A DNA stretch of 64,000 bases from Acidaminococcus timonensis. Its GTDB lineage: Bacteria > Bacillota > Negativicutes > Acidaminococcales > Acidaminococcaceae. The stretch covers positions 1 to 64,000 of the forward strand of contig NZ_FNWH01000005.1 of the NCBI RefSeq assembly GCF_900106585.1, read 5' to 3'. A program made the position numbers and the translations under genes. The notes beneath the pieces were generated by a model. It made no database searches. It was given only the letters and a program-made list of their open reading frames with translations, and had not been told where the DNA came from. This document shows positions 1 through 64,000 of this stretch, one piece after another; the first letter of the stretch is position 1; the number at the start of each line of letters is the position of its first letter.

Positions 1-19
1 GTTTCACACCCCTTTTGTT

Positions 20-1054
20 TTATTTTCTTTCCATCAATTCCAGCAACGCCGGGTCATCCAGCGCCATACCGGCGCCCCTGGCCACACATTCCTGGGGATT
101 GGAGGCCACCCGGGTCCGCACATGGGTCCCGGCCTGGATACATTCATCCAGCCCTTCCAGCAGGCTTCCGCCACCGGTCAGGACAATTCCCGTATCCAGC
201 AGGTCCGCCGCCAGTTCCGGGGGTGTCTTTTCCAGCACACTGTGCAAACAGGTCAGCAGGGAAACCACCGGTTCCTCCAGACCCCGCCGCAGTTCCTGGG
301 CTCCCAGCCGTACTGTGGTAGGCAGGCCCGTAATGGTATCCCGGCCCCGGATGATCCGGTTGCCCCGGCGACCCCTGGGACTCACCGTTCCAATGTCCAG
401 CTTGATCTCCTCCAGCTGACTGCTTTCCACCTGCAGATGAAGATGGTCTTTCAAATACCGGTCCACGGCCCCGTTGAATGCCTCTCCCCCCATCCGGAGG
501 GATGCAGAATGGATGATCCGCCCCATGCTCAGCAGTGCCACACTGGTGGTCCCGCTGCCGATGTTCATCACCAGATGCCCTTTGGGTTCCTGGATGGGCA
601 GTCCGGCGCCCAGCGCCGCTGCCACCGGTTCCTCGATCAGATAGGTTTTTGCCGCCCCGGCCAGAAGGGCCGCTTCTGTCACCGCCCGGCGTTCCACACC
701 GGTCACTCCGGTGGGGACACAGAGCATAACCCGGGGCTTGAAGAACAGATTCCTGCCCACCACCCGATCCAGGATGGTTTCCAGAAGCCCCACAGCCCCG
801 TCAAAGTCAGCGATGACCCCATTTTCCAGGGGCCAGACCACTTCCCACTGGCCCTTTCCGGTCATTTCCCGGGCCTTGGAACCGATGGCTCCCACCTTGC
901 CGATACTGGGTTCCACAGCCACCACTGAAGGCTCCTGGAGCACGATGCCCCGGTTCTTCATGAAAACCCGGGTGGTGGTGGTCCCCATATCGATGCCCAC
1001 ATCCACCGGATTGAACAGCCGGGAAAACAGGCTCCTCTTTTCCGTCCGTTTCAT
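20..1054 (-). CDS. mreB: MreB/Mbl-like actin homolog, rod-shape protein
   Basis: 344 aa actin-fold ATPase of the MreB/Mbl family; such proteins polymerise under the membrane and direct cell-wall synthesis. Visible motifs are the phosphate-1 loop GIDMGTTTTRVF near residues 20-31, the phosphate-2 loop NIGSGTTSV in mid-protein, and the adenosine motif LTGGGSLLEGLD near the C-terminus. Length fits the family (about 335-350 aa). The phosphate-2 loop reads GSGTTSV where MreB usually has GGGTTEV, so the acidic residue near the nucleotide is changed and this may be an Mbl-type paralogue. It starts 4 bp after the murA stop with no clear ribosome site, suggesting translational coupling. Confidence 0.88.
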   Translation of the reverse strand: MKRTEKRSLFSRLFNPVDVGIDMGTTTTRVFMKNRGIVLQEPSVVAVEPSIGKVGAIGSKAREMTGKGQWEVVWPLENGVIADFDGAVGLLETILDRVVGRNLFFKPRVMLCVPTGVTGVERRAVTEAALLAGAAKTYLIEEPVAAALGAGLPIQEPKGHLVMNIGSGTTSVALLSMGRIIHSASLRMGGEAFNGAVDRYLKDHLHLQVESSQLEEIKLDIGTVSPRGRRGNRIIRGRDTITGLPTTVRLGAQELRRGLEEPVVSLLTCLHSVLEKTPPELAADLLDTGIVLTGGGSLLEGLDECIQAGTHVRTRVASNPQECVARGAGMALDDPALLELMERK

Positions 1055-1058
1055 GGGC

Positions 1059-2318
1059 TCAGCCGATCCGCTGGATGTCGGCTCCCAGGCCGGTCAGTTT
1101 GGCCACCAGGTTCTCATAGCCCCGATCGATATGGTAGATGTCAGTGATTTCCGTGGTCCCGTCCGCCACCAGGCCTGCCAGTACCATAGCTGCTCCGGCC
1201 CGCAGGTCCGTAGCCCGTACCTGGCAGCCATACAGCTTGGGGACTCCTTCCACGATGGCCGCCCGGCCGCCGTTGGTATGGATATTGGCTCCCATGCGCA
1301 GCAGTTCATCCACATGCATGAACCGGTTCTCGAACACCGTTTCCAGAACGGAACTCTGGCCCTTGGAAATGCACATCATCGCCATGACCTGGGCCTGCAT
1401 ATCCGTGGGAAAACCGGGATAGGGCAACGTCTTGATGGTAATGGCCTTCAGCTGTTCCGGCCCCACCACATGGACGGAATTGATGGCTTCCTCCACAATG
1501 GCACCAGCTTCCCGCAGTTTGGCGATCAGCGGCTTCATGTGTTCGCACAGCACGTTTTCCACCACGATATCCCCATGGGTCATGGCACCGGCCACCATAA
1601 AGGTTCCGGCTTCGATCCGGTCGGGGATCACCGTATGTTCTCCGCCCTTCATGCTTTCCACCCCATCGATGCGGATGGTGGTGGTGCCGGCACCCCGGAC
1701 CTTGCCGCCCATGACGTTGATGTAGTTGGCCAGATCCACGATTTCCGGTTCCTCGGCCGCATTTTCAATGATGGTGGTCCCTTTGGCCATGGAGGCAGCC
1801 ATCATCAGGTTTTCCGTGGCACCCACGCTGGGGAAATCCAGATAGATGGTGGTCCCGGTCAGACCGTGAGGGGCAAAGGCTTCGATATATCCGTGTCCCT
1901 GTTCGATGGTGGCACCCAGGGCCTCGAAGCCCTTCAAGTGGATATCGATGGGACGGGTGCCAATGGCACAGCCCCCGGGCAGGGAAATCTTGGCCCGGCC
2001 GATCCGCGCCAGCAGGGACCCCATGACCAGGAACGAAGCCCGCATGGTACTCACCAGATCATAGGGGGCTTCCCAGCCGGTCACTTCCCGACTGTCGATT
2101 TTCAACGCATGGGGCTGGGAATGATCCACTTTCAGCCCCAGACATTCCAGCACCTTGCAGATGGTGCTCACATCCTCCAATTCCGGCACTTCCAGAATGG
2201 TACTTCCTTCCGTTCCCAATACAGAAGCTGCAATAATGGGCAATACTGCATTCTTGGCCCCGCTGACCCGAACAGTCCCCTGCAGCCGGTGACCACCCTT
2301 TACTACCAGTTTCTCCAC
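1059..2318 (-). CDS. murA: UDP-N-acetylglucosamine 1-carboxyvinyltransferase
   Basis: Transfers enolpyruvate from PEP to UDP-GlcNAc, the first committed step of peptidoglycan synthesis, in the cytosol. The catalytic-loop Cys lies in [14 protein letters not shown], and the N-terminal [13 protein letters not shown] carries the conserved Lys-Asn pair. The frame is open further upstream, but a GTG start giving VEKLVVKGG and 419 aa matches the family length and has an AAAGGTG ribosome site 11 bp upstream; the longer form would run into the upstream gene. It lies between a membrane protein gene and mreB, forming an envelope operon. Confidence 0.94.
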
Positions 2319-2373
2319 GCCTGATTCCACACCTTTCTTTTCCAGAAGAGAAGCGATGCTTCCCCCTCGCTCA

Positions 2374-2814
2374 TTACGATTTCGAATGAATACCCCACCG
2401 TTGTTTGTGTCGTTTTTGCTGTTCACTGAGTTCCTGATCCAGGGCCTGCCGCATTTCGTGCTGTTCCCGGTACTTTTCTGCCCGGACAGCCGCGGTTCCG
2501 GCCGGATCATCCTTTATTTTTCTGCGCTGGGCAATTTCCCACTCCAGTTTGGCTTTTTCCGCCTTCTGACGTCGTTTCCGGGATTCTTCCCGGGCCCTGG
2601 CCTCCAGTTTCTGCCGGGGCGTCAGATTGTGTGCATTCAGGAACTGGGCCCGCCGTATCAAATAAAGAGGGACCACCAGTGGCATCAGCAGAAATGTCCC
2701 GATGACCCATACATTTTTATGACGCATCCCGATGCTGTGGCTGTCCAGAAAGATGACCCAGGTCACCAGGCAGCATACCACCAAAAACACCATGTTGGAC
2801 AATCCGTACGGCAC
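2374..2814 (-). CDS. Hypothetical membrane protein with charged coiled-coil tail
   Basis: About 146 aa. Two hydrophobic segments (roughly residues 8-25 and 35-55) are followed by a highly charged, Lys/Arg/Glu/Gln-rich helical tail to the C-terminus, so it is probably an inner-membrane protein with a cytosolic coiled coil. I do not recognise the family. It is the first gene of the unit leading to murA and mreB, so a role in envelope growth is plausible but only inferred. The start is uncertain: the GTG used here directly abuts its purine-rich site, and TTG (2802) and ATG (2793) are in-frame alternatives. Confidence 0.6.
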
Positions 2815-2866
2815 CCCCTCTATGTCTTCGGGACTTCCAATCCAATGCCAATTTTGATAACTAAAC

Positions 2867-2875
2867 TATTATACC
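2867..2875 (-). promoter_or_regulatory. Probable extended -10 promoter for the murA-mreB unit
   Basis: Read on the minus strand the sequence is TGGTATAAT, an extended -10 (TGN plus a consensus TATAAT), about 55 bp upstream of the membrane-protein gene. No good -35 is seen, as is usual for extended -10 promoters. Confidence 0.5.
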
Positions 2876-2926
2876 ATATCTCGTCCTGATTGCCATAGGG
2901 AAATAGGAATGGAACCAAACCACCAT

Positions 2927-3027
2927 ACCTGGGAACGGGCTCCCCTTATGGGTAGCCCCTACGAAAGGCAGGAGCTTTCGCCGATGGATGCGTAGGGACG
3001 GCCCATAAGGGACGTCTGAACCCAGGT
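2927..3027. repeat. MITE-like palindromic repeat, copy A
   Basis: A 101-bp element with inverted ends ACCTGGG and CCCAGGT and inner inverted blocks (CCCTACG and CGTAGGG, CTTATGGG and CCCATAAG). A second 101-bp copy is at 59977-60077 and a diverged, inverted copy at 17179-17280. A shared tail, CGCCCAGCGGGCA, follows copies A and C. There is no coding capacity. It sits between the ATP synthase operon end and the murA unit. Confidence 0.75.
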
Positions 3028-3040
3028 CGCCCAGCGGGCA

Positions 3041-3076
3041 AAGAAAAAGAGTGCCGCAAGCGCGACACTCTTTTTT
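3041..3076 (-). terminator. Intrinsic terminator of the ATP synthase operon
   Basis: On the minus strand GAGTGTCGC, a CTT loop and GCGGCACTC form a stem followed by TTTTTCTTT. It lies immediately after the small gene at 3075-3266. Confidence 0.8.
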
Positions 3077-3266
3077 AAAAATGTCTTGTATGGGTCCGCA
3101 GCCGGTCCGCCAGGATGTTGTAATAGACCTGTTTTTCCTGAATGGTTTTTTTCAGTTTGCGGATCTGTTCTTCCGTTTTTGCCTCTTCCAGAAGTTCTTC
3201 CAGTTCGACCAGCTCCAGGCGCAGCTGCCCCATCTTGCTGGCTGCCATCTTGCTGATAAAGTCCAC
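3075..3266 (-). CDS. Small coiled-coil protein at end of ATP synthase operon
   Basis: 63 aa, almost entirely predicted charged alpha helix (LELVELEELLEEAKTEEQIR and onwards) with no membrane segment or Cys. It begins 56 bp after atpC and ends in the operon terminator, so it should be transcribed with the ATP synthase. I do not recognise a family. An assembly or regulatory role for F1 is only a guess from position. Confidence 0.5.
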   Translation of the reverse strand: MDFISKMAASKMGQLRLELVELEELLEEAKTEEQIRKLKKTIQEKQVYYNILADRLRTHTRHF

Positions 3267-3322
3267 AGCGGTCCCCCTCTCTACCTGCTGTAACGAACTT
3301 GCGCCCTCTGCCCGGGATTTTC

Positions 3323-3763
3323 TCAGGACCCCAGGGTAAACGGTGCTGCTTTCCCCACCAGGGAAGCTGTCTTCAGACGAGCTTCGGCACGACGCAGGAT
3401 TTTTTCTGTATGTTCGATATCGGTCAGATTGTCAGGGTGGTCCAGCCGGGCCTGGGCTTCTGCCCGGACCTTTTCGTACCGGGCCACGTCGATTTTTTCT
3501 GCCCGTTCCGCCCGGGGGGTCAGGATGATGACTTTGTTATCCTTGACTTCTGCAAAGCCGCCCTCCACGTAGACCAAAATCACATGGTTGTCCTTATCCT
3601 GCAATTTCAGGGGCCCCTCCCCCAAAACAGCGATCAAGGGTCCATGGTTGGCCAGGATGCCGACACCCCCATTTACTGTATTCAACAAGACATAGGAAAT
3701 ATCCTTCCTTTTTACCAGAAGTTTTTCCGGTGTCAGGACTTCCAGACTCATTACATTGGCCAT
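3323..3763 (-). CDS. atpC: F1 ATP synthase epsilon subunit
   Basis: 146 aa, a usual length. An N-terminal beta-sandwich (VLTPEKLLVKRKDI; VGILANHGPLIAVL; ILVYVEGGFAEV) is followed by a C-terminal helical hairpin. Epsilon is part of the central stalk and can inhibit ATP hydrolysis. It is 4 bp downstream of atpD. Confidence 0.95.
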   Translation of the reverse strand: MANVMSLEVLTPEKLLVKRKDISYVLLNTVNGGVGILANHGPLIAVLGEGPLKLQDKDNHVILVYVEGGFAEVKDNKVIILTPRAERAEKIDVARYEKVRAEAQARLDHPDNLTDIEHTEKILRRAEARLKTASLVGKAAPFTLGS

Positions 3764-3767
3764 GATC

Positions 3768-5255
<1,488 letters not shown>

Positions 5256-6164
5256 TTATTTCAAAGCTTCAGCACCGCTGACGATTTCATTGATTTCCGT
5301 GGTGATGCTGGCCTGTCTCACTTTCTGGTAATACACCTGCAGCTTGCCCAGCAGGTTCTGGGCATTGTCCGTGGCCGTGCTCATGGCCGTCATCCGGGAA
5401 GCCAGCTCACAGGCCGAGCTCTGGATGAGTGCTGTAAAGATCTGGCTGCGCAGGTAATACCGGGCCAGATAGGACAGCATCTCCGCCGGTTCCGGTTCGA
5501 AGATCAGGGTGGAATAATCCGTAGGATCATCCGCCTCCCAGACTTTCTCCCCCTGTACCTCCAGGGAATCTTTGGCCTTGGGCTGCACCGGAAGGATGGG
5601 CACAGTCCTGGGAATCTGCACCATGGCGGATTTGAAGTAGGTATAGATGATATCCACCTCGTCCACTTCTCCGTGGATGAACATGGATTCCACATAATCG
5701 GCGATTTCCTCCGCCGCTTCGAACGTTGGCTTTTCGGAAAATCCCGTCCAGCTCTTATCGATGTGGTAGCCCCAATGGTTCAGGCCGATCCGGATCTGCC
5801 TGCCTACGGCCAGCAGGGGAGAATCTTCCTTCCCCCGCAGTTCCACGCTGGTGTATTTCACCACGTTGTTGTTGTAGGGTCCGGCCAGTCCCTTGTCGGA
5901 ACCCATGACAATATAAGCCGTCTTGTACACGGGACGCTTTTCCAGCAACGGATTCTTCTTCAGGTCCAGATGGGCCATGACGGAAGGATCGCTGACGGCT
6001 TCCTGCAGGATTTCCCGCAGTTTGTCGGCATAGGGCAGGCTGGATTCGGCCCGCTGCTGGGCCTGATGCATCCGGGCCGAGGCCACCATCTGCATGGCCC
6101 CGGTGATTTTACTGATGCTGCCCACAGTTTTCATGTGGGCACGGATCCCGCTGGTATTGGCCAT
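5256..6164 (-). CDS. atpG: F1 ATP synthase gamma subunit
   Basis: 302 aa central-stalk rotor. The N-terminal helix reads GIRAHMKTVGSISKITGAMQ and the C-terminal helix carries the conserved stretch ending in EINEIVSGAEALK; the two form the coiled coil inside the alpha-beta hexamer. Lies 16 bp after atpA and 12 bp before atpD. Confidence 0.96.
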   Translation of the reverse strand: MANTSGIRAHMKTVGSISKITGAMQMVASARMHQAQQRAESSLPYADKLREILQEAVSDPSVMAHLDLKKNPLLEKRPVYKTAYIVMGSDKGLAGPYNNNVVKYTSVELRGKEDSPLLAVGRQIRIGLNHWGYHIDKSWTGFSEKPTFEAAEEIADYVESMFIHGEVDEVDIIYTYFKSAMVQIPRTVPILPVQPKAKDSLEVQGEKVWEADDPTDYSTLIFEPEPAEMLSYLARYYLRSQIFTALIQSSACELASRMTAMSTATDNAQNLLGKLQVYYQKVRQASITTEINEIVSGAEALK

Positions 6165-6180
6165 CTTCGCTCACCCGCCT

Positions 6181-8034
6181 TTACGCCTGCGCGCCGCCGG
6201 GCGCAAACAGCTTGCCAAAATCATCCAGTGCGTCGTCCAGCTGTTGCCTGATGTCATCCGTCAATTTCTGTTCTTTCTCCAGAGACGTGAGGATGATGGA
6301 GCAGTGGTTGTCCAAGTACGTCAGCATCTCATAGGCGTACCGGGTCACATCGGCCACCGGTACATTATCCACAAAGCCGTTATTCACCGCATACAGGGAA
6401 ATCACTTCCTGGGCCATGGAAAGAGGCTGGTACTGCCCCTGTTTCAGGATTTCCGTCACCCGGGCACCACGGTCCAGCTGGGCCCTGGTCTCTTTGTCCA
6501 GATCGGAACCGAACTGGGCGAAAGCCGCCAGTTCCCGGTACTGGGCCAGGGCCAGACGCAGGGTACCGGCCACGCTCTTCATGGCCTTGGTCTGGGCCGC
6601 GCCCCCTACACGGGAGACGGACAGCCCGGAGTTCAGGGCCGGCCGCACACCGGAATTGAACAGGTCGGTTTCCAGGTAAATCTGCCCATCGGTAATGGAA
6701 ATCACGTTGGTGGGGATATACCCGCTCACGTCTCCGGCCTGGGTCTCGATGATGGGCAGGGCCGTCATGGAGCCGCCGCCGTGTCTGGCATTCCGCCGGC
6801 AGGCCCGTTCCAGCAGACGGGAATGCAGATAGAATACATCCCCGGGGTAGGCTTCCCGTCCGGGCGGACGACGGAGCAGCAGACTCATGGCACGGTATGC
6901 CACGGCGTGCTTGCTCAGATCATCGTAGACGATCAGCACATCCTTTCCCTGATCCATGAAGTATTCACCCACAGCCGCACCGGCATAGGGTGCCAGATAC
7001 TGCAGAGGTGCCGTATCCGCAGCGGTGGCGGCTACGATCATGGTGTAATCCGCTGCGCCGTACTCTTCAAAGGTATGAGCCAGGCGGGCCACGGAAGAAG
7101 CTTTCTGCCCGATGGCTACATAAATGCAGATCACACCTTTCCCCTTCTGATTCAGGATGGTGTCGACGGCAATGGCTGTCTTGCCGGTCCCACGGTCACC
7201 GATGATCAGTTCTCTCTGACCCCGGCCGATGGGTACCAGGGCATCCACAGCCTTCAGCCCGGTCTGCAGGGGCACATCCACCGGCTGACGGGCAGCAATC
7301 CCCGGGGCCTGGTGCTCGATGGGATATTTGGCCTGGGTCTTGATGGCGCCCTTCCCGTCCAGAGGCTGCCCCAGCGGGTTGACGATCCGACCCAGCATTT
7401 CTTCCCCAACAGGGATTTCCATGATTTCGCCGGTACGGCGGACCATATCCCCTTCTTTTATTTCTGTGGCGCCGCCCAGCAGAACGATCCCCACTTCATT
7501 TTCCCGCAGGTTCTGCACCATGCCGTAGACGCCGTCGTGCAGGGCCACCAGCTCACCGCTCATGGCTCCGCCCAGCCCGCTGGCGGTACAGATCCCATCG
7601 CCGACTTTTTCTACCACGCCGATTTCTTCCAGATCCACCTGGTTCTGGAAGTTTTTCACGCCCTGGCTCAGGGCTTCCGTCATATTGCCCGGTTTTTCCA
7701 GGTCCTGATCCTGGAGATGGATTGCCTTCATCAGGGCATCCATTTTCTCCAGCTGCCGCTGCATGGTGGCATCGAACACATGGTCTCCGTACTGGACCAG
7801 CACGCCACCCACCACTTTGGGATCCACTTTCTGCTGCTGGATCTGCACCGGCTTCCGGAATTTCTCCATCAGCAGTTTTTCCAGCAGGGTGGCTTCCTCC
7901 GCGTCCAGAGGCCGGGCCGTCGTCACCGTGACAGGCAAAAGCTCCTGTCCGGCGAACAGGGCCTGGTCATCCTCTGTAAGGGTCACACGATCCAGGATCT
8001 GTTTCCACAGAGCTTCCTTGTTTTTACTATTCAT
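6181..8034 (-). CDS. atpA: F1 ATP synthase alpha subunit with N-terminal delta-subunit domain
   Basis: 617 aa, about 110 longer than normal alpha. Residues 118-617 are a standard alpha subunit (Walker A GDRGTGKT at 279-286; [20 protein letters not shown]). Residues 34-104 match the C-terminal domain of the delta/OSCP subunit: [12 protein letters not shown], then [16 protein letters not shown] and a terminal [13 protein letters not shown]. No separate atpH exists between atpF and atpA (47-bp gap), and the delta N-terminal helical domain is absent from this operon. Met118 has no ribosome site, whereas the 8034 start is preceded by GGAGG/AGG and a small GATCCCG hairpin, so a true fusion is the simplest reading. 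Confidence 0.93.
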
Positions 8035-8081
8035 CGGTTGATCCTGCCTCCACGATCCCGCTTACCGGGATCTTTCCAATC

Positions 8082-8579
8082 TCATTTTTTCTGCTGCTGT
8101 TCTGCCAGGGTGGCATCGGTGATTTTGGCCACCAGTGCCTGGTCTTCGGCAGAATCCAGTTTGGCCTGCAGTACCCGGCCGGCGATTTCCGTACTTAACG
8201 CAATGATCTGCTCCCGTACTTCCAGCAGGGCTTTCCGTTTTTCCATTTCCACGGTCTGGCGTCCGCTGGCCAGCAGTTCAGCCCGTTCCTTCTGGGCATT
8301 GGCCAGGGCTTCATCATGGAGCTGCTGGGCCATGGTATTGGCTCTGGAGACAATATCATTGGCCTCTTTCCTGGCACTTTGCAGTTGTTCCGCATATTGT
8401 TCCTTCAACGCTTCTGCATCTTTCCGTGCATGGTCAGCCTGGTCCATATCTTTTACGATTTTGGCCCGGCGATCATCCATGGCCTTCAACAGGGGCTTGT
8501 AGGCAAATTTTGCCAATACCCACAGCAGAATGATGAAGTTGACGATCTGTGCAATCAACGTATAGTTGATACTTACCAT
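8082..8579 (-). CDS. atpF: Fo ATP synthase b subunit
   Basis: 165 aa. One N-terminal membrane helix (IAQIVNFIILLWVLAKFAYKP) is followed by a long charged dimerisation helix. It forms the peripheral stalk that normally binds delta; here its C-terminus would meet the delta domain fused to alpha. Length is normal, so b itself has not gained the missing delta domain, unlike the mycobacterial b-delta fusion. Confidence 0.95.
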   Translation of the reverse strand: MVSINYTLIAQIVNFIILLWVLAKFAYKPLLKAMDDRRAKIVKDMDQADHARKDAEALKEQYAEQLQSARKEANDIVSRANTMAQQLHDEALANAQKERAELLASGRQTVEMEKRKALLEVREQIIALSTEIAGRVLQAKLDSAEDQALVAKITDATLAEQQQKK

Positions 8580-8620
8580 TCCCTATCGCTTCCTTTCTCC
8601 CCGAGGGGTCATCCGTCCGG

Positions 8621-8878
8621 TTATTTCACGAAGGGATTGGCGAATACCAGCACAATGGCAATGACGGAAGCAATGATGGGGATGGATTCAACCAGACCGA
8701 TACCGATCAGCATGTTCACCTGGAAGCTCCCGGCCTGTTCCGGCTGGCGGGCCATACATTCCAGAGCTTTGGAAGCCACCGTGGAATCGCCCCGGGTAGC
8801 CGCAATGGAAGCGCCTACGCCGATGATGGCAGCGGCCAGGACGGAAGCGACGATAATCAAAGTATTGTTGTCGATCAT
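8621..8878 (-). CDS. atpE: Fo ATP synthase c subunit (ring)
   Basis: 85 aa, two membrane helices joined by the conserved ARQPEQ loop. The ion-binding carboxylate is Glu64 in GLVESIPII, followed by Ser65; the position equivalent to Gln32 of Na+-type rings is Asp31 (RGDSTVASK). Glu-Ser resembles Na+ rings, but the Thr and Tyr of the classic Na+ motif are Ile here, so coupling ion cannot be decided. Confidence 0.95.
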   Translation of the reverse strand: MIDNNTLIIVASVLAAAIIGVGASIAATRGDSTVASKALECMARQPEQAGSFQVNMLIGIGLVESIPIIASVIAIVLVFANPFVK

Positions 8879-8904
8879 TTTTTACATCCTTTCTGTTCTC
8901 CAGC

Positions 8905-9612
8905 TCATTTGCTGGAATGGATCTGTTTAAAGATAGGTGCCAGCGCAATCACCGTCAGCATGGTGAAGATGAAAGCCTGGAGAAAGCCGATGATCAGGCT
9001 GAAGCCGATCCACAGGTTGGGAACCACCCAGGGGACCAGCATGTACAGCACCGCCAGCAGGATTTCTCCTGCCAGGATGTTCCCGAACAGACGCAGAGCC
9101 ATGGTCAGAGGTTTGGCCAGTTCTTCGATGATGTTCAGCGGAAGCATCAGGGCAAAAGGAGTCACCAGATGTTTAAAATACGAGGGACCCTGCTGGATGA
9201 CCCCAATGATGTAGGTAGCGATGGCCACCGTAATGGAAAGGCCCAGGGCCACGTTGATGTCATTGGTGGGAGAAGAGAGATGCACGCCCAGGGACGGCAT
9301 CAGGCCCAGTTCGTTCCCCACAAAGATGTACAGAAACAGGGTCAGGACGAAGGGAATCGTCACCCTTCTGCCTTCCACGCCCATGTTGGCGTCCATCAGT
9401 TTTTCCAGCCATTCGACGATCATTTCCACCAGGTTCTGGATTCCATGGGGAATTTCATGGACCTGCCGGGTGGCGGCAAAAACCAGTACAGCCACAATGA
9501 TCATGGTCAGCCAGGACATATAGATGGTCTGCATATTCAAGGCGACTCCGGGAAGGACTTCCGTGGTCCCGTAATGGATGACTTCCGAGCTTGCAGCTTC
9601 TGCAATTCCCAT
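8905..9612 (-). CDS. atpB: Fo ATP synthase a subunit
   Basis: 235 aa, five to six membrane helices. The essential Arg lies in ELAKPLTMALRLFGNILAGE, and a conserved C-terminal helix (IGFLQAFIFTMLTVIAL) follows. It forms the ion half-channels against the c ring. First core gene of the atpB-E-F-A-G-D-C order. Confidence 0.95.
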   Translation of the reverse strand: MGIAEAASSEVIHYGTTEVLPGVALNMQTIYMSWLTMIIVAVLVFAATRQVHEIPHGIQNLVEMIVEWLEKLMDANMGVEGRRVTIPFVLTLFLYIFVGNELGLMPSLGVHLSSPTNDINVALGLSITVAIATYIIGVIQQGPSYFKHLVTPFALMLPLNIIEELAKPLTMALRLFGNILAGEILLAVLYMLVPWVVPNLWIGFSLIIGFLQAFIFTMLTVIALAPIFKQIHSSK

Positions 9613-9663
9613 ATCCGTATCACTTCCTTTTCAAAAATTTCTGATGTGTAAGGAGCCAGCGCC

Positions 9664-10080
9664 CTAAGGCTGCTGTTTTTTATCTCCAAGATGGCAGCGG
9701 ACCATCTGCATCACCAAACCAACATTCAAACAGACAAAGCCAAGCAGCACCAGCACCGGCTGGCACTTCAGTTTCAGCGCAGCCACGGTCCACAGTAACA
9801 GCACTCCAATGCGCAGGAACATCAGACGATGCATGGAAAGGGCCGCCTGCCGGGGCGGTTTGCCCATTCCGCTGAGGATGCCCCAGAGGACCAGCAGGGT
9901 ATCCCCCAGACCGGCCAGCACCCCCAGGAACACTCCCAGAGGAACGGCTCCGGCGCCCAGGGCCACCAGGGCCAGAAGACCCAGCAGCACCAGTTGTCCC
10001 AGAACAATCCGCGTCGCCTGTTTCTTCATACCGGAAGGAGCCTCCGGAGTACCCGGGGGCTCTTTCTGCAGGGCATCCAT
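9664..10080 (-). CDS. atpI: AtpI-like ATP synthase subunit I
   Basis: 138 aa with about four hydrophobic segments and a Pro/Lys-rich N-terminus. Position directly before atpB, size and topology match the poorly conserved AtpI/ATP synthase I family, thought to help c-ring assembly. Sequence similarity alone would not settle it; the call rests largely on context. Confidence 0.7.
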   Translation of the reverse strand: MDALQKEPPGTPEAPSGMKKQATRIVLGQLVLLGLLALVALGAGAVPLGVFLGVLAGLGDTLLVLWGILSGMGKPPRQAALSMHRLMFLRIGVLLLWTVAALKLKCQPVLVLLGFVCLNVGLVMQMVRCHLGDKKQQP

Positions 10081-10086
10081 GGTGGC

Positions 10087-11253
10087 TTACCGTTTCTCTC
10101 CCCCATGGAATTCCGGCATCACTTCAACAGGATACCCATGGGTATGGAGCAGATAGGTCACAATCCGTTGGGCAGCCCGGCCATCCCCGTAAGGGTTGAC
10201 GGCCTCAGCCATGGACCGATAATACTTTTCATCATTCAGCAGACGGCTGGTGGCGGCGTACACGTCTTCCTTGCCGGTGCCGATCAGTTTGACCGTCCCG
10301 GCGGTAACAGCCTCCGGCCGTTCCGTGGTGTTGCGCAGCACCAGGACCGGTTTGCCCAGGGCCGGCGCTTCCTCCTGGATTCCGCCGGAATCGGTGAGGA
10401 CAATGTCCACCCGGGCCATCAGATTGGCGAAAGGTTCATATTCCATGGGTTCCAGCAGATGGACACGATCCATCTTGCCCAGGACGGCTTCCGCCACTTC
10501 CCGCACTTTGGGATTCTTATGCATGGGGAAGATGGCTTCCGCATTGGGATTGTCCTTCAGGACTTCCTTCAGGGCCTGGTATACATGGCGCATGGGTGCC
10601 CCCAGGTTCTCCCGCCGGTGGGTGGTCATGAGGATCAGCTTGTGGTCGCTGCGGATGGCCTCTTCCAGTTTGGGATTGTGGAAATCAAATTCCTTCTTCA
10701 CCGTAGCCTGCAGGGCATCGATCACCGTATTGCCGGTCACGTAAATATCATCTTCCTTGATGTTTTCCTTCAGCAGGTTGGCCCTGGCGTTGCTGGTGGG
10801 TGCAAAATGGAAATCCGTGATGTCCGCGGTCAGTTTCCGGTTCATCTCTTCCGGAAAGGGAGAGTATTTGTTTCCGGTCCGCAGCCCGGCTTCCACGTGG
10901 CCTACCGGGATCTGCTTATAGAAGGCAGCAAGAGCCCCCACGAAGGTGGTGGTGGTGTCCCCATGGACCAGTACCAGGTCCGGTTTCGCTTCCTCCAGCA
11001 CATCTTTCAGCCCCATGAGGGCCCGGCTGGTCACATCATACAGTGTCTGGCCGGCGGTCATGATGTTCAAATCATAGTCCGGCCTGATCTGGAACAGATC
11101 CAGGACCTGGTCCAGCATTTCCCGGTGCTGGGCCGTCACTGCCACGATGGGTTCCAGCATATCCGGATATTTTTTCATTTCCAGTACCAGGGGGCACATC
11201 TTGATGGCCTCCGGACGGGTACCGAAAATCGTCATGACTTTTAATTTTTCCAT
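10087..11253 (-). CDS. wecB: UDP-N-acetylglucosamine 2-epimerase
   Basis: 388 aa, non-hydrolysing epimerase converting UDP-GlcNAc to UDP-ManNAc for surface polysaccharide. Motifs: FGTRPEAIKMCPLV at the N-terminus, HGDTTTTFVGALAAFY, GHVEAGLRTGNKYSPFPEE, and LTDSGGIQEEAPALGKPVLVL. Length is typical. It lies between wecA and the ATP synthase genes with gaps under 20 bp, so it is probably co-transcribed with both. Confidence 0.94.
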   Translation of the reverse strand: MEKLKVMTIFGTRPEAIKMCPLVLEMKKYPDMLEPIVAVTAQHREMLDQVLDLFQIRPDYDLNIMTAGQTLYDVTSRALMGLKDVLEEAKPDLVLVHGDTTTTFVGALAAFYKQIPVGHVEAGLRTGNKYSPFPEEMNRKLTADITDFHFAPTSNARANLLKENIKEDDIYVTGNTVIDALQATVKKEFDFHNPKLEEAIRSDHKLILMTTHRRENLGAPMRHVYQALKEVLKDNPNAEAIFPMHKNPKVREVAEAVLGKMDRVHLLEPMEYEPFANLMARVDIVLTDSGGIQEEAPALGKPVLVLRNTTERPEAVTAGTVKLIGTGKEDVYAATSRLLNDEKYYRSMAEAVNPYGDGRAAQRIVTYLLHTHGYPVEVMPEFHGGEKR

Positions 11254-11270
11254 TGTTCTTCGCCCCTATT

Positions 11271-12284
11271 TCATGATCTGTCCTGTAAAATCCCGATTTT
11301 CCGTGCACCAATGAAAATCACCGCCAGCAGGAATACCAGCAGCGCAATGGCATAGATCCCCTCCATTTCTGTAAGCAGGACTGCCGTCAGGCAGAGCCCT
11401 GCACTGATCAAATACATGAAAATCACAGCCTGCCGCTGGCTGAAGCCCATGGCCAGCAGGCGATGATGGATATGTCCCTTGTCCGGGCTGAAAATGGGCC
11501 GGCCATTCTTATACCGGCGGACGATGGCAAAGGCCGTGTCCATGATGGGAAGGCCCAGGGCAATGGCCGGAACCAGCAGGGCAATGGTGGCCGCGCTCTT
11601 CACAGCCCCAAAAATGGAAATGGCAGCCAGCATATAGCCCAGGAACAGGCTTCCCGTATCACCCATGAAGATGGTGGCCGGGTTGAAGTTGTACCGGATG
11701 AATCCGATGATGCCGCCGGCCAGTGCCGCGGTGATCACCGCCACCGGATACAGACCCTGCTGCAGGGCCACCATGATCACCGTCACCGAGGCGATGGCGG
11801 ATACCCCGGCAGCCAGTCCGTCCAGCCCGTCGATCAGGTTCACCACGTTGGTGAAGCTGACGATCCAGAATACCGTAAAAGGAATGGAAAGGTAATTCAA
11901 ATAGAAGTAGCCTCCCCAGGGATTGTTCAGCCATTCGATCCGGACCCCAAAGCACACCGGCACCAGAGCAGCAATGATCTGCCCCACCAGTTTCACCCTG
12001 GCTGCCAGCTGGAACATATCGTCCAGGATCCCCACGATGGCAATGACGGTGCCGCCCAGCAGGATCCCCACCACGTCACGGGTCAGTTCCATGCAGGTCA
12101 CGGCCGCCGCCATGAACCCGATGTAAATGGCCAGCCCGCCCATCCGGGGCATGATCCGGTGATGGACTTTCCGTGCGTTGGGTCGGTCCACAGCACCGAT
12201 CTTGAACGCCAGTTTCTTGACGAAGGGTGTCAGGATCCAGCTGATGATCAGCGATATACTCAATGCCAGTAAGTACGTTTTCAC
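11271..12284 (-). CDS. wecA: Undecaprenyl-phosphate GlcNAc-1-phosphate transferase
   Basis: 337 aa polytopic membrane enzyme (WecA/TagO/MraY superfamily) that starts lipid-linked surface glycan synthesis. The metal-binding motif NLIDGLDGLAAG, the FMGDTGSLFLGYML motif and GHIHHRLLAMGFSQ are visible; about 10-11 membrane helices. GTG start with an AAAGG site 8 bp upstream. It leads the wecA-wecB-atp unit. Confidence 0.93.
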   Translation of the reverse strand: MKTYLLALSISLIISWILTPFVKKLAFKIGAVDRPNARKVHHRIMPRMGGLAIYIGFMAAAVTCMELTRDVVGILLGGTVIAIVGILDDMFQLAARVKLVGQIIAALVPVCFGVRIEWLNNPWGGYFYLNYLSIPFTVFWIVSFTNVVNLIDGLDGLAAGVSAIASVTVIMVALQQGLYPVAVITAALAGGIIGFIRYNFNPATIFMGDTGSLFLGYMLAAISIFGAVKSAATIALLVPAIALGLPIMDTAFAIVRRYKNGRPIFSPDKGHIHHRLLAMGFSQRQAVIFMYLISAGLCLTAVLLTEMEGIYAIALLVFLLAVIFIGARKIGILQDRS

Positions 12285-12385
12285 AAAACAAGCCTTTCTG
12301 CGGTGTCCCGCCCAGGAAAGGGAAGCTTCCCTCCCCTGTTTTGATTCTCTGTATTGGTTCTTTCATCTTTTGCCCATACAGATTT

Positions 12386-12414
12386 ATTATAGTACAGTTT
12401 TATAAAATCTACAA
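12386..12414 (-). promoter_or_regulatory. Promoter upstream of wecA and the atp unit
   Basis: On the minus strand TTGTAG, a 17-bp spacer and TATAAT, about 100 bp upstream of wecA. No other strong promoter was noticed between wecA and atpB. The rest of 12285-12530 is AT-rich and holds no gene. Confidence 0.65.
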
Positions 12415-12530
12415 TTTATAAAGTTGCCGATTTTGTAAGAAATTGAGCAGTCAAAAGGTGCATCCTCTGTTTTTCCCGTTTACACCTTGTTGCCACCATG
12501 TTACACTTAAAAGAATCGGAGGTGTTCCCA

Positions 12531-13070
12531 TTGGATGAACTCATCAAATTGTTTACTGTATTCGCCCGCATCGGCGCAGTGACCTTCGGTGGCGGCTATG
12601 CCATGCTGCCCATCCTGCAGGCCGAAGTGGTGGAAAAATATCACTGGGCGGAAGAAGCCGAACTGGCCGACTACTTCGCCATCGGACAGTGTACCCCCGG
12701 GGTGATCGCCGTCAACACGGCCACCTTTATCGGGGTCAAACGGAAAGGCACCATCGGCGGCATCGTGGCCACCCTGGGGGTCATCACCCCCTCCATCATC
12801 ATCATCACGGTGATTGCTGCCTGTCTGGCCAATTTCGCCCAGTTCCAGGCGGTGAAGGATGCTTTTGCCGGCATCCGGGTATGCGTCTGCGTCCTGATCT
12901 TCAACGCCGTCAAGAAGCTGATCAAAGGAGCCCTGGTGGACAGGCTCACCTGGCTCCTGTTCCTGGTCATCATGGCTGTGAACCTGCTTTCGGACATTTC
13001 TCCGGCCTGGCTGGTGGTCGCAGCCGGCATCATTGGCCTCACGGCCAGGAAACAGAGAGGTGAACTGTGA
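12531..13070 (+). CDS. Chromate transporter family protein, first half-size subunit
   Basis: 179 aa, one ChrA-type domain: FARIGAVTFGGGYAMLP and the ADYFAIGQCTPGVIAVNTATF signature, followed by several membrane helices. TTG start chosen because GGAGGTG lies 7 bp upstream; the in-frame ATG at 12498 has no such site. It overlaps the next gene, so the two short domains probably form a heteromeric transporter of the split-ChrA type. Substrate may be an anion other than chromate. Confidence 0.85.
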   Translation: MDELIKLFTVFARIGAVTFGGGYAMLPILQAEVVEKYHWAEEAELADYFAIGQCTPGVIAVNTATFIGVKRKGTIGGIVATLGVITPSIIIITVIAACLANFAQFQAVKDAFAGIRVCVCVLIFNAVKKLIKGALVDRLTWLLFLVIMAVNLLSDISPAWLVVAAGIIGLTARKQRGEL

Positions 13071-13642
13071 TGGGACTGCTTTTCCAGATGTTCTATGAAT
13101 TCTTCAAGATCGGCCTGTTCGCCGTAGGCGGCGGCATGGCCACCATCCCCTTCCTGGCCAAACTGGCAGAAGCCACAGGCTGGTTCACCACCACGGATCT
13201 GCTGAACATGATCGCCGTATCCGAATCCACCCCCGGCCCCATTGGAGTCAATACTGCCACCTACGTGGGCTATCACATCGCCGGCATCCCCGGTGCCCTG
13301 GTGGCCACGTTCGGGCTGGTCACCCCTTCTGTCATCGTCATCCTGATCGTTTCCCAGTTCCTGAAAAAATTCGGAGACAGCAAATACGTGAAGGCCGTCA
13401 TGTACGGGCTGCGGGCCGCCTCCGCCGGCCTGATCGCCGCAGCAGGTCTTCTGGTGACCAAAGTGACCATGCTCCATCCGGAAGCCTGGAAAACCGGCAA
13501 CTGGAGCGGGCTGTTCAATATCCGTTCCATTCTGCTGGCCGTGCTCCTGCTGGTCCTGACCCATCGATACAAGAAGGTCCACCCAGTGGCCTTCCTGGCA
13601 GCATCCGCCGTCATCGGAATGGTATTCCACTTTGCCGGGTAA
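13070..13642 (+). CDS. Chromate transporter family protein, second half-size subunit
   Basis: 190 aa, homologous to the preceding gene: FFKIGLFAVGGGMATIPFLA and AVSESTPGPIGVNTATYVGY. The ATG overlaps the upstream TGA by one base (TGATG), implying translational coupling; GAGAGGTGA is the ribosome site. Its 3' end overlaps the convergent lysR-type gene by 32 bp. Confidence 0.85.
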   Translation: MGLLFQMFYEFFKIGLFAVGGGMATIPFLAKLAEATGWFTTTDLLNMIAVSESTPGPIGVNTATYVGYHIAGIPGALVATFGLVTPSVIVILIVSQFLKKFGDSKYVKAVMYGLRAASAGLIAAAGLLVTKVTMLHPEAWKTGNWSGLFNIRSILLAVLLLVLTHRYKKVHPVAFLAASAVIGMVFHFAG

Positions 13643-14537
13643 GTTCCCCCACCGTACGTTTCACGTACTGGATGAATTTTTTCAAAGCCGGAGACGCCTC
13701 CTTTTTGGAAGGCAGGGCAATCCCCAGTTCCAGCCGGTCAGGGGTATCGAAGGGCAATACCCGCACAGCGCCGCTCCATCCGCGGCTGCTCAGAGCGTTG
13801 TCCATGGACAGCCCAAGACCTGCTTCCACCATGGTCCAGCAGGTATACATATTGCTGGTGGTAAAACGGATGTCCGGCTGCACATGATATTTTTTCAAAA
13901 AAAGGGCCGTATCCGTCCCCTGATGGGGCAGCGGATCGATGAAAGGCTGTCCGTCCAGATCTTCTGGACGGATGGCCTTTTTCGCTGCCAGGGGATGGGA
14001 TTCCGGGATCCAGGCCACCAGCCGGTCCTGATAGAGGGGGATCCAGTCCCCCTGATACCCGGCATTCCTGTTGAACAGGCAGCAGCTCAGTTTCCGGTCC
14101 CGGAGTCCCTGCAGCAGGGTCCGATTACCGGCTTCCTGCACATGGATCCGGATATGGGGGAAATCCCGCTGGAAATCCCGCAATATGGCAGGCAGCCAGC
14201 AGGAAGCGATGCTGTAGTAGCTGCCGATGGCCAGCTCCCCCTGTTCCAGGCCCTGCAGACTGGCACTGCGTTCCTGGATCTGGCCGGCCCAGTACAGCAG
14301 CTCCCGGATGGCAGGCAGCAGGTCCTGTCCTTCCAGGGTCAGCTCTACGCCCTGGGGACTGCGCTGGAGCAGGGGCAGTCCCAGTTCCCTTTCCAGTCCG
14401 TCCAGTACCCGGGTAAGACCGGAAGGAGAATATTCCAGTTCCCGTGCCGCAGCCGTGATGCTTCCCTGCTCTATGGCCTGGAGCAGGGCCTTGTATTTGT
14501 TGGTTTCCGTATAGACCCGCCTCTTTTCGTATTGCAT
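13611..14537 (-). CDS. LysR-family transcriptional regulator
   Basis: 308 aa. N-terminal winged HTH (YKALLQAIEQGSITAAAREL; SPSGLTRVLDGLERELGLPL) and a C-terminal effector domain starting near ELAIGSYYSIAS. The open frame continues far upstream, but this ATG gives the family length and sits inside a palindrome that is probably its operator. Divergent from an EamA-type transporter gene, which it likely regulates. Confidence 0.88.
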   Translation of the reverse strand: MQYEKRRVYTETNKYKALLQAIEQGSITAAARELEYSPSGLTRVLDGLERELGLPLLQRSPQGVELTLEGQDLLPAIRELLYWAGQIQERSASLQGLEQGELAIGSYYSIASCWLPAILRDFQRDFPHIRIHVQEAGNRTLLQGLRDRKLSCCLFNRNAGYQGDWIPLYQDRLVAWIPESHPLAAKKAIRPEDLDGQPFIDPLPHQGTDTALFLKKYHVQPDIRFTTSNMYTCWTMVEAGLGLSMDNALSSRGWSGAVRVLPFDTPDRLELGIALPSKKEASPALKKFIQYVKRTVGELTRQSGIPFR

Positions 14538-14547
14538 TTTATGCAAT
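14531..14547. promoter_or_regulatory. Palindromic operator overlapping the lysR-type start codon
   Basis: Perfect inverted repeat ATTGCAT-TTT-ATGCAAT in the divergent intergenic region. LysR regulators bind such dyads; it overlaps the regulator's own ATG, which fits autorepression. The plus-strand -10 TATAAT for the transporter is about 45 bp away near 14592. Confidence 0.55.
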
Positions 14548-14648
14548 ATTATAATGTATTTTTTGCGCTTCTCGCAAGATGGGTTTCTCTCTATAATGAC
14601 AGACAAAGAATGTTGGATGTGAAAAAGGACCACAAAGGAGGAATCGTC

Positions 14649-15593
14649 ATGAACAAGAATGCTGCCAAACTGCTGATGGCAATGGTGATCCTGACCCGCA
14701 GCAGCGCGTTTATCTTTTCCAAGTTTGCCATGGAGGAGCTCTCCCCCTTCCAGGCCCTGGGGTTCCGGTTCACCCTGGCCTGTCTGCTGATGGGGGCTGT
14801 GCTGTACCGGCACATTGCCCGGGCGCTCAGCGAAGACAGATCCCTGGCCAGAAAAAGCTGCCTGCTGGGATTCCTGCTGTTCTGTATCATGGGATGTGAA
14901 ATGGAGAGTCTGCGCACCGCAGAAGTCCATACGGTGGCCTTTCTGGAAAACCTGTCCCTGGCCCTGGTTCCCCTGTTCCTGGCTCTGTGGTACCGCCGGC
15001 TGCCCCAGGACCGGATCCTCCAGGGTGCCGGTTTCATCCTGCTGGGGGTTGCCGCTCTCACCATTGGAAACAGCGGATTCACCCTTGCCGGCGGGGAAGG
15101 ATGGGCGCTTATGGCTGCCCTGTTCTATGCACTGTACATCATTGCCACTGGAAAACTGGCTGCATCCAGTGATGCCAAAGCCCTGGGCATCCTGCAGATG
15201 GGCTTCATGGGACTCCTGAGTTTTGCCGCCGCGCTGGTGCTGGAAGGGGGCATCTTCCTGCCTGTCAGGGCTCTCACCTGGGAATCTCTCCTTTTCCAGA
15301 TCCTGGTGTGCAGCTGCTTCGGCTTCACCTTCCAGCCCGTAGCCCAGCAGTCCATCAGTGCCGAAGAAACGGGCATGTTCTGTGCCATCAATCCCCTGTT
15401 TGCCTCGCTGCTGGGCCATTGGGTATTCGGAGAAGCCTTTGGTCCCACAGCCATTTTAGGGGCCGTATACATTTTGACAGGACTGGCATTCGTCAATTGG
15501 CCGAAAAAAATGCAGGGGCTGCCTGAAAAGGCAGCTCCTGCACAGCAGCTGGCCGGCTGCCATCGTTCCCGGACTCTGGTTGCAAATCAGTGA
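14649..15593 (+). CDS. EamA/DMT-family transporter
   Basis: 314 aa, about 10 membrane helices in two EamA repeats (SSAFIFSKFAMEELSPFQAL; final ILGAVYILTGLAFVNW). ATG is preceded by AAAGGAGG 7 bp upstream. Probably exports metabolites or amino acids; substrate unknown. Divergent from the LysR regulator. Confidence 0.85.
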   Translation: MNKNAAKLLMAMVILTRSSAFIFSKFAMEELSPFQALGFRFTLACLLMGAVLYRHIARALSEDRSLARKSCLLGFLLFCIMGCEMESLRTAEVHTVAFLENLSLALVPLFLALWYRRLPQDRILQGAGFILLGVAALTIGNSGFTLAGGEGWALMAALFYALYIIATGKLAASSDAKALGILQMGFMGLLSFAAALVLEGGIFLPVRALTWESLLFQILVCSCFGFTFQPVAQQSISAEETGMFCAINPLFASLLGHWVFGEAFGPTAILGAVYILTGLAFVNWPKKMQGLPEKAAPAQQLAGCHRSRTLVANQ

Positions 15594-15657
15594 TGGAAGC
15601 CAGCTGCCGCTAGCGAAATAAAGGCGCTGTAGATGATTTTTTCACAGCGCCTTTTCT
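15592..15657. repeat. Partial mosaic intergenic repeat with bidirectional terminator
   Basis: GATGGAAGCCAGCTGCCGCT followed by AGCGAAATAAAGGCGCTGT, then a hairpin (GGCGCTGT and ACAGCGCC, 15623-15651) and TTTT. Same modules as at 34490-34622 and 51731-51850. It separates the convergent EamA and MATE genes and can terminate both. Confidence 0.75.
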
Positions 15658-15668
15658 TCCTCTTGAGA

Positions 15669-17033
15669 TCAAATTCCGGAGACTCTGGTCTTTTCTATGT
15701 GCCGCAGCCGCAGGCTCAGGAAGGCCGCCGAAAAGAAGATCCCCGTGATCAGTCCGATCCAGTAACTGTCCGGCCCCTTTCCCCACACATGGTCCAGCAG
15801 CAGCCCAAAGGGCAGAGCAATGCCCCAGTAAGCAGCCAGGGCCGAATAGAACGTGGCCTTCACGTCCTTGTAGCCCCGCAGCACTCCCTGGATGGGAGCT
15901 GCCGTGCTGTCGAAGAACTGGAACGCCACCGCAAAGGTCAAAAAGTGCATGATGGGTGCCAGCAACGCTGCATCCTCGGTGTACAGGGTTGCAATAAGCC
16001 CCCTGCCCAGGAACAGGCACAGCCCGAAACAGGCTCCGATCAGGATGTTGGAGATCCTCCCCGTATCTGCATAGGCTTTGGCCTGGGCAAAATCCCGGGC
16101 CCCCACATACGCTCCCACCAGGATGGTCAGGGACAGGGAGAAGCTCAGGGGCACCATGTATAGCATGTTGCAGAAGCTCATGGCGGCCTGGTTGGCTGCC
16201 ACCACAACGGTACCGAACCGGGAAACCAGCAGACATTCCACACCGAAGAAGCTGGTTTCCAGGAAAATGGCCAGTCCCATGGGAATGCCGACCCGCAGAT
16301 GTTCCCGTACATGGTGGAAGGAGAATCCGCTCCGCCGGAACACGTGGAATTCCCGGAACACCTTCAGCCGCAGCACCACCAGGACAAAGGCCATAAGCAG
16401 CAGCCAGCAAGTAATGGCCGTGCCTACCCCGGCACCCGGGCCGCCCAGGGCAGGCATGCCCAATTTTCCAAAGATGAAGATGTAGTTCATACAGGCGTTG
16501 ATGGGCATGGTCAGAAGGAACAGCCGCATGGTCACCTGGGTATACCCCAGGCTGTCCACAAAGCACCGGAGGATGCTGGCAGAAAACAGCGGCAGGATGC
16601 CCCAGGCCACAAAGCCCAGGTAGCGGAAGGCCACCTGCCGCACTGCCGGTTCCAGGCTCATGGTATCCAGGATCTTCGGCAGCAGCTGGCTGCCTGCGGC
16701 AATGATGCCGAAGGCCAGGGCCGCCGCCAGGGTCAGGCCGCTGAACACGGCCCCGGAGATTTTTTCGAACTGGCGGGCACCCCGGTAGTTGGCCACAATG
16801 GGTGTCAGTGCCTGAAGAATGCCGTTCAGGCCCGTGAACACCGGCATCCAGATGTTGCTGCCGATGGCCACCCCGGCCAATTCCCTTGTCCCTGCATGGC
16901 CGCTCATGACTGTATCGAACAGACTCATCCCCGTAATACACAGCTGGGTGATCAGGATGGGGATCATGACCCCCAGGATCCGCCGCAGCCGGCTTTGAAA
17001 AGTTCCTGTAGCAGGGCTTTCCGTAAACAACAA
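15669..17033 (-). CDS. MATE-family efflux transporter
   Basis: 454 aa, about 12 membrane helices, normal MATE length. Conserved regions: LITQLCITGMSLFDTVMSGH at the N-terminus and FFDSTAAPIQGVLRGYKDVK in the second half. Probably a cation-coupled exporter of drugs or metabolites. TTG start; either of two adjacent TTG codons fits the AAAGGAG site. Confidence 0.88.
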   Translation of the reverse strand: MLFTESPATGTFQSRLRRILGVMIPILITQLCITGMSLFDTVMSGHAGTRELAGVAIGSNIWMPVFTGLNGILQALTPIVANYRGARQFEKISGAVFSGLTLAAALAFGIIAAGSQLLPKILDTMSLEPAVRQVAFRYLGFVAWGILPLFSASILRCFVDSLGYTQVTMRLFLLTMPINACMNYIFIFGKLGMPALGGPGAGVGTAITCWLLLMAFVLVVLRLKVFREFHVFRRSGFSFHHVREHLRVGIPMGLAIFLETSFFGVECLLVSRFGTVVVAANQAAMSFCNMLYMVPLSFSLSLTILVGAYVGARDFAQAKAYADTGRISNILIGACFGLCLFLGRGLIATLYTEDAALLAPIMHFLTFAVAFQFFDSTAAPIQGVLRGYKDVKATFYSALAAYWGIALPFGLLLDHVWGKGPDSYWIGLITGIFFSAAFLSLRLRHIEKTRVSGI

Positions 17034-17044
17034 ATCAACTCCTT

Positions 17045-17077
17045 TTAAAAAAGGCTGCCGAAAATGGCAGCCTTTTG
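17045..17077 (-). terminator. Terminator after the sulfatase-family gene unit
   Basis: Inverted repeat AAGGCTGCC and GGCAGCCTT with a T-run on the minus strand, located between the sulfatase gene and the MATE gene. Confidence 0.7.
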
Positions 17078-17099
17078 GCTAACGGGTGGCTTTCGCCCC

Positions 17100-17165
17100 C
17101 TGTGTCACTAGTCACTAGTCAACAGTCACTAGCCGATGGAAGCCAGCTTCGCTGGCAATAAAATA
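17100..17165. repeat. Heptamer cluster and mosaic repeat fragment
   Basis: Tandem CACTAGT-type heptamers (17106-17132), then GCCGATGGAAGCCAGC and a short TTCGCTGGC hairpin, as in the larger mosaic copies. Confidence 0.65.
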
Positions 17166-17178
17166 TAGCCCTCCGGGC

Positions 17179-17280
17179 GACCCGGGGACGGACTCCCCTT
17201 ACGGGTAGTCCCTACGGAACACATCGGATTGTGTGTTTCCATGTGTAGGGGCGGCCCATGAGGGACTCCCGTTCCCAGGT
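17179..17280. repeat. MITE-like palindromic repeat, copy B (inverted, diverged)
   Basis: Same element as at 2927-3027 and 59977-60077 but in opposite orientation: TTCCCAGGT ends it at right, the left end is degenerate (ACCCGGGG), and the inner GGACTCCCCTTACGGGTAGT block is kept. Confidence 0.6.
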
Positions 17281-17289
17281 CCGTGTTTT

Positions 17290-19326
17290 CTATTTCTGTA
17301 AAAACTCCAGATGACGCTTCACGTACCCGCACATCAGGTAATTGGCAATGGCATCCTTGGCTTCCGTGTCCGGATGTTCCTCATCCAGGGTAGCCACCAC
17401 ATATTCCGGCTGGGAATAATAGTAGGCCTTGCCTCCGAAATACCCCAGGGCATAGGACCGTTCATTGCCGGGCTGCAGCAGGTTCCGGCCCATGAATTCA
17501 TCCGGTGTGGGAAGAGCCAGCAGACTCAGCAGGGTGGGAGCCATATCCTGCTGGCTGGCATAGATGCTCTCGTCCAGATCCTTCAACGGCTGCAGGTTCT
17601 TCGAGATGAAGATCACCGGGATGGGTGCCACACTCTGTTTATCCTGGGGATTTTCCACCAGTTTCTTGTACTCACCGCCGGAATGGGGATTGTGGTCTGC
17701 GGTAACGATGAACAGGGTCCGGTCGTCCATAAGGCCCTCTTTCTCCGCTTCTTCGAAGAAATGCTGGATGGTCTTGTCCACCCAGTACATGCCGCAGACC
17801 GTGGCCGTTCCGTTATCCCGCACATCCTCCGGCATCTCCGCGTAGGTATAGCCGTAGTACGGATAGGGCTGGTGCATATCCAGGGTCTTGCAGACCAGAA
17901 GCATTTTTTCATTCCTGTGTTCAGCCAGGGTCTTCAGGGTGAAGTCATACATCACATCATTGTGGAAGCCCCAGCCGCTGGCGCCCTTGTATCCCAGGTT
18001 GCCCAGATCCTCTTTGGCCAGGTAATGCTCCATGCCGAACTGGGCCGGATATTCCCGGTATTCATTGGCATAGTACCGGCTGGAGGCGTTGACGAAATAG
18101 CCGCTATACCCGGCCTGCTGCACACTGCGGAACAGGGACGGCTGCTTCTGCCCCGGCAGGTCCTTATCATAGATCAGCTGGGATCGGAACGTGGCGTTCA
18201 ATCCCTGGGTGGTGGGCACAGCCGAGGAATAATAATGATCGATGTGGGGATACTTCTTCACCAGGGAATCCAGATACGGGGTGGCATCAGCCGGTATATT
18301 GGGATTGTAGTAATGGAGATAGTCCCGATGGACGCTTTCCAGGATCAGCATAACCACCCGGTCGTAGGCCGGTTTCTCCAGGGGTACCGGTTTCCCTTTC
18401 GGCAGGATGCCCAGCCGGGTAAGTTCCGCCACATCTTTGTCCGTCAGCTCCCGTTCCTGGAACTTCCAGGGATCCTGCACCACCTTATCGGTCTTGAAGA
18501 ACGCCTTCTGGAAGAAGTTCACATTGATGGGATAGGCCACCATGGTCCGGGTGGGGCGGCGGCTCTTTTCCATATCCACTTCGATATCCAGGCCGTTTGT
18601 ATTGTCGATAGCCAGGTACACACCCTCGGCCAGCAGCCAGTAGCCGCCGTTCAGTACCATGGTAAGCAACGCCACCAGGAGCAGGGACCAGGGCAGGTTG
18701 GGTTTGTGCCGCCGGGGCGTGCTGACCCGGAACAGGGGAATGAACAGCAGAAGGATCACTCCGAGCAGTCCCAGCTGCCAGTTCTCCGTGGTGGCCAGGA
18801 TGCCCTTGGCGGCGTACACATTCAGGTTGTCGAACAAGACGCTCTCCACGTGCATGGACGTATTCCAGAAATAGATCCCGTCCCCCAGGATCAGCACGCA
18901 GGTCACATAAAAGACCAGGAAATAGATGGCCTTCCACAGCCTATTGGGCCAGTGGTGATAAATCATGGCCGCCAGCAGCACCAGCACGATGTTGTTGAAC
19001 AGTCCGGCCAGTACCGACAGGGTGGTCATAAAGCCCGGATCCAGTTCCAGATACGTGACCATGAACAGAGCGTCCAGCAGATACAACGCCCCTGTCACAG
19101 CCACCGGAAAATACCGGTGGATCCGGTCCGGGATCCGTTTCCGGCGGGCATACAGCAGCAGTGCCACCAGAGAAAGGAGCACATCCCGCAGAAAATAGTT
19201 CAGGGTATGGTACCAGAATTCCGCCCAGGGAAAGGGCGTGATCTCCTTCAAAAAGTTCCAGCGATACCCGGCCTCTGCCATGAAGCAAATGACCAGGAAC
19301 AGGATGTATGCGAGTTTCTTTTTCAC
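17290..19326 (-). CDS. Membrane sulfatase/phosphoglycerol-transferase family protein
   Basis: 678 aa. About five N-terminal membrane helices precede an extracytoplasmic alkaline-phosphatase-superfamily domain: VVMLILESVHRDYL (metal site), the candidate nucleophile Thr in SAVPTTQGLNATF, and VTADHNPHSGGEYKK (metal site). This is the layout of LtaS and EptA enzymes, which move phosphoglycerol or phosphoethanolamine onto surface lipids or glycans; which one is unknown. GTG start selected because GAGGGGG lies 5 bp upstream and it follows the lipid-kinase stop by 10 bp. Confidence 0.82.
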   Translation of the reverse strand: MKKKLAYILFLVICFMAEAGYRWNFLKEITPFPWAEFWYHTLNYFLRDVLLSLVALLLYARRKRIPDRIHRYFPVAVTGALYLLDALFMVTYLELDPGFMTTLSVLAGLFNNIVLVLLAAMIYHHWPNRLWKAIYFLVFYVTCVLILGDGIYFWNTSMHVESVLFDNLNVYAAKGILATTENWQLGLLGVILLLFIPLFRVSTPRRHKPNLPWSLLLVALLTMVLNGGYWLLAEGVYLAIDNTNGLDIEVDMEKSRRPTRTMVAYPINVNFFQKAFFKTDKVVQDPWKFQERELTDKDVAELTRLGILPKGKPVPLEKPAYDRVVMLILESVHRDYLHYYNPNIPADATPYLDSLVKKYPHIDHYYSSAVPTTQGLNATFRSQLIYDKDLPGQKQPSLFRSVQQAGYSGYFVNASSRYYANEYREYPAQFGMEHYLAKEDLGNLGYKGASGWGFHNDVMYDFTLKTLAEHRNEKMLLVCKTLDMHQPYPYYGYTYAEMPEDVRDNGTATVCGMYWVDKTIQHFFEEAEKEGLMDDRTLFIVTADHNPHSGGEYKKLVENPQDKQSVAPIPVIFISKNLQPLKDLDESIYASQQDMAPTLLSLLALPTPDEFMGRNLLQPGNERSYALGYFGGKAYYYSQPEYVVATLDEEHPDTEAKDAIANYLMCGYVKRHLEFLQK

Positions 19327-19336
19327 AGCAGCCCCC

Positions 19337-20281
19337 TCAGGAAATGAATTGCAGCGGTTTGGGCAGCAGAATGATGGACAGCGGCGAATCCACCACTGCA
19401 TCCCCGTCCAGTTCGGCCGCAAACTTCTTCACATTGCAGCGGATATCCACCTGGGTAGCCGGATAGATTTCCACGCTTTTGTCCAGGTTCAGCATATCAG
19501 CCGCGATCAGGGCCGTATATCGCAAAAAGTCCACGCAGCGTCCCTTTGTGAACAGGCACACATGCATGGTGGGTTTCGACAGGGACCCTCCGTTGACCAG
19601 AGAGAACCGCCCCGCATAATAGCGGCTCTTGGTCACGATGACGGAACTGGCCTGATGCCAGGTTCCGTCGTCGTTGATCATGACCTGGAAGCGATACTTC
19701 CAGTTGTGGAGCAGCATTTCGTTGCCCAGCACCCGGCCGCTCTGGCGCACATAGGCCAGGGTGGAAAGGTACTTCTTTTCCCTGGGTGTCACCTGCTTCA
19801 CCACCATGGAATCCACGCCAATCCCGGCCACGGTAAGGAAAATCCTGTCGTTGGCCTTTCCCAGGCACACCGGGGTGGTGACGCCCTTGGAGACCCGGTA
19901 CATCCAGTTGTGCACATCGGTCTTCTGCATCAGTTCCTTGGCTACCAGGTTCACGGTACCAGCTGGATAGATGCTGATGTAGGGCCAGTAATCCTTGTCC
20001 ACACATTCTTCCACCAGGGTCCGCAGGGTACCGTCGCCCCCGGCCACGATCACCCACTGGATCTTCTCCTCGCAGATTTTCTTCCCGGCGGCCTGGGTCT
20101 CCCCAAAGGTCCCCACTGTGACGTACTGGAACCGTTCCGGTCCGTACATCCGCATCAGCTGCCGGGCAATGCTTTCCACATTGCTGTGGATCCCGCTGAA
20201 GAAATTCTGTTTCCCAGAATTTCGATTGTGGATCAGCAGCACTTTCTGGAACGCTTCAATATCGACTTTATGACGCAGCAT
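19337..20281 (-). CDS. Diacylglycerol kinase-family lipid kinase
   Basis: 314 aa DagK/YegS-type catalytic fold. The nucleotide loop is VIVAGGDGTLRTLVEE and the C-terminal half is the beta-rich domain of the family. Expected to phosphorylate a lipid such as diacylglycerol. Directly upstream of the LtaS/EptA-like gene; phosphoglycerol transfer releases diacylglycerol, so recycling is a sensible inferred link. Confidence 0.85.
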   Translation of the reverse strand: MLRHKVDIEAFQKVLLIHNRNSGKQNFFSGIHSNVESIARQLMRMYGPERFQYVTVGTFGETQAAGKKICEEKIQWVIVAGGDGTLRTLVEECVDKDYWPYISIYPAGTVNLVAKELMQKTDVHNWMYRVSKGVTTPVCLGKANDRIFLTVAGIGVDSMVVKQVTPREKKYLSTLAYVRQSGRVLGNEMLLHNWKYRFQVMINDDGTWHQASSVIVTKSRYYAGRFSLVNGGSLSKPTMHVCLFTKGRCVDFLRYTALIAADMLNLDKSVEIYPATQVDIRCNVKKFAAELDGDAVVDSPLSIILLPKPLQFIS

Positions 20282-20301
20282 CTTGATCCCCTACTTTTTC
20301 T

Positions 20302-20700
20302 TCATTCTACGTAAATCCATTTTTTCCTGGAAAAATAGTTCCAGATGGTCACAAGGGCCGAAGCGATGATCTTGGAAACCATCACCGGCAGGCCCATTCC
20401 GCCTACGAAAATCCGCATGAGCAGCACGTTGAACAGAAGGCCCAGGGTGGAAACCACCAGCACCAGGGAAAATTCTTTCTTTCTGCTGTACCGGACTCCG
20501 CTGGTGAACACCCAGATGTTGGTAGCGATATAATGACACACTGTAGAGCACAGGTAGGCGGCCGCTGTAGCCACCAGGTAGTTCCAGCCCCAGCGCAGGT
20601 TGAACAGGTATACCAGGCTCCATTCAAACAAAGCAGCCGTGCCCCCGATGATCAGATAGCAGAGGACACGGACTTTTTCATTGGACGATTTGTGCAGCAT
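20302..20700 (-). CDS. GtrA-like membrane protein
   Basis: 132 aa, four membrane helices, GtrA/DPMS family (YLIIGGTAALFEWSLVYLF near the N-terminus, ALVTIWNYFSRKKWIY at the C-terminus). Family members are thought to flip or carry polyprenyl-linked sugars. Lies between recR/bofA-like and lipid-modifying genes, consistent with envelope glycan work. Confidence 0.85.
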   Translation of the reverse strand: MLHKSSNEKVRVLCYLIIGGTAALFEWSLVYLFNLRWGWNYLVATAAAYLCSTVCHYIATNIWVFTSGVRYSRKKEFSLVLVVSTLGLLFNVLLMRIFVGGMGLPVMVSKIIASALVTIWNYFSRKKWIYVE

Positions 20701-20704
20701 GGCA

Positions 20705-20947
20705 TCAGCCCATGACCTGCATCAGCAGCATGACGATGACACCGGGGACGCCAAAGAACCCGGCCACCAGTGCCGAGATGAAATGGATGGGGATGGTCAC
20801 CCCGAAGATTCCGCCCACCAGATTGAACAGCCACAGCAGGATGACTCCGCAGATGCCATTCCACAGCAGTTTCAGCGACAGAGAGAACATATTGATGACG
20901 AAGAACAGCACAACGAGCGCTGCCCCCGCCGCAAGCCACATTTCCAT
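20705..20947 (-). CDS. BofA-like (pro-sigma-K processing inhibitor family) protein
   Basis: 80 aa, two to three hydrophobic segments, ending FFGVPGVIVMLLMQVMG, the characteristic BofA-family tail. BofA holds back sigma-K processing in spore formers. It lies right after recR, the same neighbourhood as in many Firmicutes. A non-sporulating amino-acid fermenter would have no obvious use for it. Confidence 0.8.
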   Translation of the reverse strand: MEMWLAAGAALVVLFFVINMFSLSLKLLWNGICGVILLWLFNLVGGIFGVTIPIHFISALVAGFFGVPGVIVMLLMQVMG

Positions 20948-20963
20948 GGTTACGACCTGCCTT

Positions 20964-21560
20964 TCAGATTTCTCGCCGGTTTTCCAGCGCTTTATACAAA
21001 GTCAGTTCATCGGCATACTCCAGGTCCCCACCGACAGGCAGACCATGGGCGATGCGGCTGACCTTGATGCCGGTGGGACGGATCAGCCCGGCCAGGTAAT
21101 TGGCCGTGGCCTCCCCCTCCACATCGGAATTGGTGGCGATGATCACTTCTTTGATGGTGCCCTTCTGGAGCCGCAGCAGCAGTTCCCGGATCTTCAGCTG
21201 GTCGGGCCCCACTCCATCCAGGGGCGAAAGCACCCCGTGGAGCACGTGGTACAGGCCCTGGTACCCACGGGTCCGCTCCATGGCGGCCACGTCCTGGGGC
21301 TGTTCCACCACGCACACCAGGCTCCGGTCCCGGGTCTCATCCTGGCAGATCTCGCACAGGTCCCCTTCGCACAGATCGAAGCACTGGCGGCAGAGATGGA
21401 CCTTGTCCTTTACGTCCAGCAGGGACTGGGCCAGGGCTTCCACATCCTCCCGTTTCATATCCAGCACATGGTACGCCAGCCGCAGCGCACTCTTGCTGCC
21501 GATGCCCGGCAGTTTGCGCAGCTGTTCATGGAGCCGTGCCAGGGGTTTTACCATTCGCAT
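20964..21560 (-). CDS. recR: Recombination protein RecR
   Basis: 198 aa, standard length. N-terminal HhH (LRKLPGIGSKSALRLAYH), four-Cys zinc finger (CRQCFDLCEGDLCEICQD), and Toprim domain (VVEQPQDVAAMERT; ATNSDVEGEATA). Works with RecFO in gap repair. The dnaX-ybaB-recR order is widely conserved. Confidence 0.97.
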   Translation of the reverse strand: MRMVKPLARLHEQLRKLPGIGSKSALRLAYHVLDMKREDVEALAQSLLDVKDKVHLCRQCFDLCEGDLCEICQDETRDRSLVCVVEQPQDVAAMERTRGYQGLYHVLHGVLSPLDGVGPDQLKIRELLLRLQKGTIKEVIIATNSDVEGEATANYLAGLIRPTGIKVSRIAHGLPVGGDLEYADELTLYKALENRREI

Positions 21561-21572
21561 GATAAAACCGGA

Positions 21573-21905
21573 TCAAAACATCCCGGGGAGTTTCAGCCCG
21601 CCAGTGACCTTGCCCAGTTCGCTTTCCGTCATGTCATCCACTTTCTTCATGGCATCATTGACAGCGGTCACAATCAGGTCCTGGAGCATTTCCACATCGT
21701 CCGGATCCACGGCATCGGGAGAAATGGTGAGTTTCAGCAGATTTTTGTTGCCGTTCACCACCACTTTGACAGCTTCACCACCGGCAGTGCCTTCCACTTC
21801 CCGTTCTTTCAGTTCTTCCTGCAGTTTGCTCATCTGGCTCTGCATCTTCTGGACTTTCTTCAACATGCCCTGCATGCCATTCATTGCCATTCCGCCTTTA
21901 AACAT
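21573..21905 (-). CDS. ybaB: YbaB/EbfC-family nucleoid-associated protein
   Basis: 110 aa. MQGMLKKVQKMQSQMSKLQE helix, central VKVVVNGNKNLLKLTI strands, and DLIVTAVNDAMKKVDDMTES. Start at the ATG giving MFKGGMAMNG because GGAGG lies 7 bp upstream; a longer frame would overlap dnaX. DNA-binding dimer encoded between dnaX and recR. Confidence 0.94.
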   Translation of the reverse strand: MFKGGMAMNGMQGMLKKVQKMQSQMSKLQEELKEREVEGTAGGEAVKVVVNGNKNLLKLTISPDAVDPDDVEMLQDLIVTAVNDAMKKVDDMTESELGKVTGGLKLPGMF

Positions 21906-21936
21906 TTCATTTCCTCCTACATATCCACTCAGGGAT

Positions 21937-23916
21937 TTATTCTTTATACACTTCACCGCCAAAGACCTGTATGGCCTTTTTCACTCCGTCCGGGAGTTCC
22001 GAAGGTTTCACAGGGGTGGCGGGGATTGCTGATTGCGCAGCCTCCCGGGCCGTGGGAGGCGTGGTAACGGCCCCAGGGGCCGGTGCCGATTGTGGAGAAT
22101 TCTCCGGGGCCTCCGGTTCCGGAGGCAGGGGTGCTGTTTCCGGTGCCGGGGAAGCCGGAATCGGATCAGAGGCCTGCGGTACCGGTGCGGAGGCAGGACC
22201 TGCGGCCGGCTTGTTCAACGTGATTTCTCCCTCCGACTGGATGACTTCCAGCCTGAGAGCCTGGCCCGTGGCTTCCTTCAGGATTTCCTGGATCAAATTC
22301 TTAAAGGAAGGTTCCTCCATCTTTTCCTTGCCGAAATCGGTGCTTACGGTAAGGAGCAGGGTCTGTCCCTGAAAGTCAGCCACTTTGGCCATTTCCGCAT
22401 AGATCATGAACGTCCGTTTCCGGCGCCGCTTCAGGCCCTGGAGCACCAGCTGCCACAGCTGCTGGGCCTGGGCCCGTCCGCTGCCGTTGAACTGCACCTC
22501 CTCCGGAGCCCGGGAGGGAACCGCCGACACAGGACCCACAGGGGCGACCGGTGCTGCAGAGGTTCCTTCCGGAGCGGCAACCGCCGGAACTGCCGGACGT
22601 TCCGCCTGCTGGGCCGCCGCCATTTTTGCGAATACCTGCCGGGCCCGGGGTCTGCTGACCGACTGAGTCGCTGCAGGTGCAGGAACCGGCGGTACCGGCG
22701 TGGCCGAGGCCGGGGCTGCATCCACAGATGCCGTCACCGCCGGACGGACCGGTGCCGCCGGGATGCCCCCCGCAGTCAGGGCCGCCACCTGCTGTTCCAG
22801 GGTCTCGATCCGGGCCAGAAGGGCCGCCTCCGAATTTCCCCGTTCTTTGCACAGATCGAACAGGCACAGTTCCCCTACGATCTTCTTCCGCAGGGAATAC
22901 CGGCTTTCCTTCACTGCCTCATGGATCCGTTCCACATGGGCCACGATCTGGTCCCTGGTAAAAAGGCCTGCCGCCTGCTCCAGGGCTTCCCGGGTATCGG
23001 TTAGGTAGATTTCCTGGTATTCCCTGTCTGCCTGAAACAGCAGCAGAGCCCGGAAGTATTCCATCAGCTCCGCCAGGATCTGTTCCATCTCCCTGCCCTG
23101 TTCCAGCAACTGGTTCAGGGAATCCAGAGCCCCGGAAAGGTCCCGCCGGCCGATCTGGGTGACCAGCTGACGCAGCTTTTCCCGGCCCACCAGGCCCAAT
23201 ACCTGACGGACGGTCTCTTCCGTCACCGGGCTGGCCATCACGCTGCACTGATCCAAGAGGCTCAGGGCATCCCTCAGCCCCCCATCAGCCTGGATGGCCA
23301 TCAGGCGCAGGGCCTGGGGAGTTGCCTCGATGTGGCTGCCTGCCGCCACTCTGGCCAGGTGCCGGGCAATTTCGTCCACCGTGGCCCGATGGAAATCGAA
23401 CCGCTGGCAGCGGGACAGGATGGTGTTCAGGATCTTCTGGGGCTCGGTGGTGGCCAGGATGAACACCACATGGTCCGGCGGTTCCTCCAGGGTTTTCAGC
23501 AGCGCATTGAAGGCATCGGTGGTGATCATGTGCACTTCGTCGATGATGTAGACCTTGTACCGGCTGGACACAGGCGCAAAGTACACCTGCTCCCGCAGTT
23601 TCCGGATCTCGTCAATGCCCCGGTTGGAAGCGGCATCGATTTCCACCACGTCACTGGAGGTTCCTTCTGTGATTTCCCGACAGTTGGTACAGTGGTTGCA
23701 GGGATGGGCTGTAGGGCCCTTCTCGCAGTTCAGGGCTTTGGCCAGGATCCGGGCGGTACTGGTCTTGCCGGTACCCCGGGGCCCGGCAAACAGATAGGCA
23801 TGGGAAATCCGGCCCGTTTCCAGCGCATTGGTCAGGGCCTTCTTGATGGGTTCCTGTCCCACCAGGTCGTCGAAATCCTGGGGACGCCAGGTACGGTACA
23901 ATGCTACGTATGCCAT
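21937..23916 (-). CDS. dnaX: DNA polymerase III gamma/tau subunit
   Basis: 659 aa clamp-loader ATPase. Walker A GPRGTGKTSTARIL, zinc site CNHCTNC, DEVHMITTDAFNALLKTLEE, and sensor LSRCQRFDFHR, followed by a long Pro/Ala-rich linker and a C-terminal tau-like domain. Start placed at MAYVALYRTWRP, since the ATG 9 bp upstream directly abuts its AAAGG. No classic slippery AAAAAAG is seen at the usual position, so no gamma frameshift product is claimed. Confidence 0.95.
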   Translation of the reverse strand: MAYVALYRTWRPQDFDDLVGQEPIKKALTNALETGRISHAYLFAGPRGTGKTSTARILAKALNCEKGPTAHPCNHCTNCREITEGTSSDVVEIDAASNRGIDEIRKLREQVYFAPVSSRYKVYIIDEVHMITTDAFNALLKTLEEPPDHVVFILATTEPQKILNTILSRCQRFDFHRATVDEIARHLARVAAGSHIEATPQALRLMAIQADGGLRDALSLLDQCSVMASPVTEETVRQVLGLVGREKLRQLVTQIGRRDLSGALDSLNQLLEQGREMEQILAELMEYFRALLLFQADREYQEIYLTDTREALEQAAGLFTRDQIVAHVERIHEAVKESRYSLRKKIVGELCLFDLCKERGNSEAALLARIETLEQQVAALTAGGIPAAPVRPAVTASVDAAPASATPVPPVPAPAATQSVSRPRARQVFAKMAAAQQAERPAVPAVAAPEGTSAAPVAPVGPVSAVPSRAPEEVQFNGSGRAQAQQLWQLVLQGLKRRRKRTFMIYAEMAKVADFQGQTLLLTVSTDFGKEKMEEPSFKNLIQEILKEATGQALRLEVIQSEGEITLNKPAAGPASAPVPQASDPIPASPAPETAPLPPEPEAPENSPQSAPAPGAVTTPPTAREAAQSAIPATPVKPSELPDGVKKAIQVFGGEVYKE

Positions 23917-24008
23917 GTCTCCCATCCTTTCTGTAGTGCTACTTTGCTATTATACCTTTTTTCCAGCAGGGACTTCAACTAGATTCTTGTTTTTTTCAAA
24001 AAAATACC

Positions 24009-24037
24009 TTGACAAGGGAGGGTAAATTCGTTATACT
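24009..24037 (+). promoter_or_regulatory. Consensus promoter for tRNA-Ser and SRP RNA
   Basis: TTGACA, 17-bp spacer, TATACT, ending about 65 bp before the tRNA. No further promoter or terminator is evident between tRNA and ffs, so they are probably co-transcribed. Confidence 0.8.
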
Positions 24038-24102
24038 GTAACTCGTGATTGTCGTGATTGCAATCATAAAAACTGAATAGCTGTCAATCAGCAATTCAAC
24101 CT

Positions 24103-24192
24103 GGAGAGTTGTCCGAGTGGTTGAAGGAGCACGCCTGGAAAGCGTGTATACGGGAAACCGTATCGAGGGTTCGAATCCCTCACTCTCCGCCA
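24103..24192 (+). tRNA. tRNA-Ser(GGA)
   Basis: 90 nt with long variable arm. Acceptor GGAGAGT pairs with ACTCTCC; the anticodon loop contains GGA flanked by CT and AA; T-arm GGGTTCGAATCCC; CCA is encoded. Confidence 0.96.
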
Positions 24193-24232
24193 TTTTTTAG
24201 TCCATCAGCCGCATTCTGCGGCTTTTATTTTT

Positions 24233-24357
24233 CCGGCGGACTGCAAGAGTGGGTCCTGCGCAATGGAGGCCTGTGAATCTTGTCAGGTCCGGAAGGAAGC
24301 AGCAATAAGCGGATACCCCCATGTGCCGCAGGGGTGCCTGCCCTTGCAGCCCGCCGG
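24233..24357 (+). ncRNA. ffs: Signal recognition particle RNA, small bacterial type
   Basis: About 125 nt. Terminal helix CCGGCGG with CCGCCGG; conserved apical part GTCAGGTCCGGAAGGAAGCA and AGCGGATACCCCC. No Alu domain, so the short 4.5S-like form rather than the long Bacillus form. It binds Ffh for membrane targeting. Confidence 0.96.
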
Positions 24358-24370
24358 GAAAATAAAGGAA

Positions 24371-24402
24371 ATAGGCTGTCGCATTTGCGACAGCCTATTT
24401 TT
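24371..24402 (+). terminator. Terminator after SRP RNA
   Basis: ATAGGCTGTCGC, ATTT loop, GCGACAGCCTAT and TTTTTG. Also faces the convergent FAD-oxidase gene. Confidence 0.85.
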
Positions 24403-24432
24403 GTTGGCCAAAAGGCCACGTCCCTTCCCTTT

Positions 24433-25836
24433 TCAGTAGACCGCCAGTACCTTTCCCGGGTTCAGGATGTCCTGAGGGTCCAGGGCCTGTTTGATGGTCT
24501 GCATCATGTAGAGTTCGCCCGGGTCAGCCAGGGCGGCCAGCTGTTTCACTTTCTTGGCACCGATACCGTGTTCCCCACTGAGCCTGCCACCCATGGCATA
24601 TACATATCCATAGGCTTTGGCGTGGAAGGCATCCAGGGCCTGTTCCCATGCTTCGTCGCTCAGGTCCCCTTTTAAAATGGAAAAATGCAGGTTGCCATCA
24701 CCGGCATGGGCCAGGGTGAAAACCCGGAACGGATACTTCCGGGCTTCCCGGGAAAGTTGACTGATGGTCCGGGCAATTTTGTCCAGGGGAACCACGAAAT
24801 CATCGCTGGTCATGACCCTGCTCAATACCCGGGTGGATTCCAGGCAATTCTTCCGCAGGGTCCACACCCGGTCATCCGCCATCCCCACCTCCACAGCTCC
24901 ATGGCTGCGGCACAGTTCATCCAGCTTCAGCAGCTTCCGGTCCAACTCTTCTTCATCAAAGGTTTCCAGGGTCAGGATCACATAGGAACCGTCCTCGTAA
25001 TGGCCCAGATCCAGTTTGGAATACTCACTGGAGGCACGCACAAAGGCATTGTCCATGAATTCCACGCTGGTGGGATCGAGACCTTCCCGCAGAAGCACCG
25101 GAACAATGCCTGTGGCCTTGTCCTGGTCCGTGAAGATGGCCAGTACATCGGCTTTACAGGGAGCCTGGGGCAGCAGCTTCAGCGTCACTTCCGTGATGAT
25201 CCCCAGGGTCCCTTCGCTGCCGATCACCAGCTGGTCCAGGCAGTACCCTGTGGAGTTTTTCTTGCAGCGGGTCCCCAGGTGGGCAATCTGCCCGTTGGGC
25301 AGTACCACTTCGATGGCATGGACCTGGTTGCGGGTGGTCCCGTATCGCACCGCCTTATCACCGCCGGCATTGGTGGCCAGGTTGCCTCCGATCAGGCAGC
25401 TGTCGGCACTGCAGGGATCCCCGGCATAGAACAGGCCTTTTTCTCGGGCGGCCTGCTGCACATCTCCGGTACGGGCACCGGCCTGGGCCCGCAGGTACAT
25501 CCCTTCCGGACTCACTTCCAGGATCTTATCCAGCCGTTCCATAAGCAGCACCAGACCGCCGCACACGGGGATGGCCCCATCGGACACACTGGTACCGCCG
25601 CTGCGGGGCGTCACCGGAAAATGTTCTGCATTGGCCAGTTTCATGATGGAAGCGATTTCTTCTGTGGAAGCCGGTGCCACCACTGCCTCCGGCCGGTGGA
25701 ATTTCCGGGGATCCGTTTCCTCGTCGGTCTTGTACTGTTCCAGATGGTCCTCATCGGTCCAAACGAACTTTTCACCCACGATCGCCTTCAACTTTTCTGC
25801 GATTCCTTCGGTGATGGGCTGATACGTTTTCATCAT
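24433..25836 (-). CDS. FAD-linked oxidase (GlcD-type 2-hydroxyacid dehydrogenase)
   Basis: 467 aa: FAD-binding type-4 domain (VTPRSGGTSVSDGAIPVCGG; GGNLATNAGGDKAVRYG) and the C-terminal domain with HAGDGNLHFSI and MGGRLSGEHGIGAKK. Family members oxidise glycolate, D-lactate or D-2-hydroxyglutarate; the substrate here is not determined, though 2-hydroxyglutarate is an intermediate of glutamate fermentation. The start is one of two adjacent ATG codons behind AAAGGTAGG. No iron-sulfur partner gene is adjacent. Confidence 0.87.
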   Translation of the reverse strand: MMKTYQPITEGIAEKLKAIVGEKFVWTDEDHLEQYKTDEETDPRKFHRPEAVVAPASTEEIASIMKLANAEHFPVTPRSGGTSVSDGAIPVCGGLVLLMERLDKILEVSPEGMYLRAQAGARTGDVQQAAREKGLFYAGDPCSADSCLIGGNLATNAGGDKAVRYGTTRNQVHAIEVVLPNGQIAHLGTRCKKNSTGYCLDQLVIGSEGTLGIITEVTLKLLPQAPCKADVLAIFTDQDKATGIVPVLLREGLDPTSVEFMDNAFVRASSEYSKLDLGHYEDGSYVILTLETFDEEELDRKLLKLDELCRSHGAVEVGMADDRVWTLRKNCLESTRVLSRVMTSDDFVVPLDKIARTISQLSREARKYPFRVFTLAHAGDGNLHFSILKGDLSDEAWEQALDAFHAKAYGYVYAMGGRLSGEHGIGAKKVKQLAALADPGELYMMQTIKQALDPQDILNPGKVLAVY

Positions 25837-25887
25837 CTTTCCTACCTTTCTACTGAAAAAAGCCATGAAAAATACCAGCAATGCAGG

Positions 25888-25997
25888 CGGTATTTCTCAC
25901 GGCTCCTTTACTTTTGCCAGCCATGCTGGCTTCCTTTCGCTAGTGACCAGTGGCCAGTGACTAGTGACGGTTGGTGAAAATCCATTTTCACCAATCC
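25888..25997. repeat. Mosaic intergenic repeat with terminator-like hairpin
   Basis: Contains CCAGCCATGCTGG, TTCGCTAGTGACCAGTGGCC and further heptamers, then a hairpin GGTGAAAA/TTTTCACC (25974-25992) that can end the minus-strand tRNA-Ser transcript. Confidence 0.6.
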
Positions 25998-26001
25998 TAT
26001 A

Positions 26002-26090
26002 TGGCGGATGGGGAGGGATTCGAACCCTCGGTACCTTTTGGGCACACTTGATTTCGAGTCAAGCACCTTCAACCGCTCGGACACCCATCC
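26002..26090 (-). tRNA. tRNA-Ser(CGA)
   Basis: 89 nt including encoded CCA. On the minus strand it starts GGATGGGTGTCCGAG; the anticodon stem CTTGA/TCAAG encloses loop CTCGAAA (anticodon CGA), with a long variable arm and T-arm GGGTTCGAATCCC. Confidence 0.96.
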
Positions 26091-26115
26091 ATGAGATTTT
26101 TCTATTATACCATAT

Positions 26116-26586
26116 TTATCGTCTGGCTTTCAAAAAATCCCGCAAAATTTCCCGGCTTTCTTTTTCCCGTATCCCGGCCGTCACCTCCGTCCGGTGGTTC
26201 AGGGACGGATGGACGGGCAGGTTGAACTGGGAACCGCAGGCCCCGGCGGCACTGTCCCAGGCTCCGTACACCAGACGGCCGATCCGGGCGTTCCAGATGG
26301 CTCCGGCACACATAGGACAGGGTTCCAGGGTTACATACAAGGTACAGTCCGTGAGCCGCCAGCGTCCCAGTTTTTCACAGGCCCGGCGGATGGCCAGCAG
26401 TTCGGCATGGGCTGTGGCGTCCCGGTCCTGTTCCCGGCGGTTGTGGGCCCGGGCCACCACCTGCCCCTTCCGCACCAGCACGGCCCCCACGGGAATTTCT
26501 CCCTCCCGGGCCGCCTGCCGGGCCTCTTCCAGGGCCAGATCCATGAACATAAGGTCCTGGGTCGAAGCTACACCCGTTCCCATCAT
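26116..26586 (-). CDS. tadA: tRNA-specific adenosine deaminase
   Basis: 156 aa. Deaminase zinc motifs TAHAELLAIRRA (HAE) and TLEPCPMCAGAIWNARI (PCxxC). Makes inosine-34 in tRNA-Arg(ACG). The start ATGATG overlaps the metA stop (ATGA), implying coupling; the frame extends upstream but would lie inside metA. Typical length about 150-165 aa. Confidence 0.93.
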   Translation of the reverse strand: MMGTGVASTQDLMFMDLALEEARQAAREGEIPVGAVLVRKGQVVARAHNRREQDRDATAHAELLAIRRACEKLGRWRLTDCTLYVTLEPCPMCAGAIWNARIGRLVYGAWDSAAGACGSQFNLPVHPSLNHRTEVTAGIREKESREILRDFLKARR

Positions 26587-27506
26587 TCCTTCTTCGTCAG
26601 TTTGGTCAGATCGTACGGGGTATCCTGATACACCATGTTCAGCCAGTTCAGATAGAACAGATGGGCATAGCTGCACCACTTGAACAGAGGTTCCTGGGTG
26701 GTGTCATCGGTGGGATAGTAATGTTTGGGCAGAGCCGGATCCAGCCCCTTGTCCCGATCCCGCACGTATTCGTCCCGCAGGGTCATCCGGTCGTATTCGA
26801 AATGGCCCATGACAAACACCCGGCGCATATCTTCGGTGGCCACAATATTGATGCCATTTTCCACACTGCGGCTCAGCACCTGCAGCTGTGGGTTGCTGTC
26901 CACCATGGCATCGTCCACCTTGGTGTACCGGCTCTGGGGGATGAAATACCGGTCATCGAACCCCCGCAGCAGGGGATGGTTCCGCACGGTAAGCCCGTAG
27001 GGATAGATGCCGCACAGTTTCTGGGGCAGCATCACTTTGGGGATGTCGTAGTAGTAGTACAGGCCGGCCTGGGCGCCCCAACAGTAATGGAGGACGGAAT
27101 AAACATGGGTGCGGGCCCATTCCAGGTATTCCTCGATTTCGCCCCAGTATTCCACGTCCTCATACTCCAGCTTTTCCACCGGAGCTCCGGTGACAATCAG
27201 CCCATCGTAGTACTTGTCAGCCACATCCCTGAATTCCAGATAGGCAGATTCCAGGTAGGAGTTATCCGTATGGGTGCCCACCCGGGTCACCGGACGGCAG
27301 AAATCGATTTCCAGCTGCAGAGGGGTATTCCCCAAGAGGCGCAGCAGCTGCACTTCTGTCGGTTTCTTCAGTGGCATCAGGTTCAGGATCAGGATCTTCA
27401 GGGGACGGATATCCTGGGTCATGGCCCGGTCGTTATCGATGGTGACAATATTTTCCTCTCTCAGTTTTTCCTTGGCGGAAAGATGGGAATCGATCTTGAT
27501 TGGCAT
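26583..27506 (-). CDS. metA: Homoserine O-acyltransferase, probably acetyl-CoA dependent
   Basis: 307 aa. Acylates homoserine, the first dedicated methionine step. The catalytic Cys lies in HYCWGAQAGLYYYYDIPK and the His-Glu pair in MGHFEYD. At the acyl-donor selectivity position the sequence is TGAPVEKLE, with Glu as in Bacillus cereus MetA (acetyl-CoA) rather than Gly as in E. coli (succinyl-CoA). GAAGGAG 8 bp before ATG. Preceded by a methionine T-box. Confidence 0.94.
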   Translation of the reverse strand: MPIKIDSHLSAKEKLREENIVTIDNDRAMTQDIRPLKILILNLMPLKKPTEVQLLRLLGNTPLQLEIDFCRPVTRVGTHTDNSYLESAYLEFRDVADKYYDGLIVTGAPVEKLEYEDVEYWGEIEEYLEWARTHVYSVLHYCWGAQAGLYYYYDIPKVMLPQKLCGIYPYGLTVRNHPLLRGFDDRYFIPQSRYTKVDDAMVDSNPQLQVLSRSVENGINIVATEDMRRVFVMGHFEYDRMTLRDEYVRDRDKGLDPALPKHYYPTDDTTQEPLFKWCSYAHLFYLNWLNMVYQDTPYDLTKLTKKE

Positions 27507-27536
27507 ATGAATCACTCCTTCGTACAATACATAAAA

Positions 27537-27782
27537 AAAGCTTCCGTCCCTGCAGGGACGAAAGCATCGTGGTACCACCCGGCTTCGCCTGGCGAACCAG
27601 GCCTCTCGAGCACGCGAACCGCGTTCGGATGCTCCAGTGCTGTAACGGGCACACCCGGACGACCTACTTGGTTTCAATCATCTGCTCCAAGGCCATATTC
27701 CCTTCTTGGCCCGCTCTCCCTTTCACCGGTCGGAAGCTCTCTGTGCCGTGCGCCGAAGGTACTCTTCTTTTCATTGCAACAT
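27537..27782 (-). promoter_or_regulatory. T-box leader, methionine specifier, controlling metA
   Basis: On the minus strand: stem I with AGTACC and AGAGAG bulge sequences, a specifier region GAATATGGCCTTGGAGC presenting AUG, then the antiterminator T-box GGGTGGTACCACG, and a terminator (CGTCCCTGCAGGGACG, then GC and a T-run) ending about 30 bp before metA. Uncharged tRNA-Met would stabilise the antiterminator and switch on metA-tadA. The specifier assignment is by eye; the T-box itself is clear. Confidence 0.9.
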
Positions 27783-27800
27783 TGATTTGAAATTAGTCTC

Positions 27801-27829
27801 ACTGTAACACAGAAACAGGACTTCGTCAA
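27801..27829 (-). promoter_or_regulatory. Promoter of the T-box/metA transcript
   Basis: Minus strand TTGACG, 17-bp spacer, TACAGT, just upstream of T-box stem I. Confidence 0.7.
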
Positions 27830-27842
27830 GGGGTCCCCCCTC

Positions 27843-27871
27843 TTGCTTTTCTTCCCCTTTCGACGTATACT
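27843..27871 (+). promoter_or_regulatory. Promoter of the Crp/Fnr regulator gene
   Basis: TTGCTT, 17-bp spacer, TATACT. Downstream, TGTTGT-CAAA-ACAACA (27886-27901) is an inverted repeat between promoter and ribosome site, a candidate autoregulatory operator. Confidence 0.6.
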
Positions 27872-27914
27872 GGAAAAAAGTTAAATGTTGTCAAAACAAC
27901 AAGGAGAATGCGTT

Positions 27915-28595
27915 ATGGAATCTGCTATGGATACTGCATTTCTGGCCCAAACGGCCCTGTTCAAGAATGTACCTCCCCAGGAAATCGAACTGCGGATGCA
28001 CTGCCTGGGCGGCGTGATCCGTTCCTTTCCCAAAGGATCCTATATCCACTATGCCGGGGATATCGTCCACACGGTGAGCATGGTCCTGAGCGGCCGGGTC
28101 ATCATCGAAAACGACGACCTGTGGGGCAATCGAAACCTGCTGGGAACCATGGGCCCCGGGGAACTGTTCGCCGAAGCCTATGCCTGTGCGGAAAACGAAC
28201 CCCTGCTGATCAACGTCCAGGCTGTCACCGACACCACGGTGCTCATGATGGACCTGCGGAAGGTGTTCCACACTTGTTCCCGCAGCTGCCCCCAGCACCA
28301 GCAGATCAGTGACAACCTGCTGCACATCCTGGCCCGGAAGAACCTGGCCCTGGCCCGGCGGATCCTGCATACCTCCTCCAAGTCCATCCGGGGACGTGTC
28401 CTGTCCTACCTGTCCTTCCTGGCAGCCCAGCAGAAAAAGAAGATCATCACCGTTCCCTACAACCGGCAGCAGATGGCCGACTACCTGAGCGTGGACCGGA
28501 GCGCCCTGAGCAACGAACTGAGCAAGATGCAGAAAGAAGGCATCCTGGAATACCACAAGGAAAGCTTCAAGCTGCTGAAAAATCCGGAGGAGTAA
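27915..28595 (+). CDS. Crp/Fnr-family transcriptional regulator
   Basis: 226 aa. N-terminal cyclic-nucleotide-binding-like beta roll (GSYIHYAGDIVHTVSMVLSG), dimerisation helix, and a C-terminal winged HTH (NRQQMADYLSVDRSALSNEL). No N-terminal Cys cluster of the Fnr type; the few Cys residues are scattered. AAGGAG lies 9 bp before ATG. Target genes unknown. Confidence 0.88.
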   Translation: MESAMDTAFLAQTALFKNVPPQEIELRMHCLGGVIRSFPKGSYIHYAGDIVHTVSMVLSGRVIIENDDLWGNRNLLGTMGPGELFAEAYACAENEPLLINVQAVTDTTVLMMDLRKVFHTCSRSCPQHQQISDNLLHILARKNLALARRILHTSSKSIRGRVLSYLSFLAAQQKKKIITVPYNRQQMADYLSVDRSALSNELSKMQKEGILEYHKESFKLLKNPEE

Positions 28596-28599
28596 GTGG

Positions 28600-28699
28600 G
28601 GTTAGTGGTTAGTGGTTAGTGGTTAGTGGTTAGTGGTTAGTGGTTAGTGGTTAGTGGTTAGTGGTTAGTGGTTAGTGGTTAGTGGTTAGTGGTTAGTGG
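28600..28699. repeat. Tandem heptamer array GGTTAGT, about 14 copies
   Basis: Perfect or near-perfect GGTTAGT units run head to tail from a few bases after the Crp/Fnr stop codon to just before the IS3-family element. Degenerate versions of the same 7-nt period occur elsewhere in the window, but no other array is this long or uniform. Confidence 0.95.
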
Positions 28700-28877
28700 C
28701 TGGTAAACCGTACCCCTTGTCAAGGACAGTTTATAAAAGTAGGACCCCTTGTTTTAGACAGTTCAACAATCTTGGTACCTTTAAAATGGACGTCTGGTAA
28801 TTGTCTATCAGAAGGCCCCTAACCATCCAAATCTCATGTACTGGCTCCTTACTCATAAAATGGCTGCTTTTGCCATT

Positions 28878-29876
28878 TTATGAGGTGAGCTGGTTCCCCA
28901 GCTCACAGGCTCTCCGCTTCAATGTAGGAACCTCGGGCATCTTGGGAATATCGAGCGGATAAACCCCTGTTGTTACAAATTGGTAGAACTCGTTTGGCGA
29001 CAGTTTCGCCAGTTCCCACTGGTAGCGATCGTTGTTGTAATAATCCATGTAATCATCTACGATGGCCTTCACCTCCCCAAAGCTCACTGCTGCTGCAATT
29101 TTCTTTTTCACATGGTCTTTCATACGGCCGAAGAAGCTTTCCTGCGGCGCATTGTCCCAGCAATTCCCCCGCCGTGACATGGATTGTCTGAGATCCTTGT
29201 CATGGAGGATATCAATGAAGCTGTGACTCGTATAATGGCAACCCTGGTCAGAATGCACGATGGTTTCAGCATGCAGTGAGACGCCGTGATCTCGAATCAG
29301 GTTGTTCACCGTTTCTACCACGAAATCCATCTCCAAAGAATTGCTGAGGACATACGCCAGAATCTGCTTGGTATAGGCATCCAATATGGTAGAAAGATAA
29401 GCAAAGATCCCATTGTAAGGAAGGTACGTAATATCTGTCAGCAGTACCATGCGAGGGCCATAGTCCTCAAACTGGCGCTGCAGCAAGTTATCGGCCACCG
29501 TATTGGTCTTCAGGGCTTTCACCAGCTGCCGATAGGGATTCGCCTTCCTGATGGGGCAAAGCAGGTGGAACTTTTTCATCAGACGACGGATTTTCTTCAC
29601 ATTCATAATGACGGGCGGATCCATGTGGAGCAGCTCCATATAGATGCTGCGGGCGCCCTTCTTGTACCCTCGTCTTTTGTAAGCGGCAAGGATCAGTTCA
29701 AAGTCCTTGCGGTCCTGTTCTTCCTGGGCCTGCCGAAATGCTTCCGCCTTCACCCAGGCATAATAACCGCTTCGGGACACGCCTGCCATCTTGCATAAAC
29801 TGCTGATGGAAAGTCTGTTCTCGCTGGTACTTACCGTCTTTTCTATGATTTCGAACACACAAGAGGAATCGTTCAT
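28878..29876 (-). CDS. IS3-family transposase OrfB (DDE integrase)
   Basis: 332 aa. N-terminal HTH_21-type region (RLSISSLCKMAGVSRSGYYAW), then the rve core: LLTDITYLPYNG (first D), VHSDQGCHYTS (second D), and SMSRRGNCWDNAPQESFFGRMK (E). Appears intact. Its frame is open upstream of ATG and is -1 relative to OrfA at an A-AAA-AGG run near 29894, so an OrfAB fusion by frameshifting is likely, as in other IS3 members. Confidence 0.92.
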   Translation of the reverse strand: MNDSSCVFEIIEKTVSTSENRLSISSLCKMAGVSRSGYYAWVKAEAFRQAQEEQDRKDFELILAAYKRRGYKKGARSIYMELLHMDPPVIMNVKKIRRLMKKFHLLCPIRKANPYRQLVKALKTNTVADNLLQRQFEDYGPRMVLLTDITYLPYNGIFAYLSTILDAYTKQILAYVLSNSLEMDFVVETVNNLIRDHGVSLHAETIVHSDQGCHYTSHSFIDILHDKDLRQSMSRRGNCWDNAPQESFFGRMKDHVKKKIAAAVSFGEVKAIVDDYMDYYNNDRYQWELAKLSPNEFYQFVTTGVYPLDIPKMPEVPTLKRRACELGNQLTS

Positions 29877-29887
29877 GAGCAGAGAAT

Positions 29888-30292
29888 CTACCTTTTTGTG
29901 TTCTTGATCGCGGAAATTTTTTTTAAATATTCCACTTCCTGCCGCAAGTATTCAACTTCATGTCTGAGGGCCTTAATGTCATCTTCATGCTTGACCTTGG
30001 CGGCGGTGTCAGACCTGTCGGCGGGTCTCCTGCCTTCATAGAAACAGCCATATTTGGCATATTCCTCTTTGATATGCTGGAGAGCACCGCCAATGCGTCT
30101 TTCGCCCAGCACAGCAGGGTCAAAGCCGTATTTTTTGAAGATGTCTTTGGGATAGACTCCTTCCATATATTCGGTGTAAAAGATTTCTTTAAAGGACTTC
30201 CTCAGGACCAGGGTAGAGCGGCTTACGCTATACACATAAGGGTTCTGGCGCAACGCTGCAATCTGCTCCTCAGTAAAAAGTTTTCTGCTCAT
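29888..30292 (-). CDS. IS3-family transposase OrfA
   Basis: 134 aa with an HTH-type N-terminal half (YPKDIFKKYGFDPAVLGERR) and a C-terminal leucine-zipper-like coiled coil (IKALRHEVEYLRQEVEYLKK). ATG preceded by AAGGAG at 7 bp. It ends just before OrfB. Confidence 0.88.
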   Translation of the reverse strand: MSRKLFTEEQIAALRQNPYVYSVSRSTLVLRKSFKEIFYTEYMEGVYPKDIFKKYGFDPAVLGERRIGGALQHIKEEYAKYGCFYEGRRPADRSDTAAKVKHEDDIKALRHEVEYLRQEVEYLKKISAIKNTKR

Positions 30293-30498
30293 GTGGATTC
30301 TCCTTGGCTTTATTGGATTTGAGGATACCACATACATATGATTGTGTTCAATAGGTTGGGTCCAAAATGAGCACGTCAATTTTAAAGGATTCAAATTGTA
30401 GCCTGTCCAATTTTGTGGGCAGGTGCTACTCTTAAAAAGTGTCCACACTTATGGGTACAGTATATGGTGGCTAGTGGCTGAGGAAGGAGAATCATCTT

Positions 30499-31107
30499 AT
30501 GGATAAAGCAAAGGCAATGCCGGGCATTCTTCCGGACCTGCCCATTGAGGTACACCCGTTTCCGCCGTTCCTGCCGGAGAATGCCCGAGTGCTGGTTTTA
30601 GGGACTTTTCCCCCGGCGGAAGGAAAGCGGGCCATGGATTTCTACTATCCCAACTTTCAGAATGATATGTGGCGGATCCTGGGAATCATCTATTTCCAGG
30701 ATCCGGACCATTTCCGCAGGGGCACGGAAAAAGCCTTCGACCCGGATAAGATCAGGGCATTTCTCTCAAAGGCCGGCATCGCCCTGGGTCCCACGGTGCT
30801 GCGTGCCCAGCGGGAAAAGGGAAACGCCTCGGACAAATTCCTCCACATCGTGGAAGAGGCGGACCTGGGTACCATGCTGTCCCGGCTGCCCCACTGCCGG
30901 CGGCTGGTGACCACCGGGGAAAAGGCTACGGAAGTCGTGCTGCACCAGTGCACAGAACCGCCGAAGCTGCCCCGGACCAACACCACAGTGCCCATCCGGC
31001 TGGGAGGGAAGCGGTACGAGCTGACCCGTCTCCCCTCTTCCTCCAGGGCCTATCCCATGAAGCTGGAAAAGAAGGCGGAATGCTACAAAAAAGGACTGAC
31101 GCTGTAA
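30499..31107 (+). CDS. Uracil-DNA-glycosylase superfamily protein
   Basis: 202 aa. VLVLGTFPPAEGKRAMDFYY then PNFQNDMWRILG resembles the substrate/water-activating motif I region of UDG-fold enzymes, and TRLPSSSRAYPMKLEKK resembles motif II (LPSTSP type). Probably a DNA-base (uracil or hypoxanthine) glycosylase, but the exact family is uncertain. AAGGAG 9 bp upstream of ATG. The IS3 element ends just upstream and may have altered its promoter. Confidence 0.72.
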   Translation: MDKAKAMPGILPDLPIEVHPFPPFLPENARVLVLGTFPPAEGKRAMDFYYPNFQNDMWRILGIIYFQDPDHFRRGTEKAFDPDKIRAFLSKAGIALGPTVLRAQREKGNASDKFLHIVEEADLGTMLSRLPHCRRLVTTGEKATEVVLHQCTEPPKLPRTNTTVPIRLGGKRYELTRLPSSSRAYPMKLEKKAECYKKGLTL

Positions 31108-31110
31108 GCA

Positions 31111-32196
31111 TCAGTCCTTTTTCGGTAGGATCGTCACCACCACGATCTCCGGCCGTGGCCCGCTGCGGATGGGTACACCCCACAGGCCGTAGCCGCTGGA
31201 GGTTGTGGCCAGCATGGTGCCGAACCATCTGGAACCGTAGTCCAGAGGGTACATCTTCCTGGTAATCAGCCGGTTGGGCAGCAGCTGCCCCGCATGGGTA
31301 TGGCCGGCAAAATACAGGTCGTATCCCTCCTCCGCCGCTTTTTCCAGACGCCGGGGTTCGTGTTCCATCAGGATATTGCATTTGCCTGTTTCCGGCTGGA
31401 ACCGGGCCCGTCTGTCCCCAAACAGGTAATCATCCAGTCCGGTGAGCGACAGCCAGGCGTTCACCGGCTTCGTCTCATCCACCAGGAACCGGATGCCCTC
31501 CTTTTCCAGCAGGCTCCGTTCGATGGTGGCCGTATCCATACGCTTGTCGTGGTTGCCATAGACGGCATAGATCCCATCCCGGGCCCGCAGCTCCTTCAGG
31601 GTATCCAGGCTGCCCTCCTGCTGCACGAAGGGCAGGTCTCCGTCCACAATATCACCGCCCAGCAGGATCAGATCCGGCTGCTGGCCATTGATCCGGGCTG
31701 CCAGCTCCTTTCCGTACTCCGTACCGAACAGACCGCCGAAGTGGAGGTCGGAGGCAAATACCACTTTATAAGGTCCGGGGACGGGTTTGTCCGTGGTATA
31801 GGTCACCTGCCGAACCACTGGATGGGTGGCCCACCAGCAGCCCCCTGCTGCCAGCAGGAGCACCACGCCGGCAACGATCCGGGTGACCCGGAGGCTGAAA
31901 GCAGGTGCATGGCCCAGCCAGCCAATGAGCAGTCCCGGGAGCACCAGCACGGCCCCCAGCACGGCATAATACAACAATCCCATCCACAGACCGCCCACCC
32001 AGGCCAGCAACCGGGTCACCGGACGGGGAAAGGCATGGAGATATACATTGCTCACCGTGAAACACAGGGGCAGAAACAAAAAAAGGCCCAGGGTCCACCA
32101 GGGCCGCAAAAAAGAAAGACCGGTACGATACAGCGCCCACATCGCTGCTGATCCTCCCAGTCCCACCAGTAACAGGGTCATGAAAAATGGATTCAT
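31111..32196 (-). CDS. Membrane-anchored metallophosphoesterase
   Basis: 361 aa. Four N-terminal membrane helices precede a calcineurin-like phosphatase domain with all metal motifs: FASDLHFGGLFG, LLGGDIVDGDL, VYGNHDKRMD, LMEHEPR and FAGHTHAGQL. Similar in layout to YkuE/YaeI-type proteins. Substrate unknown. Convergent with the UDG-like gene with only 3 bp between them. Confidence 0.86.
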   Translation of the reverse strand: MNPFFMTLLLVGLGGSAAMWALYRTGLSFLRPWWTLGLFLFLPLCFTVSNVYLHAFPRPVTRLLAWVGGLWMGLLYYAVLGAVLVLPGLLIGWLGHAPAFSLRVTRIVAGVVLLLAAGGCWWATHPVVRQVTYTTDKPVPGPYKVVFASDLHFGGLFGTEYGKELAARINGQQPDLILLGGDIVDGDLPFVQQEGSLDTLKELRARDGIYAVYGNHDKRMDTATIERSLLEKEGIRFLVDETKPVNAWLSLTGLDDYLFGDRRARFQPETGKCNILMEHEPRRLEKAAEEGYDLYFAGHTHAGQLLPNRLITRKMYPLDYGSRWFGTMLATTSSGYGLWGVPIRSGPRPEIVVVTILPKKD

Positions 32197-32214
32197 ATCG
32201 GAACAATTCTCCTT

Positions 32215-32607
32215 TTACATGAGAGATTTCCCCAGCCAGAAAGACACCCCGGCCGCCACCATCCCCAGGGTATTCTGGAGCAGGATGTACAGGAAACCGG
32301 TAATGTGTTCTCCGTGGAGAAAAAAATGCAGACCTTCCTTGATGAAGGAAGAAAAGGCAGTGAAACCGCCAATGAACCCCCAATAGAGAAGCATGGCCCA
32401 CCGGGGATGGGGCAGCTTCGTATACAGGAACGCTGCACAAAGGCCCACCAGGATACAGCCAAAGGTGTTCACAAACACCATTTCCCAGGGAAAGCCATGT
32501 CCCCATACCCCCTTCAGGGATTTGGCCACCAGAAACCGGGCTACAGAACCCAGGGCGCCCCCCAGCGCCACATAACAAAGCAGCAGCAAATCATGCTTCC
32601 AATCCAT
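32215..32607 (-). CDS. crcB: Fluoride channel CrcB/Fluc
   Basis: 130 aa, four membrane helices. GGALGSVARFLVAKSLKG, the NTFGCILVGL motif and GFIGGFTAFSSF (pore Phe and Ser residues) are diagnostic. A single gene, so a homodimeric channel. It is preceded by a strong promoter and a leader with a terminator-like hairpin, but no fluoride-riboswitch consensus is seen. Confidence 0.93.
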   Translation of the reverse strand: MDWKHDLLLLCYVALGGALGSVARFLVAKSLKGVWGHGFPWEMVFVNTFGCILVGLCAAFLYTKLPHPRWAMLLYWGFIGGFTAFSSFIKEGLHFFLHGEHITGFLYILLQNTLGMVAAGVSFWLGKSLM

Positions 32608-32686
32608 TTGTTGTCCCCCTCATAAAATCAATCAATCGAACTCCCTGCGCCTCCCAGCCGGACCCTTTTCCCAGTATTGAAAAAAT

Positions 32687-32711
32687 GGGCGCTGAACTCA
32701 CCACAGCGTCC
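32687..32711 (-). promoter_or_regulatory. Terminator-like hairpin in the crcB leader
   Basis: On the minus strand GGACGCTG, 9-nt loop, CAGCGCCC, then ATTTTTTC, about 30 nt into the predicted transcript and 80 nt before the crcB start. May attenuate crcB or be a stray copy of the GGCGCTGTG terminator module. Confidence 0.4.
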
Positions 32712-32741
32712 TTTTGTTTTTCTATCGTCTTTTCTTTCTAT

Positions 32742-32770
32742 ATCATATAAAAAACATGTAATTTTGTCAA
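32742..32770 (-). promoter_or_regulatory. Promoter of crcB
   Basis: Minus strand TTGACA, 17-bp spacer, TATGAT. Transcription would start near 32735, giving a leader of about 130 nt. Confidence 0.75.
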
Positions 32771-32865
32771 TTCTGAGGCTTTTTTTACCCTTTCCGGCAT
32801 TTTCCCCGCAATTCATCCTTTCCTGTCGGATTTTTCCCTGAAAACCGTGGTATAATGGAGACATT

Positions 32866-34245
32866 ATGAAAGAAAAGAACATACCCTTCAAACCCAAAGA
32901 AAATATCGAACTGACCATCACCGGACTGGGAAGCTCCGGAGAAGGAGTGGGCAAACTCAGCGGTTTTACGTTCTTTGTGCCGGGTGCGCTGCCCGGTGAA
33001 CGGGTCCAGGCCCAGGTCACGGTCCTGAAGAAAAATTACGGCCAGGCCCGGCTGTCCAAGCTGCTGGTCCCTTCCCCTGACCGGGTAACCCCTCCCTGCC
33101 CTGTATATGCCCAGTGCGGAGGCTGTCAGCTGCAGCACCTGTCCTATCCGGCCCAGCTGGCTCTGAAACGCCAGACTGTAGTGGACGCCATGGAACGGAT
33201 CGGCCATTTCAAGAACCTGGCGGTACTGGAAACCCTGGGAGCTCCGGATCCCTGGCATTACCGGAACAAGATGCAGGTCCCGGCGGCCCAGGGCAGGAAC
33301 CATACCCTGCACATTGGCTGCTACGCCCAGGGCACCCACCGGATCATCGACGTGGACGACTGCCTCATCCAGCAGCAGGCCAACAACCAGATTGTCCATG
33401 TGGTGCGGCGCTGGATGGAACAATACAGGATCCCGGCACTGGAAGAAGATGCCCGCCGGGGCATTGTGCGGCACATCATGGGCCGGGTGGGGGTACGGAC
33501 CGGCGAGGTCATGGCTGTACTGGTGACCAACGAGCCCCAGGTGCCCCACCTGAAAGACCTGGTGTCCATGCTGAAAAAAGATGTACCCGGGTTTGTGACC
33601 CTGGTCCAGAACCTGAACACCCGGCATACCAATGTCATTCTGGGCCCCAAGAACAAGATCATCTACGGACCCGGGATCATCCACGACCGGCTGGGAGACT
33701 TCACCTTCTCCATCTCTCCCCTGTCCTTTTTCCAGGTGAACACCCTGCAGGCGGAAAAATTGTATGAGACGGCTCTGCAGTATGCAGCCCTTACCGGTCA
33801 GGAAAATGTCATTGACGCCTACTGTGGTACCGGTACCATCACCCTGTTCCTGTCCCGGAAGGCCCGGCGGGCTCTGGGCATCGAGATTGTGGCCCCGGCC
33901 ATCCGGGACGCCCGTCAGAACGCCCGGGACAACCACATCCAGAACGTGGATTTCCTCTGTGGCGACGCGGCCAGGGAAATGCCGGAGCTGGTGAAAAACG
34001 GCAGCCGTCCTGACGTGGTGGTTCTGGATCCTCCCCGGGCAGGCTGCGAGCAACGGGTGCTGGATGCCATTGCGAAAGTCCGGCCCCATCGGGTGGTGTA
34101 CGTTTCCTGTAACCCGGCCTCCCTGGCAAGGGATGCGGCCATCCTGCGGGATAGAGGCTTCGTCGTGCGCAAGGTCCAGCCTGTGGACATGTTCCCCCAC
34201 ACCAGCCATGTGGAGAGTGTAGCCTTGTTGACGTACACCCGGTAA
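32866..34245 (+). CDS. rlmD: 23S rRNA (uracil-5)-methyltransferase, RumA/RlmD family
   Basis: 459 aa. N-terminal TRAM domain (LTITGLGSSGEGVGKLSGFT), iron-sulfur Cys cluster CPVYAQCGGCQLQHL, SAM site DAYCGTGTITLF, and catalytic segment LDPPRAGCEQRVLDAI with VVYVSCNPASLARD. Which uridine is methylated (1939 or 747) cannot be told. TATAAT at 32850-32855 is only about 10 bp before ATG, so the mRNA may have almost no 5' leader. Confidence 0.9.
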   Translation: MKEKNIPFKPKENIELTITGLGSSGEGVGKLSGFTFFVPGALPGERVQAQVTVLKKNYGQARLSKLLVPSPDRVTPPCPVYAQCGGCQLQHLSYPAQLALKRQTVVDAMERIGHFKNLAVLETLGAPDPWHYRNKMQVPAAQGRNHTLHIGCYAQGTHRIIDVDDCLIQQQANNQIVHVVRRWMEQYRIPALEEDARRGIVRHIMGRVGVRTGEVMAVLVTNEPQVPHLKDLVSMLKKDVPGFVTLVQNLNTRHTNVILGPKNKIIYGPGIIHDRLGDFTFSISPLSFFQVNTLQAEKLYETALQYAALTGQENVIDAYCGTGTITLFLSRKARRALGIEIVAPAIRDARQNARDNHIQNVDFLCGDAAREMPELVKNGSRPDVVVLDPPRAGCEQRVLDAIAKVRPHRVVYVSCNPASLARDAAILRDRGFVVRKVQPVDMFPHTSHVESVALLTYTR

Positions 34246-34284
34246 GTTCCCTCCGGATGAAAGCTCGATTTTACAAAAACAGGA

Positions 34285-34334
34285 AAAGGAGCTGAAAAGA
34301 AATGAGGATTCATTTCTTCTCAGCCCCTTATTTT
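34285..34334 (+). terminator. Terminator of the rlmD-like gene
   Basis: GCTGAAAAGAAATGA pairs with TCATTTCTTCTCAGC, followed by CCCTTATTTTTTG. The following 150 bp to the mosaic repeat hold no recognisable gene. Confidence 0.8.
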
Positions 34335-34489
34335 TTGTTTCTTTCCACAGCAAGTATGACAGGAGAAGTATCCGAGGAGAAAAGAAAGCTTGATTGTCGC
34401 CGCCGGGCAGGGCACCCCTTGCCGACCTGCCCTGCGTGCAAAAAATTCTTTCCCAAACACTACTCCCTACCCACCAGCCACTGAAAAAA

Positions 34490-34622
34490 GGGGGGTGTGA
34501 AAAAATGCTTTTTCACACCCCGTCACTAGTCACTAGTCTCTAGTCACTAGCCGATGGAAGCCAGCTGACGCTAGCGAAATAAAGGCGCTGTGGATGATTT
34601 TTTCACAGCGCCTTATTTTTTT
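34490..34622. repeat. Complete mosaic intergenic repeat
   Basis: Order of modules: hairpin GGGGTGTGAAAAA/TTTTTCACACCCC; heptamers CGTCACTAGTCACTAGTC and more; CCGATGGAAGCCAGCTGACG with CTAGCGAAAT; and hairpin AAGGCGCTGTG/CACAGCGCCTT with T-rich flank. The same order occurs at 39231-39345 and, inverted, at 51731-51850. The last hairpin can terminate the adjacent HD-domain gene. Confidence 0.85.
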
Positions 34623-34626
34623 CTCT

Positions 34627-35241
34627 TCACACCCGCTTCTTCTCTTCCAGCCAATGTCTGTCCAGGCTGGGATCGGCCTGGATCACCCGGGCCCAGATGT
34701 CCCTGGCGTATCCATACAGCCCCTTGCCCTCCGGAGTCCGCAGATACCGGGGATCGAAGCCACCGGGGCCCAGCCGGAACCGGTCCAGGGCATCTGCATC
34801 CTTGAAGATGTGATACAGCAGGACCCCATGGGGACCGAACCCCTCTCCGATGATCTTGTTTCCCAGGGTATCAGGATGGTCGTGATACTGCATGATCCGG
34901 GCTGCCAGCCGGTAATAAGGAAGCCCCAGGCCTCTGCAGTAAGCATGGTAATACGCTGCTCCCCGGGCCCCGTGGCCTACATCCAGACAATCGTCGTGCC
35001 GCCGAGTATCATGGAAGGAGGACGCCGCCCCCAGGATGTTCCAGTCAGACAGGGACAGTCCCCGCTTTTGGGCAATCAGCAGGGCAAAGAGCAGCACCCG
35101 TCCGGCATGAGCCTTGGTGTGGATGGGGCTGATCTTTAACGCAAATTCCACATGATCCATCATGAAATGGTACCACTTGGTATATTCCTCCCGGATTTCC
35201 TCTGGAATGGGATACGGTACCGATACTTGTTCTTCCGACAT
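34627..35241 (-). CDS. HD-domain phosphohydrolase
   Basis: 204 aa. Metal ligands typical of the HD superfamily: H of KAHAGRVLLFALL, the pair SSFHDTRRHDD, and a later YHDHPDTLG. A metal-dependent phosphohydrolase; possible substrates are nucleotides. Substrate not determined. Standalone gene between a mosaic repeat and the sulfur operon promoter region. Confidence 0.8.
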   Translation of the reverse strand: MSEEQVSVPYPIPEEIREEYTKWYHFMMDHVEFALKISPIHTKAHAGRVLLFALLIAQKRGLSLSDWNILGAASSFHDTRRHDDCLDVGHGARGAAYYHAYCRGLGLPYYRLAARIMQYHDHPDTLGNKIIGEGFGPHGVLLYHIFKDADALDRFRLGPGGFDPRYLRTPEGKGLYGYARDIWARVIQADPSLDRHWLEEKKRV

Positions 35242-35389
35242 CAGGATGCCTTCTTTCTTCTTCTACTATCCCTACCATACCATGCTGGAAAATTCCCGTC
35301 AACTGCTCCCCGTCACAAACCCTGCAGCCCTTTCCACCGTCACTGGACAGGGCTGTCCTCTGCCCGTGAAATATTTTGGGAGAATGCCC

Positions 35390-35418
35390 TTGACAAAATT
35401 CTCTTTGTCGACTACAAT
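35390..35418 (+). promoter_or_regulatory. Strong promoter of the yeiH-type sulfur operon
   Basis: TTGACA, 17-bp spacer, TACAAT, near the sigma-A consensus. Predicted start near 35425 gives a leader of about 370 nt before the first large gene. Confidence 0.85.
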
Positions 35419-35424
35419 TTCACC

Positions 35425-35453
35425 ATACATTGCAATGTATACTGAAATAGTAT
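35425..35453. promoter_or_regulatory. Two palindromes over the transcription start (operator)
   Basis: ATACATTGCAATGTAT (35425-35440) is a perfect 16-bp palindrome at the predicted start site and is overlapped by ATACT-GAAAT-AGTAT (35439-35453). Their position suggests a repressor site. The regulator is not identifiable from the window. Confidence 0.6.
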
Positions 35454-35488
35454 GTTTTTAATTTCTTTCCTAAAAAGGAGAATCCACC

Positions 35489-35569
35489 ATGGAGAACCGA
35501 TTCAATTTTGTATGTATGTGTTGCCACTGTCAGCGAATGTGCAGTGACAACGCAGAAAGCATGGGGTAA
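35489..35569 (+). CDS. Cysteine-rich leader peptide, 26 codons
   Basis: ATG preceded by AAAAAGGAG with 8-bp spacing, an excellent ribosome site. The 26-aa peptide has Cys at 9, 11, 12, 14 and 18 (core VCMCCHCQRMC), five of ten residues, then an ordinary tail and TAA. The same bases can form a hairpin (TTGCCACTG/CAGTGACAA). Clustered Cys codons ahead of sulfur genes and an intrinsic terminator are the hallmark of leader-peptide attenuation by Cys-tRNA supply, as described for cysteine-rich leader peptides in mycobacteria. Alternatively it is a tiny metal-binding protein. Too short for ordinary gene calling. Confidence 0.72.
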   Translation: MENRFNFVCMCCHCQRMCSDNAESMG

Positions 35570-35614
35570 CGCCTGGCTTTTCTACAACTGAACACCTGCA
35601 CAACCGATCATCTT

Positions 35615-35760
35615 CCACAGCCCGGGATCCGTTCCTCACAGCTGTGGCAGCCGTCTTTGGGTACGGCAACGAACAAACGGGACTCTCCCGGCAGATGAGC
35701 GAAGTGTGCGGACTCCGTGGTTTTTCACACGCCATCTGTCAAGCAGGTGGCGTTTTTTTG
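35615..35760 (+). promoter_or_regulatory. Terminator/antiterminator attenuator before yeiH-type gene
   Basis: Terminator: CGCCATCTG (35730-35738), TCAAG loop, CAGGTGGCG (35744-35752), TTTTTTT. A competing helix pairs GGCAGATG (35690-35697) with CATCTGTC (35733-35740) and GTGTG (35704-35708) with CACAC (35726-35730), which would destroy the terminator stem. Upstream hairpins: CCACAGC/GCTGTGG (35615-35647), GCCGT/ACGGC (35650-35667), CGGGA/TCCCG (35678-35690). No known riboswitch consensus is recognised. Confidence 0.75.
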
Positions 35761-35797
35761 TGCCACCGGAGCAAACATTCCATGAGGTGATAAGACA

Positions 35798-37276
35798 ATG
35801 AGCAAAGAAAATATCCAAACGAGCAGCCGGCCCACGGGCCTGCTGGGCAGCGAAGACTGGTGGGCCGTATGGCTGGGGCTGTTCATCACCCTGCTGGGCC
35901 TGGGCAAGATCTGGGGGCTTGACCTGCTGGGCTGGGCAGCCACCTTCGGGGTCTGGATCGACCCGGCAAAAGCAGTAGGGACTAGCTCCAAAGCCTACGC
36001 CTGGCTGGGCAGCCCGGGAGCCCTGACCGCCACCTGGCTGTTCACTCTGGGGGTAACCTCCATCGGGGCCCGATTCATGAAGGCCGACGTGAAAAAATTT
36101 GCTGCCGGTTTTTCGGTGATCTACTGGATCACCATCCTGTCCAACATCCTGGGCAACTACGCCTACCTGGCAGCCACCCCCAACAAGCGGGCTGCCTTCC
36201 ACATCGGCTGGTCCCTGAGCCTGGGCGAACTGGGCTTTGTGATTGCCCTGGTGGCCGGACTCATCATCGGGAACTTCTTCCCCACCCTGGCCCGGTTCCT
36301 TTCCACGGCAGCCAAGCCGGAATGGTATATCAAGACGGGCATCGTGATCCTGGGGGCCAACATCGGTATCCAGGCCATCAGCGCCCTGGGCCTGGCCAGC
36401 ACGGTCATCCTGCGGGGACTGTGCGCCGTGGTGGAAGCCTACCTGATCTACTGGCCGGTGGTGTATTTCGTAGCCCGGAAGTTCTTTAAGTTTACGCCGG
36501 AATGGGCTGCTCCCATGGCCTCCGGCATCTCCATCTGCGGGGTGGCAGCCGCCATCGCCACGGGCAGTGCCATCAAGGCCCGGCAGATCATCCCCACCAT
36601 CCTGGCTTCTGTGATCATTGTATTCGTCGCCGTGGAACTGCTGATCCTGCCCTTTGCAGCGGCCTATTTCCTGCCCGGAGATCCCATGGTGGCCGGTTCC
36701 TGGCTGGGGCTTGTGGTCAAAAGTGACGGCGGGGCCGTGGCCTCCGGTGCCATCGCTGACAGCCTGATCCGCAGCAGGGCCCTGGAACTGTTCGGGGTGA
36801 AATATCAGGAAGGCTGGATCCTAATGGCTGCCACCACTTCCAAGGTGTTCATCGACATCTTCATCGGGGTATGGTCCTTCATCCTGGCTGTGGTCTGGTC
36901 CATCTACCATCTGAACAACCCCAAAGCGGCAGGCAGCAGCGGCAAGGTTTCCAAGCAGGAAATCTGGAACCGGTTTCCCAAATTCATTCTGGGCTTTGTG
37001 GTCACGTTGGTGGGCATCTTCCTGGCCGGCTGGGCCCATCCTGGAATCATGGCCGGTGCCAAAGCCGGGGCAGGCCAGGCCAACCTGCTACGGGCCGTAT
37101 TCTTCGGACTGTGCTTCTTCTCCATCGGCCTGGTGACCAATGTTCGGAAGCTGTGGAACGCCGGCCTGGGCCGTGTCATCGGGGTGTATTCTGTGACTCT
37201 CCTGGGCTTCATCATCTGGGTCGGTCTGAGCATTTCCTACATTTTCTACCACGGCGTACTGCCTCCGGTGTTGTAA
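35798..37276 (+). CDS. YeiH-family (UPF0324) putative anion transporter
   Basis: 492 aa, about 11-12 membrane helices. Family features: LVAGLIIGNFFPTLARFLST, KTGIVILGANIGIQAISAL, and MASGISICGVAAAIATGSAI. Longer than the roughly 350-aa enterobacterial YeiH, with extra N-terminal and internal segments. YeiH proteins are annotated as sulfate exporters and linked to sulfite stress through YeiE. Here it precedes a siroheme reductase, which supports sulfite or a related sulfur anion as substrate. Confidence 0.85.
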   Translation: MSKENIQTSSRPTGLLGSEDWWAVWLGLFITLLGLGKIWGLDLLGWAATFGVWIDPAKAVGTSSKAYAWLGSPGALTATWLFTLGVTSIGARFMKADVKKFAAGFSVIYWITILSNILGNYAYLAATPNKRAAFHIGWSLSLGELGFVIALVAGLIIGNFFPTLARFLSTAAKPEWYIKTGIVILGANIGIQAISALGLASTVILRGLCAVVEAYLIYWPVVYFVARKFFKFTPEWAAPMASGISICGVAAAIATGSAIKARQIIPTILASVIIVFVAVELLILPFAAAYFLPGDPMVAGSWLGLVVKSDGGAVASGAIADSLIRSRALELFGVKYQEGWILMAATTSKVFIDIFIGVWSFILAVVWSIYHLNNPKAAGSSGKVSKQEIWNRFPKFILGFVVTLVGIFLAGWAHPGIMAGAKAGAGQANLLRAVFFGLCFFSIGLVTNVRKLWNAGLGRVIGVYSVTLLGFIIWVGLSISYIFYHGVLPPVL

Positions 37277-37326
37277 GCGACTGAAAACGAAAGAACAATG
37301 ATTGAAAAGAAATGAGGGATCTACAA

Positions 37327-37548
37327 ATGGAAAGGGATATTTTGACCAATGTACATTCAGCAGCAGATGAATATTATGAACGCCAGGTGGTGAAACCCAC
37401 CACAGCCAGGGTCCATGCAGTACAGCTGGACCAGGATGCGGAGGAATATTTTCCGCTGCAGCCCATCGAGAAAAAACTGTGCGCCTATTCCCTGGGCCTG
37501 GGTCTGGTACTCATGGCGGTGTTCATTTTGTTTTTTGAAGTGCTGTAG
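37327..37548 (+). CDS. Small single-pass membrane protein
   Basis: 73 aa: soluble charged N-terminal part (SAADEYYERQVVKPTTARVH) and one C-terminal helix (LGLGLVLMAVFILFFEVL). ATG chosen with AGGG 9 bp upstream; another ATG 15 bp earlier is possible. Lies between the transporter and the reductase in the same direction; perhaps an accessory subunit. No family recognised. Confidence 0.6.
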   Translation: MERDILTNVHSAADEYYERQVVKPTTARVHAVQLDQDAEEYFPLQPIEKKLCAYSLGLGLVLMAVFILFFEVL

Positions 37549-37657
37549 CATCCAGCACCCGGGGTAGAAAGCGGAAAAGAAAAAACGACTGCCTCCCGGT
37601 ACAAAATATGGTATGATGGTATCGATTGTAAGATTGGAAAAAGGAGTTTGGACATCC

Positions 37658-39220
37658 ATGACACAGATTACGGAAAAGACAAAAGAAACCATCCGGGAAC
37701 AGTTCCCGGTGTTCCAGGAAGCGGCCAGAGCTTTCTATGCCAAGGAACTGCCCCCGGCAAAGTATAAAGGCACCAGCGGCAAATTCGGTTCCTACGGAGA
37801 ACGGGGCGCCGGAACCAGCATGCTGCGGCTGCGCTTCCCGGCCGGAGCCATCGATACGGACCACATGCGGTTCCTGGCCCGGGTCATCCGGCAATATCAG
37901 GTGCAGCTGGCCCACTTCACCACCGGGGAAGCCCTCCAGCTCCATCACCTGGATGAAAAGACCGTACTGGCTCTGTACCAGGAATGCTTTGAGGCCGGCA
38001 TCTACTGCTATGGGGCTGGAGGGGACAATCCCCGGAACATGACGGCCAGTCCCCTCCATGGGGTGGAAAAAGGGGAACCTTTTGACATGACGCCTGCCAT
38101 CAAGGCGGCTGCCAACTTTCTGACCAATCTGATCCCGGATCTGAAGCTGCCCCGAAAATACAAGGTCAGCTTCTCCAACGGCATTGACAACGAAGGCCAT
38201 GCCACTTTCAAGGATCTGGGCTTCGTGGCCCGCACTGATGGCACCTTCGACGTCTATGCCGGCGGCGGTTTCGGTGTGAATGGCTCCCGTTTCGGCCTGA
38301 AGATCAAAGAACAGGTTCCGGCAGAAGCCCTGTCCTGGTACATCGAAGGATACGCCCGGGATGTGTATATGAAGTACGGGGACTACCAGCACCGGGGTAC
38401 GGCCCGTTCCCGTTTCATCCGTGACAGGCTGGGAGATGAGCAGTTCCGCCGGGAAGTACTGGCCGCTGCCGAAAGGGCCCAGGCCAGCGGAGTACCGGCC
38501 CTGGAACTGGAACCGGAACCGGCACTGGAAAAGCGCGGTAAAGACGACCGTGTGCTGGAAAATCCCCGGATCCATGGCCAGAAACAGGAAGGCCTGTACT
38601 ATGTGGAGTACAAACCGGTGGGCGGCGTTCCGGACATGGCTGTATTCCGGAAGCTCCTGGATACCGCCGGTTCCCTGGAGGGTGCCGAACTGCGGCTGAA
38701 TGCGGACGAAACCTGCTACATCATCAATCTGACTGCGGAGGAAGCACGGACCATCGCAACTCTCACTGACAGCGACACTGCCCATACGGACTTCGAACAT
38801 TCCGTAAGCTGCATCGGTGCGGCTGTCTGTCAGCAGGGCCTGTGTGATTCCCATGGTACCCTGGCCCGTCTGGTGAGAGTCCTGCGGGAATCCGGAGAAG
38901 ATACCCACTACCTGCCCAAATGCCATTTCTCCGGCTGCCCTTCCACCTGCACCGTACAGAGTGTGGCGCCCCTGGGCTTCCGGGGAGCCTTCACCCTGGT
39001 GAACGGAGAACGGGCCAGTGCCTTCCAGGTCTATGCCGATGGCAGCTATGCCTATGGAAAGGAAAGGATCAGCGAGCCCCTGGCTCTGATCCCCACCGCC
39101 CGGCTGCCCCGATTCTTCCTGGCACTGAACGAAACCCTTCTCAAAGCCAGAGAGCCTTTTACCAGCTGGTATCCGGAACACAAAGACCAGTTCCTCGCCC
39201 TGGCCAGGGAATTTGCCTGA
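37658..39220 (+). CDS. Siroheme sulfite/nitrite reductase-family protein
   Basis: 520 aa. Two half-repeats of the nitrite/sulfite reductase ferredoxin-like domain; FSNGIDNEGHATFKDLGFVA and YAGGGFGVNGSRFG lie in the siroheme-binding core. The 4Fe-4S/siroheme ligands are Cys385 and Cys391 (CIGAAVC) and Cys427 and Cys431 (GCPSTC). AAAGGAG 12 bp before ATG. With the YeiH-type transporter and Cys-rich leader upstream, assimilatory sulfite reduction is more likely than nitrite, but this is inference. Confidence 0.87.
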   Translation: MTQITEKTKETIREQFPVFQEAARAFYAKELPPAKYKGTSGKFGSYGERGAGTSMLRLRFPAGAIDTDHMRFLARVIRQYQVQLAHFTTGEALQLHHLDEKTVLALYQECFEAGIYCYGAGGDNPRNMTASPLHGVEKGEPFDMTPAIKAAANFLTNLIPDLKLPRKYKVSFSNGIDNEGHATFKDLGFVARTDGTFDVYAGGGFGVNGSRFGLKIKEQVPAEALSWYIEGYARDVYMKYGDYQHRGTARSRFIRDRLGDEQFRREVLAAAERAQASGVPALELEPEPALEKRGKDDRVLENPRIHGQKQEGLYYVEYKPVGGVPDMAVFRKLLDTAGSLEGAELRLNADETCYIINLTAEEARTIATLTDSDTAHTDFEHSVSCIGAAVCQQGLCDSHGTLARLVRVLRESGEDTHYLPKCHFSGCPSTCTVQSVAPLGFRGAFTLVNGERASAFQVYADGSYAYGKERISEPLALIPTARLPRFFLALNETLLKAREPFTSWYPEHKDQFLALAREFA

Positions 39221-39230
39221 CATACCTGAA

Positions 39231-39345
39231 AGGGGATGTGAAAAAATGATTTTCACATCCCCGTCACTAGTCTCTAGCCGATGGAAGCCAGCTTACGCTG
39301 GCAAATTTAAGGCGCTGTGAATGATTTTTTCACAGCGCCTTTTGT
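39231..39345. repeat. Mosaic intergenic repeat, third full-order copy
   Basis: Hairpin GGGGATGTGAAAA/TTTTCACATCCCC, heptamers CGTCACTAGTCTCTAG, CCGATGGAAGCCAGCTTACG with CTGG, and hairpin AAGGCGCTGTG/CACAGCGCCTT with TTTT. Separates the convergent reductase and hydrolase genes, terminating both. Confidence 0.82.
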
Positions 39346-40290
39346 CTATTCCAGGGAATCCAAAAACTGTCCAACAGCCAGGGCATATCCCCGGGGATTG
39401 TCCATGATCTCGTTGGCATGGCCGGACCCTTCGAAATAAACCAGCTTCTTATTGGAACTGGTACACCGGTTCATCAGGTTCTCCGCAATGTGGGGTGGAA
39501 TCAGCCGGTCCACATCTCCGTGGAGGAACAGGACCGGTGTGGTCATCCGCTGCACACAGGAAGCCGGATCCACATCCCGCAGGGTCTTGCGGGTGTGATA
39601 GTACATGGCTGCCTGGAAAAAGGGTTCCACCACCTCCATGCCCAGCAGCAGCCGTTTGTCGTCGGTATAGTTCATCAATTTTTCCTGTCCCAGTTCCAGC
39701 ACATTGCCATAGGAACTGTCGGCCACATAAAACTTCATGGCCCGGCCCTGGGGGGTACCGGCGTAGATCAGGCTCATGGCCGCTCCCAGGGAGATACCAT
39801 GGAACCCGATGCGCACCTGGGGATCCTGCTGTTTGAGCAGTGCCACCCAGCTGTCCATATCCTCCGCATCATGGATGCCCCAATCATTGGTCTCACCGCC
39901 ACTTTCCCCGTGGCCCCGGATGTCGGGCATGAGTACGTTGTAGCCCCGGGCCAGATAGACCCTGGCATAGGGTACGTCCATAGTCCGGTTCTGATACAGC
40001 CCGTGAAGGATGATCACCGTATCATGGCTGCCGGAGGGATTTTCGATGTAGGTGCCCTGCAGCCGGGTCCCGTCCCCGGAATGGACGGAGACCCGCTGCC
40101 ATCCATATTTCTGTTCCAGCATATGGATGGTATCCAGGTCATTGCGGTGGTTCTCGATGGCCAGGAGTTTATCCCAGGGCCGGTTGAACAGCTGCTGGTA
40201 GGCGGTGTTGCCTGCATAGGCCCCCACCCCCAGCAGCAGGACCAGCACCAGGGCCACCAGATATTTAAAAAAGTACCAGAGGAAGCGCAT
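39346..40290 (-). CDS. Membrane-anchored alpha/beta hydrolase
   Basis: 314 aa. One N-terminal membrane helix (YFFKYLVALVLVLLLGVGAY) and an alpha/beta hydrolase domain with nucleophile GFHGISLGAAMSL, acid VLFLHGDVDRLIPP and base GSGHANEI. Resembles YqkD-type hydrolases. Substrate unknown. Confidence 0.83.
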   Translation of the reverse strand: MRFLWYFFKYLVALVLVLLLGVGAYAGNTAYQQLFNRPWDKLLAIENHRNDLDTIHMLEQKYGWQRVSVHSGDGTRLQGTYIENPSGSHDTVIILHGLYQNRTMDVPYARVYLARGYNVLMPDIRGHGESGGETNDWGIHDAEDMDSWVALLKQQDPQVRIGFHGISLGAAMSLIYAGTPQGRAMKFYVADSSYGNVLELGQEKLMNYTDDKRLLLGMEVVEPFFQAAMYYHTRKTLRDVDPASCVQRMTTPVLFLHGDVDRLIPPHIAENLMNRCTSSNKKLVYFEGSGHANEIMDNPRGYALAVGQFLDSLE

Positions 40291-40389
40291 TCCTGCCTTT
40301 TTCCTGCCTTTCTTACGTATAGATAGCAGAATATATCATAGTACGAGTTTGAAGCAGAAACAAGGCAGAAAAGAGAAAAAAAGATGAAC

Positions 40390-41310
40390 TTATGGTTCCG
40401 GCAAAAGGGCACACCAGAACAGGATGGTGAACATGCTGAGCAACGTGGACAATACGGTCAGTTTTGTGGCAAAGGGAGCATCGCTGCCATACCGGGCGGC
40501 GAAGATGGCCGTGGTCGCCCCCGCCGGCATCCCGGTCATGAGCACGGCAATCCCCGTAGCCACCGCATCCAGGTGCAGCGCCGCACTGACACCCCAGGCC
40601 AGGGCCGGAAGCAGCAGCAGCCGCAGCACACTGTACAGGAAGCTGTCCCGGTTGAAAATGGTTAAAAGGGGCACATCTGCCAGGATGGTCCCGATGATGA
40701 ACATGGTGACAGCCGCATTGCAGTTTCCGATGTACTGGATGGTCATGGTCAGGAAACCGGGCAGCCGCACCTGGGTCGCCATGATCAGGATGCCGATGTA
40801 CACCCCGATCAGGCAGGGATGGGTCAGCACCTTTTTCAGCACCTGCCGCCGGCTCATATGGGATGCCATGAAATAACTGGTCCCCACGGACCACATGACC
40901 ATCCGCAGGGGGATCAGGAACACCGAAGCGTAGAACAGGCCCAGGGATCCATACACCCCTTCAGCAACCGGATACCCCAAAAAGCCGCTGTTGGACACCA
41001 GTGTGCCATACTGCAGCACCTTTTTCCGGGTATCTGGATATCGGTTGAACAGAAAATGGTTCAATCCCATGAAGAGGAACTGCAAAATGGCCCCGGCCGC
41101 CAGGATCCGGCCGCAGGTGAGAAAAATATTCCCCTCAAAAGGCATGAGACAGGATTTGATGATGTTACAGGGAATGATCACATTCACCACCAGATCGGTG
41201 AGACACCGTTTGCCGGATTCGTCCACAATGTTCTTTTTGCGCAAATAGAGTCCGATGAGGATCATCAGGAACAGGGAAAGCTGCAGATTCCCCAGCCGTA
41301 CGATATCCAT
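40390..41310 (-). CDS. AEC-family (auxin efflux carrier-like) transporter
   Basis: 306 aa, about 10 membrane helices, with the AEC pattern NSGFLGYPVAEGVYG in the first half and TGMPAGATTAIFAARYG in the second. Members export malonate, malate or other organic acids. Substrate not determined. 12 bp downstream of the SDR gene, so likely one unit. Confidence 0.85.
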   Translation of the reverse strand: MDIVRLGNLQLSLFLMILIGLYLRKKNIVDESGKRCLTDLVVNVIIPCNIIKSCLMPFEGNIFLTCGRILAAGAILQFLFMGLNHFLFNRYPDTRKKVLQYGTLVSNSGFLGYPVAEGVYGSLGLFYASVFLIPLRMVMWSVGTSYFMASHMSRRQVLKKVLTHPCLIGVYIGILIMATQVRLPGFLTMTIQYIGNCNAAVTMFIIGTILADVPLLTIFNRDSFLYSVLRLLLLPALAWGVSAALHLDAVATGIAVLMTGMPAGATTAIFAARYGSDAPFATKLTVLSTLLSMFTILFWCALLPEP

Positions 41311-41322
41311 GGAACCCCTCCC

Positions 41323-42153
41323 TTACGATAGTTTCTTCATGACCCACCGGGCCGCCATATCGAAGATCCCGGCAGGCAAAATCGTGTGTGCAAGAAGCAG
41401 CAGCCAGGCATCCCTGCCGCACAGGTACCGGACCTGGGGCTGGGTGGCATTGGCCGCCAGGAATATGGTCCTGGCCACGTCCCGGGGACTGGAAAGCCAC
41501 TTCTTTCCATATAAACGGCGAATGCCCGCCGCCATCTTCGCCGCTGCTTTGGCATAGTGACCCCGCCGGGAGGAAGCCTCCAAATGGTCCGCCGCAATAT
41601 GCCCCCAGGGGGTCTTCACCAGGCCCGGTTCCACGATGGTTACCTGCACCCCCTGCCCGGCCGTCTCCATACGCAGGGCATCGCTGAGGGCCTCCAGGGC
41701 ATATTTGCTGGCATGGTACCAGCCGCCGAAGGGACCGGTGAGCCGTCCGGCAATGGACGAGACCATGACAATGCGGCCCCGGTGCTGCCGGCGGAAAAGG
41801 GGCAGTACCAGTTTGGTCAGCCGGATGGCCCCGAACACGTTCACTTCCAGCTGCCGCTGGGCTTCGCTGAGAGGCACATCCTCCACAGCGCCGTAGGAAC
41901 CGTATCCGGCATTGTTGATCAATATGTCCAGGCTGCCCTGCTGATCCAGGATCTGCTGCAAAGCGGTCTGACAGGAATACTCCTTGGTCACATCCAGCAC
42001 CAGGGGAATGACCCCGTATTTGGAAAGTTCCCGGAGTTTGTCCAGCCGCCGGGCCGCTCCGTAAACAATATGCCCGGTCCTGGCCAGCAGGATGGCCGTT
42101 TCCCGGCCGATTCCACTGCTGGCGCCAGTGACCAGGACGACTTGCTGTTCCAT
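41323..42153 (-). CDS. Short-chain dehydrogenase/reductase
   Basis: 276 aa classical SDR: cofactor loop VTGASSGIGRETAIL, NNAGYGSYGAVED, and catalytic YHASKYALEALSDAL with the Ser before it in SSIAGR. The C-terminal extension has a hydrophobic stretch. Substrate unknown. Lies between a GNAT gene and an AEC transporter gene, all on the minus strand. Confidence 0.88.
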   Translation of the reverse strand: MEQQVVLVTGASSGIGRETAILLARTGHIVYGAARRLDKLRELSKYGVIPLVLDVTKEYSCQTALQQILDQQGSLDILINNAGYGSYGAVEDVPLSEAQRQLEVNVFGAIRLTKLVLPLFRRQHRGRIVMVSSIAGRLTGPFGGWYHASKYALEALSDALRMETAGQGVQVTIVEPGLVKTPWGHIAADHLEASSRRGHYAKAAAKMAAGIRRLYGKKWLSSPRDVARTIFLAANATQPQVRYLCGRDAWLLLLAHTILPAGIFDMAARWVMKKLS

Positions 42154-42163
42154 GATACGCTCC

Positions 42164-42736
42164 TTACTGTTTCTTCAGCTGGGGATAGGAAATGACAGGA
42201 GGCTGCGGGCTCCTGTGTTCGCCCAGGTTCAGCCCCATCCAGATCATATTGTACCAGCGGCCGAATTTATATCCGCACTGTTTAAACAGCCCCACCGGAG
42301 TAAACCCCAGATGGGCATGGAATTCCGCGCTGTTGCAGTCCAGATATTTGTCGGCCTTTTCCGGCAGCCCGATGCAGGCATAGGCATCCAGCACGCCCAT
42401 CTCCTTCAGGGCGTCCAGCAGGGCCCTGTACAATTTTTTCCCCAGCCCCTGTTTCTTCAAATGGATATCTACATAAATGCTCAATTCAGCGGCCCAGTCG
42501 TAGGCCGCCCGCCCCACAAAGGGACCGGCGTAGGCATAACCCACTACCCTGCCGTCATCTACGGCCACAAAATAGGGATACCGTTCTTTCGTCCGTGCGA
42601 TCCGCCGCCGGAACTCCTCCACACTGGGAACCGTGTATTCAAAGGTGATCACCGTGGTTTCCACATAGGGTGCATAGATGGACCGAATGGCCGCTGCATC
42701 TTCCACCGTGGCTTCCCGGATGATGATATGGTTCAT
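42164..42736 (-). CDS. GNAT N-acetyltransferase, phosphinothricin-acetyltransferase-like
   Basis: 190 aa. The AcCoA loop reads KKQGLGKKLYRALLDALKEM; IIREATVEDAAAIRSIYAPY at the N-terminus and NSAEFHAHLGFTPVGLFKQC are typical of Pat/Bar relatives. May detoxify amino-acid-like compounds such as methionine sulfone; substrate not shown. Confidence 0.85.
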   Translation of the reverse strand: MNHIIIREATVEDAAAIRSIYAPYVETTVITFEYTVPSVEEFRRRIARTKERYPYFVAVDDGRVVGYAYAGPFVGRAAYDWAAELSIYVDIHLKKQGLGKKLYRALLDALKEMGVLDAYACIGLPEKADKYLDCNSAEFHAHLGFTPVGLFKQCGYKFGRWYNMIWMGLNLGEHRSPQPPVISYPQLKKQ

Positions 42737-42909
42737 GGGACTCCCCCCTCCATGGATTTACATTCATGGCTCTATTATAGGGCAAGTTCCGGCATACGTG
42801 CAAATTTTCATTGTACCGTTCTGATTTTGTGGAGTACTGGCTTTTCCCCTGGAAATACAGTACAATAAAAAGAAGTGAAATTTCTGAACAACGCAGGGAG
42901 GTCTTACCT

Positions 42910-43743
42910 TTGTTGAAACACATCGCAACCATTTCATTCAGTCCCACCGGCCAGACGAAGCAGCTGGTACACCGGTTCGGGGAAGCCCTGGCCAAACGGT
43001 TCCAGATAGAGGGGGTCACGGTGGATCACACGTCTTTTACTCTGCCGGAAGAGCAGCAAAGTTACCATATGTACGGACCGGATACCCTGGTGGTGTTCGG
43101 CACCCCCACCTACGCCGGACGGATTCCCAACAAGGCCCTGCCCTTTGTGCAGCAGCTTTTCTCCGGTGAGGAAAAGCAGAAGACCCCGGCGGTGGCGCTG
43201 GTCACTTTCGGTAACCGGGCTTACGACAGCGCCTTGACGGAACTGCGGGACGAACTGGAAAAGAAGGATTTCCGGGTATTCGCCGCCGGCGCTTTCGCCT
43301 GTGCCCATGCCTTTGCCTCCATCGGAAAGGAACATCCTACGGCAGAAGACAGGAACGCGTTCGAAACCCTGCTGGACAAGGTGGAAGGGAAACTGCGGGA
43401 GGAAGTCCCCCTGGAAACGGTGGTCATCAACGACAACGCCCCGGTGGGCCCTTACTACATCCCCAAAGGAGAGGATGGCCAGCCGGCCAAATTCCTGAAG
43501 GCCAAACCAAAGACGGACCTGACAAAATGCGATCACTGCGGCAAATGCGCTGCCGTATGCCCCATGGGGTCCATCAGCCGGGAGGACACCGACCAGGTAC
43601 CCGGCATCTGCATCAAATGCCAGGCCTGCATCCAGTATTGCCCCAAAGGGGCAAAATACTTCGACGATCCCCGGTTCCTGTCCCATAAGGCCATGCTGGA
43701 GAAGACCTTTCAGCGCACGGCTCTGTCGGAGATTTTCTACTGA
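42910..43743 (+). CDS. Flavodoxin-ferredoxin fusion (EFR1 family)
   Basis: 277 aa. N-terminal flavodoxin-like fold with FMN loop SFSPTGQTKQLVHRFG, then two 4Fe-4S motifs: CDHCGKCAAVCPMG and CIKCQACIQYCPKGA. Cytosolic electron carrier. TTG start with GGGAGG 8 bp upstream; no ATG fits. Standalone gene. Confidence 0.88.
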   Translation: MLKHIATISFSPTGQTKQLVHRFGEALAKRFQIEGVTVDHTSFTLPEEQQSYHMYGPDTLVVFGTPTYAGRIPNKALPFVQQLFSGEEKQKTPAVALVTFGNRAYDSALTELRDELEKKDFRVFAAGAFACAHAFASIGKEHPTAEDRNAFETLLDKVEGKLREEVPLETVVINDNAPVGPYYIPKGEDGQPAKFLKAKPKTDLTKCDHCGKCAAVCPMGSISREDTDQVPGICIKCQACIQYCPKGAKYFDDPRFLSHKAMLEKTFQRTALSEIFY

Positions 43744-43756
43744 AACCGGCATACAA

Positions 43757-43800
43757 AAAGGAGGCTGTGAAAAATCACAGCCCCCTTTTTCACAGCCTCC
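43757..43800. terminator. Bidirectional terminator between convergent genes
   Basis: GGAGGCTGTGAAAA and TTTTCACAGCCTCC form a long stem containing a second smaller one (GGCTGTGA/TCACAGCC). Serves the EFR1 gene and the convergent nitroreductase gene. Confidence 0.75.
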
Positions 43801-43806
43801 ATTGGC

Positions 43807-44343
43807 TTATTTCAGGAAATAAACCCGGTGTTCCCGCCGGAGCGGCGCTATGGGAATGTCTCCCTTGACATAGCCCACCACGCAGTGACCGATGCCTTCC
43901 CATTCACCGGTGATGCCCAGGGACTTCAGCAGGGCCTTGCCTTCCGGCCGTTCAAATTCTTCTTTGGCCCGGTGGATCCAGCAGCTTCCCAGGCCCAGGG
44001 AATGGGCGGCCAGCATCATATTCCCCATGACCAGGGATCCATCATATACCGCCGTGGGCCGGTTCTTGTCGGCCAGCACCACCAGGACTGCCGGAGCCCC
44101 GTAAAAGGGATCAAAAGAAGGTTCCCATCCGCCAATTTCGCAGTTCAGCCTGCTCAGACGCTTGATCATGCCGGGATTGGTAACGGCCAGGATGATGGTA
44201 TCCTGGCTGCCCCGGCCGCTGGCAGCGTACAATCCTGCCTTGATGATTTCCTGCAGGTCGGCTTCCGGAACCGGATCCGTTTTATAGCTGCGGATGCTGC
44301 GCCGCAGCTGCATGGCTTCCAATACTTCATTGTTATTGCTCAT
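43807..44343 (-). CDS. Nitroreductase-family protein
   Basis: 178 aa. FMN-binding LRRSIRSYKTDPVPEADL at the N-terminus, SLGLGSCWIHRAKEEF, and C-terminal IGHCVVGYVKGD. NAD(P)H:FMN oxidoreductase fold. ATG with AAGGAG 8 bp upstream chosen over a longer frame. Substrate unknown. Confidence 0.88.
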   Translation of the reverse strand: MSNNNEVLEAMQLRRSIRSYKTDPVPEADLQEIIKAGLYAASGRGSQDTIILAVTNPGMIKRLSRLNCEIGGWEPSFDPFYGAPAVLVVLADKNRPTAVYDGSLVMGNMMLAAHSLGLGSCWIHRAKEEFERPEGKALLKSLGITGEWEGIGHCVVGYVKGDIPIAPLRREHRVYFLK

Positions 44344-44435
44344 GGATTTCACTCCTTTGCGTCTCATTTCATCTGTCATGATACCATATTTATCCCAGGG
44401 AAGCACTTCCTTTTAAAAGTTTAAAGAAATTTTCT

Positions 44436-44464
44436 TTGACAATCGGGCCAGGATGTGCCATTCT
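44436..44464 (+). promoter_or_regulatory. Promoter of the secreted-protein gene at 44505
   Basis: TTGACA, 17-bp spacer, CATTCT. The -35 is consensus and the -10 weak. Confidence 0.6.
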
Positions 44465-44504
44465 AAAGGATAAGACTATGGAAGCAAAGCAAGGAGGAGT
44501 ATCC

Positions 44505-45401
44505 ATGAAACTGTTTTCGAAGATCCGCACGGCCGGTATGGCCCTGGCCCTGAGCCTGGTGGCCATGCCCCTGGCCATGGCCGATGCCGGGACGACGGCC
44601 ATCGATGAAGTGATGGCCGCCCAGGAAGCCACCAGCAAACAGGCCTATGTACAATACGAATTGAAGGGCACCCTGTTCAGCCCGGTGGGCGTGGGCAACC
44701 TGCTGGTGAACGGGAACGTAGAGGACCTGACCCCCAGGAAGAAGAACCAGGAACGGGTGACCAGAGCCGAAGCCCACGGTACCGCCGAACTGGTGGTGCT
44801 GGGCAGCCAGAAAACCATGAGCACCCCGGTGGAAGCCTATGCAGAAGCCCAGGGCAAAAAGCTCACCGAATACATAAAGACGGATAAGGGCTGGGGAAAG
44901 ACCATCGTTCCCTTCTCCATGCCCACGGAAGAAGAACTCGCCCAGTCCTTGAAGGAGTACCGCGCCACCCTTTCTTCCGCTGAAATGATCAAGGAAGACA
45001 GCCGGGAAAAAGTCTACAAGGTCACCGGTGACTGGAACAGGATCCTGGACCTGCAGGACAGGACTGCCAAAAAATCCATGAAGGTGAACGGTGTGGATGT
45101 AGCCGAACTGCTGCGCCAGGTGAAGGACGTAAATTACATCATCGCCGTGGATAAGAAGACCCACCGGATCACAGCGCTGTCCTGGGATCTGACCCCGCTG
45201 CTGCAGACTGCAGGGGCCCAGCTCATGGACGCTGCGGCCACCCAGGACAAGAATCTGGACAGGAACCAGCTGGAAATGATGAAGGCCATGCTGAAAGGTT
45301 CCAGTCTGAACCTGAACGTGCTGCTCCGGTATGAAAAGGGCAAGGACGTGGTCATCCCCGCCGAAGTCAGGAACACCAAGGTGGTCGTGGAAAAAGCTTA
45401 A
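44505..45401 (+). CDS. Secreted or periplasmic protein, DUF6612-like
   Basis: 298 aa. Signal peptide with a basic start and hydrophobic core ends AMPLAMADA, predicted cleavage after AMA. The mature part has a repeated strand pattern (TEYIKTDKGWGKTIVPFSMP; VDKKTHRITALSWDLTPLLQ) like LppX/LolA-type lipoprotein-sensor folds found in Firmicute DUF6612 proteins, but no lipobox Cys. GGAGG 7 bp before ATG. Function unknown. Confidence 0.75.
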   Translation: MKLFSKIRTAGMALALSLVAMPLAMADAGTTAIDEVMAAQEATSKQAYVQYELKGTLFSPVGVGNLLVNGNVEDLTPRKKNQERVTRAEAHGTAELVVLGSQKTMSTPVEAYAEAQGKKLTEYIKTDKGWGKTIVPFSMPTEEELAQSLKEYRATLSSAEMIKEDSREKVYKVTGDWNRILDLQDRTAKKSMKVNGVDVAELLRQVKDVNYIIAVDKKTHRITALSWDLTPLLQTAGAQLMDAAATQDKNLDRNQLEMMKAMLKGSSLNLNVLLRYEKGKDVVIPAEVRNTKVVVEKA

Positions 45402-45402
45402 A

Positions 45403-45478
45403 AGCAGTCACTAGTCTCTAGTCACTAGTCTGCAGCCAAAGGAAAAGAAGTGCCGCGCTTGCGACACTTCTTTTTTAT
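45403..45478. repeat. Heptamer cluster plus terminator
   Basis: AGTCACTAGTCTCTAGTCAC and further heptamer-like sequence, then hairpin GAAGTGCCGC/GCGACACTTC with TTTTTT (45447-45476), serving both convergent genes. Confidence 0.72.
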
Positions 45479-45484
45479 GCAAAT

Positions 45485-46966
45485 TTATTGAATTTCTGCC
45501 AGGAGTTTCTTCAGAAACTCATACATCCGCAGGGTGCTGCTGACGCTCAGTCGTTCCTGGGGAGAATGGAGATCCCAGCAGTCAGGCCCCAGTGAAATGG
45601 CATCCAGTTCGGGACGCTTTTCCATGAGGCAGCCACATTCCAACCCGGAATGGATGGGTGTGGCCGCCATGGTTTCTCCGAACAGGTCCTGGTAGACCTG
45701 CTGCACCTGGGGTGTCAGTTTGGAATCCGGATCGTTGGGCCAGCCGGGGTAGGCGGCGAATTTTTCGCAGGTACCGCCCACCAATTGGGCCAGCAGATAG
45801 ATCTTGTCCCAGATGTAATCGGCCTTGGAGCGGAAGGAAGTGCGGATTTCGTAAACCACCACCAGCCGGTTCTCCTCCGGTTCCAACCGGATTTCCCCCA
45901 GGTTGTCACTGCTCTGGACCACTGTGGGGATGGCCGCATTCATTTCCGAGATCCCGTTGGGGGACAGCACCAGCACCTGGATGAACTTGTCCGTTACATC
46001 CTGGGACACCACCAGCCCCGTTTCCGGCCCTGCCGCCAGTTCCACGGTCATCTTCAGATTGGCAGCTACGGCCTTGTATTCGGCCCGCAGGTGCTCGACC
46101 ACCTGATCCACTGCCACCAGAAACTCCTCTTTTTGGGCCGCTGGCACCATAACCACCGCCTCCGCATCCCGGGGGATCGCCAGCCGGAAGGTCCCTCCGT
46201 GGAGGGAGGCCAGATGCAGGGGCATCTTCTTCCGGGCCCCCAGCAGCATCCGGATCAGGAAGATGTTGGCATTGCCCCGGCCCCGGTGGATATCCTCCCC
46301 GGAATGGCCACCCTGGAGCCCCTCCACCTTCAGATGGTAGAACAGGGCCTGGCCGGGAACGGCCTCCCAGGTGACCGGCAGATGGAACTTCACCCCGAAC
46401 CCGCCGCAGCTTCCGGTGACAGAATGGCGTTCTGCCGCATTGTCGATGTTTACCAGGTAGCGGGCGTGGAAATCGCTGGCATCCACGTTCTGGGCGCCGC
46501 TCATATCTTCTTCCTCTGCGGTGGTGAACAGGGTTTCCAGTTCCGGATGGGGCAGGCTGTCATCTTCCAGGAGCGCCATGGCCAGGGCCACGCCGATGCC
46601 GTCATCAGCCCCCAGGGTGGTCCGGCCGCCGGTGGACAGAAGGTCTCCAGCCAGCTCCAGATGGATGGGATCCCGGGCAAAATCGTGTTCCACTCCCCTG
46701 GCCTTCTGACAAACCATATCCAGATGGGCCTGGAGCATCACCGCCGGACGCTCCTCATAGCCGGGGGAAGCCGGTTTGCGGATGAACACATTGTTCCAGT
46801 CATCCTGCCAGGTCTCGAAGCCCTTCTGCCTGGCCCAGCTGTACACGGCGGCGCTGATGGTCTTCTCCTGGAAAGAAGGGTGCGGAATCCGGCACAATTC
46901 CCCAAAATGATGGAATACCGGATGGTGCAAAAGCTGTTCCAACGATTCAAATTTCTGGTTTTCCAT
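45485..46966 (-). CDS. pepD: Aminoacyl-histidine dipeptidase (M20 family)
   Basis: 493 aa. Metal ligands: MLQAHLDMVCQKA, LGADDGIGVALAMAL, TTAEEEDMSGAQNVD, and the C-terminal HSGLECGCLMEK. Cytosolic dipeptidase releasing amino acids from X-His and other dipeptides. 12 bp after the YfcC-type transporter gene, suggesting uptake and hydrolysis of peptides or amino acids together. Confidence 0.93.
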   Translation of the reverse strand: MENQKFESLEQLLHHPVFHHFGELCRIPHPSFQEKTISAAVYSWARQKGFETWQDDWNNVFIRKPASPGYEERPAVMLQAHLDMVCQKARGVEHDFARDPIHLELAGDLLSTGGRTTLGADDGIGVALAMALLEDDSLPHPELETLFTTAEEEDMSGAQNVDASDFHARYLVNIDNAAERHSVTGSCGGFGVKFHLPVTWEAVPGQALFYHLKVEGLQGGHSGEDIHRGRGNANIFLIRMLLGARKKMPLHLASLHGGTFRLAIPRDAEAVVMVPAAQKEEFLVAVDQVVEHLRAEYKAVAANLKMTVELAAGPETGLVVSQDVTDKFIQVLVLSPNGISEMNAAIPTVVQSSDNLGEIRLEPEENRLVVVYEIRTSFRSKADYIWDKIYLLAQLVGGTCEKFAAYPGWPNDPDSKLTPQVQQVYQDLFGETMAATPIHSGLECGCLMEKRPELDAISLGPDCWDLHSPQERLSVSSTLRMYEFLKKLLAEIQ

Positions 46967-46978
46967 AGTTCTGCCTCC

Positions 46979-48388
46979 TTAGAACGGACCGTAGTGGATC
47001 TGGACAGCAATGACCATAAAGGCCAGAGCGACCACGCACCAGATGGCAAAGAGAGGGGCCAGCCAGCGGAACCATTTCCCAAAGGAAATGTGAGCCATGG
47101 CACAGGCGGCCACCACTTCCCCGCTGGTGGGTGCGAATACGTTGGTGAAGGCATCCCCCATCTGGAAGGCCAGGACGGCCGTCTGCCGGGTCACCCCGAT
47201 CAGATCCGCCAGCGGTGCGAACAGAGGCATGGTAATGGCTGCCTTGCCGCTGCCGGAAGGTACCAGTACGTTGAACAGATCCTGGACAATGAACATGCCG
47301 CAGGCGCTGAGGGTGGGCGGCAGTCCATTGAGCAGGCTGGCCATGTAATGGATCACCGTATCCATGATATGCGCATTCTGCATGATCAGCACGGCTGCGT
47401 TGCACATGCCGATGACCAGGTTGGCAAACAGCATGTTGCTGCAGCCGGCCAGGAACGCATCGGCGATTTCACCGGAAGACAGCCCCCCGATGATGCCGGC
47501 CAGGAGACCACATGCCAGGAACAGCCCCGCCATTTCGTTGATGTAAAAGTCGAATTTCAGCACCCCCAGGACCACGGCGGCGATGGTCCCCACAAACAGC
47601 ATCAGCACCAGTTTGTGCCGCAGGGTGATCACCGGAGTTTCCTGGAGTTTCAGATGGCTGTTGTACAGCAGATCTTCTTCCCGGACCGTACTCAGTTCCG
47701 GATTCTTACGAACTTTATTGGCGTACCACATTACATAGGGAATGGTCACGATGTTCATGACCACAAACAGCACTGCCCGGAGCCCCATGCCGGAAAACAT
47801 GGGCAGACCGCAGATACCCTGGGCTACCCCTACGGTAAACGGATTGGTCATGGCCCCTGCATACCCTACAGGCGCCGCACAGAATACAATGGCAATGGCG
47901 GTGAGGGAATCGAAACCCATGGCCACGGAAACCCCGATCACCAGGGGGGTGAATGCCAGGAATTCTTCAAAGCAGCCGGCAAACGCGGACAGCAGGCTGA
48001 AAAGCACCATGACCACCGGAATCATCAGCAGTTCCCGGCCCTTCATCTTTTCCACCACATTGGACAGCCCGGCATTGATGGCTCCGGTGGCATCCATAAT
48101 GGCGAACATGCCCCCGATGATGAACAGAAAGGAAATGATTTCCGCTGCATTCTGGAGCCCCAGGGTCAGAGATTCAAACAGATAGAAAAGGGAAACGGGC
48201 TGCTGCTCAATGTAATGGAAAGTGGCGGGATCCACCACTTCCTTGTTGAGAACAGGATTTAGGACCCGGCTGTATTCCCCCGCAGGGACGATATAGGATG
48301 CCAGGAAAGCGGCGAACATGATGATTCCCAGGAGCACCATGGGATTCAGTGCGTGGAGCTTGAACTTGCTTTTCTTTTCCTCTGCCAT
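46979..48388 (-). CDS. YfcC/DcuC-type membrane transporter
   Basis: 469 aa, about 12 membrane helices. NPMVLLGIIMFAAFLASYIV, AFAGCFEEFLAFTPLVIGV, NVLVPSGSGKAAITMPLFAP and TRQTAVLAFQMGDAFTNVFA are typical of the YfcC family (basic amino acid or C4-dicarboxylate carriers). Paired with pepD, hence probably an amino-acid or peptide carrier. The TetR gene upstream in the same direction may control it. Confidence 0.86.
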   Translation of the reverse strand: MAEEKKSKFKLHALNPMVLLGIIMFAAFLASYIVPAGEYSRVLNPVLNKEVVDPATFHYIEQQPVSLFYLFESLTLGLQNAAEIISFLFIIGGMFAIMDATGAINAGLSNVVEKMKGRELLMIPVVMVLFSLLSAFAGCFEEFLAFTPLVIGVSVAMGFDSLTAIAIVFCAAPVGYAGAMTNPFTVGVAQGICGLPMFSGMGLRAVLFVVMNIVTIPYVMWYANKVRKNPELSTVREEDLLYNSHLKLQETPVITLRHKLVLMLFVGTIAAVVLGVLKFDFYINEMAGLFLACGLLAGIIGGLSSGEIADAFLAGCSNMLFANLVIGMCNAAVLIMQNAHIMDTVIHYMASLLNGLPPTLSACGMFIVQDLFNVLVPSGSGKAAITMPLFAPLADLIGVTRQTAVLAFQMGDAFTNVFAPTSGEVVAACAMAHISFGKWFRWLAPLFAIWCVVALAFMVIAVQIHYGPF

Positions 48389-48423
48389 TTCAGTACACTC
48401 CTTTTCCGATTGATTGATTGGCT

Positions 48424-49122
48424 TCAGGGCTGTGCAGGCCGGGCCTGTGCCAGCACATACTCAAAAATGTGCCGGAACCCTTTCCTCAGTGTCTCAATGC
48501 TTTCTTTGCAATTGGCCAGATACGCCTTATGGATATAGCTTTCATGGAGGGCCACAATGATCTCCAGGGTTTCAGCCGCCCGGGATCCCTCTACGAATCC
48601 GTCTTCCACCATATGCTGCATGACCACCTGATCCCGCTCTGCCAGATTGCCCCGCAGCACCATCTGGCGGGCATCCTCCGGCAACTCTTTCAATTCTTCC
48701 GGGAACAGTTCCAGGTAATACGTCTGGATCACATCCTCCAGACGATGGCTGTATTTCCCGAAGAACATGTTGTAGAAGATCTCCGGTGCCTGGAAGGCAT
48801 GGTTGTTGAAACACCGGTAAATGGTCCGGTACCGTTCCAGAGAATCCATGCCCGGCTGCAGCTCATGGGCCAGATCGACCAGGTATTCCCGCAGATAACA
48901 GACGGATCCGAACAGGATCAGATCATCCAGATCCTGAAAATAGTTGTAGAGGGTGGCACTGTTGTACCCTGCCTCCGCAGCCACCCGGCGGATAGTGACT
49001 CCGCCCAGGCCCTCCTTCTGCAGGATTTTTTCTGTGGCTTCCACAAAATAGGCCATATTCCGTTTCTGCCGAAGGGATAACGTCCTCTTTTGCCCAATTT
49101 CCTCCATCAATGTTTTTTTCAT
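48424..49122 (-). CDS. TetR-family transcriptional regulator
   Basis: 232 aa. HTH: EKILQKEGLGGVTIRRVAAE and AGYNSATLYNYFQDLDDLIL. The C-terminal ligand domain is not recognised. ATG giving MKKTLMEEIGQ is the best start, although its GGAGGTG is 11 bp away. Divergent from an EamA gene across a double palindrome. Confidence 0.85.
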   Translation of the reverse strand: MKKTLMEEIGQKRTLSLRQKRNMAYFVEATEKILQKEGLGGVTIRRVAAEAGYNSATLYNYFQDLDDLILFGSVCYLREYLVDLAHELQPGMDSLERYRTIYRCFNNHAFQAPEIFYNMFFGKYSHRLEDVIQTYYLELFPEELKELPEDARQMVLRGNLAERDQVVMQHMVEDGFVEGSRAAETLEIIVALHESYIHKAYLANCKESIETLRKGFRHIFEYVLAQARPAQP

Positions 49123-49215
49123 CCTTGACCAGGCACCTCCTGACTGCGTTCCTGTGTTTTCTTTCCGCAACGGGTTGACAAACTGACAGGCCACTTTTAT
49201 AATAAAGCTAATTTC

Positions 49216-49244
49216 TAATCATGATTATATTTTAATCGTGATTA
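49216..49244. promoter_or_regulatory. Tandem palindromic operators for the TetR regulator
   Basis: TAATCATGATTA (49216-49227, perfect palindrome) and TAATCGTGATTA (49233-49244), centre spacing 17 bp, in the tetR/eamA divergent region. TetR dimers often bind such pairs. Confidence 0.65.
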
Positions 49245-49308
49245 TACGTCAAGTCTTTTTTCCCCGGCCCTGTGAATCGATTTTTCCTCTGAAAGGAGTC
49301 CTTCCATC

Positions 49309-50145
49309 ATGTTCCCTCTCCCTGCCCAGTCCGGTTCCATCCTGGTTCTCCTGGGTGCCCTCTGCTGGAGCCTGAACTCCCCCCTGGTAAAATACCTTCC
49401 CCTGGATCCCTTTTTGATCTGCGGATTGCGTTCTGTCATTGCCGGGCTGGTCCTGCTGCCCTTCCTGCGTCCCCGCAGGATCCACTGGAACCGGTGGCTG
49501 ATCGCCTACTGCCTGAGTTACTGTGCCCTGTGCCTCAGCGTGATTGCCTCCCTTTCCCGGACATCGGCGGCCATCGGGGTGGGGATGCAGTACACGGCCA
49601 CCGTCTGGCTGTTCCTGCTGCTGTGGTACCGGACCGGCTACTTCAATCCCAGGGCCTTCCTGCCGGTACTGGTGATCATGGCCGGTGTGGTCTGCTTCAT
49701 GCTTTCCGGAGGCAGTGGAGATTCGGATTCCCTGGGAAATGCCATCGCTCTCACAGAGGGGATCTTCTTTGCAGGAATGAGCCTGGTCTCCAGGAAGGCC
49801 ACCCGAGAAAATGTGCTGGGACTGACCGCTCTGGGGAACCTGTTCACCGGAGCCCTGGTGTTCAGCCTGTTCCCTTCCGCCCGGCTGGGACTGACCGCCA
49901 TGACCGGCCAGGAATGGGTCCTGATGCTGCTTTTGGGCGTGGTCCAGGTGGCCGGAGGCTACAGTTTCTATAATCTGGGCGTCCAGAAAATCCCGGCCCG
50001 GAAAGCTTCGGTACTGGCCCTGTGGGAAATGATCCTGGGACCTCTCTGGGTAGCCCTGTTCCTGCACCAGTACCCCAATCCCATGGTACTCACCGGTTTG
50101 ACCATCATCCTGGGGGGAATGCTGCTGGATGCAAAAATGACATAA
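49309..50145 (+). CDS. EamA/DMT-family transporter
   Basis: 278 aa, about 10 membrane helices, two EamA repeats (GALCWSLNSPLVKYLPLDPF; EMILGPLWVALFLHQYPNP). GAAAGGAG upstream of ATG. Divergent from the TetR gene. Substrate unknown. Confidence 0.86.
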   Translation: MFPLPAQSGSILVLLGALCWSLNSPLVKYLPLDPFLICGLRSVIAGLVLLPFLRPRRIHWNRWLIAYCLSYCALCLSVIASLSRTSAAIGVGMQYTATVWLFLLLWYRTGYFNPRAFLPVLVIMAGVVCFMLSGGSGDSDSLGNAIALTEGIFFAGMSLVSRKATRENVLGLTALGNLFTGALVFSLFPSARLGLTAMTGQEWVLMLLLGVVQVAGGYSFYNLGVQKIPARKASVLALWEMILGPLWVALFLHQYPNPMVLTGLTIILGGMLLDAKMT

Positions 50146-50147
50146 AA

Positions 50148-50218
50148 AAACAGGGGTGCGAAAATCCTTTTCACACCCCGTCACCAGCTGCCAGTCACTG
50201 GTTGCCGGCCGTTGGATA
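50148..50218. repeat. Mosaic repeat fragment with terminator-like hairpin
   Basis: GGGGTGCGAAAA/TTTTCACACCCC hairpin followed by heptamer-like CCAGCTGCCAGTCACTGG. Lies between convergent genes. Confidence 0.6.
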
Positions 50219-50539
50219 GACGTTCAGGTAATGGTTCTGGGCATCCTTCAAGGCGGCAATCACCGCTTTCTGGGACAGAGCCAGGAACCGTCGGCGCAGC
50301 TCCTGCACCATTGTTTCCATGTCGGCCAGCAGGTTCTTTCCAATCAGGATATCCTGCAGGAAGGCAATGGTATCGGCCATGATCATGTTGGCACTGCAAT
50401 GGATGATGGTCCCTGTATTCCGGTCGATGACCAGGCTCAGGGAAAAGGTCCCACCATACATGGAATTGATCACATCGTCCCGGGATACTTTGGCCACCCC
50501 GGTGACGAAAACAGAATCGGACGGGTAGTGTTTTTCCAT
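50195..50539 (-). CDS. DUF3870-type protein
   Basis: 114 aa, soluble. SVFVTGVAKVSRDDVINSMY, LVIDRNTGTIIHCSANMIM and LLADMETMVQELRRRFLALS match my memory of the DUF3870 family in Firmicutes; function unknown. AAGGAG 9 bp before the ATG. Confidence 0.72.
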   Translation of the reverse strand: MEKHYPSDSVFVTGVAKVSRDDVINSMYGGTFSLSLVIDRNTGTIIHCSANMIMADTIAFLQDILIGKNLLADMETMVQELRRRFLALSQKAVIAALKDAQNHYLNVYPTAGNQ

Positions 50540-50637
50540 AGAATCAGACTCCTTTTCTCTCTTATGCAAGGGTACCACAGTGTACCCGAAGGGGTCAATA
50601 AAATTTGACGGAAAACAGGAAAAATTCATAAATTTCC

Positions 50638-50666
50638 TTGTAGAATCCGTTTTTATCTGCTATACT
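50638..50666 (+). promoter_or_regulatory. Promoter of the murI leader
   Basis: TTGTAG, 17-bp spacer, TATACT. Predicted start near 50673, giving a leader of about 155 nt before murI. Confidence 0.75.
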
Positions 50667-50672
50667 GGTTTT

Positions 50673-50806
50673 GTTGCCGATAAGGGCAGCATACAACTGA
50701 AGATCCTTATGGATTTGGGAACAGATTTCCCCCTGTTCCTGCCCATCGATAAGGCCTGATAAAGACATCTCTCCTGGATGTTTGTCTTTTTCAGGCCTTA
50801 TTTTTA
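50673..50806 (+). promoter_or_regulatory. Candidate switching leader RNA with terminator before murI
   Basis: Hairpins: GTTGCC/GGCAGC (50673-50690), GATCC/GGATT (50702-50715), GGGAACAG/CTGTTCC, and a junction helix GGGCAG/CTGCCC. Terminator: AAGGCCTGA (50751-50759) with TCAGGCCTT (50791-50799), inner AAAGACA/TGTCTTT, then ATTTTTATT. Two ATAAGG segments (50680, 50749) and two CCTTAT segments (50705, 50796) allow mutually exclusive pairings. It matches no riboswitch I know; a free-standing small RNA is an alternative. Confidence 0.55.
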
Positions 50807-50827
50807 TTGATACAGGAGGTCTTACTC

Positions 50828-51700
50828 ATGCAGACAGCACAACCCATTGGTGTCATCGATTCCGGCGTAGGCGGCTTGACCGTCCTTAAATGGCTCCAGG
50901 CCAAAATGCCCCACGAAAACTTCATCTTCATCGGCGATACAGCCCGTACCCCCTACGGCAACCGCAGCCGGGAAGAAATCACCCGCTTTGTAGCCGATAT
51001 GACAGCCTGGCTCAACAAGCGGAACATCAAACAGCTGGTGGTGGCCTGCAATACCATTACGGTGCTGGGCACGGATACGATCAGGGGCAGTTATCCCTTC
51101 GACGTGATTGGGATGGCCAAAGGTTCCCGCATGGTGCCTCTGGTCACGAAGAACAACCGGGTGGGTTTCTTTGCCACGGACTTCACCGTTTCTACCGGAG
51201 CCCACAAACGGGAAATCCAGAAACTGTGCCCCCAGATCCAGGTATTCGGCCAGGGCTGTCCCAAATTCGTACCGCTGATCGAAGGAGAACGATTCGGCAG
51301 CCCGGAACTGAAAGCCGCCATCCATGAATATGCAGAAAAGCTGAAGGCCCACCATGTGGATACGGTGCTGCTCTCCTGTACCCACTATCCTTTCGTGCGG
51401 AAAGAGATCGAAGACGAATTCGGTCCCTCTGTAACGGTACTGGATCCGGCGGAACGGACGGCCCAGGACGCCCTGGAATCCCTCCAAAAACGGCATCTGG
51501 CCCTGACCACCGGCATCGGCCGGGCCGAAGTGTGCTTCACCGCCGACCTGGAACGGGGCAAGCGCCTGGCTGCCCGTATGCTGGACCTGAACAAATGCGA
51601 TTTCCGCCTGATCGATTTGAAGAAGGACCCCGGACTTCCCGGTGACATCTCCCCTCTCAAGTCTCAGGCCCAGGGGATTCTTGGTAACCAAACGGTCTGA
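50828..51700 (+). CDS. murI: Glutamate racemase
   Basis: 290 aa. Supplies D-glutamate for peptidoglycan. Signature IGVIDSGVGGLTVLKWL and GDTARTPYGNRSREEI; catalytic Cys residues in VVACNTITVL and LSCTHYPFVRKEIE. AGGAGG 8 bp before ATG. In a glutamate-fermenting cell its control matters because the substrate is also the energy source; the leader upstream may provide it. Confidence 0.94.
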   Translation: MQTAQPIGVIDSGVGGLTVLKWLQAKMPHENFIFIGDTARTPYGNRSREEITRFVADMTAWLNKRNIKQLVVACNTITVLGTDTIRGSYPFDVIGMAKGSRMVPLVTKNNRVGFFATDFTVSTGAHKREIQKLCPQIQVFGQGCPKFVPLIEGERFGSPELKAAIHEYAEKLKAHHVDTVLLSCTHYPFVRKEIEDEFGPSVTVLDPAERTAQDALESLQKRHLALTTGIGRAEVCFTADLERGKRLAARMLDLNKCDFRLIDLKKDPGLPGDISPLKSQAQGILGNQTV

Positions 51701-51730
51701 ACCTGGAAAAACAAAAAGTGCTGCATCATC

Positions 51731-51850
51731 AAAAGGCGCTGTGAAAAAATCATCCACAGCGCCTTTATTTCGCTAGCGTCAGCTGGCTTCCATCGGCTAG
51801 TGGCTAGTGACTAGTGACGGGGTGTGAAAAAGCATTTTTTCACACCCCGT
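51731..51850. repeat. Complete mosaic intergenic repeat, inverted
   Basis: Reverse order of the 34490-34622 copy: hairpin AAGGCGCTGTG/CACAGCGCCTT, TTTCGCTAGCGTCAGCTGGC with TTCCATCGG, heptamers CTAGTGGCTAGTGACTAGTG, and hairpin GGGGTGTGAAAAA/TTTTTCACACCCC. Sits between convergent murI and niaR. Confidence 0.85.
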
Positions 51851-51869
51851 TTCCACATGCCTGGTTTTC

Positions 51870-52391
51870 TCACTTTTTTTCTTCGTACAGCACTCCCAGC
51901 GTCTCCAGGGCCTTCCGTACCGCTTCCATGTCTTCCGGGGTGGAAGCCGCCACCAGATGGGTATGGACACCCTCCGATATGCTGGACAGCAGAGGAGCCC
52001 GGGTGGCTCTCATCTTTTGCAGATACAGCTGCACATCCCGGCGGGATTTCAGGTTCAGTTCTCCTTCCAGGAATCCATAGACCTCGTGTTCCACAACCAC
52101 ATTGTGGACAACTCCCCCGTTATCCACAATGGAATTCAGTTCTGCCTCCACTTTCTCCGGCCCATGTTTGCACAAAAAGGATTCCTGCACGCCGTAGGGA
52201 CTGACCTGCTGCAACTGGTAGCCCCGGGGGGTGGAAATCACCGGCGTCCCGCTGGCCCGCAGCAGGGCAATATCTCCCACAATGATCTGACGGCTGACCT
52301 GGCAGACCTGGGCCATTTCCGTCCCGGTAACCGGTTTGGTGGCTTCTTTCAGCATTTCCAGGATTTTTTTTCTCCGTTCCTGGTTCTCCAT
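51870..52391 (-). CDS. niaR: NiaR/YrxA-type niacin-responsive repressor
   Basis: 173 aa. N-terminal HTH_11 (RRKKILEMLKEATKPVTGTE; VSRQIIVGDIALLRASG) and C-terminal 3H domain with the conserved histidines (KHGPEK; VVHNVVVEHEVYG; EGVHTHLV). Such proteins repress NAD synthesis and niacin uptake genes when niacin is present. AAGGAGG 8 bp before ATG. No NAD genes are adjacent here. Confidence 0.9.
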   Translation of the reverse strand: MENQERRKKILEMLKEATKPVTGTEMAQVCQVSRQIIVGDIALLRASGTPVISTPRGYQLQQVSPYGVQESFLCKHGPEKVEAELNSIVDNGGVVHNVVVEHEVYGFLEGELNLKSRRDVQLYLQKMRATRAPLLSSISEGVHTHLVAASTPEDMEAVRKALETLGVLYEEKK

Positions 52392-52568
52392 GGCAACTGC
52401 CTCCTTGGTTCCCAATATTCAATCTATTTCTATTATAAACGAAGCTTTCATAAAATTCCACTTTCCCCGAATATTTTTCTCGTATTGTCAAGGAACTTTC
52501 CCTATTTTAGCATAGTACAAAAGTCATGATTTTGTATCCCTTGAAACATTGCACAGGAGGTCCTTGCT

Positions 52569-53531
52569 GTGACGAAAGAATACCAAAGCCGCTGGTCGGT
52601 GTTTGCCATGTCCCTGCCCATCTTCATCGAAATCGGTCTGCAGATGCTGGTTCCCAATATGGATCAGTTCATGCTGAGCCATTATTCCCAGGATGCAGTG
52701 GCAGCCGTGGGAAACGGCAACATGATCCTGATCCATGGTCTGGGCCCCATTCCCTCCCTGGGGGTAGCCGGGGTATGCATCTCCACCAATACAGCCAAAG
52801 TCCTGGGGCTGCTGCTGGTCATGTACCTGCTGCGGAAGAAAACACCCCTGCGGCTTTCTCTCCGCCACCTGCGCCCCTTCCCGAAGAAAACCCTGAAGAA
52901 TCTGCTGTATCTGGGGATTCCCTCCGCCGGGGAAACCTTTTCCTACCAGCTTTCCCAGACCACCATCATGACCTTTGTGAATCTGTTCGGGATTGCCGTG
53001 ATCACCACCAAAGTCTATGCCTATATCATCGCCATGATCAGCTACCTGTATTCCCAGGCCCTGGCCATGGCCACCCAGATCCTGGTAGGATACTTCAAGG
53101 GAGCGGACGAAAACAGCGAAGTGGACAAACGGGTAAAGTTCACCATCCTGATTTCCATCCTGCTGTCCGGTACCCTGGCCATCCTGGTCTACTTCCACAG
53201 TGATGCCATCTTCTCCCTGTTCACAGAGGATCCGGAAGTCCATGCCCTGGGCAAAATGATCCTGTTTGTGGATATTTTCCTGGAAATTGGACGGGCCGTG
53301 AATATGTGCATGGTCATGGCTCTCAATGCAGCTGGTGATGTAAAGGCCCCCATCACCATCGGGATCATCTTCATGTGGTCCGTCTCCGTGCTGGGAAGCT
53401 GGTTCTTCGGCATCCATCTGCTCTGGGGCCTGGTGGGCATCTGGATTGCCATGGCCCTGGACGAATGCAGCCGGGGCCTGGTATTCTTCTGGCGCTGGCA
53501 CCAGGGAGTGTGGAGGAAAGCCGTCATATAA
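52569..53531 (+). pseudogene. MATE-family transporter with large internal deletion
   Basis: 320 aa, against about 450 for the family. It starts normally (GTG, AGGAGG 8 bp upstream; SLPIFIEIGLQMLVPNMDQF) but at NGNMILI it jumps to HGLGPIPSLGVAGVCISTNT, which in complete MATE proteins lies about 120 residues later. The reading frame is preserved. Helices 2 to 4 or so of the first half are missing, so transport function is doubtful. The rest (NAAGDVKAPITIGIIFMWSV) is well preserved. Confidence 0.78.
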
Positions 53532-53538
53532 CAGCATA

Positions 53539-53575
53539 CAAAAATCCCCGGACAACCACTGTCCGGGGATTTTTG
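53539..53575 (-). terminator. Terminator of gdhA copy 1
   Basis: AAAAATCCCCGGACA and TGTCCGGGGATTTTT form a strong stem; also terminates the convergent MATE remnant. Confidence 0.88.
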
Positions 53576-53614
53576 CTGTACCGTCCTGGTACAGAATCCG
53601 TTTGTAGGGTTCTA

Positions 53615-54853
53615 TCAGATAATGCCTCTCAGTTTCATGGGTTCAGCCAGAGCGTTCAGGGCTACGATGTAGGCGCCTACACGCATGGTGGTGTTGTACT
53701 TCTTGGCTGCATCATATACATTTGCGAAGGCTTTCACCATCATCTGTTCCTGTCTGTCCACAACTTCTTCTTCCGTCCAGAAGTATCTGTACAGGTTCTG
53801 TACCCATTCGAAGTAGGATACGGTTACGCCGCCGCCGTTGGCCAGCACATCGGGCACTACAGGGATGCCTCTCTTTTCCAGGATGATATCGGCTTCTGCA
53901 TCGGTCGGGCCGTTTGCAGCTTCCACGATCATCTTGGCTTTGATCTTGTCGGCGTTCTTGGCAGTGATCTGCAGTTCCAGGGCTGCCGGAATCAGTACCG
54001 TTACATCCTGTTCCAGGACTTCTTCGTTGCTGATGGCTTTTGCACCAGGATATCCTTTGATCACGCCGCCGTTGTTCTTGGCGTATTCTTCCACTTTGTA
54101 CGGATCGAAGCCGTTTGCATCATAGATGCCGCCGCTGATATCGCTCAGGGCTACGATCTTCAGGCCTTTGTCCGCTGCGCATTTGGCAGTCCAAGAACCT
54201 ACGTTACCGAAACCTTGGATGGCCAGGGTTGCTTCTTCCGGTTTGATTCCTTCTCTCTTCAGCAGTTCCAGGGTTGCGGTGATCACGCCACGGCCCGTTG
54301 CAGAAGTACGGCCCAGGGAACCACCCATGCATACGGCTTTACCAGTGATGAAACCAGGAGCGAACTGGCAGTTGATCTTGGAGAATTCATCGCACATCCA
54401 GGCCATGATCTGGGCGTTGGTGTTCACGTCAGGTGCCGGGATATCTTTCTTTTCGCCGATTACCGGTGCAATCTTATCGATGTACCCACGGGTGATCTTT
54501 TCCAGTTCCGTCTTGGAAACTTTCCGGGGATCCACGATGATGCCGCCTTTACCACCGCCGTAAGGCAGGCCGGCAATGGCGCATTTCGTGGTCATCCAGA
54601 AGCCCAGGGTCTTTACTTCGTCCATGGAAACGTTCTGATGATACCGTACGCCGCCTTTGGCAGGTCCCAGGATGGTGCTGTTCTGAGAACGATAGCCGGT
54701 GAATACCTGCACATGACCATCATCCATCTTCACAGGGATGCTGACTTCCAGAGTACGTTCAGGTTGAGAGATGACAGCCTCAGCGTTGGGATCCAGGTTG
54801 ATCAGCTTGCTAGCTTTTTCCATAGGGATTTTTGCCATTTCAAACAAACTCAT
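53615..54853 (-). CDS. gdhA: Glutamate dehydrogenase, copy 1
   Basis: 412 aa. Converts glutamate to 2-oxoglutarate and ammonia, the entry step of the hydroxyglutarate fermentation route. Substrate domain: KGGVRYHQNVSMDEV and LPYGGGKGGIIVDP (catalytic Lys); PAPDVNTNAQIMAWM; Rossmann motif IQGFGNVGSWTAK. Close in length and motifs to the NAD-dependent enzyme of anaerobic peptococci, so a catabolic role is inferred. AGGAGGCGTTACAA precedes ATG. Protein differs from copy 2 by one residue (PEEAT versus PEDAT). Confidence 0.96.
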   Translation of the reverse strand: MSLFEMAKIPMEKASKLINLDPNAEAVISQPERTLEVSIPVKMDDGHVQVFTGYRSQNSTILGPAKGGVRYHQNVSMDEVKTLGFWMTTKCAIAGLPYGGGKGGIIVDPRKVSKTELEKITRGYIDKIAPVIGEKKDIPAPDVNTNAQIMAWMCDEFSKINCQFAPGFITGKAVCMGGSLGRTSATGRGVITATLELLKREGIKPEEATLAIQGFGNVGSWTAKCAADKGLKIVALSDISGGIYDANGFDPYKVEEYAKNNGGVIKGYPGAKAISNEEVLEQDVTVLIPAALELQITAKNADKIKAKMIVEAANGPTDAEADIILEKRGIPVVPDVLANGGGVTVSYFEWVQNLYRYFWTEEEVVDRQEQMMVKAFANVYDAAKKYNTTMRVGAYIVALNALAEPMKLRGII

Positions 54854-54917
54854 TTGTAACGCCTCCTAAAATTTTCAACTTTCCTAAAACTCTTATCTTT
54901 GAACCCTTACAAGCACA

Positions 54918-54968
54918 TTATAGCATGATTCAGAAATAACTGTTTATTTTTTTGTATTTTGTATACAA
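54918..54968. promoter_or_regulatory. gdhA promoter with extended -10 and upstream palindrome
   Basis: On the minus strand TGCTATAAT is an extended -10 (54918-54926). About 35 bp further upstream is TTGTATACAA (54959-54968), a perfect palindrome retained at the same offset in copy 2 although flanking bases differ; candidate regulator site. The region also separates gdhA from divergent recQ. Confidence 0.55.
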
Positions 54969-55066
54969 TTCATGAATTTCCCTATACCTTGCAATTTCCC
55001 CATTTTTTCGTTATGATTGAAACAAACAACAGTTTGATTTACTGCCTGAAGGAGGTCATTCCACCC

Positions 55067-56920
55067 ATGGACCGATATACAGCCCTGGAAAAGTATTTTG
55101 GATACAAGAGTTTCCGTCCCGGTCAGGAGATTCTCATCGATGCCCTGCTGAAGGGCCGGGATGTACTGGGGGTCATGCCCACCGGCGCCGGCAAATCCCT
55201 CTGCTACCAGATCCCGGCCCTGCTGCTTCCAGGGATCACCCTGGTGATTTCCCCGCTGATCTCCCTGATGCAGGATCAGGTGCAGGCGCTGGAACAGGCA
55301 GGCATCCCGGCTGCCTACATCAACAGTTCCCTGTCCCCCCAGGCGTTCTTTGCCACCCTGGATGCCGCCCGGAAAGGGAGTTACAAGCTGCTCTATGTGG
55401 CTCCGGAACGGCTGGAGACGGAACTGTTCCGGAACTTCGCCCAGGAGGCGGAAATCTCTCTGGTGGCAGTGGATGAAGCCCACTGCATCTCCCAGTGGGG
55501 GCAGGATTTCCGTCCCAGCTATACCCGGATCCTGGACTTTCTGGAATTCCTGCCCAGGCGGCCGGTGGTGGGAGCTTTTACCGCCACGGCCACCCAGCAG
55601 GTCCAGGAGGACATCCTGGAAAGCCTGCAGCTGCAGGATCCCCAGCGCCTGGTCACCGGTTTTGACCGGGCCAATCTGTATTTTGGAGTGGAACGGCCCC
55701 GCAGCAAGGATGAATTCGTACTGGCCTACCTGAAACGCCATCCGGAAGACAGTGGCATCATCTATTGCTCCACCCGGAAAAATGTGGACGAACTGTACAG
55801 CTGGCTCCAGGATCAGCACTTTTCCGTAGGCCGGTACCACGCAGGACTGAGCCAGGAGGAACGGCAGAAAGCCCAGGAGGATTTTCTGTACGACCGGACT
55901 CCGGTGATCATCGCCACCAATGCATTCGGCATGGGCATCGACAAATCCAATGTGCGCTACGTGCTCCATTACAATATGCCCTCCTGCCTGGAGAACTACT
56001 ACCAGGAAGCCGGCCGGGCCGGACGGGACGGAGAGCCTTCCGAATGCATCCTGCTCTACGCTGCCCAGGATGTGATGATCCAGAAATTCCTGCTGGAGCA
56101 CAAGGACCAGCCGGTCACAGAAGAACTGGAGGAAGTGGAGGAGAACAACCGGCGCAAACTGAGCGCCATGGAGCAGTACTGCACCACCACGGCCTGCCTT
56201 CGCATGACCATGCTCCACTATTTCGGGGAGGAAGCCCCTGCCCGGTGCGACAACTGTTCCTCCTGCAACGGAGATTTCCAGGAGATCGACATCACGGAAC
56301 AGACCAAGGCCATTGTCAAGTGCATCCACGAAGCGGGCCGTCCCTACGGCATGAACCTGATCGCCAATACCCTGGCCGGCAGCCATTCCACCCGGGTGGA
56401 AGAGACAGGGCTCTACCGGCAGCGGCTGTTCGGCGCCCTGCACCAGTATACCCTGAAGGAAATCAAGGAAATGATCCGCTGCCTGATTGAACAGGGCTAC
56501 CTGCTGATCAGCCCGGACAAATATCCAGTGCTGCGGATCTCCAAAAAGATCTGGGAGCTGCAGGATACCTCCATCCGGGTGCTCCTGCGGAAAGCCCAGG
56601 AACCGGAAACAGATTCTGGCAGACCCAGAAGGAAACCGTCCGATCTGCCCCGGGCTGCCCTGCCGGAGGGATTCACCCAGGAGCAGGGAGAGGAACTGTT
56701 CAGCCGGCTTCGGTCCCTGCGGAAAAAGTTGGCAGAAAAGGCCATGGTCCCTCCCTTTGTGATTTTCGGCGACCGGACCCTGCGGGATATGTGCAGGGTA
56801 TTGCCCCGGAACCACGGAGCGTTCCTGACCGTACTGGGTGTGGGGCAGGCCAAGGATGAGAAGTATGGTGACGCCTTCCTCAATGTCATCAAGGATTTTT
56901 GTCAGGAAAACAATCTATAG
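55067..56920 (+). CDS. recQ: ATP-dependent DNA helicase RecQ
   Basis: 617 aa, full RecQ layout: helicase core (Walker A VMPTGAGKSLCYQIPALLL; DEAHCISQWGQDFRPSY; YYQEAGRAGRDG), RQC zinc site (CLRMTMLHYFGE and CDNCSSC), and C-terminal HRDC domain (EELFSRLRSLRKKLAEK; VLGVGQAKDEKYGDAFL). AGGAGG 9 bp before ATG. Lies between the two gdhA copies. Confidence 0.95.
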   Translation: MDRYTALEKYFGYKSFRPGQEILIDALLKGRDVLGVMPTGAGKSLCYQIPALLLPGITLVISPLISLMQDQVQALEQAGIPAAYINSSLSPQAFFATLDAARKGSYKLLYVAPERLETELFRNFAQEAEISLVAVDEAHCISQWGQDFRPSYTRILDFLEFLPRRPVVGAFTATATQQVQEDILESLQLQDPQRLVTGFDRANLYFGVERPRSKDEFVLAYLKRHPEDSGIIYCSTRKNVDELYSWLQDQHFSVGRYHAGLSQEERQKAQEDFLYDRTPVIIATNAFGMGIDKSNVRYVLHYNMPSCLENYYQEAGRAGRDGEPSECILLYAAQDVMIQKFLLEHKDQPVTEELEEVEENNRRKLSAMEQYCTTTACLRMTMLHYFGEEAPARCDNCSSCNGDFQEIDITEQTKAIVKCIHEAGRPYGMNLIANTLAGSHSTRVEETGLYRQRLFGALHQYTLKEIKEMIRCLIEQGYLLISPDKYPVLRISKKIWELQDTSIRVLLRKAQEPETDSGRPRRKPSDLPRAALPEGFTQEQGEELFSRLRSLRKKLAEKAMVPPFVIFGDRTLRDMCRVLPRNHGAFLTVLGVGQAKDEKYGDAFLNVIKDFCQENNL

Positions 56921-57006
56921 CAGAGCCCTGAAGAGCTCCCGCCATCCGGCGGTTCCCCGCCCTGTTTACAAGCGGATAGGGCAGATATTTGAGATACACA
57001 AAAATC

Positions 57007-58409
57007 GGTTCTTTGTCAAATGTTGGGGTAAGCTCCAATTCATCTACCACACACGGACGTGAGCGATTTTTGCTCACGTCTGTTTTTATTTTAATTTCAC
57101 CATCGAAAGCAGTAAAATCCGAGAACGGAATCGTTCAAAGTTGCGAAAACCAAATGCTACTCTCTTTAACACCTTAATCTTATTGTTCATTCCTTCCGTA
57201 AAACCATTCGAATACGCTTGACTCAATCCTTCCAAAATCTCTGTCTTCCAATCAGTGAACGTCTTTATAACACTCTTGAATTCTTCAACCCCACTTTCTT
57301 CGACTAATGATAACCAACGAGATAAGAATGAAGCAACAGCAGACCGTTCTTTCATAGAAAACACCTTAAAGAATGCCTCTTTTAAGGCATAGGCTCTCTG
57401 TAATTCTGAAGACTGCTTCAAGATTTCCCGAAGGCTGGCCAGTTCTTCTTCTGTCAGACGATCACCCCTCTTGTTCAAGATATGTTTGTTTCTCTTGAAA
57501 TAAATTCTTTTTTCGTCGAATAACTTTTGTACATTTTTCCTAACCCGTTCAAGCGCCCAAATGACCAGTCTCTGTATGTGGAATCGGTCACCAATAATTG
57601 TTGCACCAGGAAACATCGCTCTGATGACCTTGCGGAAAAGTGACGAAAGGTCCATTACGACAAATTTTACTTTCAATCGCTCTGCTCTTGAAAATTGGCT
57701 AAAATAACGAATCAATTCCAGCGCTGTCCTCTTTGGCAAAATATCGAGAGTTTCATGACGCTGAGGGTCATTCACAGCGACCTGGTATCTTTGCCCATGA
57801 GCGTTCCCACGAAATTCGTCTAAAGAAAGAACTTCAGGCAGATGGAGAGGCCTTTTAAAAGTAAGTCCATCAAAATACCGGATTACGGTGGAAACAGAGA
57901 CACCATGGCTTCTGGCAATAGCTTTAAAGCTCGCCAGTTCAGAACAGGCTTGGATGATGCTGTTCTTTACATCGTTAGAACGCCGCTGGTAATGCTCGAC
58001 GCCAGGAATTTTTTCATAAAATGTCTTATGGCAGCAAGGGCAAAAAAATCTTCTTTTATGAACAATAGCAGAAACAGGATGGGTGTTCCAGTGCCCTAAG
58101 AGGACTTTTTGGTCCCGATAGTCCTTAATATGAAGAATTTTATGATGACAGTAGGGGCAACGAGAAGCTGTAGAAGTGAATTCCACGTAAAGGAGGAGGC
58201 TGGATCCCAATTTTTCAAATTCTTTTATGGAACCCTCTTCCCAATGGAAGCTTTTTTCGATAAAATGAAAGAAAGACATATCTATTCTCCTTTCAGTTCT
58301 TCGTGGTGGTTGAGGTGAAATGTAGCTTAGATATGTCTTTATTTTATCGTAAGACAAGGGGTCTTGTGAACAGGAGTGTCCACAAGACCCCAACATTTAT
58401 TATAGAACC
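57007..58409 (-). mobile_element. ISL3-family insertion sequence with 8-bp target duplication
   Basis: 1403 bp. Inverted ends GGTTCTTTGTCAAATGTTGG and (right end read inward) GGTTCTATAATAAATGTTGG. The 8-bp direct repeat CAAAAATC flanks it exactly (56999-57006 and 58410-58417), the ISL3 hallmark. Inserted at the start of the gdhA copy 2 terminator. AT-rich compared with neighbours. A hairpin GACGTGAGC/GCTCACGTC at 57056-57080 may terminate its transcript. Confidence 0.95.
57086..58279 (-). CDS. ISL3-family transposase
   Basis: 397 aa, apparently intact. N-terminal zinc finger (CPYCHHKILHIKDYR; FFCPCCHKTFYEK), HTH (ASFKAIARSHGVSVSTVIRY), and DDE core starting VLSLDEFRG with FVVMDLSSLFRKVI and IGDRFHIQRLV; ending NGFTEGMNNKIKVLKRVAFG. 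AAGGAG lies 8 bp before ATG. Confidence 0.94.
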   Translation of the reverse strand: MSFFHFIEKSFHWEEGSIKEFEKLGSSLLLYVEFTSTASRCPYCHHKILHIKDYRDQKVLLGHWNTHPVSAIVHKRRFFCPCCHKTFYEKIPGVEHYQRRSNDVKNSIIQACSELASFKAIARSHGVSVSTVIRYFDGLTFKRPLHLPEVLSLDEFRGNAHGQRYQVAVNDPQRHETLDILPKRTALELIRYFSQFSRAERLKVKFVVMDLSSLFRKVIRAMFPGATIIGDRFHIQRLVIWALERVRKNVQKLFDEKRIYFKRNKHILNKRGDRLTEEELASLREILKQSSELQRAYALKEAFFKVFSMKERSAVASFLSRWLSLVEESGVEEFKSVIKTFTDWKTEILEGLSQAYSNGFTEGMNNKIKVLKRVAFGFRNFERFRSRILLLSMVKLK

Positions 58410-58446
58410 CAAAAATCCCCGGACAACCACTGTCCGGGGATTTTTG
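58410..58446 (-). terminator. Terminator of gdhA copy 2
   Basis: Same stem as for copy 1 (AAAAATCCCCGGACA/TGTCCGGGGATTTTT). The ISL3 element abuts it, its target duplication being the first 8 bases, so the hairpin itself survives. Confidence 0.88.
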
Positions 58447-58485
58447 CTGTACCGTCCTGGTACAGATTCCGTTTGTAGGGTTCTA

Positions 58486-59724
58486 TCAGATAATGCCTCT
58501 CAGTTTCATGGGTTCAGCCAGAGCGTTCAGGGCTACGATGTAGGCGCCTACACGCATGGTGGTGTTGTACTTCTTGGCTGCATCATATACATTTGCGAAG
58601 GCTTTCACCATCATCTGTTCCTGTCTGTCCACAACTTCTTCTTCCGTCCAGAAGTATCTGTACAGGTTCTGTACCCATTCAAAGTAGGATACGGTTACGC
58701 CGCCGCCGTTGGCCAGCACATCGGGCACTACAGGAATGCCTCTCTTTTCCAGGATGATATCAGCTTCTGCATCGGTCGGGCCGTTTGCAGCTTCCACGAT
58801 CATCTTGGCTTTGATCTTGTCGGCGTTCTTGGCAGTGATCTGCAGTTCCAGAGCTGCCGGAATCAGTACCGTTACATCCTGTTCCAGGACTTCTTCGTTG
58901 CTGATGGCTTTTGCACCAGGATAGCCTTTGATTACGCCGCCGTTGTTCTTGGCGTATTCTTCCACTTTGTACGGATCGAAGCCGTTTGCATCATAGATGC
59001 CGCCGCTGATATCGCTCAGGGCTACGATCTTCAGGCCTTTGTCTGCTGCGCATTTGGCAGTCCAGGAACCTACGTTACCGAAACCTTGGATGGCCAGGGT
59101 TGCATCTTCCGGTTTGATTCCTTCTCTCTTCAACAGTTCCAGGGTTGCGGTGATCACGCCACGGCCCGTTGCAGAAGTACGGCCCAGAGAACCGCCCATG
59201 CATACGGCTTTACCGGTGATGAAGCCAGGAGCAAACTGGCAGTTAATCTTGGAGAATTCATCGCACATCCAGGCCATGATCTGGGCGTTGGTGTTCACGT
59301 CAGGAGCCGGGATATCTTTCTTTTCGCCGATTACCGGTGCGATCTTATCGATGTACCCACGGGTGATCTTTTCCAGTTCCGTCTTGGAAACTTTCCGGGG
59401 ATCCACGATGATACCGCCTTTACCACCGCCGTAAGGCAGGCCGGCAATGGCGCATTTCGTGGTCATCCAGAAGCCCAGGGTCTTCACTTCGTCCATGGAA
59501 ACGTTCTGATGATACCGTACGCCGCCTTTGGCAGGTCCCAGGATGGTGCTGTTCTGAGAACGATAGCCGGTGAATACCTGTACATGGCCATCATCCATCT
59601 TCACAGGGATGCTGACTTCCAGAGTACGTTCAGGTTGAGAGATGACAGCCTCAGCGTTGGGATCCAGGTTGATCAGCTTGCTAGCTTTTTCCATAGGGAT
59701 TTTTGCCATTTCAAACAAACTCAT
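58486..59724 (-). CDS. gdhA: Glutamate dehydrogenase, copy 2
   Basis: 412 aa, identical to copy 1 except Asp for Glu in KPEDATLAIQG. About 22 nucleotide differences, nearly all synonymous, show both copies are kept functional or are homogenised by gene conversion. Same ribosome site and core promoter (minus-strand TGCTATAAT). Motifs as in copy 1. Confidence 0.96.
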   Translation of the reverse strand: MSLFEMAKIPMEKASKLINLDPNAEAVISQPERTLEVSIPVKMDDGHVQVFTGYRSQNSTILGPAKGGVRYHQNVSMDEVKTLGFWMTTKCAIAGLPYGGGKGGIIVDPRKVSKTELEKITRGYIDKIAPVIGEKKDIPAPDVNTNAQIMAWMCDEFSKINCQFAPGFITGKAVCMGGSLGRTSATGRGVITATLELLKREGIKPEDATLAIQGFGNVGSWTAKCAADKGLKIVALSDISGGIYDANGFDPYKVEEYAKNNGGVIKGYPGAKAISNEEVLEQDVTVLIPAALELQITAKNADKIKAKMIVEAANGPTDAEADIILEKRGIPVVPDVLANGGGVTVSYFEWVQNLYRYFWTEEEVVDRQEQMMVKAFANVYDAAKKYNTTMRVGAYIVALNALAEPMKLRGII

Positions 59725-59877
59725 TTGTAACGCCTCCTAAAATTTTCAACTTTCCTAAAACTCTTATCTTTGAACCCTTACAAGCCCATTATAGCACGAT
59801 TCAGAAAATACGCAATCGTTTTTTGTATCTTGTATACAATTTTATTTTTGCAAATTATTTAATAAAATCAGAGTAAA

Positions 59878-59915
59878 GGGGTGTGAAAAATGATTTTTCA
59901 CACCCCGTCATACGT
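59878..59915. repeat. Mosaic repeat fragment upstream of gdhA copy 2
   Basis: Hairpin GGGGTGTGAAAAA/TTTTTCACACCCC then CGTCATACGTCATACG, a variant of the heptamer module. The remainder of 59842-60141 holds MITE copy C and further heptamers (TGACTCATGACTCA near 60122); no gene. Confidence 0.65.
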
Positions 59916-59976
59916 CATACGCGAATGGATGAAATTTACTATTGGCAAATTTTAATATAGGGACAAAAATCTCCAG

Positions 59977-60077
59977 ACCTGGGAACGGTCTCCCCTTACG
60001 GGTAGACCCTACGAAATTTTATCGCAGGGTACGTTACATGCGTAGGGACGGCCCGTCAGGGACGTCCGGACCCAGGT
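59977..60077. repeat. MITE-like palindromic repeat, copy C
   Basis: 101 bp with ends ACCTGGGAACG and GACCCAGGT, followed by the CGCCCAGCGGGCA tail shared with copy A. Inner blocks CTCCCCTTACGGGTAGACCC and GCGTAGGGACGGCCCGT mirror each other; the centre differs from copy A. Confidence 0.75.
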
Positions 60078-60141
60078 CGCCCAGCGGGCAAATTTTCCCC
60101 TGCCAGCGTAAGCTGGCCTCCACCGGCTCATGACTCATGAC

Positions 60142-61365
60142 TCACAGCTCACGACCTTTTTCAAACTGCTCGTAAATCGCTCCGAAATCCACACCCCCGA
60201 CCACTTTATGGGCGTACTGCCGGGGAAGTTCTTCCACCACGCCTGCCAGGTGGTGAGAGGTGATGCCACACTGGATGCTGAGCCAGGCCTCCAGGAACGC
60301 CGCCAGATGGTCGCATCCCTTCAGCATTTCCCCATCCACCGGGCTGTACACATCCTGATTGTAGGCTTCCGGGATATCTCCCTCCAGCACCTGGACCCTG
60401 CCGTCCAGCCGGATCTTATTGCGGAATTCGTCCACCGTGAAATTCAGGATATCCTCCTGCCAGGCCTGGGGCAGCAGAGGCAGCAGTACATCTTCCATCT
60501 GCCGCTGTTCGATTTCCTTGATCAGTTCATCCAGGCCCTCTATGGACCGCTTGATGGGTGAGATGATATCCCGGGTCAGCACTTCCGGCAGGTCATGCCA
60601 GAGGCCGCCCAGGAAGTCATTCACCAGCCGGGCCCTGCAGGCTCCCAGGGACCGGGCGCAGAAATACCCCATGATGGCCACCACCAGCACGTGCCCCATG
60701 ACGGAGGTCTCCGGCACCCGGGGGGACTGGGACCAGCGCTTCTGGAACCGCAGCTTGCCGATCAGGTCCACAAATTTCCGGGTCTTGCCGTTCATGGCGA
60801 TCTTCTGCACCCCGGCCAGGTTGAAGTGTTCCTCGATCTCATCGTGGATCCGGTCCCTGATTTCCTCCACCCCAAAGATTCCCTGGTTCATCCGGTCGAT
60901 GATCCGGAATTCCCACTCTGTGGCCAGATAGTGGGCCGCCCGGATCAGCTGTTTTTCCAGAGGATGGTCCTGCCCGTCGAAGTACTGCTGCATCCGTTTC
61001 AGGAAATCGCTTCCCTGCAGGCTGGGGATCCGCCGTGCCAGTTCCTGGTACACCCACCGGTTCAGCCGGGGTCCGCTCTTGCGCATGAGTTCGTGGAACA
61101 CCGGTGGTTTGATGTCCGTCAGCACCACCCGGTGGAGAAATTCGAAGATGCCCCCTTCCACCAGCACCTGCCAGTCCAGCTTCGCCCCGTGATCCTGTTC
61201 TTCATACCGGGCCAGCACATAAAGGATCATCATCTTGTGGGCCTGTTTGTCCAGCTCCGTGAATCCCTGGGGCCGGATGTGGTCATTCCAGCGCTGGATA
61301 TACGCCGCTTCGTAGATGAATTGGAGCAGATCCCTGGGCAGGGCCGGCTGTTTGGTCGTTTCCAT
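60142..61365 (-). CDS. HD-domain protein, YfbR-related
   Basis: 407 aa with two HD-like halves: N-terminal segment with LDKQAHKMMILYVLARYEEQ, and a clearer C-terminal HD_3 domain (TSVMGHVLVVAIMGYFCARS; DFLGGLWHDLPEVLTRDIIS). Probably a metal-dependent phosphohydrolase acting on nucleotides, but twice the size of YfbR. Start ATG has a weak GGAGG further upstream. Function not established. Confidence 0.75.
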   Translation of the reverse strand: METTKQPALPRDLLQFIYEAAYIQRWNDHIRPQGFTELDKQAHKMMILYVLARYEEQDHGAKLDWQVLVEGGIFEFLHRVVLTDIKPPVFHELMRKSGPRLNRWVYQELARRIPSLQGSDFLKRMQQYFDGQDHPLEKQLIRAAHYLATEWEFRIIDRMNQGIFGVEEIRDRIHDEIEEHFNLAGVQKIAMNGKTRKFVDLIGKLRFQKRWSQSPRVPETSVMGHVLVVAIMGYFCARSLGACRARLVNDFLGGLWHDLPEVLTRDIISPIKRSIEGLDELIKEIEQRQMEDVLLPLLPQAWQEDILNFTVDEFRNKIRLDGRVQVLEGDIPEAYNQDVYSPVDGEMLKGCDHLAAFLEAWLSIQCGITSHHLAGVVEELPRQYAHKVVGGVDFGAIYEQFEKGREL

Positions 61366-61398
61366 GGTTGTACCTCCTTACCGATCATCTTTTATGTA

Positions 61399-62265
61399 TC
61401 ACTCGTCCAGCAGGGCCAGGTTCCGCAGCAGGAGTTTCTTCCCCCGCCAGGCAAAAGCCCGCTCGCCGTATTTTTCCTTGAACTGCCGGTTGGTCAAATT
61501 TTCCAGTTCCCGGGCTGTCAGCCGGGCCTGGCGCCGCATTTTGAATTCTGGTATGGGGGTCACGGGAACCTGTGCATTGTGGGGGCAGCAGCGCTGGCAT
61601 TCGTCACAGCCAAACACCAGCGGCGTCTTCCGCAGGATGGCGATTTCTTCCGGTGTGAGTTCTCCCTTCTTCTGTGTCAGGTAGGACTTGCAGACCCGGT
61701 AATCGTACCGTCCGCTGGCAAAGCAGCCGCCGGGACAGTGCCGGGCACAGGCGCCGCAGTGGCAGCATTCCCTTCTGTGAGGGGCATCCGGTTCCAGAGG
61801 CAGGGTGGTAAGCACCGCCCCGATGAAACACCAGGAACCCCAGGTTCCATGGATCAGGCACCCGTTATCCCCCTCAAAGCCCAGTCCCGCTTCTACGGCC
61901 AGCTGCCGTTCGGCCAGCACCGACGTATCCACAATGGCCGCCTGCCGGCTCCCGGGCCAGTGCTGGCCCAGCCAGGCAGCGACGCGGTCCAGGTACTGCC
62001 GGATGATTCCGTGATAATCGGGGAACTGGCAGTACAGGGACAGGTTGGCCCCCTCCACCGGCGGCTGGTAATAGGGAAACAGGACGACCACGGCTGCCTG
62101 ACAGCCGGGCAGCACCCCGGTCAGATCGTACCGTTCCGGTCCCTTCCCAGCCGCCAGGGGACAGATGTCCGGAGGCTGCTCCGGTTCCGGCAGCCGGTTG
62201 GGAGCGATCCCCACAGCCGGCAGTCCCAGGCTGCGGCAGAAATCTTTGATGGGCTGGCTGTCCAT
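61399..62265 (-). CDS. QueG-like double 4Fe-4S reductase
   Basis: 288 aa. N-terminal DUF1730-type domain (GLPAVGIAPNRLPE; VDTSVLAERQLAVEAGLGFE) and two 4Fe-4S clusters: CCHCGACARHCPGGCF and CDECQRCCPHN. Matches epoxyqueuosine reductase QueG, but lacks the C-terminal HEAT-repeat part of the roughly 380-aa enzymes; a short clostridial-type form. The cobalamin-dependent queuosine step is likely, not proven. GGAGG 5 bp before ATG. Confidence 0.8.
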   Translation of the reverse strand: MDSQPIKDFCRSLGLPAVGIAPNRLPEPEQPPDICPLAAGKGPERYDLTGVLPGCQAAVVVLFPYYQPPVEGANLSLYCQFPDYHGIIRQYLDRVAAWLGQHWPGSRQAAIVDTSVLAERQLAVEAGLGFEGDNGCLIHGTWGSWCFIGAVLTTLPLEPDAPHRRECCHCGACARHCPGGCFASGRYDYRVCKSYLTQKKGELTPEEIAILRKTPLVFGCDECQRCCPHNAQVPVTPIPEFKMRRQARLTARELENLTNRQFKEKYGERAFAWRGKKLLLRNLALLDE

Positions 62266-62279
62266 GGCTTCCTCCTTTC

Positions 62280-62355
62280 TGGCAGTCACTAGTCTCTAGT
62301 CATTAGTCTGCAGCTTATGGAAAGGACCTGCCCCGGGAGGGACAGGTCCTTTGGA
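62280..62355. repeat. Heptamer cluster plus terminator
   Basis: CAGTCACTAGTCTCTAGTCA and related heptamers, then hairpin AAAGGACCTG/CAGGTCCTTT (62320-62353) for the SGNH-hydrolase gene transcript. Confidence 0.7.
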
Positions 62356-62364
62356 TGCAAGCGA

Positions 62365-63687
62365 TTACAGGAACTCCTGTAAATGATGGTTGATGGTCTC
62401 CCCCATGATCTTCTTCATTGTAACATCTCCATGGAGTCCGTCCAAGGCCATTTCTGTAGGAAGTTCCGTCCCCATGGCCTCGAAAGGGGCCGCCACATCG
62501 ATGTGGGGCTGGCTGCGGATATATTCATTCACTTTGGCAAATGCCTCCTGCCAGTGGGGATCCGATTCTTCGTCGAAAGCCCGCTGGATGTTATCCGGAT
62601 TGATGGGTGCCAGGGTCAGGAGCACCGGCGTGATCCCGTTTTCCCGGCACAGTGCCTGCAGCTTCTTCAAATCGGCGATCACTTTCTCCGGCGCGGTCCC
62701 ATCCCGCAGGCTGTTGGTACCGCCCATGATCAGCAGGGTCTTCAGATGGAAGGGCAGCACGTCTTTTTCGAATCGTTCCACCATCATTTGGCTGGTATCT
62801 CCGCTTTCCGAAAGATTCACGGTGGGTACCGATATATACGAGCTGTAGCTGTAGGCAAAATCTGAAGGACTGAAGGACATATGTCCGCCGCCGTGGGAAA
62901 TGCTGTCTCCGTAGATACCCACCTGGATCCCCTCGTCCGGGTCCAGGCTGATTTTCTGAGGCAGGCTCCATTCACCCACGGGCAGGCCCCGCCTGTCCAG
63001 GCCCCGCACCCGCCAGTAGCAGGTACCGATCCGGGGCTGTTTGTCGTACAGGTCCGTCAATTCGGTGATTTCTGCATAGACCCGATGGGCGGAGGGCAGG
63101 ATCCCGTCCAGCTGCTGCGGCAGGTCATCCAGGACCTCCACTTCGTACTGGGCGGCACCGGGCAGGGCGGTGTAAGAATACACCGGATACAGCAGCCGGG
63201 TACCCGGACCCGGTTTGACCGTGGGCCGGGGTTCCGGAGCATAGCGGTGATTGCGCTGGAGGAATGTTCTTAATTCCCGGACGGAAGAATAGGCCCCAAT
63301 GGGGGCACCCTCCATATCCAGAGGCCGCACCCGCCAGAAAAGAGGCTGTTCCTCCTCCAGACCGGGCAGTTGTTTTTCATCCAGGAGGAGCTGGTTCCCG
63401 TAGAGTTCATCATTCCGGTAAAGGACGGTATCCACCGGGAGCCGGGGATCCAGGCTGTCCGGTACGTAGGAGAAGATTTCCAGTTCGTAGCGGACGGCCT
63501 GCAGATTTTCCGGCCACCGGAGCAGCGCCAGCTGGGGGGCCGGCTGGGAATATCGGCTCAGGAACCGGCTGATACGGTGCTGCAGGGAATTGCCGAACTG
63601 GCCGGCAAACAGCCCGGGCAGCAGGGCCATCACCAGCAGGAACCGCCACAGCCGTCCGTTTTTCAAAATGGACTGGAACATCCCCAC
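62365..63687 (-). CDS. Exported SGNH/GDSL hydrolase with FN3-like repeats
   Basis: 440 aa. N-terminal signal anchor (LWRFLLVMALLPGLFAGQFG), two Fn3-like domains (QPLFWRVRPLDMEGAPIGAY and TCYWRVRGLDRRGLPVGEW are parallel), then an SGNH domain: GIYGDSISHGGG (Ser), LIMGGTNSLRDG, and ALDGLHGD (Asp-His). An extracytoplasmic esterase, possibly on surface glycans; substrate unknown. Confidence 0.82.
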   Translation of the reverse strand: MGMFQSILKNGRLWRFLLVMALLPGLFAGQFGNSLQHRISRFLSRYSQPAPQLALLRWPENLQAVRYELEIFSYVPDSLDPRLPVDTVLYRNDELYGNQLLLDEKQLPGLEEEQPLFWRVRPLDMEGAPIGAYSSVRELRTFLQRNHRYAPEPRPTVKPGPGTRLLYPVYSYTALPGAAQYEVEVLDDLPQQLDGILPSAHRVYAEITELTDLYDKQPRIGTCYWRVRGLDRRGLPVGEWSLPQKISLDPDEGIQVGIYGDSISHGGGHMSFSPSDFAYSYSSYISVPTVNLSESGDTSQMMVERFEKDVLPFHLKTLLIMGGTNSLRDGTAPEKVIADLKKLQALCRENGITPVLLTLAPINPDNIQRAFDEESDPHWQEAFAKVNEYIRSQPHIDVAAPFEAMGTELPTEMALDGLHGDVTMKKIMGETINHHLQEFL

Positions 63688-63764
63688 CCCTCCTTTCGTA
63701 ATGGCTTATTTTACCAGATTTCCACGAAAAAAAGAGGGCTTTTCTATGACATTTTCCATAACAG

Positions 63765-63797
63765 AAAAGGATCCGCCCTGCCGGGCGGATCCTTTCC
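63765..63797. terminator. Terminator after gatB
   Basis: AAAGGATCCGCCC, TGCC loop, GGGCGGATCCTTT, a perfect stem between gatB and the SGNH gene. Confidence 0.82.
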
Positions 63798-63837
63798 ACA
63801 GGCTCATGACACATGGTTCATGGTCGCATTTCTTTCC

Positions 63838-64000
63838 TTATTCACCTTTGATGGTCTTGATGATCAGTTTGTTGACCATGCCCGGGTTGGCTTTGCCGCG
63901 GGATTTCTTCATGATCTGGCCCACCAGGAAGCCGATGGCCTTGTCCTTGCCGGCTTTGTAATCCGCAACGGATTGCGGGTTGGCGGCAATGACTTCGTCC
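63838..64000 (-). CDS. gatB: Aspartyl/glutamyl-tRNA amidotransferase subunit B, 3' end
   Basis: C-terminal 53 codons plus stop; the gene continues beyond the window. The translated end has [20 protein letters not shown] and [13 protein letters not shown], the conserved GatB/YqeY tail that binds tRNA. GatB amidates Glu-tRNA(Gln) and Asp-tRNA(Asn). Confidence 0.93.

Follow-up and report, generated by a model that had tools for sequence, protein, structure and literature searches.

A cysteine-rich leader peptide appears to control sulfur genes of Acidaminococcus timonensis through a decayed SAM-I riboswitch

The DNA ahead of a transporter gene in Acidaminococcus timonensis raises the question of how a ribosome translating a short, cysteine-rich leader could govern a transcription terminator when the leader stop codon lies 120 nt before the antiterminator. 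We analyzed this locus within a stretch of 64,000 nucleotides (hereafter the window). An initial annotation had described a promoter, two palindromes over the start site, a 26-codon ORF with a good ribosome site and five Cys in ten residues, and a terminator with a competing antiterminator, all of which were located in our analysis (Table 1); the second palindrome (35439–35453, read from the sequence) has 5-bp arms. The leader Cys residues occupy positions 9, 11, 12, 14 and 18 (35513–35542). With each ORF taken from its first start codon, the six frames of the 64 kb hold two ORFs of 10–60 codons with at least five Cys in ten residues, the second being on the minus strand, whereas 40 Markov controls averaged 0.05 such ORFs and a single control had any. 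The locus combines a short ORF, a ribosome site and pathway-relevant Cys codons ahead of sulfur-type genes, which is the arrangement of a leader-peptide attenuator.

Table 1. Features of the leader region and downstream genes (window positions)
Feature	Position	Strand	Basis or remark
Sigma-70-type promoter, TTGACA-17-TACAAT	35390–35418	+	Consensus matches 11/12
Perfect 16-mer palindrome ATACATTGCAATGTAT	35425–35440		Directly 3′ of −10; candidate operator
Shine-Dalgarno of leader, AAGGAG	35475–35480	+	Sequence
Cys-rich leader ORF, 26 codons, MENRFNFVCMCCHCQRMCSDNAESMG	35489–35569	+	Sequence, conservation, rarity versus controls
Leader hairpin a:b over Cys codons 11, 12, 14, 18	35517–35554	+	Predicted probability 0.96 without ribosome
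Strand b, UGUGCAG	35538–35544	+	Complementary to strand c
Strand c, CUGCACA, 5′ side of P1 extension	35596–35602	+	Folds
Decayed SAM-I aptamer (four-way junction)	35605–35701	+	Model R2, 26.7 bits; within R1 match
P2 stem	35615–35647	+	Fold; 8/8 R1 model pairs standard
P3 stem	35650–35667	+	Fold; 6/9 R1 model pairs standard
P4 stem	35678–35690	+	Fold; 4/4 R1 model pairs standard
Antiterminator (CAGAUG:CAUCUG, GUGUG:CACAC)	35692–35738	+	Competes with terminator in folds
Strand d: P1 3′ side AGAUGA and extension UGUGCGG; also antiterminator 5′ side	35693–35711	+	Folds
Intrinsic terminator and U tract	35729–35760	+	Hairpin 35729–35753, 11 pairs, then T run
YeiH-like transporter gene	35798–37276	+	PF03601, E 5e-19
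78-aa protein gene	37312–37548	+	No family match in Pfam or NCBIfam
Siroheme-type reductase gene	37613–39220	+	NIR_SIR domains

With respect to the downstream genes, the earlier naming of the transporter as YeiH holds in a remote sense only, the protein being a PF03601 relative that scores 33 bits with the YeiH model TIGR00698 (cut-off 232.6). The siroheme reductase is likewise recognizable by its NIR_SIR domains but falls below every NCBIfam cut-off. The description of these genes as an operon fits the window but is a local arrangement, because the reductase gene lies apart from the transporter gene in two A. fermentans-like genomes, where it follows the end of a methyltransferase gene resembling that at 32866–34245 of the window (read from the sequence). 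Close transporter homologues were found in 3 of the 61 genomes searched, all in the genus Acidaminococcus (3 of the 9 genus genomes searched), the protein being 92% identical in the two other genomes, both A. fermentans-like; the nearest relatives outside the genus are those of Megasphaera, at 70–81% identity. The reductase was matched in 4 of 59 genomes of the family searched, again all within the genus. Near-identical hairpins (AAGGCGCTGTG...CACAGCGCCTT) stand at 34582–34614, 39309–39341 and 15615–15697, two of them flanking the transporter operon, and may represent a repeated terminator element.

Conservation of the Cys codons in relatives had been put forward as a check on the leader, and the leader is indeed kept in the genus relatives that have a close transporter homologue: the A. 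fermentans-like genomes carry MGILNMCCCCCRMCSHSGTGGR (beginning MGILNMCCCCCRMCS) in the equivalent place. M. cerevisiae also has a leader in the equivalent place before its transporter gene, and promoter-like hexamers can be read there in the sequences of both A. fermentans and M. cerevisiae.

What had been taken for a gap between leader and antiterminator derives, as judged from sequence comparison and predicted pairing, from a SAM-I (S-box) riboswitch with its four-way junction. A covariance model built from seven modules of A. fermentans and Megasphaera, covering aptamer and terminator and excluding the window (R1), matched 35593–35762 over the whole model length with 53.1 bits and E 2.9e-12 over 64 kb, the next-best match reaching 8.3 bits. 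An aptamer-only model of nine sequences (R2) matched the segment given in Table 1 with E 9.6e-5 over 64 kb, its next-best match lying on the minus strand at 40670–40745 (14.7 bits, E 0.14); the E-values of both models are rough because calibration was short. In the R1 alignment, 33 of the 37 pairs are standard in the window, including 5/5 in P1 and 10/11 in the terminator, with 31 of 37 in A. fermentans and 35 to 37 in the Megasphaera rows. Segment 35595–35712 alone folds into the same four-way junction at −47 kcal/mol (z −2.9), 3 of 200 shuffles being as good.

Homology, the P1–P4 architecture and the terminator platform, with the P1 3′ strand common to the antiterminator, all align this element with SAM-I (RF00162). 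It differs from that family in that the window stretch lacks an Rfam SAM match either at the gathering cut-off or up to E 10, and in that its P1 is extended, so that off becomes the default state in our model. The A. fermentans orthologue is intermediate, scoring 29.6 bits against Rfam SAM-I (gathering cut-off 44.4) and lacking the conserved core. Rfam's model can thus miss such riboswitch relics. Rfam assigned this stretch to no plausible regulatory family, SAM and T-box included, and a T-box at the leader was set aside, RF00230 giving no match there; elsewhere in the window, Rfam identifies a T-box leader at 27551–27783 on the minus strand (100.1 bits).

Canonical SAM-I riboswitches lie directly upstream of the transporter in Megasphaera NM10 (86.8 bits) and M. 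cerevisiae (86.2 bits), and in M. paucivorans one of 89.9 bits lies before the gene preceding the transporter. There was no SAM match at gathering for Marseille-P2974 (L020, transporter 74% identical) or for the Selenomonas transporter loci checked (L023–L025, L029). At two of the latter (L023, L024) a Cys-rich leader was sought upstream of the transporter and not found; a different attenuator-like hairpin (AGGTTCC...GGAACCT and a T run, read from the sequence) stands close to the transporter promoter at both.

In terms of ligand recognition, crystal structures place the AGAG (J1/2) and GCAACC/GGUGC motifs of SAM-I in contact with SAM. A. fermentans keeps 31 of the 48 conserved Rfam positions (45 of 48 in NM10), and its losses include AGAG and GCAACC; when the window is aligned to SAM-I models, AGAG and GAGGGACUGGCCC prove to be replaced. 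Of 154 SAM-I loci, 152 contain a loose form of the core motif, and the remaining pair are the A. fermentans-like ones; all 60 loci of a second set contain it as well. We infer that the window element has lost SAM binding. It could instead have remained a riboswitch: as a SAM-I variant with a changed core, it might bind SAM weakly or recognize another sulfur metabolite, the leader supplying a second input. Ligand variants of riboswitches do arise through altered cores, P1 through P4 can all still fold, and the A. fermentans P2 loop retains canonical letters. We nonetheless regard this possibility as improbable, given the motifs missing from A. fermentans, the lack of any Rfam SAM match at E 10 in the window stretch, and the divergence of P2–P3–J3/4, where the ligand pocket would be: only 18 of 63 positions are identical between the window and A. 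fermentans, against 60–86% in the switch segments, which argues that the two share no new pocket.

The pattern of identity between these two species (two clearly distinct sequences, too few for covariation statistics) is moderately in agreement with a relay from leader to terminator. The switch segments comprise the strand b segment (35534–35547, 12/14 identical), the P1 5′ side (14/22), P4 with the P1 3′ side (17/26), the antiterminator region (15/25) and the terminator (26/32). Identity is 29% in the aptamer interior and 42–54% in the other leader and flanking segments, namely the first half of the leader (19/45), the rest of the leader with the spacer (24/45) and the gene-start segment (20/37). 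Strand b and the terminator thus stand clearly above their surroundings, whereas the P1 segments do so only slightly (64–65% versus 53–54% in spacer and gene start), and part of the strand b identity may reflect protein constraint, since this strand also encodes a conserved Arg-Met-Cys-Ser. A functionless remnant, with leader and aptamer in decay and a terminator whose sole effect is a constant reduction of expression, would suit the vanished SAM core, the occurrence of the transporter in just 3 of 9 genus genomes searched and the no more than moderate identity of segments other than strand b and the terminator. We consider this reading very unlikely. Diverged species have kept the leader, its ribosome site, strand b and the terminator, with much lower identity in the leader's first half and the aptamer interior, and both species compute as switches.

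The folds behind this last statement are equilibrium thermodynamic predictions with an assumed ribosome footprint, only RNA downstream of the footprint being folded. Strand b contains the codons for Met-Cys-Ser and is the reverse complement of strand c. Without a ribosome, strand b is predicted to be held in the leader hairpin, whose A. fermentans equivalent forms with a probability of 0.96–0.99. With a ribosome at Cys9, Cys11 or Cys12, b:c pairing reaches 0.88–0.92 and P1 is lost; for transcripts with 3′ ends at 35738–35744 the antiterminator then has a probability of 0.69–0.99, compared with at most 0.21 without a ribosome or with one at Cys14, Cys18, Ser19, Gly26 or the stop codon. At 3′ ends 35746–35750, ribosomes at later codons or at the stop mostly favor the antiterminator too, and by 35753 the complete terminator wins in every ribosome state. 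Ribosome position thus selects in silico between mutually exclusive structures ahead of an intrinsic terminator, in a manner dependent on transcript length, and the narrow span of lengths means that the result relies on a formed P1 not being exchanged quickly. A further requirement for the contrast is that the ribosome hold b and c apart, because when pairing around the ribosome was allowed at two 3′ ends, the antiterminator had probabilities of 0.58 and 0.53 with a stop-codon ribosome and 0.15 and 0.54 with one at Cys9.

Among control leaders, 2 of 120 with synonymous codons and 2 of 120 with permuted codons scored at least as high as the real one (0.807). Under the strict criterion of a cruder control, which 3 of 200 synonymous and 0 of 200 permuted leaders passed, the real leader narrowly missed (Cys12, 0.88); the relaxed criterion was passed by 21 and 5 of 200, respectively. 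In A. fermentans, a stall at Cys8 or Cys9 acted in the same direction as in the window, giving antiterminator probabilities of 0.41–0.94 (at most 0.01 without a ribosome), and the outcome was erratic with transcript length at Cys7 (0.04–0.80) and Cys10 (0.06–0.59). At five Megasphaera loci, folded without modeling SAM, a ribosome effect was absent or changed sign between loci; the leader Cys codons there have a possible pairing partner in the spacer that directly follows the stop, a spacer that can also pair with a later strand.

On balance we favor, as probable, a transcription attenuator that works through a leader peptide and is built on a decayed SAM-I riboswitch. Sulfur genes would then seem to be turned on at cysteine shortage through ribosomes stalling on the Cys-rich leader. 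Cysteine is likely what the leader senses; that the leader is translated, that ribosomes stall on its Cys codons, that shortage acts in the direction of expression and that the old aptamer relays the signal are all features of the proposed model. When Cys-tRNA is plentiful, ribosomes would clear the Cys codons, and strand b would be occupied by the a:b hairpin or by the ribosome itself. The extended P1 (c:d) could then form and hold antiterminator strand d, leaving the terminator to end transcription. Under a shortage of Cys-tRNA, a ribosome halted at Cys9, 11 or 12 would open the leader hairpin and free strand b to pair with strand c, breaking P1. Strand d, released in turn, would form the antiterminator and allow transcription of the transporter and sulfur reductase genes. 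The predicted order of exchange is thus leader hairpin, leader:P1, P1, antiterminator, terminator. A trp-type attenuator without a relay was set aside. In the folds, intermediate hairpins are needed to pass the signal on; the initial annotation had anticipated these hairpins and had missed their origin in a SAM-I-derived four-way junction.

Known ribosome-mediated attenuators of the trp and his type place regulatory codons in a hairpin that competes with downstream pairings and end in an intrinsic terminator. The window element has the same competition and terminator but differs in its two extra exchanges through a four-way junction and in the 120 nt that separate its leader stop from the antiterminator. 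Cys leader peptides are also described for Actinobacteria (PMC1262725; reportedly also Canestrari, 2020). In that phylum, cysteine operons are preceded by short ORFs in which Cys codons follow one another; the available text of PMC1262725 finds no conserved terminator hairpin and describes no riboswitch at those operons. The window shares the short Cys-run ORF described there and adds a terminator and a riboswitch relic. A SAM-I platform joined to a tRNA-charging signal is described for Xanthomonas, where, according to the available text, the riboswitch also senses uncharged initiator tRNA, the tRNA binding the RNA directly and translation being controlled (PMC7270179). In the window, by comparison with that account, the sensor would be a translating ribosome and the output termination.

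The pairing of a Cys leader with a SAM-I riboswitch recurs in the Megasphaeraceae. In 17 genomes, 95 SAM-I loci score above the Rfam cut-off, and we surveyed the sequence upstream of each. Ten of them have a Cys-Cys leader, a short ORF that is preceded by a Shine-Dalgarno sequence, contains adjacent Cys codons and ends 36–44 nt before the aptamer, in each case ahead of sulfur-assimilation genes. These are 10 of 12 sulfur-assimilation loci, compared with 0 of 73 in clusters headed by MetQ/NlpA lipoproteins (33), metK (16), metN (16) and brnQ (8); Fisher's p is 2e-11 (7e-12 for 10/12 versus 0/83 when ten ungrouped loci are added), not a literal value because the loci are related. Cluster gene families were named from representatives, and the sulfur-assimilation grouping was made by hand. 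Leader MGYLKNLTIMCCTI and close forms precede cysteine synthase at five loci (at one, the gene was named by HMM), MEDLKMNIMCCGLIE (alternative start MNIMCCGLIE) precedes cysteine synthase and then sulfate transport genes, MRYLKNLTIMCCNCI precedes the transporter and MESITKIICCGKI precedes O-acetylhomoserine sulfhydrylase. Two complete leader and SAM-I modules (L163, L191; G185:C123:15339-15730) stand in series before one sulfonate-type transport operon. The initial annotation, supported in its coupling of a Cys leader to termination before sulfur genes, had missed this pattern of leaders before SAM-I.

Among doublets in Shine-Dalgarno-preceded ORFs ending 10–70 nt before the aptamer, Cys is the commonest (10 loci) and Lys the next (6); with the Shine-Dalgarno requirement dropped, the Cys doublet ranks sixth at 11 of 95 and Lys has 23, in loci not yet fully reoriented. 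Counted as a miss was the leader MNRIDCMCTNS of genome G132, which has CxC and precedes a DUF2292 gene and then sulfonate-type transport genes; a DUF1847 protein of this operon has a Cys-rich start, MISMLGDCANCNCNHMCARLGKSC (L257:3828-4424). Such leaders were seen at 0 of 89 best-scoring (29 and 60, non-random) SAM-I loci of other genera in the class, and at none of 28 other SAM-I loci of the genus Acidaminococcus. Two loci count against our explanation: the NM10 transporter locus has a SAM-I without a leader, and at one M. cerevisiae locus the homologous leader lacks Cys codons. At L199 (G185:C123:29165-29264, minus strand), a homologue of the Cys leader with its Cys codons replaced, MRYLKNLTIIRYGTI, stands before a second SAM-I, which precedes an aminotransferase-like gene (named by eye).

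The same leaders bear on whether the peptide itself might act. A Cys-rich nascent chain could sense metal or redox state and arrest or release its ribosome in the manner of CruR, a CXXC uORF that responds to copper and carries a C-terminal RAPP arrest motif, according to the available text (PMC9426467). The polycysteine stretch of the window leader, this precedent, and the sequence YLKNLTIMCC (once with K for N) common to 6 of 10 Megasphaeraceae leaders lend the idea some color. Cys11 and Cys14 form a CxxC but RAPP is absent from the window leader, its peptide differs from that of A. fermentans outside the Cys stretch, 9 of 10 Megasphaeraceae leaders have only Cys-Cys, and the named downstream genes serve cysteine and sulfur assimilation rather than metal handling, all of which makes a peptide sensor a poor candidate. 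A separate functional peptide was likewise set aside.

As for the origin of the attenuator, the simplest reading of the homologues is that the leader and SAM-I module was gained by transfer from a Megasphaera-like donor. Megasphaera keeps the ancestral module, a Cys-Cys leader with a canonical SAM-I, which presumably senses both cysteine and SAM. We lean slightly toward a conversion of riboswitch into attenuator, in which a Cys leader came to lie ahead of SAM-I riboswitches of sulfur genes in Megasphaera and gave dual control, the module passed to Acidaminococcus and the dead aptamer became the relay; after transfer, the SAM pocket would have been lost, P1 lengthened, the Cys codons multiplied and direct leader:P1 pairing gained. 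If true, one RNA sensor could be traced as it changed into another, with intermediate stages in living relatives: canonical SAM-I without a leader (NM10), leader with canonical SAM-I (M. cerevisiae), leader with damaged SAM-I (A. fermentans) and leader with scaffold only (the window). It would also point to two-input control of sulfur assimilation, with cysteine read by the ribosome and SAM by the aptamer. Titles and abstract starts among the literature matches listed, with most subscription journals outside this scope, contained neither a Cys leader before a SAM-I riboswitch nor a riboswitch relic serving a leader peptide.

The start site may carry a further input. The palindrome ACATTGCAATGY occupies the equivalent position in the transporter promoters of M. 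cerevisiae (L264) and G132 (L271), at the latter of which a Cys-rich leader was sought and not found. Across 18 genomes this pattern occurs at 12 sites, eight of which were not recognized as promoters of this kind. A site related to ACATTGCAATGT lies upstream of the sulfonate module of G185 (L270), and the window's own copy of ACATTGCAATGT, at the first palindrome, could possibly provide a third layer of control through a putative transcription factor.
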